DNA of 24,334 bases from a virus. A program made the position numbers and the translations under genes. The notes under the pieces are model-generated. The model ran no database searches. It was not told the origin of the DNA and was given only the letters and a program-made list of their open reading frames with translations. Below are positions 1-24,334 of the stretch, one piece after another (positions within the stretch are counted from its first letter, which is position 1; the number at the start of each line of letters is the position of its first letter). The stretch is from the IMG/VR virus record IMGVR_UViG_3300045135_000513, positions 1 through 24,334 of that record; one strand, given 5' to 3'.

Positions 1-4
1 AGAT

Positions 5-35
5 AAAAAAAAGGGGAGCGCAAGGCTCCCCAAAA
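5..35 (-). terminator. Intrinsic terminator after gp32
   Basis: On the minus strand a 7-bp perfect GC-rich stem (arms 13-19 and 25-31, 5-base loop) is followed directly by a run of eight T (the A-run at 5-12). It starts about 20 bases after the gp32 stop. This is a textbook Rho-independent terminator and ends the gp59/gp32 transcript. Confidence 0.92.
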
Positions 36-53
36 CTTAGCTAGAAGGTGGCA

Positions 54-959
54 TCAATTTTCTTCTGCTAGTGACTCAAAGAACGACAGATTATCGTCGT
101 CATCATCAAAAGATACTTCATCGCTTACCTTAGGAGCTGGCGCTTCACGCATTGCTGGCGCTTCTGCTACTTCAGGTTCGTGATCATAATCTTCTGCTTT
201 GCTTGTCGAAGTCGCACCAGTAAGACCTAGCACTCGATTTAGTTTCGCTTCAAGCTCTGCGTAAGACTTGAAGTGGCGCTTGTCTAGGAAGTCAGCTAGC
301 GAGTACAATCCGTTGTACACGGTTTCTAGTTCTTCGTCATCGCCAGCTAGTAGTGGAGATGAAGAGTCGAACTCTGACTTATCGTAGTTACGGTATCCTT
401 CAACGTTACGAATCTTAAGTTTGAAGTCAGCGCCTTCCCAAAAATCGAATGGGTTTACTGGACTTTCGTCTTCAAACTCAGGGTTCATAGCTTCATTTAG
501 TTTATCAAAGATCTTCTTACCATACTGGTATAGGAATACTTTACCTTCGTTAGAAGGGTTCGCTGGATCTTTAACAACATAAATGTTTGAAACATATTTT
601 AGGCGACGTTTTTGTTTACGTGCCTGCTCTTTACCAGCATCAGTACCGTTGTTCCAAAGAGTAGAGTTGAACTCACCCACTGGATCTTTTTCACCGATAG
701 TAGTCAAAGAGTTTTCGATGTACCAGCCACCAGGACCTTGGAAGCCGTGATCGAATAGACGTACCCATGGAAGGTCTTCGCCGTTTGGTTCTGGTAGGAA
801 ACGAATTACAGCGTAACCGTTACCAGACTTATCTACCTCTGGTTTCCAAAAACGCTCATCGGAGCCGCCACCCTGTTGAGGAGTAGATAGTTTTTGTGAT
901 TCAGAGACTAGACGTGAAAGGGAATTTCCACGTGATTTTTTAAGTGAAGAGAATGACAT
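54..959 (-). CDS. 32: Single-stranded DNA-binding protein gp32
   Basis: A 301-residue protein homologous to T4 gp32, which coats ssDNA during replication, recombination and repair and recruits other replisome proteins. The N-terminus has a basic LAST-like segment (KKSRGNS, residues 7-13). The core includes the T4-like stretch VVKDPANPSNEGKVF followed by YGKKIFDK, and the C-terminus is a very acidic tail (FDDDDDN...SLAEEN) like the protein-interaction tail of T4 gp32. The protein contains no cysteine, so the Cys ligands of the T4 zinc site are absent; length and fold motifs are otherwise normal. The ATG is preceded by AAGGA nine bases upstream. It has its own strong promoter at the end of gp59 and a following terminator, as expected for a highly expressed protein. 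Confidence 0.96.
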   Translation of the reverse strand: MSFSSLKKSRGNSLSRLVSESQKLSTPQQGGGSDERFWKPEVDKSGNGYAVIRFLPEPNGEDLPWVRLFDHGFQGPGGWYIENSLTTIGEKDPVGEFNSTLWNNGTDAGKEQARKQKRRLKYVSNIYVVKDPANPSNEGKVFLYQYGKKIFDKLNEAMNPEFEDESPVNPFDFWEGADFKLKIRNVEGYRNYDKSEFDSSSPLLAGDDEELETVYNGLYSLADFLDKRHFKSYAELEAKLNRVLGLTGATSTSKAEDYDHEPEVAEAPAMREAPAPKVSDEVSFDDDDDNLSFFESLAEEN

Positions 960-1034
960 ATTTGTATATCCTTGTATGTTTGTATGTTTGTATTGCGTTG
1001 TATTGTTTTCGTATCCACATATTTCATTATGTAA
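960..1034 (-). promoter_or_regulatory. gp32 leader with repeated ATACAA, possible autogenous operator
   Basis: The presumed 5' UTR of gp32 holds five copies of ATACAA in the roughly 50 bases before the start codon, and this repeat tract has almost no G and no obvious hairpin. T4 gp32 represses its own translation by binding cooperatively to an unstructured leader next to its start codon. The same control is inferred here from base composition and repeats only. Confidence 0.5.
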
Positions 1035-1040
1035 GAGTCT

Positions 1041-1069
1041 AGTATATAATAATCATGAGAACAAGTCAA
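1041..1069 (-). promoter_or_regulatory. Sigma70-like promoter of gp32
   Basis: TTGACT (1064-1069), a 17-base spacer, then TATACT (1041-1046), read on the minus strand. It overlaps the last codons and stop of gp59 and gives gp32 its own transcript with a leader of about 75 bases. Confidence 0.85.
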
Positions 1070-1661
1070 GCACTATATTACGATATTTCGACTTATCAAT
1101 AAGTACCGCTTGGTGGAGAAATGGGCGATACTTTTCCATTAGGAACACGTGATCAGTTAGCATCATGTCGTCGTACTTCTTCCACAGTCTGCTATAGTTC
1201 ACTAGGTCATCTAGGATAACCATCGTTTCTAATGAAATCTTTTTACGGAGATACATCCTGAATAGTAGCGGATGCTTCCCGTCAATCATCTTAAGAGCGT
1301 TATCAAGTTTCTCCTCTTGATCTACTATATTTATTATATCCTCTTTGAACATATAAGTCAAGGAATCAATTTTCTTTTTCCACTTCGCTAGTGCTACAAG
1401 GTTATCTCCAGACATTAGATTACCAATCCAGTGGTCTGAACCTGAGGTGTAGTTTGATACTAGGAAGTTTAGAAACTCATCTCGTTTAAATTTACGTGAT
1501 GCCTTTTCAAAGAAGTATCGATCCTTACGACTTAGGAAAGTAGATTCGCTGACCTTAACCTTTCCGTTGTATTTAAAGAAGTCGTAGCTCTTGCGTGTAA
1601 AGTGTTGCTGAACCGCCAAGTAGGTTCTGTATGTATCAAATGCTGACATAGTCTCGCTCAT
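1053..1661 (-). CDS. 59: Helicase loader gp59
   Basis: About 202 residues, close to T4 gp59 (217). In T4, gp59 loads the gp41 replicative helicase onto gp32-coated forks. Recognisable gp59 features are the N-terminal YRTYLAVQQHF...YDFFKYNG, the RKDRYFFEKASRKFK motif (T4 has RRDKYFFQKLSEKYK), the DHWIGN segment and the following KFEEDI-like FKEDI. Neighbours gp32 and gp33 are in T4 order. I place the start at the ATG at 1661, which overlaps the gp33 stop as TGATG and implies translational coupling; an in-frame ATG at 1646 is an alternative. Confidence 0.93.
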   Translation of the reverse strand: MSETMSAFDTYRTYLAVQQHFTRKSYDFFKYNGKVKVSESTFLSRKDRYFFEKASRKFKRDEFLNFLVSNYTSGSDHWIGNLMSGDNLVALAKWKKKIDSLTYMFKEDIINIVDQEEKLDNALKMIDGKHPLLFRMYLRKKISLETMVILDDLVNYSRLWKKYDDMMLTDHVFLMEKYRPFLHQAVLIDKSKYRNIVLDLFS

Positions 1662-1882
1662 CAAATAGGAAGTCGTGCTGTTTTCTTAATTATGTTTAGA
1701 TCCTGACACTCAACTAGCATCTTCTCCTTTATTACAGGGGATACAAGTTTAGCCGCAGTTTCTACTTCCATTTGATTTTCTTCGCACCAGAATACGATAG
1801 CATCGATATAGGAAAGACGGTCGTCCCTGACTATCCTTTCTATAATGAAAGAGAACTTATCCTTGGTCATCACATCAATCAT
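1661..1882 (-). CDS. 33: Late transcription co-activator gp33
   Basis: About 73 residues. It matches the core of T4 gp33, which binds the RNA polymerase beta flap and couples late transcription to the gp45 sliding clamp. Shared features are FSFIIERIV (T4 NGFIIEKMV), the LSYIDAIVFWCEEN segment (T4 MSYLEATTAFLEEN) and the following AAKLVSPVIKEKM (T4 FAKFIPSGIIEKI). T4 gp33 is longer (112) because of an N-terminal extension missing here. The frame is open from a TTG at 1900, but a GGAGGA Shine-Dalgarno sits about ten bases before the ATG at 1882, so I choose the ATG. A promoter lies just upstream, and gp59 overlaps the stop. The phage also shows TATAAATA late boxes, consistent with a working gp33. 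Confidence 0.88.
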   Translation of the reverse strand: MIDVMTKDKFSFIIERIVRDDRLSYIDAIVFWCEENQMEVETAAKLVSPVIKEKMLVECQDLNIIKKTARLPI

Positions 1883-1927
1883 TCTATAGTAGTCCTCCAA
1901 AAACGTTTAATATAGTTTACTAAGTTA

Positions 1928-1955
1928 ATTATAGTATACGTTTCGTGTTTCTCAA
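1928..1955 (-). promoter_or_regulatory. Sigma70-like promoter for gp33-gp59
   Basis: TTGAGA (1950-1955), a 16-base spacer and TATAAT (1928-1933), in the gap between the EF-hand gene and gp33. Confidence 0.75.
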
Positions 1956-1959
1956 AGCT

Positions 1960-2280
1960 TTATTTTGACGCTTTTACGTAAGCATCAGCGCCAAAGAATG
2001 CGCCTACAACAACTGAAACTGCCATGAAGTAGGTCGGTGCCATATCTCCAATCACTCCAGAGGCGTTAGTAAAGCCCAGAGCTTCAGTTCCAAATACGAA
2101 TAGAGGATAAAGGAGCATGCCAAAAAGAGCAAACCAAACCATTTTGCGCTGTTGGTCTCTTTTAGCGTCTTCATCTTCCATCTCACGTCTTTTAGATTCA
2201 ATATAAATCTCCATTTCTTCTTCTGAAATTACACCGTCGCCATTAACGTCTGCTTTTTCAAATTCTTCTTTTGATACCAT
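1960..2280 (-). CDS. EF-hand membrane protein with two TM segments
   Basis: 106 residues. An N-terminal canonical EF-hand loop spans residues 11-22 (DVNGDGVISEEE: D11, N13, D15, S19, E22 as Ca ligands). A charged helix follows (about 23-46), then two hydrophobic segments at about 47-65 and 82-100 and a short basic tail. Small two-TM proteins in phages are often holins or membrane modifiers; a calcium-sensing soluble head on a membrane hairpin makes this one distinctive. It precedes the coiled-coil membrane protein's 5' neighbours in the same block and has an AAGGA ribosome site. Function is not established; a holin-like role is inference only. Confidence 0.75.
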   Translation of the reverse strand: MVSKEEFEKADVNGDGVISEEEMEIYIESKRREMEDEDAKRDQQRKMVWFALFGMLLYPLFVFGTEALGFTNASGVIGDMAPTYFMAVSVVVGAFFGADAYVKASK

Positions 2281-2289
2281 GAGTATTCC

Positions 2290-2847
2290 TTAATTTGCTA
2301 GTGGGTTGTCTAGGGCTTTTTGAATACGGTCTTCAACTCTAGCTTCTAAAGCATCAAGTTGCGTTTCCGTCTCTTTCCTCAGAGTTTTAAGTTCTGATTC
2401 AACGTTTCGAGTTAGATCTTTCACGTCAGTCCTAAAGGTTCGCAGTTCGCCATCAACGTCTTTCATCGTCTGTTTAGCATCACGCTCAACTCCATCAACA
2501 ATTCCTTCTACTCTTCGTATATCTGTTTTTAGATCAGACTTGATAGCATATAGGTTCTCGTCAGAAGCAGATACCTTCTGGTCGATCAATTCCATACGCT
2601 GTTCAAAGCCAGCGATCTTTTCTTCGTATTCTTGCTGTTGATCAACGAACTCAATCGCCTGTTCAACTTTCTGATACATTAAGAATCCGCCATAAAGAGA
2701 ACCAACGATAGTACCAATACCTGCTAGAGCAGCACTGATAGTCATCGGAGTCATCTTTATACCGAATAGTTTGAATTCTTTATTTTTTAAATTATCAAGT
2801 TCGCCTTCTATATTCTCTAATTCTTCACCAAGATCTCTTTCGCTCAT
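2290..2847 (-). CDS. Membrane-anchored coiled-coil protein
   Basis: 185 residues. A short acidic N-terminus is followed by one hydrophobic segment (about 36-57, Ala/Gly-rich), then a long charged helical region (about 60-180) with heptad-like spacing (VDGVERDAKQTMKDVDGELR and similar). The layout of one TM plus a long coiled coil resembles inner-membrane spanins or tethering proteins, but no diagnostic family motif is visible. Ribosome site AGGA about seven bases before the ATG; the EF-hand gene follows ten bases downstream, so the two are probably cotranscribed. Confidence 0.75.
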   Translation of the reverse strand: MSERDLGEELENIEGELDNLKNKEFKLFGIKMTPMTISAALAGIGTIVGSLYGGFLMYQKVEQAIEFVDQQQEYEEKIAGFEQRMELIDQKVSASDENLYAIKSDLKTDIRRVEGIVDGVERDAKQTMKDVDGELRTFRTDVKDLTRNVESELKTLRKETETQLDALEARVEDRIQKALDNPLAN

Positions 2848-2856
2848 CTCAGTTTC

Positions 2857-3282
2857 CTAGTTTTCGAACGCATTCCCGCCTTGTTGATTCATTCGACGTA
2901 GTGCGTCTAGTTCTTCTTGTAATTTTAATACTTCAATTCTTTTCTTTCTAAGCTCAAGTTGGTATAGCGAGTTACAGTTTATTCGTTCGGCTGGACCATC
3001 TAACGGAATAATTATCCTAGCATATACTCCAATATCTTTAGTAGAGTCTATGTTAGGATCGCTATTAAACATGCCTTGGTAATTGTCTACAACTCCCGTA
3101 ACGCCAAACTCAAAGTTTGTAGCGCCACCAATAGAGTTCTTACAATCAACCCCATCACTAGACCTAATGCTATCCTGCCCGTAAGCGGAAGGTGCTGACG
3201 GCAACTGTAAATTTAACGAACTGGTATCAGCAATAGCAAATGAGCTAATGCATAAACCAATTATCATAAAATATTTTTTCAT
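2857..3282 (-). CDS. Exported protein of unknown function (signal peptide)
   Basis: 141 residues with a clear Sec signal peptide (MKKYFMIIGLCISSFAIA, cleavage expected after residue 18). The mature part has two cysteines (C47, C103) that could form a disulfide, a Gly-rich middle (GGATNFEFGVTGV) and an amphipathic C-terminal helix (ELRKKRIEVLKLQEELDAL). The order Cys, Gly-rich patch, NC, helix loosely repeats in the exported protein at 5052-5594, so the two may be distantly related. Likely periplasmic or virion-associated; function unknown. Confidence 0.72.
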   Translation of the reverse strand: MKKYFMIIGLCISSFAIADTSSLNLQLPSAPSAYGQDSIRSSDGVDCKNSIGGATNFEFGVTGVVDNYQGMFNSDPNIDSTKDIGVYARIIIPLDGPAERINCNSLYQLELRKKRIEVLKLQEELDALRRMNQQGGNAFEN

Positions 3283-3289
3283 GCAGAAC

Positions 3290-3676
3290 TCACTTGAACT
3301 TAGAACATATCCTTGAGGTTATTGCTGTTCTAACTGAATCATCTTTTCTCAGCTTAGAACGTGAACAAAGATATGTCGCTCTTGATACATCTTCTTTTCG
3401 AATGAATACCGAAAACCTAACATGATCAAGATAATTTACTTTAAGTATAGTGTAAGCTGAAACGAACGGAATTGACTTCCATTCATTATCAAATACACCC
3501 AACTCGTAATATCGAACGTCTTCTCTTTTGTTGAAGATCTCCATTTCAGTAACATACATACCGTCAAAGAAAGAGGGTCTCAACTTGGGATAAGTAGGGG
3601 TCATTTCGTGAGCATTAGCTTCTATAGCCAAAGCAGAAAGAACCCCCAACAGTACCCCTATAATAAAGTATTTCAT
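3290..3676 (-). CDS. Exported protein of unknown function (signal peptide)
   Basis: 128 residues beginning with a signal peptide (MKYFIIGVLLGVLSALAIEANA, cleavage likely after ANA at 22). The mature part is mixed beta-like (RYYELGVFDNEW, ARATYLC-like) with two cysteines near the C-terminus (in TYLCSRSK and SRICSKF) that could pair. The stretch MEIFNKREDVRYYELGVFD resembles Ig-like periplasmic chaperone folds in style, but I cannot assign a family. It sits between two other exported proteins with gaps of 7 bases. Confidence 0.7.
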   Translation of the reverse strand: MKYFIIGVLLGVLSALAIEANAHEMTPTYPKLRPSFFDGMYVTEMEIFNKREDVRYYELGVFDNEWKSIPFVSAYTILKVNYLDHVRFSVFIRKEDVSRATYLCSRSKLRKDDSVRTAITSRICSKFK

Positions 3677-3683
3677 ATATAAC

Positions 3684-4190
3684 CTATTTCGCTATACATT
3701 CAGCCGTTACAAGTGCTGTGTAAGCGCCACCAGGAAATGCTTTACTGCCGCCCATTACTGCTTCAGAAGAGGTTTGAAACCAAGTGCTTCCTGTAACTGT
3801 AAGGTCGTACTTATCAGCCATACCAAGCTCAACTTTATTCTGCTCATACGAACCCATACCTGTAGCATCAGATACGGCAGATACTTCAGTATCGCCTGTC
3901 CAAGTTACTGTATCAGGAAGATTAGGGCTAGATGAGAACTCAGTTGGTGCTGTGATTATAGCATAGTAAGCATCCGCCAATGTTACGTCAAAGCGAACGG
4001 TAGCAGGTTCACCGCCATCAGCTGCTGCTGTTGTTAGTGTGTACGCATTCGGGTTTCCGTAAGTACCAGCATTGTCCGTCTGAATAATACAACGTGACTG
4101 AACAACACCGTTGATAGGTGCGGTTTCAGCAGAAGCATTACCGATAACGGTTAAGCCAAGCGCAGCCAGTAGTATTTTAGTTTTGAACAT
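3684..4190 (-). CDS. Exported fimbrial/spore-coat-U-like beta protein
   Basis: About 168 residues from the ATG at 4190, chosen because AAGGAG lies about nine bases before it and it starts a perfect signal peptide (MFKTKILLAALGLTVIGNASA). The mature chain is almost all beta-prone, Thr/Ala/Gly-rich, with one cysteine near each end (RCIIQ and AECIAK). The ending GGAYTALVTAECIAK resembles the last strands of pilin or SCPU-type Ig-like domains, where the two cysteines pair. Possible roles are a surface decoration or an adhesin-like product; this rests on composition and pattern. Confidence 0.7.
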   Translation of the reverse strand: MFKTKILLAALGLTVIGNASAETAPINGVVQSRCIIQTDNAGTYGNPNAYTLTTAAADGGEPATVRFDVTLADAYYAIITAPTEFSSSPNLPDTVTWTGDTEVSAVSDATGMGSYEQNKVELGMADKYDLTVTGSTWFQTSSEAVMGGSKAFPGGAYTALVTAECIAK

Positions 4191-4225
4191 TGTGTTCTCC
4201 TTGTTATTATTGTATACTAAAAACA

Positions 4226-5113
4226 TTATTTGTACTGCATATCAACCATTTCGGTATGAAGCTTCTGACTTGATAGGTCATACTTTCTACCGTTTTTGTT
4301 GTCTGGAAGGTTGCCACCATCCAGCTCAATCGAATCATTATACTCGCCACCCGCAATATAAGCAGCGTAGTAAGGATTCATATTCACTGAAGAATTGATT
4401 TGATCTAGCATTTTACTAGCATCAAACGCATTAGCAAAAAGAGCCGAGTTATCGATAGCCGCTAGAGCCTTTTCTAGCCTTTCTTTACTATCTTTATCTT
4501 CTTCTTCCTGACGCTTTTTCTTCTCTTCTTCAGATAGCTCTTCTTCAGATTTATAATCTACGTCAGTTGTAGATATATCTGAGTCGCCAGCTGTAGCGTC
4601 ATATAGATCTGCTACGTCAATTATATCAATATCAGGTATGTAAGGTTTGTATCCTGGGCAGTTCGGATCAAACTGCGGATCGTAACAAGGATCAACACGG
4701 TAACTGTATACTACACTAGCATCTGTTACTGTACCTGTTCCTTGAACGTCTATACTACCTGTACCCCAATACTCTCTAGGAATATTCGCTACAGGAACAA
4801 CCTTGCGTATCTCTACGCCACCTGCCTTACCTGTCCAGTCATCCGTCTCACGGAAGATATAACCTGTGCCCAGAGCATTCTCGTTCTGAACGTTTACGAT
4901 CATAGAATCTTCAGTGTTCTTGATCGGAGTATAGTTATATATTACCGCATTAACGTCTAGACCAGGAGGACTCGGAAACACATTATCCATATTCCATGTA
5001 TACCCCATAGCCGCAGCATTAGGAGTATATCCGAAATACGGAGCTATGCTATCAGAATAAGAGTAGCCAGCCGAGAGCGCCAATACCGCCGATAGTAGCA
5101 GCTTTCTTAACAT
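4226..5113 (-). CDS. Large exported protein with acidic coiled region
   Basis: About 295 residues from the ATG at 5113. That start gives a clean signal peptide (MLRKLLLSAVLALSAGYSYS); an upstream in-frame ATG at 5131 would place a hydrophobic LWIIQ before it. The chain has a beta-like N-half, a Cys-Pro motif (DPCYDPQFDPNCPGYKPY), an acidic stretch, then a Glu/Lys helix (EELSEEEKKKRQEEEDKDSK) and a Tyr/Asn-rich C-terminal third. The gene starts inside the 3' end of the upstream exported gene (62-base overlap), implying coupled expression. Possibly a virion or periplasmic protein; family not recognised with certainty. Confidence 0.72.
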   Translation of the reverse strand: MLRKLLLSAVLALSAGYSYSDSIAPYFGYTPNAAAMGYTWNMDNVFPSPPGLDVNAVIYNYTPIKNTEDSMIVNVQNENALGTGYIFRETDDWTGKAGGVEIRKVVPVANIPREYWGTGSIDVQGTGTVTDASVVYSYRVDPCYDPQFDPNCPGYKPYIPDIDIIDVADLYDATAGDSDISTTDVDYKSEEELSEEEKKKRQEEEDKDSKERLEKALAAIDNSALFANAFDASKMLDQINSSVNMNPYYAAYIAGGEYNDSIELDGGNLPDNKNGRKYDLSSQKLHTEMVDMQYK

Positions 5114-5594
5114 TTGGATTATCCATAGCATCTAATTCTTTTTGGGTCTCTTCTACGTGAGTTTCCCAACCTAGTTTTGCCGCATCTCCAATTAGTCCGT
5201 TGTATGGACAAGGAGTTCCAGCATGCATCATAGCGTCAAAGACTTTCTTATCTTGACACATAATAGATACAGCGGCAACCTTCATACCCATATCGTACAT
5301 CGTCTTAGCATTCTTTAGACGGATACAGTTCTCTTCAGTGAAGGTTGTTCCCGCAGATATACCGAGTATCTGAGTCTGAACAGCGCCAGCAACACCGATT
5401 GTACATAGGTCGCTATTATTGCCTGAGCTGAACTGCGGTGATACGGCACTTGGTGGCGGTTGCTTAATAGTAGTCGTCATGCTACCACTACTAGTAACTG
5501 TACTGTCTGTGGTGGATTCAGTAACGATTGGATCAGCCGCATAGGTTGTAGCGGCAAATAGAATAGTAATCAATCCAATAATTAAACGGTTCAT
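5052..5594 (-). CDS. Exported Cys-rich protein with C-terminal hydrophobic segment, possible structural protein
   Basis: About 180 residues. The ATG at 5594 has GAGGA seven bases upstream. Signal peptide MNRLIIGLITILFAATTYAA, then a Ser/Thr/Pro linker (to about 55), a conserved-looking core with four cysteines (DLCTIG, ENCIRL, IMCQDKK, GTPCPYNG) and a hydrophobic C-terminal segment (GGIGALGWLLLF). The YDMGMKVAAVSIMCQD region looks like segments I associate with structural proteins of marine T4-like phages, but this is recollection, not a search. A TATAAATA box 26 bases before the ATG suggests late expression. Confidence 0.72.
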   Translation of the reverse strand: MNRLIIGLITILFAATTYAADPIVTESTTDSTVTSSGSMTTTIKQPPPSAVSPQFSSGNNSDLCTIGVAGAVQTQILGISAGTTFTEENCIRLKNAKTMYDMGMKVAAVSIMCQDKKVFDAMMHAGTPCPYNGLIGDAAKLGWETHVEETQKELDAMDNPNVKKAATIGGIGALGWLLLF

Positions 5595-5619
5595 CAAGTC
5601 GTCCTCATACTTTTAAGAC

Positions 5620-5627
5620 TATTTATA
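5620..5627 (-). promoter_or_regulatory. T4-type late promoter box
   Basis: Exact TATAAATA on the minus strand, overlapping the stop codon of the M15 peptidase gene and placed 26 bases before the start at 5594. This is the T4 late -10 consensus recognised by gp55; gp33 is encoded in this window. Confidence 0.65.
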
Positions 5628-6093
5628 ACTTGAGGTTGCTAAAGATTCCATCTTTATATTTTAAGATTTCTTTACGATTATGCGTAGAAGAATACGATAT
5701 GTGAATCCAACTTGGCTCAAGTATAAGTTGATCAAACTCTAGGTTGTCAGCAATCCATCTCATAACTTCAAGATGATCAGCATCTTTTATTACAATATCA
5801 ACAGCCTTGCCTTCTAAGTGTTGAGATTCAGGTACGCCACCAACAAGCTTGTTGAGGGTTTCGTTTCGATAGCCACTAGTGACTTTGAGTGAAGGGTATA
5901 ACAAACGCAGAGGTTCTACGATGTTACGATAAACCAGCTCACCGTTCTTTACGTGTAGTTCAGCTGGGATATTATTGATCCCTGCTTTATTAGCAGTTTC
6001 TGAATATACGAACTCTTGATAAGCCGTAGTTTCTAATAGGGCATCAGCGATAAACAACATAATAGTAAAAATAACGATTGCTAGTTTCAACAT
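5623..6093 (-). CDS. M15-family peptidase with N-terminal membrane anchor (candidate SAR-type endolysin)
   Basis: 156 residues. Residues 1-20 form a hydrophobic anchor or signal. The C-terminal domain is a Peptidase_M15 fold: SGYRNETLN (73-81), SQHLEGKAVDI (zinc ligands H92 and D99) and EPSWIHIS (H131). Such enzymes cleave peptide cross-links of peptidoglycan (D-Ala-D-Ala or L-Ala-D-Glu type). The N-terminal segment would carry the enzyme to the periplasm, as in signal-arrest-release endolysins, so it may lyse the host without a holin channel for the enzyme. The Shine-Dalgarno is weak. It follows a UUCG terminator hairpin and sits within the exported-protein block. Confidence 0.85.
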   Translation of the reverse strand: MLKLAIVIFTIMLFIADALLETTAYQEFVYSETANKAGINNIPAELHVKNGELVYRNIVEPLRLLYPSLKVTSGYRNETLNKLVGGVPESQHLEGKAVDIVIKDADHLEVMRWIADNLEFDQLILEPSWIHISYSSTHNRKEILKYKDGIFSNLKL

Positions 6094-6112
6094 GTTTATT
6101 TAGCCGAAAAGA

Positions 6113-6132
6113 AAGGGAGCCGAAGCTCCCTT
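6113..6132 (-). terminator. Hairpin terminator with UUCG loop, possibly bidirectional
   Basis: An 8-bp perfect stem (6113-6120 with 6125-6132) closes a TTCG tetraloop on the minus strand, four bases after the stop of the lipoprotein gene. TCTTTTC follows on the minus strand; on the plus strand TTGTTTTTA follows, so it could act in both directions. Confidence 0.8.
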
Positions 6133-6136
6133 GTTT

Positions 6137-6520
6137 TTAGAAGTTGTACTTAACGCCAACTTTGGTTTCAGTACGCTCGAAGTCACGATCGAAATCGTTA
6201 GAAGTGTAGAGCGAAAGTGCTTCAGTAACAGCAAGTGAAGCAGCAAGATTTACGTTATCAATCTCACCCTGCTCGTCGCCATCTTTAAGATCTAGGTCTA
6301 GCTGAAGACCAACATCTAGAGCACCTTTAGTAACGCCAACGCCTGCATAAGCGATAGTAGTATCAGCTTCAGTAGCACGCTCAACGCCTACATACTTGCT
6401 GAATTCTACAGCTGGAGTTACAACGATTGTTTCTTCTGCCGCCTGAGCTTCTTTAGTAGTTACACAGCCCGCAAGAACGGCAGCTGCAACAGCTACACTA
6501 GCGATTGCGATTTTTTTCAT
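6137..6520 (-). CDS. Outer-membrane-type lipoprotein
   Basis: 127 residues. The signal ends in a lipobox LAGC (Cys19), so signal peptidase II processing and lipidation are expected; a Sec-type AQA site a few residues later is an alternative. The mature part has alternating beta-like stretches (TTIAYAGVGVTKGALDVGLQ, LDLKDGDEQG, LAASLAVTEALSLYTS) and ends VGVKYNF with a terminal Phe, the typical signature of an outer-membrane beta-barrel's last strand. The length allows only a small barrel or a few hairpins. It has its own sigma70-like promoter and a terminator, so it is a monocistronic unit. Possible roles are superinfection exclusion or envelope modification. Confidence 0.75.
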   Translation of the reverse strand: MKKIAIASVAVAAAVLAGCVTTKEAQAAEETIVVTPAVEFSKYVGVERATEADTTIAYAGVGVTKGALDVGLQLDLDLKDGDEQGEIDNVNLAASLAVTEALSLYTSNDFDRDFERTETKVGVKYNF

Positions 6521-6576
6521 ATAAAATTTACCTCTATTTTTAGATAGTTAAAGAGAGATACACTCTCATATTAGTA

Positions 6577-6605
6577 ATAGTATACTAATTCGGGGATTAA
6601 GTCAA
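6577..6605 (-). promoter_or_regulatory. Sigma70-like promoter of the lipoprotein gene
   Basis: TTGACT (6600-6605) with TACTAT 17 bases on (6577-6582); TATACT at 6579-6584 is an alternative -10 with a short 15-base spacer. It lies between the kinase and lipoprotein genes. Confidence 0.7.
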
Positions 6606-6618
6606 GGATTATTTTAAC

Positions 6619-7284
6619 TTAAGCTTTTTTCTTTGGTGCCAGCCAAGCTTTCGCTTGCGGCATAGTAGGATCTTGTTTAGACCACGCACCAATACGTTTG
6701 TAGACTGAATTAGTAGCGCCAACATAGTTAGAGCCTTCAGAGTTATCTACAATGTACATATGGTTACCCATCATGTTTTGGAATTTACCCATATTGTTCT
6801 GAACTGCTTTCCACATAGTTGTAACCTCTTCCGCACCGAGAGAACGGTCACGCTGAGAGTCACGGTGAATAGCAGTATCCAAATCGGTATTAACAAAGAT
6901 CATAGCGCATTCGTAACCGATCTTTTTAAGTTCGATAACTTGCCTTTTAATCTTTTCATAGTCTTTACCTGTACCGTCTATAACTAGACCAAGACGACCA
7001 TCGACAGCGAACTTCATTTGTTTAGCTGTTAGAGCTTTAGCCTTGATGCGCAGCATCTGACCTTTTTCAGAATAGATGTCTTCAGGTGTAGTCTTTAGTC
7101 CAGCTTTAGCCAGAGCGTTTTCAAAAGACACATCAGAGTTAATCAATTTAAAGCCTAGAGATTGTAGAGCGGTCTTACCAACGATAAACGACTTACCAGA
7201 TCCTGGTCCGCCCGCTAGGAAAACTGCTTTAAAGATAGCGGGGTCGTTTACCCCTTCCTCTAGGTGTTGCTTAAATGATAACAT
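6619..7284 (-). CDS. P-loop kinase (zeta-toxin/polynucleotide-kinase-like)
   Basis: 221 residues. A Walker A motif GGPGSGKS is at 25-32 after a hydrophobic strand (AVFLAG). INSD (48-51), VIDGTGKD (101-108) and HRDSQRDRSLG (an Arg-rich lid) match phosphotransferases of the zeta-toxin and T4 Pnk kinase type. The substrate cannot be read from the sequence. The first residues MLSFKQHLEE resemble a short N-terminal motif I have seen in other marine T4-like phage proteins. Its start overlaps the exonuclease stop as TAATG, and a TATAAATA box lies 32 bases upstream inside that gene. Confidence 0.85.
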   Translation of the reverse strand: MLSFKQHLEEGVNDPAIFKAVFLAGGPGSGKSFIVGKTALQSLGFKLINSDVSFENALAKAGLKTTPEDIYSEKGQMLRIKAKALTAKQMKFAVDGRLGLVIDGTGKDYEKIKRQVIELKKIGYECAMIFVNTDLDTAIHRDSQRDRSLGAEEVTTMWKAVQNNMGKFQNMMGNHMYIVDNSEGSNYVGATNSVYKRIGAWSKQDPTMPQAKAWLAPKKKA

Positions 7285-7949
7285 TATTGATATTGCCCTT
7301 TGTACAAGTTTATTGTATTTATAAGATCTTTGACCCAGTTATCACGTTTCTCTACAAATATTTGAGGTTCATCCTCATCGTCTACCGTAATAGCAATAAC
7401 AATCTTATCGATTGGAATCCCTGTACGTTCTTCCCACATAATAGCATAAGCTGTAGCTTGTTGAAAGTATGAATGAATCCACTCTTTCTTTTTAAGTTTA
7501 CGTGAGGTCTTAAAGTCGATGATTGATAGGCGACCATCCCACTCAGCAATACAGTCAACCCTACCTGCTATTCCAAGATAGTTAGAGTAGAGCGGAGCTT
7601 CCTGAGCATAGATAGTTCCAATATGTTTATCTAACGTTTCTTTCAACGGTTTAAACATATCCTTTTCATTCGGCATAAACTTAGACATATCCAACTCGTT
7701 GTTTAGATAGTCTTCACACATCTGGTGAACGTTTGTACCTCGTCGTGCGGCTTGAGTGCTTATTCTATTCGCTTCCTCTTCACCTACACGTTTCCTCCAA
7801 GCCATAATAGAATCTTTAGATAGAACAGATAGTACAGACGTAATAGACGGATACTTGCCTTCTGGAGTTACATAATGACGTTTACCGTTAATCGTTTCTG
7901 TATTCAGCTCTTTTAATTCTATATCAGACCTGTGTTCAAATATTCTCAT
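7284..7949 (-). CDS. PD-(D/E)XK exonuclease, MGME1/RecB-like
   Basis: 221 residues with a PD-(D/E)XK nuclease core: RRGTNVHQMCEDYL (His75), then GRVDCIAEW (D132) and LSIIDFKTSRK (D145, K147), followed by the helix YFQQATAYAIMW with a conserved Gln and Tyr. This order is that of the RecB/Cas4/MGME1 group, and MGME1-like exonucleases are usual in marine T4-like phages. It probably trims single-stranded DNA ends during recombination or genome processing. It overlaps both neighbours by one base (TAATG), so the three genes are one operon. Confidence 0.85.
   Translation of the reverse strand: MRIFEHRSDIELKELNTETINGKRHYVTPEGKYPSITSVLSVLSKDSIMAWRKRVGEEEANRISTQAARRGTNVHQMCEDYLNNELDMSKFMPNEKDMFKPLKETLDKHIGTIYAQEAPLYSNYLGIAGRVDCIAEWDGRLSIIDFKTSRKLKKKEWIHSYFQQATAYAIMWEERTGIPIDKIVIAITVDDEDEPQIFVEKRDNWVKDLINTINLYKGQYQ
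7316..7323 (-). promoter_or_regulatory. Possible T4-type late promoter inside the exonuclease gene
   Basis: Exact TATAAATA on the minus strand, 32 bases before the kinase start. It lies in coding sequence, so chance occurrence is possible; spacing and strand fit a late promoter for the kinase gene. Confidence 0.4.
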
Positions 7950-8269
7950 TAGAGATCCATAGTGTAAGATTTATTTCCTAAGCCATGCTTCTTAGCAGCT
8001 TCTTCGACTTTAACTTGTTTAGATGAACGACCGCCAACCTTATTGGCTAGAGCCGATCCTGGATGAGATTCAGCGATACGTGCTAGGTTCTCGTTCCAAC
8101 CATCATCGTTCTTAAATGAAGTTCCAGTTCCGCCTACAATACGGGGAGCTCCTAAAAGCATCTGCTTTAGCTGCGGGTTTTCTTCTTTGAACTTGTCGAG
8201 ATCAGCAATCTTCATCATATGCTTTTCGAACTCGCCTGTTTCTTCGTTTAAGAAATCATATATTGGCAT
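7949..8269 (-). CDS. FmdB-like small protein without zinc cysteines
   Basis: 106 residues. The start MPIYDFLNEETGEFEK and the later QLKQMLLGAPRIVGGTG follow the layout of FmdB-type putative regulatory proteins (MPxYxYxC...FE...), but both CxxC pairs are absent: the whole protein has no cysteine. The C-terminal third is basic (GGRSSKQVKVEEAAKKHG). Similar cysteine-free versions are familiar from marine T4-like phages, though I cannot verify that here. It abuts the next gene and overlaps the exonuclease start by one base. Function unknown. Confidence 0.75.
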   Translation of the reverse strand: MPIYDFLNEETGEFEKHMMKIADLDKFKEENPQLKQMLLGAPRIVGGTGTSFKNDDGWNENLARIAESHPGSALANKVGGRSSKQVKVEEAAKKHGLGNKSYTMDL

Positions 8270-8809
8270 TTAATTAGTCTCCGTGAACCACTCTGGCGTT
8301 TTAGTATTCTTCCACTTAGCGAAGGTTTTCTTTTCCATTATATAGTAGTTCTTGTATGCTTGAACAGTATCGGTATCTTTACATGCATCAGGCATACACT
8401 GCGGAGGAGTCGTCATAATACCATCTAAAACGTTCTCTGGCGGAGAAGCAAGCTCGCTACGGAGTTTTTCGTCAGTCAAGTGAACTTTGCCATACCGCTT
8501 AGTGTACTCATTGCAGACAGCAACGAAGAGCTTGTAGAGCCATTCGTAGTTGCCTTTCGTAGAGCGTGCCCATACAGCATCAGGGTGATTGACGTGAGAA
8601 GCTTTATATAGAGCCTGCTCACGCAAATCGTTTAGACGCCAACGTTTAATCTTACGACCACTTGACGCATCAATGTACTCTGTGCCATCTGAGATACGGT
8701 GTGCTGTTGATAATAACTGCGCATACTCTATAATCATCTTGACTACGTGTTTGTCGCAGTGATCGCTAGCACACTGTACTGGATCGCTATTGAGATAAAA
8801 GACGTTCAT
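8270..8809 (-). CDS. Conserved phage protein, unknown function
   Basis: 179 residues. It has a compact N-terminal motif with possible metal or catalytic residues: CASDHCDKHVVKMIIEYAQL (two Cys, two His), followed by LSTAHR and later ASHVNHPDAVWAR, TKGNYEWLYKL and the Cys-containing TPPQCMPDACKDTDT. This family is widespread in T4-like phages as a hypothetical protein. The His/Cys-rich helix suggests a metal or nucleic-acid role, but none is shown. Its start lies 23 bases inside the end of the upstream small gene. Confidence 0.8.
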   Translation of the reverse strand: MNVFYLNSDPVQCASDHCDKHVVKMIIEYAQLLSTAHRISDGTEYIDASSGRKIKRWRLNDLREQALYKASHVNHPDAVWARSTKGNYEWLYKLFVAVCNEYTKRYGKVHLTDEKLRSELASPPENVLDGIMTTPPQCMPDACKDTDTVQAYKNYYIMEKKTFAKWKNTKTPEWFTETN

Positions 8810-8966
8810 ATTCTTCTAACAACCATTCTTCGTTTTGCGTATAATATTCTTCATAAGAGATTAGCTCGATACCGAACGCCTCTCTCTCAGTTAGATTATT
8901 ATAATACTGGTTTCTTGCGAATTGTCCAAGGTCAAATTCAGGAAAATCAAAGACTTGTTGCCGCAT
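8787..8966 (-). CDS. Small acidic protein, unknown function
   Basis: 59 residues from the ATG at 8966, preceded by GAGGCAGAAGAAG. The frame stays open further upstream, but that part lies inside the neighbouring gene. The protein has FDFPEFDLGQFARNQYY and a Glu/Tyr-rich helical C-terminus. It overlaps the upstream gene by 20 bases and the downstream gene by 23 bases. No family recognised. Confidence 0.6.
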   Translation of the reverse strand: MRQQVFDFPEFDLGQFARNQYYNNLTEREAFGIELISYEEYYTQNEEWLLEEYERLLSQ

Positions 8967-9576
8967 CTTCTTCTGCCTCACGTTCGGCTTCGTAGATAAG
9001 TTCAAGTTCGTAACGTAGTCCTTGACCAACCAACTCTTCAACATACTCGTACTGAAGATCTTGTAGGATGTCTAGACCCTCTGAAGTAAACTCATCATCT
9101 TCTTCGTTATATTCAGCACGAAGGTTTTCATTATTTTCTAATAGACCTTCTTGAATGTGCTCCCAATCCCACTCGTCGTAGTCGCCCCAATCACCTTCGG
9201 TGTAGGTTTGCCAGCCAACGAAGTTAGGCATCTCATCATAATATGTATATGTACCGATGAACTTAGGATCGACTTTGCTGATCTCGTCGAAGATATATTT
9301 AATACCCTCTGTAGGAACACACCAAGCCGAACGACAAGCGAAGCCAAGCTCGCTAGGATCTTCGACGTATGCCCATTTAGCACCAACTTTATCTATGTTG
9401 TAGCTATAGTCAGACTCGTCTTCGCCTTGAGGTGCGTCGATAATGTCGGAGAATGTATACTCGTAAGTATCTTCGTCATTAAACCCTTCAAATCGTTCAC
9501 ACAACTCTAAAAAGCGAGCCGCACCTTCTTCTGAAATACGTTCAAACGAAACGTAAGTATCAACATTATTAGCCAT
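8947..9576 (-). CDS. Acidic conserved protein, possibly YubB/DUF1281-like
   Basis: 209 residues, extremely acidic (long Glu/Asp/Tyr-rich tail). The N-terminal part (NNVDTYVSFERISEEGAARF) and the central KWAYVEDPSEL...ACRSAWCVPTEGIKYIFDEI...WQTYTEGDW follow the pattern of ferredoxin-like YubB proteins, where a strand-helix repeat is followed by a conserved Trp-containing hairpin. The acidic character could mimic DNA, as in some phage anti-host proteins, but that is speculation. Ribosome site GAGGA precedes the ATG. Confidence 0.72.
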   Translation of the reverse strand: MANNVDTYVSFERISEEGAARFLELCERFEGFNDEDTYEYTFSDIIDAPQGEDESDYSYNIDKVGAKWAYVEDPSELGFACRSAWCVPTEGIKYIFDEISKVDPKFIGTYTYYDEMPNFVGWQTYTEGDWGDYDEWDWEHIQEGLLENNENLRAEYNEEDDEFTSEGLDILQDLQYEYVEELVGQGLRYELELIYEAEREAEEDAATSL

Positions 9577-9577
9577 A

Positions 9578-9961
9578 TTATCCTCTGCGCATTTTTGCTA
9601 TTGATTCTGCTTCTTCCTGACTGATTACAGGAACGGCATTCGACTTATGCATAGTCGCAATACCTTTAACTAGAGTTCCAGTATACTGTAAAACCTCTTT
9701 CTTGTCAACCATATGTATCCCTGAATTAAGACTTGGATACTCTTTTTCTTCTGGTCGATACGGCTGGCTTTGCTTCAGTTCCTGAAACTGCTTTTGTTTT
9801 TCTCGTACTTGTTTTAGTCTCTCCTTCGGTAGACTTAACTGCCCGTTTGCGTCTAGGACGAGACCCAGTTTCTGAGCTTGCAGCTTTCTCCGTTTGAGTT
9901 CGTCTCTTTCTTTTTGGAGTTTCTGTTGCTTTAACATAGCGATTTTCTTTTTGGACATCAT
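9578..9961 (-). CDS. Conserved phage protein overlapping its upstream gene out of frame
   Basis: About 127-128 residues from the tandem ATGs at 9961 and 9958, preceded by AGGTGAAG; the frame continues to an ATG at 9982 with a weaker ribosome site. The N-terminal two-thirds is a Lys/Gln/Arg-rich helix (KKKIAMLKQQKLQKERDELK). The C-terminal part (YTGTLVKGIATMHKSNAVPV, then EEAESIAKMRRG) has the look of a conserved domain that I associate with marine T4-like phages. About 235 bases are shared, in another frame, with the gene at 9726-10118. Function unknown. Confidence 0.75.
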   Translation of the reverse strand: MMSKKKIAMLKQQKLQKERDELKRRKLQAQKLGLVLDANGQLSLPKERLKQVREKQKQFQELKQSQPYRPEEKEYPSLNSGIHMVDKKEVLQYTGTLVKGIATMHKSNAVPVISQEEAESIAKMRRG

Positions 9962-10118
9962 GAAGGACTTCACCTTTATCATCTTTAATGATTATGCGTG
10001 TAACAGCTTCGAGAGCCATTCCGTTATTATACCATGATAATACCTCTTTTTTGAGAGGAGGGCAAGTAAATTTTTCAACAAACCCTGTGAACCATTGGTA
10101 CTCTACCGTATAGCTCAT
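9726..10118 (-). CDS. Protein with globular N-terminus and long basic tail
   Basis: 130 residues. The first 65 (SYTVEYQWFTGFVEKFTCPP, then WYNNGMALEAVTRIIIKDDKG) look like an ordinary folded domain. The rest is a low-complexity basic tail with repeated blocks KRKRR, RPRRKRAVK, STRKTK and STRRKRVSK, histone-tail-like and probably nucleic-acid binding. The tail is encoded exactly where the gene overlaps the downstream reading frame, which may explain its composition. The start overlaps the upstream stop as ATGA. Confidence 0.72.
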   Translation of the reverse strand: MSYTVEYQWFTGFVEKFTCPPLKKEVLSWYNNGMALEAVTRIIIKDDKGEVLHDVQKENRYVKATETPKRKRRTQTEKAASSETGSRPRRKRAVKSTEGETKTSTRKTKAVSGTEAKPAVSTRRKRVSKS

Positions 10119-10309
10119 CGCTTCAGTTCCTTGAAGGTGCGGCGAGTACGACTGAAAGGTAGCGGTTTGCTGAACATGATAGGATCCGAAGTGCCTTCTT
10201 TAATGTAGCCGAGCATACGACCTGAACGACCGTCTTCTAGTATGTACGTATGATTAGGAATACGAACGTCAGTGTTCCAGTCACTTGTTGTTTCTAGTAG
10301 ATATCTCAT
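10115..10309 (-). CDS. Small basic protein, unknown function
   Basis: 64 residues (starts MRYLLETTSDWNTDV), beta-rich with a basic C-terminus (SRTRRTFKELKR). A perfect GGAGGAA ribosome site lies seven bases before the ATG. ATGA overlaps link it to both the 43-codon gene upstream and the basic-tail gene downstream, so the four genes are translated as a chain. Confidence 0.75.
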   Translation of the reverse strand: MRYLLETTSDWNTDVRIPNHTYILEDGRSGRMLGYIKEGTSDPIMFSKPLPFSRTRRTFKELKR

Positions 10310-10437
10310 AAACGTTCCTCCGGATCAAACTCTGGTCCAGACACATCTCTAGTATCCTCTTCCTTAAACCACTGCTGAGTTTCGAGCATATATGAATCAT
10401 ACTCTTCCCAACTAGCCTCTATACAATTATCGTTCAT
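10306..10437 (-). CDS. 43-residue acidic protein
   Basis: A short frame starting MNDNCIEASWEEYDSYMLET, with about a quarter Asp/Glu, ending DPEERL. An AGGAG site lies ten bases before the ATG, and its TGA overlaps the next start as ATGA, the standard coupling in this genome. It fills a gap that otherwise has no gene. No family recognised. Confidence 0.7.
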   Translation of the reverse strand: MNDNCIEASWEEYDSYMLETQQWFKEEDTRDVSGPEFDPEERL

Positions 10438-10453
10438 ATCAAGATACTCCTTC

Positions 10454-10849
10454 TCATACCGAATATTCAACTAGGTGCTCAATTTTGTTTACCAGCGCTT
10501 TGCCGTAGTCGGTAAACAAAATACCGTGGTTGTAAACCCAATGCTCTACATCCTGCCCAGAATAGAACTTTTCGTCCTGTACAAGCCAACGAAGAGCTGT
10601 TTCTTCGTCGCCAGCGCCCAGAGCGATCGCTTTTTGAAGCGTCGCCTTGAACTCGGCTTCAGCTGATTCTTTCTCAAGACGCTCCCGTTCGATAGTCTCA
10701 TCTAGAGCTACCAAGGTGCGGTCCCAAATATCCTGACGCTCTTCGTCAGTTGTAGATTCGTAGTAAAAGTAGTGACAACGTGGGCGGATACCGTATGCAT
10801 CTTTGTACAGGTCAGAAAAGATATCGTAATCAAAAGTGAAGTTAGTCAT
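10454..10849 (-). CDS. Conserved phage protein, unknown function
   Basis: About 131 residues from the ATG at 10849, which has GAGGGATT upstream (the frame opens at a TTG two codons earlier). N-terminal FTFDYDIFSDLYKDAYGIRP with Tyr-rich HYFYYES, then a charged helix (ETIERERLEKESAEAEFKAT) and a C-terminal part with ALRWLVQDEKF and HWVYNHGILF. The YDxxSDxYKDxYGxRPR signature recurs in phage hypothetical proteins. No enzymatic motif is visible. Confidence 0.78.
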   Translation of the reverse strand: MTNFTFDYDIFSDLYKDAYGIRPRCHYFYYESTTDEERQDIWDRTLVALDETIERERLEKESAEAEFKATLQKAIALGAGDEETALRWLVQDEKFYSGQDVEHWVYNHGILFTDYGKALVNKIEHLVEYSV

Positions 10850-10859
10850 AATCAATCCC

Positions 10860-11105
10860 TCAAAAAATTTTGTTCATGTTTTCAAAGACAACGTTAAAAG
10901 CATTAAGCTCGTAAGACCAAGAGCTGAAGAAATCATCTTCGTTTACATAGCCAGAGTAGGCTGGTGGGTTCTTAGTGAACTCGTCGTAGATGCCTTCGAT
11001 TGACTTCATGCCTTCGAGAAGATCACCGCCAGCACGATTAGAAATTAGGTTTACCGCTTCGTTGAAAGGCATTTCTTCACGGTAGTAAGAAGGGATATTG
11101 ATCAT
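10860..11105 (-). CDS. Small protein, unknown function
   Basis: About 81 residues from the ATG at 11105, chosen because GAGAGAG lies about ten bases upstream; an ATG at 11120 lacks a ribosome site. Sequence MINIPSYYREEMPFNEAVNL, then a Gly-rich patch and a Trp/Phe-containing C-terminus (DDFFSSWSYELNAFNVVFE). Probably a small globular alpha protein. First gene after a sigma70-like promoter; the next gene follows ten bases on. Confidence 0.72.
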   Translation of the reverse strand: MINIPSYYREEMPFNEAVNLISNRAGGDLLEGMKSIEGIYDEFTKNPPAYSGYVNEDDFFSSWSYELNAFNVVFENMNKIF

Positions 11106-11139
11106 ATTTAACTCTCTCATTTCAATCAACTATGAGGTA

Positions 11140-11168
11140 ATTATATGATATATAGAGTAGAACTACAA
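11140..11168 (-). promoter_or_regulatory. Sigma70-like promoter
   Basis: TTGTAG (11163-11168), a 17-base spacer and TATAAT (11140-11145). It starts the run of small genes that continues to the left. Confidence 0.75.
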
Positions 11169-11230
11169 CCACCTAGAGAAGTTTTTTCAAACTATTTTCT
11201 TATATGGTTATAGCTCTTTTTTATAAGGGA

Positions 11231-11494
11231 TCAAAGAATTAGAGAGGAATATTCTTTGAGCTTTTCGTATTTTTCGTTAGAGTAGTCGTCAACCTTAGTC
11301 CATGAGATCATATCGTGCGCATGAAGTAAATCAATCATACACATCAGATCACCAATCTCTTTTTCTAAGCGTTTCTGATTGTCCATCGTATCGCCAAAGC
11401 GAATTAGCTTGGAAGCTTCGATTGAAACTTCCGCACACTCTTCCATTAGGATTGTCAATAGCTCTGCTTCTTGACTCACAAATTGCTTCTTCAT
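11231..11494 (-). CDS. MazG-like nucleotide pyrophosphohydrolase domain protein
   Basis: 87 residues. The all-alpha NTP-pyrophosphatase (MazG) metal-binding pattern is visible: LMEECAEVSIEASKLIRFG (E18, E19, E22) followed by LEKEIGDLMCMIDLL (E46, D49). These enzymes hydrolyse (d)NTPs to monophosphates; phage versions are thought to adjust nucleotide pools or alarmone levels during infection. It is a single minimal domain, short compared with cellular MazG. The start overlaps the oxygenase stop as ATGA. Confidence 0.85.
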   Translation of the reverse strand: MKKQFVSQEAELLTILMEECAEVSIEASKLIRFGDTMDNQKRLEKEIGDLMCMIDLLHAHDMISWTKVDDYSNEKYEKLKEYSSLIL

Positions 11495-12108
11495 TCTTTA
11501 ATCCTATCCTTATATACGAACCAACCTGTGGCGATATACTTTCTTTCCTCTGGGGCAACGACGCCTCGATGTGGGTGAGTCCAACCAGCTGGCCATATCA
11601 ACGTCAACCCCTTTTTAGGTTCTACGTCTAAGTCCTGATACAGAAACTCAGTACCACCGCCTTCTTTGATGTCGTTTAGATAAGTCATAAACACGAACTT
11701 ACGAAGGAAGTGTCCTGGTCTTGGTCCAGGATCTTCATGATGCCAGTGCTTATACCAACACCCTGGTTCATACATCTGAAAGTTGAAAGGATTCTGCATA
11801 GTGTAAGGCAGACCCTTTCTAGCGAATTGGTAGTCTTTCTCGTATTGCTCAAGACAACCTCTAACCTGACTCACATATGATTGCTGAAGCTTCTTATCGA
11901 TGTACTTGTTTTGTAAACGATAGTACTCACGCTTCTCATCATAATTAAAGAACTCGTCACGTCTGTTTATATTCGCTACCAGATGATCACACAACTTCTC
12001 ACTTATCTGATAACCTCTTACGAAGCTTTCAGAATCATGATCAAACGAAACCGTTTTATATTTCGGTTTAGGTTTGTGTCGAGGTTTACCGTCCGTTGCC
12101 CAGCCCAT
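11491..12108 (-). CDS. 2-oxoglutarate/Fe(II)-dependent oxygenase (prolyl-4-hydroxylase-like)
   Basis: 205 residues. The double-stranded beta-helix core carries the iron triad H124, D126 (in KHWHHEDPG) and a distal His (H178 or H180 in PAGWTHPHRGV), plus R189 to bind 2-oxoglutarate in EERKYIATGWF. FMTYLNDIKEGGGTEFLY is the typical strand before the distal half. Such oxygenases are frequent in marine T4-like phages; the substrate (protein, nucleic acid or small molecule) is not known. Ribosome site GAAGAG; the GroES-like gene ends two bases upstream. Confidence 0.9.
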   Translation of the reverse strand: MGWATDGKPRHKPKPKYKTVSFDHDSESFVRGYQISEKLCDHLVANINRRDEFFNYDEKREYYRLQNKYIDKKLQQSYVSQVRGCLEQYEKDYQFARKGLPYTMQNPFNFQMYEPGCWYKHWHHEDPGPRPGHFLRKFVFMTYLNDIKEGGGTEFLYQDLDVEPKKGLTLIWPAGWTHPHRGVVAPEERKYIATGWFVYKDRIKE

Positions 12109-12110
12109 AA

Positions 12111-12368
12111 TTACTCTTCAATAATACAGAGGATATCTTCTTCCTTGATTACAACGCCTTGTAGCTCACCGATCTTAGTGACTCTACCTTTGCTCCAATC
12201 AGGGATGACTTTATCGTGAAGTTTAACTTGCGTAACTTCTGGACCAACTGCCATAACTAAAGCTTGTTGACTACGTTCTTTAGCTTCACCTGCTAGGATG
12301 ATGCCGCTTTCCGTAGTCTTATCTTGCTTTAGTTCAGCAATTAGAACATTATTGTGTAATGGTTTCAT
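12111..12368 (-). CDS. GroES-like co-chaperonin (gp31 analogue)
   Basis: 85 residues, shorter than GroES (97) and T4 gp31 (111). It begins MKPLHNNVLIAEL, like GroES MNIRPLHDRVIVKR, and has a mobile-loop-like KTTESGIILAGEAKE that would dock on host GroEL. The C-terminal VVIKEEDILCIIEE matches the GroES ending. It would act with host GroEL in folding phage proteins, in T4 chiefly the major capsid protein. No GroEL is present in the window. It follows two tRNA genes and has an AAGGA ribosome site. Confidence 0.9.
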   Translation of the reverse strand: MKPLHNNVLIAELKQDKTTESGIILAGEAKERSQQALVMAVGPEVTQVKLHDKVIPDWSKGRVTKIGELQGVVIKEEDILCIIEE

Positions 12369-12383
12369 GTATTTCCTTTAAAG

Positions 12384-12458
12384 TGGAGCGGGTAGCGGGA
12401 ATCGAACCCGCATTCTCAGCTTGGAAGGCTGATGTATTAGCCATTATACCATACCCGC
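12384..12458 (-). tRNA. tRNA-Gly(TCC)
   Basis: 75 bases with encoded CCA. Acceptor GCGGGTA pairs with TACCCGC; the anticodon stem TCAGC/GCTGA holds loop CTTCCAA (anticodon TCC); the T-arm has GGGTTCGATTCCC. It decodes GGA/GGG. Confidence 0.97.
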
Positions 12459-12463
12459 ATTAA

Positions 12464-12540
12464 TGGCGTCCCCAGTAGGATTCGAACCTACGACCGATAG
12501 CTTAGAAGGCTATTGCTCTATCCTGCTGAGCTATGGAGAC
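12464..12540 (-). tRNA. tRNA-Arg(TCT)
   Basis: 77 bases with encoded CCA. Acceptor GTCTCCA/TGGGGAC, anticodon stem ATAGC/GCTAT with loop CTTCTAA (anticodon TCT), T-arm GTAGGTTCGAATCCTAC. It decodes AGA/AGG, codons often rare in bacterial hosts. Five bases separate it from tRNA-Gly. Confidence 0.97.
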
Positions 12541-12546
12541 TTAAAC

Positions 12547-13143
12547 TTAATATCCAACAATTATATTGTAAATTTGTTTCCAGTTGCTAACTCGAGGAGT
12601 ATTTTCATACACGTTTAAGAACCTGTTGTGGTCGTGATTCATAAGGATACTATTCAGACCAAGATCAGTACCAACGTTAGCATTTTCAGGTTTATCTTCA
12701 ATCCACCAGCAACCAGTACCTTCGTACTTCGCTAGAGCTTCGTCTTTATCAGCGCCAGTGTCTAAGTAAACATACTTATCAAACACAGTGTCACCGAACA
12801 ACTCACGAAGGTTCTTAGTGCGAAGATGCTGAGCATACTGATCGTCACTCAAAGAAGTCACACAGTGAAAAATATAACCGTGATCAGAGTGAAGTTTCTT
12901 AACATACTTAATCGCATCACGAAGCGGAGGAAGCTTACGAATCCAAGCACTTTCGTTAAACATACGAACAAGACGTTTCTTATCTTCTTTCGGTAGGTTA
13001 TACTTTACCGCTATATCATATTCGTCAGGAACAGCAATTTCGTAGCCATGCTTTTCCATCCAGTTCTCAAAGGCGAATTCCCAATCACACAGGACGCCAT
13101 CACAATCAACAAGAATTACTTTATCTTTCATCATCATACTCAT
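12547..13143 (-). CDS. HAD-family nucleotidase (5'-deoxynucleotidase-like)
   Basis: 198 residues. HAD motif I VDCDGVLCDW (nucleophile D13, acid D15), motif II CVTSLSDD (T96/S97), and the acidic motif WWIEDKPENA (E149, D150). This layout fits the 5'(3')-deoxyribonucleotidase (NT5C) group, which dephosphorylates dNMPs, although other HAD phosphatases are possible. The start overlaps the upstream stop as ATGA; a run of ATGs a few codons in offers alternatives. It ends six bases before tRNA-Arg. Confidence 0.85.
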   Translation of the reverse strand: MSMMMKDKVILVDCDGVLCDWEFAFENWMEKHGYEIAVPDEYDIAVKYNLPKEDKKRLVRMFNESAWIRKLPPLRDAIKYVKKLHSDHGYIFHCVTSLSDDQYAQHLRTKNLRELFGDTVFDKYVYLDTGADKDEALAKYEGTGCWWIEDKPENANVGTDLGLNSILMNHDHNRFLNVYENTPRVSNWKQIYNIIVGY

Positions 13144-13466
13144 AGTTTAATCGCATTTAGTACAGAAGTCAAGCCTTTTGTTGTTTGGATTTTCTTGAGG
13201 GTTTCGAGACGACTTTTCACAGGAACATTAAGAACAGCGTTGCGTAGGATCTCAGCCTGAGCTGCTGTTACTTTGATTATGTCGCCGTCGTCAGTTGTTA
13301 CGGTTTCTACTGCTTTATACTTAGCTTCAGGAACGTCAAGACCAACGTCAACCTTAGCGGAGTCTAATATTTTAGCGAGCTGTTCCATAATAGAAACGTT
13401 CTTGAACTCTGGATCAAAGTTCATGTCGCCGCATTTACCGTTCATAAATTCAGAATCATACCACAT
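13140..13466 (-). CDS. Conserved small protein, unknown function
   Basis: 108 residues: MWYDSEFMNGKCGDMNFDPE, then a helical middle and a C-terminal basic helix (LKKIQTTKGLTSVLNAIKL). VTAAQAEILRNAV looks like a helix-turn element but no DNA-binding motif is clear. GAGAGAGG lies upstream of the ATG, downstream of a sigma70 promoter, and the gene is coupled to the HAD gene by ATGA. Confidence 0.75.
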   Translation of the reverse strand: MWYDSEFMNGKCGDMNFDPEFKNVSIMEQLAKILDSAKVDVGLDVPEAKYKAVETVTTDDGDIIKVTAAQAEILRNAVLNVPVKSRLETLKKIQTTKGLTSVLNAIKL

Positions 13467-13497
13467 AGTTTTTTACCTCTCTCAATTCAATACAAGT

Positions 13498-13526
13498 ATT
13501 ATATAAAATTATCTAACAGAAGTAAA
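13498..13526 (-). promoter_or_regulatory. Sigma70-like promoter
   Basis: TTTACT (13521-13526), a 17-base spacer and TATAAT (13498-13503). The following leader (TATTGAATTGAG) matches that of the promoter at 22451-22479. Confidence 0.85.
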
Positions 13527-13549
13527 CACCTAAATCAAACTTTTTTCAA

Positions 13550-13723
13550 TTATTCTTCACTTTCTTCAATTTTTATGATACCTTGAGCTTCAAGCGAGCC
13601 AAGTATAGCGTCAACGCCATCACGGGATCCTGACTCGTATCCAGTTTTGAAAGAGAAGTATGCGGATAGAAACACCACACCGAGAAAGATGATCTGCCAT
13701 TCGATCGGCAAACTTACATTCAT
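13550..13723 (-). CDS. 57-residue membrane protein
   Basis: A short frame with an excellent GGAGGTG site nine bases before the ATG. MNVSLPIEWQIIFLGVVFLS starts one TM segment (about 9-26), followed by a Gly/Ser loop (FKTGYESGSRDGVDAILGSL) and an acidic end. Small single-TM proteins of this sort are common in T4-like phages; function unknown. Confidence 0.78.
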   Translation of the reverse strand: MNVSLPIEWQIIFLGVVFLSAYFSFKTGYESGSRDGVDAILGSLEAQGIIKIEESEE

Positions 13724-13753
13724 AAACACCTCCTAGTAAGGTTGTAAAGTTAT

Positions 13754-14335
13754 TTAGTTCTTTATCTTATCCAAGAACGTGTTCATGAACTGACCATAGA
13801 CGTTAGGTGCGTTAATCACCTTCGTTTGAGATCCTTGCGGTATAACGAATATAAACTTCACTTCAGGGAACTGCGTAGCGAACCATTCAAGGTATTTAAC
13901 TCGATTGTAGTTCGCTTGCTGCAGCCCCTGCTGCGTATGAGCTTCATACCCTTCGGTATCGAGATAGATATTATCTACGGAATCTTCACCGTTGAGTATG
14001 AAGTCAAAGCCAATACAGTATAGTACATTGTTGTTACGTCTGATAGCTTCAAGCATCGCATTCATACCTGAGTTGGAGCGACGACCAGTTGTTACCTCGT
14101 ATCGTTCTTCTTCAGGCGGGAATATGATATCACCAGAGATATTAGAGTCAGGACTCTCAGCCGCTTTAGTGATCTCAGCAATCATACGGTCGTCAATAGC
14201 GACTAGGTAATCCCAACCATTAAAGTCACGGTACAGGGCATTACATCCGTAGATTTCGCCCTGACCAACTAGCTGGTTTAGATCTATTTCTTTTCTGCTT
14301 TTGCCGTTACCGACTATAATTGCTATGCGATTCAT
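13754..14335 (-). CDS. Conserved Rossmann-like protein (DUF115/MptE-like?)
   Basis: 193 residues. It starts with a nucleotide-binding-like beta-alpha turn, IAIIVGNGKSRKEIDL, followed by GEIYGCNALYRDFNGWDYLV and AIDDRMIAEI, then TGRRSNSGMNAMLEAIRR and VLYCIGFDF. The order GNGKS...CNALY...AIDD...GFDF resembles DUF115-type (glycosyltransferase or pterin-kinase-like) proteins. Substrate and reaction are not evident. The start lies 29 bases inside the end of the upstream small gene. Confidence 0.78.
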   Translation of the reverse strand: MNRIAIIVGNGKSRKEIDLNQLVGQGEIYGCNALYRDFNGWDYLVAIDDRMIAEITKAAESPDSNISGDIIFPPEEERYEVTTGRRSNSGMNAMLEAIRRNNNVLYCIGFDFILNGEDSVDNIYLDTEGYEAHTQQGLQQANYNRVKYLEWFATQFPEVKFIFVIPQGSQTKVINAPNVYGQFMNTFLDKIKN

Positions 14336-14492
14336 AATATAATTCTTCAGCTAGTTCATCCCAATCTTGGTGATCAATTACATCCTTCAAATGCTCTTTG
14401 TAATTGTGACGGGACTCTTTCTTCAGTTTCTTGCGGCGAAGATATTCGCCTTCTTCAATATACTCTTTAAAGCGTTTAGTACTCTTACCCAT
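14307..14492 (-). CDS. Small charged protein, unknown function
   Basis: 61 residues, strongly charged: basic N-terminal half (KRFKEYIEEGEYLRRKKLKK) and acidic C-terminal half (DHQDWDELAEELYYES). Likely a single helical hairpin. Weak ribosome site; 29-base overlap with the next gene. Confidence 0.68.
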   Translation of the reverse strand: MGKSTKRFKEYIEEGEYLRRKKLKKESRHNYKEHLKDVIDHQDWDELAEELYYESHSNYSR

Positions 14493-14512
14493 AGGAGGCT
14501 CTTATCTTCTTT

Positions 14513-14944
14513 TCACCAGTCTTTAGAAAGGTTAGGGAATGCTTCAGCTACAAGCTTCTTAGTGATGCTCTTAAATGGTAGCTGCTTATCTTTCATAGCA
14601 ATTAGAACTTTAGCATCGCCAGGATCGATACTCTCAAGCATGGCGATGAACAACTCTTCACGTCTGCGAGGTTTAAGATTACGCTGAGTATCAGTATTAC
14701 CTTCAGTAAACAGATACAGCTTGCGTAGCTCGTTTAGAAGCCCACCCTCTTGATCTGAGTTAGAACCTAGAGGTTTGTATGGCGGTTCGCCTTCAGGAAG
14801 CAGCCACTTAACCCGTGGGTCAAACGTAGCACCGAGAACAAGTTTAAGAGGCGCACAGCTGTACTCACGCAACTTAGCAATCTTCTCTTTCTTAGTTTTT
14901 TGCTTATCTACCTCTTCAAAGATTTGATAGAAAGTCTTTCGCAT
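14513..14944 (-). CDS. Conserved T4-like phage protein, DUF6433-like
   Basis: 143 residues. The block FYQIFEEVDKQKTKKEKIAK, then REYSCAPLKLVLGATFDPRV, WLLPEGEPPYKP, RKLYLFTEGN and AMLESIDPGDAKVLIAMKDK (then LPFKSITKKLVAEAFP) is the pattern I know from a widespread marine T4-like phage family of unknown function (DUF6433). Its place directly downstream of rnh, coupled by TAATG, suggests a role linked to DNA replication, but there is no direct evidence. Confidence 0.82.
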   Translation of the reverse strand: MRKTFYQIFEEVDKQKTKKEKIAKLREYSCAPLKLVLGATFDPRVKWLLPEGEPPYKPLGSNSDQEGGLLNELRKLYLFTEGNTDTQRNLKPRRREELFIAMLESIDPGDAKVLIAMKDKQLPFKSITKKLVAEAFPNLSKDW

Positions 14945-15804
14945 TAGAAGTCTCCAATAGAATCCATAAGATTCTTAAGTTTGTTTTTAATAAAGTAGTT
15001 CAACAACCCACCACGTCTAGGGACTTTGTAATTATTAAACTCTTCTATAATTGCCGAACGTATATCGGCAGGTATCATTTCTAAGCTGACTAGCATTTCG
15101 TTTCGTTTATAGTTACGAAGCATAGTCTCGTCACAAAACTCTTCAGGCGGCAAGTCAACCCAAACGTCAACTTTCTTGGCTAGTATAGCCTTCTGCCTAT
15201 TCTTAGCGATGATACAGCTATCTTCAGATAAGAAGTTAGGTACACCATCGCCACGATCACCACGCATAATGTGTTCTTTCAAGAATCGATTAGCGTCATT
15301 TATACGAATCCATTTCTTAAGAACAGGACTGTACTGTTCTACATTTATATATTTCTGAAGCTGACCAAAGTCTTTATCTCCAGAAAGGATTAGAATCTTT
15401 TCTGTACTATCATTATTTAGAAACGTTCCGTGTTCTTGTGTAATAACAGCGATAACATCATCGGCTTCGGCACGATCAACTTGAATAGTTCTGTAAGGAA
15501 AGAATTCTTTAATCTCCTCACGAATCTTATTCAAGACCTCAAAGATCTTATTCCAGTCATGATTAGACTTCTTACGATCTTCTTTACGATGCGCTTTATA
15601 GTAAGGAAAGAAATCCTTACGCCAGTTATTCTTATCGTCACAAGCGATAATCAACTCACCGTATTCAGCGGCAAACTTCTGTCTGTAGCCACGGATAGAG
15701 TTAAGTACCATATGACGTACAAGATCTTCGTTTACGTCAGGCTCATGATTAAGCTGCATCATAATGTTACTTATCATTACCTGATTCAAATCTAAAATAA
15801 TCAA
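14944..15804 (-). CDS. rnh: RNase H / 5'-3' FEN-type exonuclease (T4 Rnh)
   Basis: 286 residues (T4 Rnh 305). The FEN active-site acids appear in order: LDLNQ (D5), CDDKNNWR (D56, D57) with FFPYYKAHR, RAEADDVIA (E113, D115, D116), LSGDKDFGQL (D143, D145) and MRGDRGDGVPN (D183, D186), followed by a helix-hairpin-helix-like region. T4 Rnh removes RNA primers and some adjacent DNA from lagging-strand fragments with gp32. No ATG fits the N-terminus: the frame opens at TTG (15804) or CTG a few codons earlier with only a weak GGGTG site, so a non-standard start is likely. It has its own promoter. Confidence 0.93.
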   Translation of the reverse strand: MIILDLNQVMISNIMMQLNHEPDVNEDLVRHMVLNSIRGYRQKFAAEYGELIIACDDKNNWRKDFFPYYKAHRKEDRKKSNHDWNKIFEVLNKIREEIKEFFPYRTIQVDRAEADDVIAVITQEHGTFLNNDSTEKILILSGDKDFGQLQKYINVEQYSPVLKKWIRINDANRFLKEHIMRGDRGDGVPNFLSEDSCIIAKNRQKAILAKKVDVWVDLPPEEFCDETMLRNYKRNEMLVSLEMIPADIRSAIIEEFNNYKVPRRGGLLNYFIKNKLKNLMDSIGDF

Positions 15805-15838
15805 GGGACACCCAATCAGTTATTTAATTACTCATTAT

Positions 15839-15867
15839 AGTATAGTGTGTTTCACGTTTTGAGTCAA
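15839..15867 (-). promoter_or_regulatory. Sigma70-like promoter of rnh
   Basis: TTGACT (15862-15867), a 17-base spacer and TATACT (15839-15844), overlapping the stop of the upstream gene. Confidence 0.82.
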
Positions 15868-16361
15868 GCTTTTCGTTGAGCTCGATCTTCAATATCCATT
15901 TCCTGAGTCCAGACAGTAGCTATATCCGCATACCATGTTCCGACGTTGCGTTTAGGATAACCGTCTTTATCATAAGCCATAGCCAAGCAAGCTTGACTCA
16001 TAGGATTCTCCTGACGCTCGCCCCAGAACAATCCAAGCCAAGTAGCACTCTGAAGATACGTCTCCATAATACGAATATATGAAGCAATGTTCTGAGCACG
16101 TGCCTCAGCTCCTTTCTGACCTTGCTTGGCTTGCTTTCGCTCAACCGCTAGTAGGTCTTTATTGGACTTGATCCATTCTTTAACGTTCTTCATCGATAGA
16201 GCGTCTTCATCATCAAGCGCCAACACGTCAGGGTGTACGTTCTTATACTCTGGAGGATTAGCCGCTAGACGTGCTGCTCGAGCCGCTGCAAGGCGCTCTC
16301 CAGCTGCCTTGCGTTGTTCCTCGGTCATCGGCTTACGTTTACGCTTCTTAATTACTGCCAT
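15864..16361 (-). CDS. Conserved phage protein with basic N-terminus
   Basis: 165 residues. The N-terminal 35 residues are basic and Ala-rich (IKKRKRKPMTEEQRKAAGER, AAARAARLAANPP). The C-terminal domain is helical with SYIRIMETYLQSATWLGLFW and CLAMAYDKDGYPKRNVGTWY. I associate this layout with hypothetical proteins of cyanophage-like T4 relatives. No catalytic motif; DNA binding through the basic end is possible. The start lies within the last codons of the glycosyltransferase gene (14-base overlap). Confidence 0.75.
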   Translation of the reverse strand: MAVIKKRKRKPMTEEQRKAAGERLAAARAARLAANPPEYKNVHPDVLALDDEDALSMKNVKEWIKSNKDLLAVERKQAKQGQKGAEARAQNIASYIRIMETYLQSATWLGLFWGERQENPMSQACLAMAYDKDGYPKRNVGTWYADIATVWTQEMDIEDRAQRKA

Positions 16362-17334
16362 TAGATAGCTCCCTTAATAGGTCATTCCACTCAGCTGCTC
16401 GTAGATCCCAGTTGTAGAAGTTGTTAACCCAGTTCTGTTGGATTACACGCTTGCGTTGACTGTTCTCGTCGAACCATCGTTCGATAGCCGCATACAACTG
16501 ATTAACGAATACGTTAGCATGCTTCTCATGATTCTCAGTCATCTGATACATCGTAGCGAAGTTGCCTGTCGTTTCAGGTAGCGCCGCATGGTTAGGGCAT
16601 ACAACCTCACAACCCGCACTCATTGCTTCGATAGCTGCTATACAAGACGTCTCTGGCCAGATGTTAGGATACGCAAAGATATGCGCTTTAGTCAGAGCTT
16701 CACGGACAACTTCATTAGGCTGGTAGCCATGATAAGTCATCTGCGGATGATTTCGAATAGCATCAAACAGCTGATTAAAAGGTTCATCACGCTCTGCCCA
16801 ACCATAAGCTTCAAACGAAGAGTATACGTCTAGATGAATACGATCGCCATAGATCTCAGCCAACTTAGCTACACAAGGAACAAGCAAAGCAAGCCCACGA
16901 TGAGGCGTTGTATGATAGATCAAACGAATCTGATCTTTACCTTTAGAGTCTCGTGTTAGCTGAATCGGTTCAATCGCATTCTTAAGTACTGCCGACTTAT
17001 CATAAGGAACTTTATGCGCCAGATGATAGGTCTGAAACTGATAGTTAGATACAAAGATCAGTTTCTCGAATCGACTCCTAGACTCTTCTTTCTTAAGATG
17101 CTGAGACTCAGGATCGTCCCAAGTATCATGAAGCCAAAGAAGGTTTTTCTTTTTAGGGTCAACCCAACGAACACGGGACTTGATAAGATTAAACTCTTCA
17201 AGCAAGCCTTTATCAACTCGTTCATGAAGAGCTTTATTCATCAACTCAGTACCGCCCATAGCGCCTTCGTATGTACCATCTTTAGATGGACCAAGCTCTA
17301 CGGTGTCCGTGTCGTTAATAATATTCAAAGCCAT
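16348..17334 (-). CDS. Glycosyltransferase, GT4-type (GT-B fold)
   Basis: 328 residues. GGTELMNKAL (27-36) stands for the N-terminal acceptor domain. The C-terminal donor domain has IRLIYHTTPHRGLALL, then NIWPETSCIAAIEAMSAGCE, which carries the E-x7-E motif (E228, E236) of nucleotide-sugar binding in GT4 enzymes, and PNHAALPET. It would transfer a sugar from a nucleotide donor; targets in phages include DNA bases, host envelope polymers and virion proteins. Nothing here singles out one. A short basic protein gene lies five bases upstream and supplies its ribosome site (AAGG). Confidence 0.88.
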   Translation of the reverse strand: MALNIINDTDTVELGPSKDGTYEGAMGGTELMNKALHERVDKGLLEEFNLIKSRVRWVDPKKKNLLWLHDTWDDPESQHLKKEESRSRFEKLIFVSNYQFQTYHLAHKVPYDKSAVLKNAIEPIQLTRDSKGKDQIRLIYHTTPHRGLALLVPCVAKLAEIYGDRIHLDVYSSFEAYGWAERDEPFNQLFDAIRNHPQMTYHGYQPNEVVREALTKAHIFAYPNIWPETSCIAAIEAMSAGCEVVCPNHAALPETTGNFATMYQMTENHEKHANVFVNQLYAAIERWFDENSQRKRVIQQNWVNNFYNWDLRAAEWNDLLRELSNGSN

Positions 17335-17339
17335 TAGTC

Positions 17340-17459
17340 TTAACCTTGTCCACGGTACTTCTTAAATGAGCTGCGACGTGATTTATTCATCGATGCCGTT
17401 TTAATATTGTTTCGACCAATACTAGTTCGCTTACGTGTTTTTACGGTTTTAATAGCCAT
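17340..17459 (-). CDS. 39-residue very basic protein
   Basis: MAIKTVKTRKRTSIGRNNIK start, then MNKSRRSSFKKYRGQG: 13 Lys/Arg in 39 residues and no acidic residue. AAGGA ten bases before the ATG; the start lies in the last codons of the upstream membrane gene (11-base overlap), and the glycosyltransferase starts five bases after the stop. The composition is like a ribosomal or nucleic-acid-binding tail. I believe similar mini-proteins occur in marine phages but cannot check. Confidence 0.72.
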   Translation of the reverse strand: MAIKTVKTRKRTSIGRNNIKTASMNKSRRSSFKKYRGQG

Positions 17460-17631
17460 TACGTGGTTCCTTACGTTTCTTTTTTGGTTTGTGTGAATAA
17501 ATTACGACTAATGATATTAGAGCCATAGGTGCTAGCAGCGCAAAGATGCCTGCCGAACCATTTACGATTCTAAGATAAAAGGCGCATATTAATATTATAA
17601 CCGAAGTTATGGTAATCGCCAAATCATACAT
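17449..17631 (-). CDS. Small membrane protein with two hydrophobic segments
   Basis: About 60 residues from the ATG at 17631, preceded by AAGGTG; a GTG at 17640 is an alternative. TM-like segments LAITITSVIILICAFYL and GIFALLAPMALISLVVIY are followed by a basic cytoplasmic-type tail (HKPKKKRKEPRNGY). Overlaps both neighbours by a few bases. Function unknown. Confidence 0.75.
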   Translation of the reverse strand: MYDLAITITSVIILICAFYLRIVNGSAGIFALLAPMALISLVVIYSHKPKKKRKEPRNGY

Positions 17632-17794
17632 CTGATACACCTTCTGAGAACGTGCCGTCGAATGTAGACCAAGCCATTAGGAGAAATCCTGTGAGTGCGA
17701 TAGCAAGGCTATCAAGCGGGAATGTTTCGGTTGATGATTCGATACCGCCAACGCCACCAAGGATCATAATAAGTCCAACAATTAATCTAATCAT
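17624..17794 (-). CDS. 56-residue membrane protein
   Basis: Short frame starting MIRLIVGLIMILGGVGGIES with two hydrophobic segments (about 2-18 and 29-42) and an acidic end (FDGTFSEGVSDV). GGGAGA site before the ATG, directly after a sigma70 promoter; the stop overlaps the next start by eight bases. Two neighbouring two-TM mini-proteins suggest a pair acting together in the membrane. Confidence 0.75.
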   Translation of the reverse strand: MIRLIVGLIMILGGVGGIESSTETFPLDSLAIALTGFLLMAWSTFDGTFSEGVSDV

Positions 17795-17821
17795 AATAAG
17801 TCTCCCTCAATTTCAAATAGT

Positions 17822-17850
17822 ATTATACTTAAAGTAGAGAAGAAATACAA
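17822..17850 (-). promoter_or_regulatory. Sigma70-like promoter
   Basis: TTGTAT (17845-17850), a 17-base spacer and TATAAT (17822-17827), with a leader close to those of other promoters here. Confidence 0.78.
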
Positions 17851-17880
17851 GGATTTCTTATACCGATTTGAAATAAGGAT

Positions 17881-17908
17881 ATACCCTATTGATTACTTCT
17901 TAGGGTAT
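17881..17908 (-). terminator. Weak hairpin at the end of the small gene
   Basis: An 8-bp perfect inverted repeat (17881-17888 with 17901-17908, 12-base loop) spans the last codons and stop of the 68-residue gene and lies just before the next promoter. The stem is AT-rich and no T-run follows, so termination would be inefficient. Confidence 0.4.
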
Positions 17909-18092
17909 TATCTTCAGAGTTCCAGTAACCTGTAGTAACGTCATCGAAGCCCATCTTCATACTTGAAGAGCTGTAGCCATTTCTAGCGTTCCACTTGCTG
18001 TAGCAGTTGAAGTAATCATACGTTTCATTCAGAAGCTGACTATTCTTTTTGATGACGCTTCCGTCTTTAAGGGTTATTTCTATCCAATACAT
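17886..18092 (-). CDS. Small protein, unknown function
   Basis: 68 residues: MYWIEITLKDGSVIKKNSQL, then an aromatic/Ser-rich region (YDYFNCYSKWNARNGYSSSS). A strand-turn-strand start suggests a small beta domain. AAGAG site upstream. A TATAAATA late box lies 37 bases before the ATG. Confidence 0.68.
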   Translation of the reverse strand: MYWIEITLKDGSVIKKNSQLLNETYDYFNCYSKWNARNGYSSSSMKMGFDDVTTGYWNSEDNTLRSNQ

Positions 18093-18128
18093 GATGCTCT
18101 TTTAACTTCATAGGGGTTGATGTAATAT

Positions 18129-18136
18129 TATTTATA
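18129..18136 (-). promoter_or_regulatory. T4-type late promoter box
   Basis: Exact TATAAATA in the intergenic gap, minus strand, 37 bases before the start at 18092. The location between genes makes it a better candidate than a coding match. Confidence 0.62.
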
Positions 18137-18158
18137 TTACTTAACTGTTTGGTTAGGT

Positions 18159-18845
18159 TTAGTCCCAAAGACTTTCATAATATTTCCCGAATAGACGGAA
18201 GCCATTAGAGATGCGCTCTTGATATGATTTACGACCTTCCATATCGATTTCAAAGGTATGGTTTGGTCCTTTACGCCATTCATAATATTCGGCATCTTCT
18301 TTCGCTACTTCGTTTCCGTCTTTATCTACAGGAACAGTAATACGATCATGATTACCGCTGTAGAACTGATCTTCCCAATCACCATTAAGTTTAGATTCAA
18401 AGGCAAAGATCATTTCATCCATCACGTAGTCCCAGCGAGCAAAGAAGTGAATATCAATTTGACCGTTCTTAGCATACAGAGCCTCTTCAGCCTCATTTGG
18501 CCATAATGCTTCCGGAACATCTTCTTTGTCGACGTGAGGAGCTCCTTGCTTTGTATCCTTAAGCTGCCTTAGCATAGGAACGATGATATGAGCGAGCGTC
18601 GCATCCATACTCCACGTATCCCAACGATCGATCTTTACGTTTACCTTCTGTTCACGTTTGTCCAAGAAATAGTTGATAGGACGATAACATGACTGAATAA
18701 TATCGTCGAACTTATCTAACAAACGCTCAAACTTAGTTTGTTTGCTTTCCGATGGCCAGTGAGAATAACCATACTTCTTTGTCATGTAATCAGCGTAAAT
18801 TGTCGTATTCAAACGACTTGGATATGGTCCAATTTTAACTTTCAT
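18159..18845 (-). CDS. Conserved phage protein, unknown function
   Basis: 228 residues. Strongly patterned motifs: VKIGPYPSRLN at the N-terminus, VNVKIDRWDTWSMDATLAHI with IVPMLRQLKDTKQGAP, a metal-site-like IDIHFFARWDYVMDEMIFAF and the charged GNHDRIT. The DxWxxWSMDxTLAxI and HVDxEDVPEALW signatures are widespread among phages of several kinds without a known function. AAGGA site; the start lies within the end of the glutaredoxin gene. Confidence 0.82.
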   Translation of the reverse strand: MKVKIGPYPSRLNTTIYADYMTKKYGYSHWPSESKQTKFERLLDKFDDIIQSCYRPINYFLDKREQKVNVKIDRWDTWSMDATLAHIIVPMLRQLKDTKQGAPHVDKEDVPEALWPNEAEEALYAKNGQIDIHFFARWDYVMDEMIFAFESKLNGDWEDQFYSGNHDRITVPVDKDGNEVAKEDAEYYEWRKGPNHTFEIDMEGRKSYQERISNGFRLFGKYYESLWD

Positions 18846-19092
18846 TAAATGTTCCTTGAAGCTCTGTAAAGCCTCCTATGTAATCCAATCCACCGCCTTC
18901 TTTATACTTAAAGATCTGCGGAACAGTTCTAAACTCAGCCCCAGCAATTTCTTCAAGTGCTGCTACGTCAGCTGAGTTTACCTGCTGAACGTCTCGGTAC
19001 GTGTATTCGATTTCTTTACTTTCAAGAAGTTGTTTAGCTCTTGAGCAGAACGGGCAACTTTCTTTTCCAATTACTATATATTGACTAGCCAT
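18835..19092 (-). CDS. Glutaredoxin
   Basis: 85 residues from the ATG at 19092. CPFC redox motif at 13-16 (KESCPFCSRAKQLL), the cis-Pro TVPQIF, and GGFTEL near the C-terminus: a complete classic glutaredoxin fold. It probably supplies electrons to ribonucleotide reductase (the NrdC role in T4) through glutathione; no nrd gene is in this window. The start overlaps the upstream stop as TAATG. Confidence 0.95.
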   Translation of the reverse strand: MASQYIVIGKESCPFCSRAKQLLESKEIEYTYRDVQQVNSADVAALEEIAGAEFRTVPQIFKYKEGGGLDYIGGFTELQGTFNES

Positions 19093-19424
19093 TACCAATC
19101 AACCTTTAACCAATCTGTGTCTTTATCTACCAGAGTAACCTGACCTTCAAAGTCTTGGTTTTCTTCCAGCTGTTTCCATATACCCGCATTATTCATGCGC
19201 AGCCCATAAGCCGACTCGTGACAACGATAGCAAGAACCCGAAGCGCCATAGAACTCATAGAACTTACCTTCCTTCTTAACCTCTGTAATACCAGAATTCA
19301 TTCGCCATGAGTCACCATCTAAGTAACCGCCAGACCATCCAGCAAGAACTTTGTAGAACCCTCTATCCAGTTTACCTGCTTTGACTTTAATGATCACCCA
19401 GTTGTCTGGTGTATAATCGCTCAT
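19092..19424 (-). CDS. Conserved phage protein, unknown function
   Basis: 110 residues. VIIKVKAGKLDRGFYKVLAG with WSGGYLDGDSWRMNSG, then a cysteine pair CYRCHESAYGLR and a C-terminal QVTLVDKDTDWLKVDW. The CYRCH segment could bind a metal or heme-like group (CxxCH is the cytochrome c pattern), but there is no signal peptide, so cytochrome function is unlikely. A beta-sandwich is the likely fold. Coupled to glutaredoxin by TAATG. Confidence 0.75.
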   Translation of the reverse strand: MSDYTPDNWVIIKVKAGKLDRGFYKVLAGWSGGYLDGDSWRMNSGITEVKKEGKFYEFYGASGSCYRCHESAYGLRMNNAGIWKQLEENQDFEGQVTLVDKDTDWLKVDW

Positions 19425-19429
19425 CTTTC

Positions 19430-19828
19430 TTAATCCTCAATCACAATACTATTCGCATCACGGTATGTCAACTCATTCATCATCGCACGTTTGTTCTGCG
19501 GATACATCATCGCTTGAGTTTCTACCACTGCTTTGATATGATCATTCGTCATCTCTGACAGTTTGATATATCTGAGTGGTTGGTCGCCGTTCTTACCATA
19601 CGTTCCCCAGATCACATGCTCACGAACAACCTCATGTGGATCATCCAGCGTGATCTCAATGATGTCTTGATCGTCATTCACACTACAGCGAAGGTAGTCA
19701 AGACCGCCATCAATCATATACGTCTTACCGTTCGCATCAGTGTACGTCTTGTAGTCATGTCGATGTCTAGACTCAAGGATTGTTCCATCAGGTGTGCGGA
19801 TAGCACGATATACTACATTATCATTCAT
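19430..19828 (-). CDS. Conserved phage protein, unknown function
   Basis: 132 residues. TPDGTILESRHRHDYKTYTD followed by NGKTYMIDGGLDYLRC is a distinctive motif seen in phage proteins of diverse groups; then HVIWGTYGKNGDQPLRYIKL and a C-terminal helix. The His-Asp-rich RHRHD might bind metal. No enzyme family assigned. ATGA overlap with the upstream gene. Confidence 0.8.
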   Translation of the reverse strand: MNDNVVYRAIRTPDGTILESRHRHDYKTYTDANGKTYMIDGGLDYLRCSVNDDQDIIEITLDDPHEVVREHVIWGTYGKNGDQPLRYIKLSEMTNDHIKAVVETQAMMYPQNKRAMMNELTYRDANSIVIED

Positions 19829-20277
19829 ACTCTCGCTCCAAACATTCTAAGGATTAATCGCAAAGCATCCTTGTGCTTCTCATTGTCTATGATCTCTTCA
19901 CGATGATGAGGTTTGACTGGTTCATTAGCAAACAATTCTATGTTGCGTTCTGTCAGATAGTTTAGATGCCACTTGAGACTCTCAACTGCAATCATATCAG
20001 CCACTTCGGTAGAATCTAGGATCTCTTTAAATGTTGGTTTAGTTGGTGTAGACTTTCTTGGTATATCATCACACTCACTAGCAAGTTCTTCTAGGAACTC
20101 ATCTGTCATGTTGTACTCTTTTGCAATATAATCGTAGGCATCCATTAGAGTTGGTTCATCGCCATTAAACTGAAAGAACCATTGGTCTGTGTATACGCCA
20201 TTGGTATTAGACTTGGTGTCACGCAGAAGTGCGTCTTTCTCTTCATAATCAATACATACTATATTAAATCTACTCAT
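19825..20277 (-). CDS. Protein of unknown function
   Basis: About 150 residues from the ATG at 20277, which has GGAGAAG upstream. MSRFNIVCIDYEEKDALLRD start, then FQFNGDEPTLMDAYDYIAKE, a Thr/Pro linker and a helical C-terminal half (ADMIAVESLKWHLNYLTERN, EEIIDNEKHKDALRLILRMF). No motif recognised. It overlaps the phosphoesterase end by eight bases and the next gene by ATGA. Confidence 0.72.
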   Translation of the reverse strand: MSRFNIVCIDYEEKDALLRDTKSNTNGVYTDQWFFQFNGDEPTLMDAYDYIAKEYNMTDEFLEELASECDDIPRKSTPTKPTFKEILDSTEVADMIAVESLKWHLNYLTERNIELFANEPVKPHHREEIIDNEKHKDALRLILRMFGARV

Positions 20278-20782
20278 AACTTCTCCAACCAGCCTTAATA
20301 GATTGTAAATCAATCGGTTTATAGTTCACGTTTTCGCAACATACGTTGACGTAGTTATCATCAGGTACAGTTGCGAAGTGTACGTGTCCATGGATGTTAG
20401 GCTTGCCTCTCAATTCAATTGGATGGATAGGAGGATGGCTAATCCAAAACCCATACTTTGAATGCAAGCTGTGTACTTGTCCGAAGATACTACACATCTT
20501 AGAGACGTTTGCCATCCGATAAGTGTTATCAGTATCATGGTTGCCCAATATAATACGAGTATTAGCACAGCGTTCAGCAATTGGTTTTCCATACTTTTCT
20601 AATACCTCGCCGTCAAAAAACATATCACCTAACATCCATAATGTATCACGCTTATTGATAGTTGACATGATACCTTCAAATACAAATTCATCGTGTTCTT
20701 CCATGGAGGAGAACTGAGTCCTGTATTTGCAAATGTTGCGATGCCCAAAGTGGCAATCGCTTATAAACCACACTTTGCTCAT
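20270..20782 (-). CDS. Calcineurin-like metallophosphoesterase
   Basis: About 170 residues from the ATG at 20782 (AAGGAG upstream). All metal motifs are present: ISDCHFGH (D9, H11), LGDMFFD (G52, D53), LGNHD (80-83), SHPPIH (H116) and HGHVH (131-135). A compact single-domain enzyme of the phage type that hydrolyses phosphodiesters or monoesters with two metal ions; the substrate is unknown (nucleotides or RNA ends are possible). First gene of a transcript starting at the promoter at 20811-20839. Confidence 0.9.
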   Translation of the reverse strand: MSKVWFISDCHFGHRNICKYRTQFSSMEEHDEFVFEGIMSTINKRDTLWMLGDMFFDGEVLEKYGKPIAERCANTRIILGNHDTDNTYRMANVSKMCSIFGQVHSLHSKYGFWISHPPIHPIELRGKPNIHGHVHFATVPDDNYVNVCCENVNYKPIDLQSIKAGWRSYE

Positions 20783-20810
20783 AATATTTTCTCCTTCATT
20801 TGATAGAGCT

Positions 20811-20839
20811 ATTATACTAAATCCAATCAAGAATGTAAA
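20811..20839 (-). promoter_or_regulatory. Sigma70-like promoter, repeated module
   Basis: TTTACA (20834-20839), a 17-base spacer and TATAAT (20811-20816). The region from about 30 bases upstream to the -10 is almost the same as at 22451-22510. Confidence 0.88.
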
Positions 20840-20852
20840 CAATTTTCTTAGA

Positions 20853-21212
20853 TTATTTTGTTATATCCTTAACCCATTTATTTCCAAACATGAGATACTG
20901 CACCTTACGCCAGAACCAGTTAGGATGCTGCCCTTTCAAAGGTCGCCAACCGATACCACTTTCGTAATCGCCACCAAATAGATAACACATCCATTCTGAG
21001 TATTCTGGGGTATGAACATGGGTAGTGGTGTCATCGGCTACGTAGTTCCAATTGATATCGCCTATGAATTGTTTATCTTCGTTCCAACTGAATCTTGTGT
21101 CAGAAAGAGCATGACTATATCTCAAATTGATATTTGCGTACGCTGCTCTTACCGCTTCGTGGATTGCTGGATCTTCGCTGTATTTGTTGTATGTGTACTT
21201 AGTTCCCATCAT
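20853..21212 (-). CDS. Protein of unknown function
   Basis: About 119 residues from the first of two adjacent ATGs (21212), which overlaps the upstream stop as ATGA. Aromatic-rich: IGDINWNYVADDTTTHVHTP, then SEWMCYLFGGDYESGIGWRP and HPNWFWRKVQYLMFGNKWVK. The many Trp and His residues suggest a compact metal- or nucleic-acid-binding domain, but nothing is diagnostic. Confidence 0.7.
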   Translation of the reverse strand: MMGTKYTYNKYSEDPAIHEAVRAAYANINLRYSHALSDTRFSWNEDKQFIGDINWNYVADDTTTHVHTPEYSEWMCYLFGGDYESGIGWRPLKGQHPNWFWRKVQYLMFGNKWVKDITK

Positions 21213-21415
21213 TTGCACTCACCTTTCCATGCAAACTCGCCATCTCTAGGACAGTACAGAGCATAGTCACGTTCAATTGCTTCTGCTTTCAAAGTCTCTA
21301 AGCGATCAGTCTTGTCCTCATCAATTATTAGACCAATTGGCATAGTCAAAATAGATAGTGCAATTATCATAAACCCAGCAGGTAAAATAAAATCACCCAA
21401 TGCATTACATTTCAT
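21209..21415 (-). CDS. Small membrane or exported protein
   Basis: 68 residues. A hydrophobic segment (ILPAGFMIIALSILTMPIGL, about 10-29) is followed by a charged helix and two cysteines (ALYCPRDGEFAWKGECK). Either a single-TM protein or a signal-anchored periplasmic domain with a disulfide. Ribosome site GGGGA. Confidence 0.68.
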   Translation of the reverse strand: MKCNALGDFILPAGFMIIALSILTMPIGLIIDEDKTDRLETLKAEAIERDYALYCPRDGEFAWKGECK

Positions 21416-21457
21416 TTTAATATCCCCAAATCTTTGCTATTTTTTACGAATCATCAC

Positions 21458-21628
21458 TTAACCTTCATCACTAAAAGGACTACCGCCACCAAATACAATA
21501 GCTACCTGACCACCTTCTTGGACAACATATTCAATATTATCCCAGCCTCCATGCTCATCCATACATACAACAATAGAGTATTCATCATACTTTTCTAATG
21601 CTTCTTTTAGCTGCTTAACATTCATCAT
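21458..21628 (-). CDS. Small protein, about 56 residues
   Basis: Short frame with tandem ATGs (21628, 21625): MNVKQLKEALEKYDEYSIVV followed by a Gly-rich end (EYVVQEGGQVAIVFGGGSPF). A first helix followed by strands resembles short T4-like proteins beginning MNVKQLIEAL. It begins in the last codons of the upstream gene (14-base overlap). Function unknown. Confidence 0.68.
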   Translation of the reverse strand: MMNVKQLKEALEKYDEYSIVVCMDEHGGWDNIEYVVQEGGQVAIVFGGGSPFSDEG

Positions 21629-21848
21629 TTACACCTTGGTTGACTCTTTCAAACCCATTCACTGAACCACGAACATGATGAGGATACACTGGATGCTGAA
21701 CTTTCTCACCAAATCGATTATTCAGTAACTCCATCAAGTCTTTCGCTTCATCTGCTGTTACTTCAACATCAACCACGCCGCAACCATTCTCTTTGAATGA
21801 TATCGTTTGCAGTTTGATTGTGATACTATTTTCTGATATCCATGCCAT
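21615..21848 (-). CDS. Small protein, unknown function
   Basis: 77 residues: MAWISENSITIKLQTISFKE, then CGVVDVEVTADEAKDLMELL and a basic/aromatic C-terminus. Beta-beta-alpha pattern. AGGTGAA precedes the ATG. No family recognised. Confidence 0.68.
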   Translation of the reverse strand: MAWISENSITIKLQTISFKENGCGVVDVEVTADEAKDLMELLNNRFGEKVQHPVYPHHVRGSVNGFERVNQGVNDEC

Positions 21849-21914
21849 TATTCACCTACCTGCGCTTGCATTCCATCTAATTCTTTCCTGAGAACATTTC
21901 GAGCAGTTAGCAAC

Positions 21915-22121
21915 TTATTTGAGGTCTTCCCAATCTCCAAAAATTTCTGGCGCTTGTTCTTTTGCTAGGTCCATATCATATTCACCAGGATAGTGTTTCA
22001 AACAACGTCTTGCTTCTTGCCAAAGTTCTTCACTGATATTATCGTAGTTTTTATACAAAATGTCAACCAATAATTGTCGGGTACGATTTACGGCATTACG
22101 TCTTTCGTAGTTCATTGTCAT
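21915..22121 (-). CDS. BPSL0761-like small protein
   Basis: About 68 residues from the ATG at 22121, which overlaps the upstream stop as TAATG. ERRNAVNRTRQLLVDILYKN, then LWQEARRCLKHYPGEYDMDL (then AKEQAPEIFG) follows the pattern of the BPSL0761 family, small proteins common in phages and proteobacteria: RTRxxL...ARxxLxHYPxxYDM. Function unknown. Confidence 0.75.
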   Translation of the reverse strand: MTMNYERRNAVNRTRQLLVDILYKNYDNISEELWQEARRCLKHYPGEYDMDLAKEQAPEIFGDWEDLK

Positions 22122-22270
22122 TACCAAGCCCTTCCACTATTGTTTACGATTGCTACCCATTGCTGAGTATAGGTATCATACGAAATCTGGACCTGCTCAC
22201 CATTTTGCCAAACCCAGTAGACTTTATCACGGTCAATTTCGGCAGGTTTGTTTTCTTTTTCAGTGTTCAT
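22121..22270 (-). CDS. 49-residue protein
   Basis: MNTEKENKPAEIDRDKVYWV followed by a WQNGEQVQISYDTYTQQWVA segment: a Trp/Tyr-rich three-strand-like motif. GGAG lies eight bases before the ATG and the stop is coupled to the next start (TAATG). No family recognised. Confidence 0.7.
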   Translation of the reverse strand: MNTEKENKPAEIDRDKVYWVWQNGEQVQISYDTYTQQWVAIVNNSGRAW

Positions 22271-22292
22271 CACTCTTTCTCCATCTTCTTCA

Positions 22293-22421
22293 TTAGTCTA
22301 CGCAGATAACTGATAGGTTTTTGCCAAGAGTGCGAGCATATTTAACGGCTGCAGCACGATCTTTGAATGATAGCTTAATGCCTTTAGCACTGTTGCGTGG
22401 TGTAATAAGATACTTTTTCAT
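22293..22421 (-). CDS. 42-residue basic protein
   Basis: MKKYLITPRNSAKGIKLSFK then DRAAAVKYARTLGKNLSVIC: a strand-helix-strand mini-domain, basic. AGGAG site and position right after the strongest promoter in the window suggest high early expression. It may be a small host-takeover protein; that is inference. Confidence 0.7.
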   Translation of the reverse strand: MKKYLITPRNSAKGIKLSFKDRAAAVKYARTLGKNLSVICVD

Positions 22422-22450
22422 AATATAGTTCTCCTCAATTCAATATAGCT

Positions 22451-22479
22451 ATTATACCAAATAGAATCGAGAATGTAAA
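22451..22479 (-). promoter_or_regulatory. Near-consensus sigma70 promoter
   Basis: TTTACA (22474-22479), a 17-base spacer and TATAAT (22451-22456), preceded by an A/T-rich UP-like tract. It starts the small-gene operon reading left. Confidence 0.9.
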
Positions 22480-22526
22480 CAGTTTTATTAGATTATTTTG
22501 GAATAAGGATATAACAGGAAGGAATA

Positions 22527-22602
22527 TGGTGGGCCCAGCTGGATTCGAACCAGCGACCAAAGACTTATGAGGTCTCTGCGCTAACCGCTGCGCCATAGGC
22601 CC
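22527..22602 (-). tRNA. tRNA with CAT anticodon (Met or Ile2)
   Basis: 76 bases with encoded CCA. Acceptor GGGCCTA/TGGGCCC, anticodon loop CTCATAA (CAT), T-arm GCTGGTTCGAATCCAGC. The segment TTTGGTCGCTGGTTC and the acceptor end resemble the E. coli tRNA-Ile2 (CAU) more than the elongator Met tRNA, so it may be read as AUA-decoding Ile after lysidine modification of C34 by host TilS. The amino acid identity is not certain. Confidence 0.95.
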
Positions 22603-22906
22603 AAAGAGGAGGAGACACTCGATCGGGTACTCCCAATCCTTATTCTCCGTTATCAGCCACCGCACGTTACAGTGGACTTACAAAGTGGACTAGACTCACC
22701 ACTCTCTGCATTCGTCACTTACAGAGCATTTTCCCTACCGTCCGTAGATGTAGGCGCTGATTTGAGCATTGTTAAGAGGCTTGGCGGGTGTCTCAATTAG
22801 TAAAACGCACTAGACCGTGGCAAAGATATCAGCATGGATGTTTCCAGAGCCACTATTTGATATCGTCGTGGAGGGCGCCACACTTTCCACGCTTTACCTA
22901 GTGCGT

Positions 22907-22985
22907 TTTAGAATAGACACTGGGTTCGAACCTCTAGTACCTTGCGCCAGAAGCACATTGGGGTACTAGCAGTGCCTATTCTAAA
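22907..22985 (-). repeat. Stem-closed RNA subdomain, copy 1
   Basis: The 16-base arms TTTAGAATAGGCACTG (minus, 5' side) and CAGTGTCTATTCTAAA pair fully with one G-U. Inside are an 8-bp stem (CTAGTACC/GGTACTAG) and the self-complementary GGTTCGAACC (22923-22932), giving a three-way junction. The outer arms are shared with the copy at 23032-23115; the interior is different. Confidence 0.7.
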
Positions 22986-23031
22986 GTGCGGTTTTAGTTT
23001 TAAGACACAGACCGCAAACTGTTCCTTAGCA

Positions 23032-23115
23032 TTTAGAATAGACACTGGGTCTGGGCCACGTCATGAGGGCATCGGCCATCCTCCCTCGACTAATCACCAC
23101 AATGCCTATTCTAAA
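23032..23115 (-). repeat. Stem-closed RNA subdomain, copy 2
   Basis: Same closing stem as the unit at 22907-22985, but the 5' arm has GCATTG where the other has GCACTG, turning one C-G into U-G and keeping the pairing. The interior holds a GAGGG/CCCTC hairpin and is otherwise unrelated. A third 5' arm (23762-23773) lies just after tRNA-Cys without a matching 3' arm nearby. Confidence 0.68.
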
Positions 23116-23774
23116 GACGGGGAGAGAACTTCGGCAAAAGCCTCTCCCCTTTGCTTCCTTCTATTACGTCAAATCCCTTGCCGAGGATCGACCACCTTAT
23201 ACGATGGAAGCCAGATCGTAAAAGGATGGGTTATATAGATTCTGTTAACGTGCATCTTACGCACTTCACCACGCTTAGTGGACAGAACCTCGGGTAACAC
23301 CTTTACCGTCACGGACTTGACCTTATTACAGGTAGTGTGCAATCATGTTTCCATGTACCCTGTTGCATTATACAGAACATTTAGCGTCTTTCAAGACACC
23401 ATCCCTTTCGGGGACCTGACTGCTTAATGTCTGCTCCAAATCCAAGAAACCGCAATCGTGTTTCTTATCTAACCACCAACCTATTTCGCTGGCGTTAGTG
23501 GACTGGGAAAGGCACACTGGAGAAACCCGCAGTTTGTGACGAGCCCCTTGATCCAATGTGCTTTAGAAAGGACTCTGCGGTTACTACTTACCGTTTGGTT
23601 TTATTCAGAGCTTCACACTGCGTAGTACGGATTCACAATGCTACACGCTATATAGTATTCCAAAGTCCTTTCTAAATAGTTGCCCCAGTAGCAGCCAGAT
23701 GAAGCTAAACAGCAACTTCCGCTTACTAGACGCTAAGGTAGGTTGGGGCACCCTTGCCAAAGCCTATTCTAAAT

Positions 23775-23850
23775 TGGAGCTGAGTACTGGATTTGCACCA
23801 GCCTTAAATGGATTTGCAATCCATTGCCTAACTGCTCGAGCCAACTCAGC
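23775..23850 (-). tRNA. tRNA-Cys(GCA)
   Basis: 76 bases with encoded CCA. Acceptor GCTGAGT/ACTCAGC, anticodon stem ATGGA/TCCAT with loop TTGCAAA (GCA), T-arm CTGG/CCAG with a TGCAAAT loop. The structured-RNA region starts directly after its CCA. Confidence 0.96.
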
Positions 23851-23991
23851 TTAAATTGATCTGCTTAATAGCATCAACAGATCAGAAACATTCCATGCTA
23901 ACCCTTCACTGAGTAGTTAATCTATGACGTTGTATGATTAACTTTTACTTGCCAACTCGTTTCATTGGTTGTTTCTTTATTTTATGTATCT

Positions 23992-24020
23992 ATTATAATC
24001 TAACTTTCTCTAAAAGTAAA
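23992..24020 (-). promoter_or_regulatory. Sigma70-like promoter of the tRNA/ncRNA block
   Basis: TTTACT (24015-24020), a 17-base spacer and TATAAT (23992-23997), with an A/T-rich upstream tract like the other promoters. It lies about 140 bases before tRNA-Cys; the leader contains a GATCTG/CAGATC hairpin (about 23858-23883) just before the tRNA. Confidence 0.85.
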
Positions 24021-24065
24021 CAATTATTTGCATTATTTTTAGATCAATTTGTTATAACGTTATGC

Positions 24066-24227
24066 CTACCTGTTATTACCCGATGTTACTCCGATGCTTA
24101 CACTCTGCTTTATTTCTAGGGTGATTGGCCACACCCATACGGAACTCTGTTTTCCGGATCTTCCCAACTCGGCAAGAATTTCAGATCCTTCATTTACGAC
24201 ATAAGAACTTTCCACAGGTCTGACCAC
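24066..24227 (-). CDS. Possible 53-codon ORF with GTG start
   Basis: One frame stays open for 53 codons and reads like protein (VVRPVESSYVVNEGSEILAE, then LGRSGKQSSVWVW, then PITLEIKQSVSIGVTSGNNR). Only GTG starts are available (24227 or 24215) and no ribosome site is visible. The same stretch contains hairpins (GGTG/CACC, GGAA/TTCC, GGATCT/AGATCC), so it could instead be part of another structured RNA. I cannot name a family. Confidence 0.4.
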   Translation of the reverse strand: MVRPVESSYVVNEGSEILAELGRSGKQSSVWVWPITLEIKQSVSIGVTSGNNR

Positions 24228-24241
24228 GTCTTAATTGGCGG

Positions 24242-24280
24242 TTAAGATAACATTAATTAACTTAATATATATTATCTTAA
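24242..24280. repeat. AT-rich inverted repeat
   Basis: Arms TTAAGATAA (24242-24250) and TTATCTTAA (24272-24280) are perfect 9-bp inverted repeats around a 21-base A/T-only centre except for three C, including the palindrome TTAATTAA. It lies just upstream of the possible 53-codon ORF. It could be a protein-binding site, a promoter region or a weak terminator. The remaining 24281-24334 shows no gene. Confidence 0.55.
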
Positions 24281-24334
24281 TAAAGCTCTATCATCGTCTC
24301 GTGTCCGCTACAACCTCTCACAACCATCTAATTA

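Follow-up and report, generated by a model that had tools for sequence, protein, structure and literature searches.

The 1,171 bases between two tRNA genes of this phage form a mosaic of about a dozen stem-closed modules, a description that is well supported, rather than a single ornate RNA of fixed architecture. We propose that these separately folding modules are exchangeable protein-binding RNA decoys made together with the phage tRNAs and that the abiF-like one neutralizes the toxin AbiF; we give this reading a probability of roughly 55%. The array is well supported, whereas its function we infer: the block probably supplies RNA decoys against host defenses, because one of its modules copies the RNA antidote of a bacterial suicide-defense toxin.

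A structured noncoding block between two tRNA genes

The window, which is the whole stretch of 24,334 nt analyzed here, is a 24.3-kb phage piece with genes that include those for SSB, an exonuclease, a 2OG-Fe(II) oxygenase, a polynucleotide-kinase-like protein, an endolysin, and a phosphoesterase. A protein with a Zeta-toxin/AAA_33 (polynucleotide-kinase-like) domain (PF06414; E = 1.9e-9) is encoded at 6619 to 7284 (minus strand). A second tRNA pair, tRNA-Gly(UCC) and tRNA-Arg(UCU), lies at 12384 to 12540 (minus strand), and its tRNA-Gly(UCC) gene is 88 to 94% identical to tRNA genes of E. coli and Sinorhizobium phages.

The block, at 22604 to 23774 on the minus strand, takes up the whole gap between tRNA-Cys and tRNA-Met with 0 to 1 nt left over, and the tRNA ends placed by ARAGORN agree with the coordinates proposed for it in the earlier note. 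Its parts and flanks, in the direction of the minus strand, are as follows (L numbers designate phage and viral loci used for comparison).

23992 to 24020, minus: promoter-like site TTTACT-17-TATAAT upstream of tRNA-Cys (consensus scan, 10/12)
23775 to 23850, minus: tRNA-Cys(GCA), 5' flank of the array, CCA encoded, 3' end abutting the array (ARAGORN; Rfam RF00005)
23757 to 23773, minus: orphan 5' arm of the frame stem (UUUAGAAUAGGCUUUGG), 3' partner missing (sequence)
23681 to 23750, minus: module M0, closed by UGCCCCA/UGGGGCA (fold)
23562 to 23676, minus: module M1, 115 nt, frame-stem variant UUUAGAAAGGACUUUG/CAGAGUCCUUUCUAAA (fold, -38.0 kcal/mol)
23512 to 23561, minus: module M1b, GCACAUUGG/CCAGUGUGC hairpin (fold)
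23444 to 23466, minus: small hairpin with loop CACGAUUGC; a similar hairpin lies upstream of module B in L050
23373 to 23433, minus: module M2, three-way element including the GAAA-capped hairpin (fold)
23367 to 23394, minus: internal promoter-like site TTGAAA-16-TATAAT directly upstream of module B (consensus scan, 11/12)
23292 to 23360, minus: module B, core CCWGUAAYAWGGUCRAGUCC..CGGUAA in stem GGGUA/UACCC
23237 to 23290, minus: module M4, stem AGGUUCUGU/ACAGAAUCU with two inner hairpins, kept beside B in L121, L124, and L138
23119 to 23149, minus: hairpin GGGGAGAG..CUCUCCCC (fold)
23032 to 23115, minus: module A, constant frame stem UUUAGAAUAGGCAUUG/CAGUGUCUAUUCUAAA, core GAUUAG..AGGAUGGCCGAUG..UGGCCCAG (alignment A1, model R1)
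22987 to 23016, minus: hairpin UGCGGU/ACCGCA (fold), conserved in L124
22907 to 22985, minus: module M6, frame stem UUUAGAAUAGGCACUG/CAGUGUCUAUUCUAAA as in module A, different core
22802 to 22909, minus: module M7, second frame stem AAAACGCACUAGG/CUAGUGCGUUUU, with other cores in L124, L138, and L052
22755 to 22786, minus: module C, abiF-like RNA motif (CCAAGCCUCUUAACAAUGCUCAAAUC; RF03085, 33.8 bits)
22611 to 22685, minus: module F, core UUUGUAAGUCC-hairpin-GGCWGAUAA-stem-AUAAGG-hairpin-CGAGUG-stem (alignment A3, model R2)
22527 to 22602, minus: tRNA-Met(CAU), 3' flank of the array (ARAGORN; Rfam RF00005)

A protein-coding block was rejected: the longest stop-to-stop run on the minus strand is 64 codons, each frame has 18 to 28 stops, and no convincing reading frame is present, as had been claimed. 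The folding energy is -422 kcal/mol versus -354 ± 10 kcal/mol for dinucleotide shuffles (z = -6.8), whereas six coding control stretches of equal length gave z values of -0.2 to -2.0. The lack of a convincing frame and this excess of structure over the controls indicate that the earlier observation of a large structured phage noncoding RNA inside a tRNA operon was real. More than ten near-perfect stems were found, where at least ten perfect or near-perfect ones had been counted, and the reported GAAA-capped hairpin was located at 23404 to 23418.

Two other elements of that description fared less well. The long-range stem GAGACAC...GUGUCUC, thought to close a 3' domain, can be drawn, but the homologues do not support it: its 3' strand pairs locally there, in a covarying helix of module F (GGAGA/UCUCC), and L028 is without the partner strand. 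A single upstream promoter had been assigned to the whole block; the site upstream of tRNA-Cys exists, but it is only one of three good promoter-like sites, the others being the internal one and one downstream. The number of promoter-like sites is barely above that in shuffles (8 found versus 4.7 expected), and such matches are no evidence of function.

At gathering score, Rfam release 15 matched the tRNAs alone; none of the modules A, B, and F matches any of its families. Besides tRNA and abiF, nothing was matched above chance at E values up to 10, which bears on any likeness to ToxI by Rfam models alone. Hits to MIR1514, HPnc0260, and 6A were below threshold and were taken as chance, and a Plastid-ycf2 hit is the antisense of a tRNA.

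Recurring modules and constant frame stems

When the block was searched at the nucleotide level against 50,697 phage records, no long match came back; the matches were short and noncoding, with A, B, and C each matching different phages singly. Modules A, B, and F recur singly or reordered in unrelated phages. Module A is also found in Ackermannviridae, Chaseviridae, and Schitoviridae and in contigs L023, L121, L124, and L138. In an alignment of 15 distinct sequences from these three phage families and marine contigs, made without reference to structure, 95.4% of cells are paired and 20 of 22 pairs show compensatory changes. The covariation score is 0.681 versus 0.209 for shuffled alignments (0/500 reaching it) and is lost when the partner is slid. 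Sequence varies freely in the outer stem, whereas GAUUA(G), AGG(AU or UA)GGCCGAUG, and UGGCCCAG are conserved, as is characteristic of a core displayed on a stem.

Module F, which recurs in about a dozen further viral contigs, has a covariation score of 0.323 versus 0.169 for shuffles (0/500; 12 sequences); pattern hits in L119, L120, L122, L123, L126, L128, and L129 were left out as coding or chance-like. Covarying pairs among homologues are thus found for both A (very strong) and F (good). Module B is conserved mainly in sequence, with a small alifold covariation term, and closing-stem changes are seen in comparison with L050. Its core also occurs in T4-like phages, Vibrio phages, L050, L121, L124, and L138, and Enterobacter phage KMB17 carries copies in tandem. 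Exact patterns for A and B, the two modules searched in this way, had no hit in 84,980 bacterial and archaeal genomes; E. coli genomes were also empty for both, and a bacterial source was rejected. In exact-pattern form, A and B are therefore phage specific, and no cognate host system is identified by this route.

The order and content of the array change from phage to phage. In Ackermannviridae, module A lies in an unannotated gap of the tRNA cluster with neighbors that differ in order by genus (X1 precedes A in CBA120 and follows it in IME250 and KpS110). The true relatives of the window's array, L121, L124, and L138, were found by two pattern scans. A route through a nearby protein gave 30 loci with no array within reach, and one of those contigs (L083) was later shown by pattern scan to hold the orthologous array (L124). 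This array, on an 82-kb contig with a protein 77% identical to that of the window at 18159 to 18845, has the same tRNA-Cys/tRNA-Met flanks but a different 5' module and is without the standard abiF motif. The L121 and L138 arrays lie between tRNAs other than those of the window. Blocks common to the window and these three relatives are 72 to 98% identical (mostly 85 to 98%) and are arranged differently. In L121, tRNA-Asn is followed directly by C and F and then by M1b, B, M4, and A, whereas C and F come last in the window; in L050, B is immediately 5' of C. Module M1b falls within a block common to L121 (96%), and its closing stem is altered on both sides in L138. The window has M2, which is missing at the corresponding place in L121, L138, and L124, and no homologue of M0 or M1 has been found so far. 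The orphan arm at 23757 to 23773 has lost its partner in the window, and a similar arm is paired in L138 around another core. Judged from these sequences, the block behaves as an array that gains, loses, and moves modules.

Two side observations concern the surroundings of module A. Escherichia phage CBA120 has a 617-nt unannotated structured gap in its tRNA cluster (L002, 1167 to 1783; about 137370 to 137986 of the genome) that holds module A and other reordered modules. Near module A in L003, L077, and L078 (Chaseviridae and Schitoviridae) are unannotated tmRNA-like resume sequences with tags such as ANDNEMRAAA, ANDSEMRVAA, and ANDDVVLMAA, for which the tmRNA hits are weak and sub-threshold.

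Some closing stems are shared by modules with unrelated cores. A near-constant stem, UUUAGAAUAG.../...CUAUUCUAAA, surrounds at least seven unrelated cores in different phages in the manner of a cassette. With small variations, the stem UUUAGAAUAG(A/G)CAYUG/CAGUGUCUAUUCUAAA is present at nine related loci (L052, L053, L121, L124, L130, L131, L133, L136, and L138), mostly between or beside tRNA genes; hits in L132, L134, L135, L137, and L139 were left out as coding or chance-like. The cores inside this first frame are A (window, L121, and L138), D (L052, L053, L130, and L133), and at least five others, and nearly the same arms as those of M6 enclose core D in L052 and L053. Among seven cassettes, the arms are 94% identical on average, a figure to which the search pattern contributes by fixing 20 of 28 positions, and the cores are 46% identical versus 46% for shuffled cores, a dissimilarity that does not stem from the pattern. 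In L130, L131, L133, and L136, the first frame takes turns with a second one, AAAACACAC/GUGUGUUUU, of which M7 of the window has a variant as its closing stem. Since one frame holds many cores and core A sits on a different stem (AGAAAGCACA/UGUGCUUUCU) in L124, stem and core are exchanged independently.

Other structured elements were noticed near the frame cassettes. Upstream of those in L130, L131, and L133 is a further conserved structured piece, GCGNGGGGAACAGTGGAGGGAAC..GTGTGCCGGATACCGATACTGA, preceded in L130 and L133 by a strong-looking promoter. The tRNA array of L053 (IMGVR_UViG_3300007541_000408; minus strand) contains a hammerhead-like stretch about 140 to 90 nt upstream of the core-D cassette and before a tRNA ending TCCTGCACCA. 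By eye it reads as a type-I hammerhead core (CCTGC-CTGATGA-GTCC..GGAC-GAAAC-GTCAC..GTGAC-GTA-GTAGG), and it gave no Rfam hit at the thresholds used.

The abiF-like module

Module C is a sub-threshold near-miss to the abiF RNA model RF03085 (33.8 bits against a gathering score of 37; E = 2.5e-6 for this record). It is 95.6% identical over 45 nt to L028 and 97.6% identical over 42 nt to L050, which both score 45 bits, while L121 scores 45.4 bits; the region also matches Acinetobacter phage Acj61. All 23 invariant columns of the phage set (alignment A4) are kept in the window, and one near-invariant G is replaced by A, leaving a C-A mismatch beside the core, so this copy is possibly weakened. In sequence, module C copies the abiF RNA motif with slight degeneration. 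The inner three pairs of the abiF-like hairpin are invariant, and compensatory changes occur in three pairs of the outer stem. Because covariation support is weak, the case for this module rests on homology. A search of E. coli for abiF gave just 19-nt chance matches in aaeR.

The exact 21-base abiF core is present in 27 IMG/VR contigs, and all 27 exceed the RF03085 gathering score. No Abi_2 (PF07751) protein was found in any of 28 phage records, including the window, most of which are fragments, so that an Abi gene could lie outside some of them; the array-bearing records likewise have none. A Phocaeicola plasmid, in which this search recovered Abi_2 beside the motif, served as a positive control. 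Two Legionella plasmids carry an annotated Abi family gene directly downstream of the motif and a Piscirickettsia plasmid has the motif without an Abi gene, such that three of the four plasmid copies adjoin one. Since the plasmid controls show the gene and the 28 phage records do not, the phage copies are orphans.

The arrangement of the phage motifs varies. Some are solitary (L028, L037, and L048), closely preceded by promoter-like sequence or with a T-run immediately behind the hairpin, and L052 has a long structured insert in the apical loop. In L121, L136, and L138 the core is circularly permuted, with AUGCU(C/U)A(A/C)AUCG first and CCAAGC second, and a new loop joins the strands across the outer stem. 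The permuted outer stems differ in sequence yet stay paired (ACCUCC/GGAGGU and ACCCCCC/GGGGGGU). A core that is kept while its backbone is rewired is what would be expected if a protein-facing core were selected, and these forms suggest such selection. We found no description of permuted abiF cores in the open-access literature.

Published work bears on what such a core may do. RCd22, a bacterial abiF noncoding RNA with abiF motifs, binds AbiF directly and neutralizes it both in cis and in trans, an activity that mutations in its stem abolish (PMC12373285). In cyanophage S-CREM1, an abiF small RNA was noted and called only probably functional during infection (PMC9964418).

Permuted tmRNA genes (RF04321; 107 to 115 bits) were also observed at L025 7863 to 8128, L042 5300 to 5576, and L052 629 to 888. 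The L025 and L042 genes directly follow an abiF motif on its 3' side, the L052 gene lies downstream of the looped-out abiF core, and the tmRNA gene of L025 has a core-D module between its halves.

Proposed function, alternatives, and known systems

In the model that we favor, the array would be transcribed together with the flanking phage tRNAs, as its position suggests, and the 0- to 1-nt spacing is consistent with tRNA processing freeing its ends. The modules probably fold independently, which covariation and shuffling support, and each would be a rigid stem displaying a conserved core that binds one protein. Phages appear to gain, lose, reorder, and swap cores, with the stem often staying as a constant frame. 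From homology and the published biochemistry, the abiF-like core is predicted to bind AbiF, a HEPN-type toxin, and to hold it inactive during infection; by analogy, the other conserved cores may be decoys for other host proteins, most likely defense nucleases or toxins. More tentatively, several phage families might draw on one pool of exchangeable cassettes in tRNA operons as an anti-defense arsenal, with each core a decoy or antitoxin mimic for a different defense protein. The abiF core would then be the first recognizable one, and A, B, D, and F would mark defense systems not yet known to use RNA; we regard this extension as possible but somewhat doubtful.

An alternative that we consider unlikely, yet take seriously, is that the modules are independent small or stable phage RNAs of mixed roles (translation, phage-gene regulation, and antisense), with only the abiF-like one acting against defenses, and that they have gathered in the tRNA operon because expression there is good and the RNA is processed. 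The array modules also occur in tmRNA-bearing and tRNA-rich regions, in L127 module F is found by itself behind a reading frame, and the abiF motif of Roseobacter phage CRP-143 lies between the scaffold and capsid genes. Module B is found directly upstream of the vs.8 start codon in L004 (1487 to 1555; Dhakavirus JS98) and other T4-like records, where it could be a cis element or 5' leader. However, the exchange of cores within a constant frame suggests a single way of use common to the modules.

That the block is one large ornate RNA of the GOLLD or ROOL kind, folding and perhaps oligomerizing as a unit with the modules as its domains, is improbable. Its size of 1.17 kb, its elaborate folding, and its place beside phage tRNA genes (tRNA-Cys and tRNA-Met) would fit, as GOLLD and ROOL are themselves phage RNAs close to tRNA islands (PMC12286853). 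However, neither model matched at gathering score or at E values up to 10 on 22400 to 24334. There is also no single conserved global architecture: modules are absent, inserted, and reordered even among close relatives and stand alone in other phages, which disfavors a fixed fold. The membership in GOLLD or ROOL suggested in the earlier note is thus not supported; its fallback, a new class should neither model match, comes nearer, with the novelty lying in an array of interchangeable modules.

It is very improbable that the modules are decoys for tRNA-attacking nucleases, such as anticodon nucleases, instead of mimics of antitoxin RNAs. Phages carry tRNAs against tRNA-cleaving defenses, and tRNA arrays are associated with the modules throughout. 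A recent report describes a case of phage tRNAs acting against such a defense (PMC13096335). However, neither ARAGORN nor Rfam scores cores A, B, C, and F as tRNA, and the match of one of them is to an antitoxin RNA. Functionless former tRNAs or neutral hairpin repeats are scarcely credible, for although the orphan frame arm shows decay of some parts, they are contradicted by the many pair cells with compensatory changes in A and F and by the conservation of a core across phage families.

In the open-access literature we found no account of phage RNA cassettes that keep their stems constant and exchange their cores. Module C alone would be an orphan, sub-threshold relative of a known RNA motif. 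If the decoy model is correct, phages carry a modular, recombining set of RNA inhibitors that goes beyond single RNA tricks, and the place to look for them is the unexplained noncoding DNA between the genes of phage tRNA clusters, also in well-known phages such as CBA120 and T4 relatives. Each conserved core could then be used as bait for the host protein that it binds, making a search for as yet unrecognized RNA-regulated defense systems directly practicable. The orphan and permuted abiF cores would also reveal the selected part of this RNA, which is the antitoxin of a Cas13-related toxin.

The block resembles GOLLD and ROOL in being a large, elaborately folded phage RNA adjoining tRNA genes, but it has no covariance-model match to them and is modular and reordered instead of having one conserved fold. 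The permuted tmRNA (RF04321) of phages is a neighbor of abiF and core D in L025, L042, and L052, although the block itself scores as no tmRNA. Module C has the same 5'-CCAAGCCUCUUAACAAUGCUCAAAUC core as abiF RNA (RF03085; for example RCd22, the type III antitoxin of AbiF) but differs in being sub-threshold, without an AbiF gene, and present in a single copy amid unrelated modules, and relatives carry permuted and loop-inserted forms. There are two precedents for phage RNA mimicry of host defense RNA. Racr RNA anti-CRISPRs are phage noncoding RNAs that mimic host defense RNA, as is proposed for the array, but they are solitary mimics of CRISPR repeats (PMC10651486). The pseudo-ToxI of phage PhiTE would resemble module C in action, as it copies a host type III antitoxin and blocks abortive infection (PMC3475682). 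It concerns another toxin family, however, and consists of direct repeats of one ToxI-like unit, whereas the array described here has many different units on constant stems.
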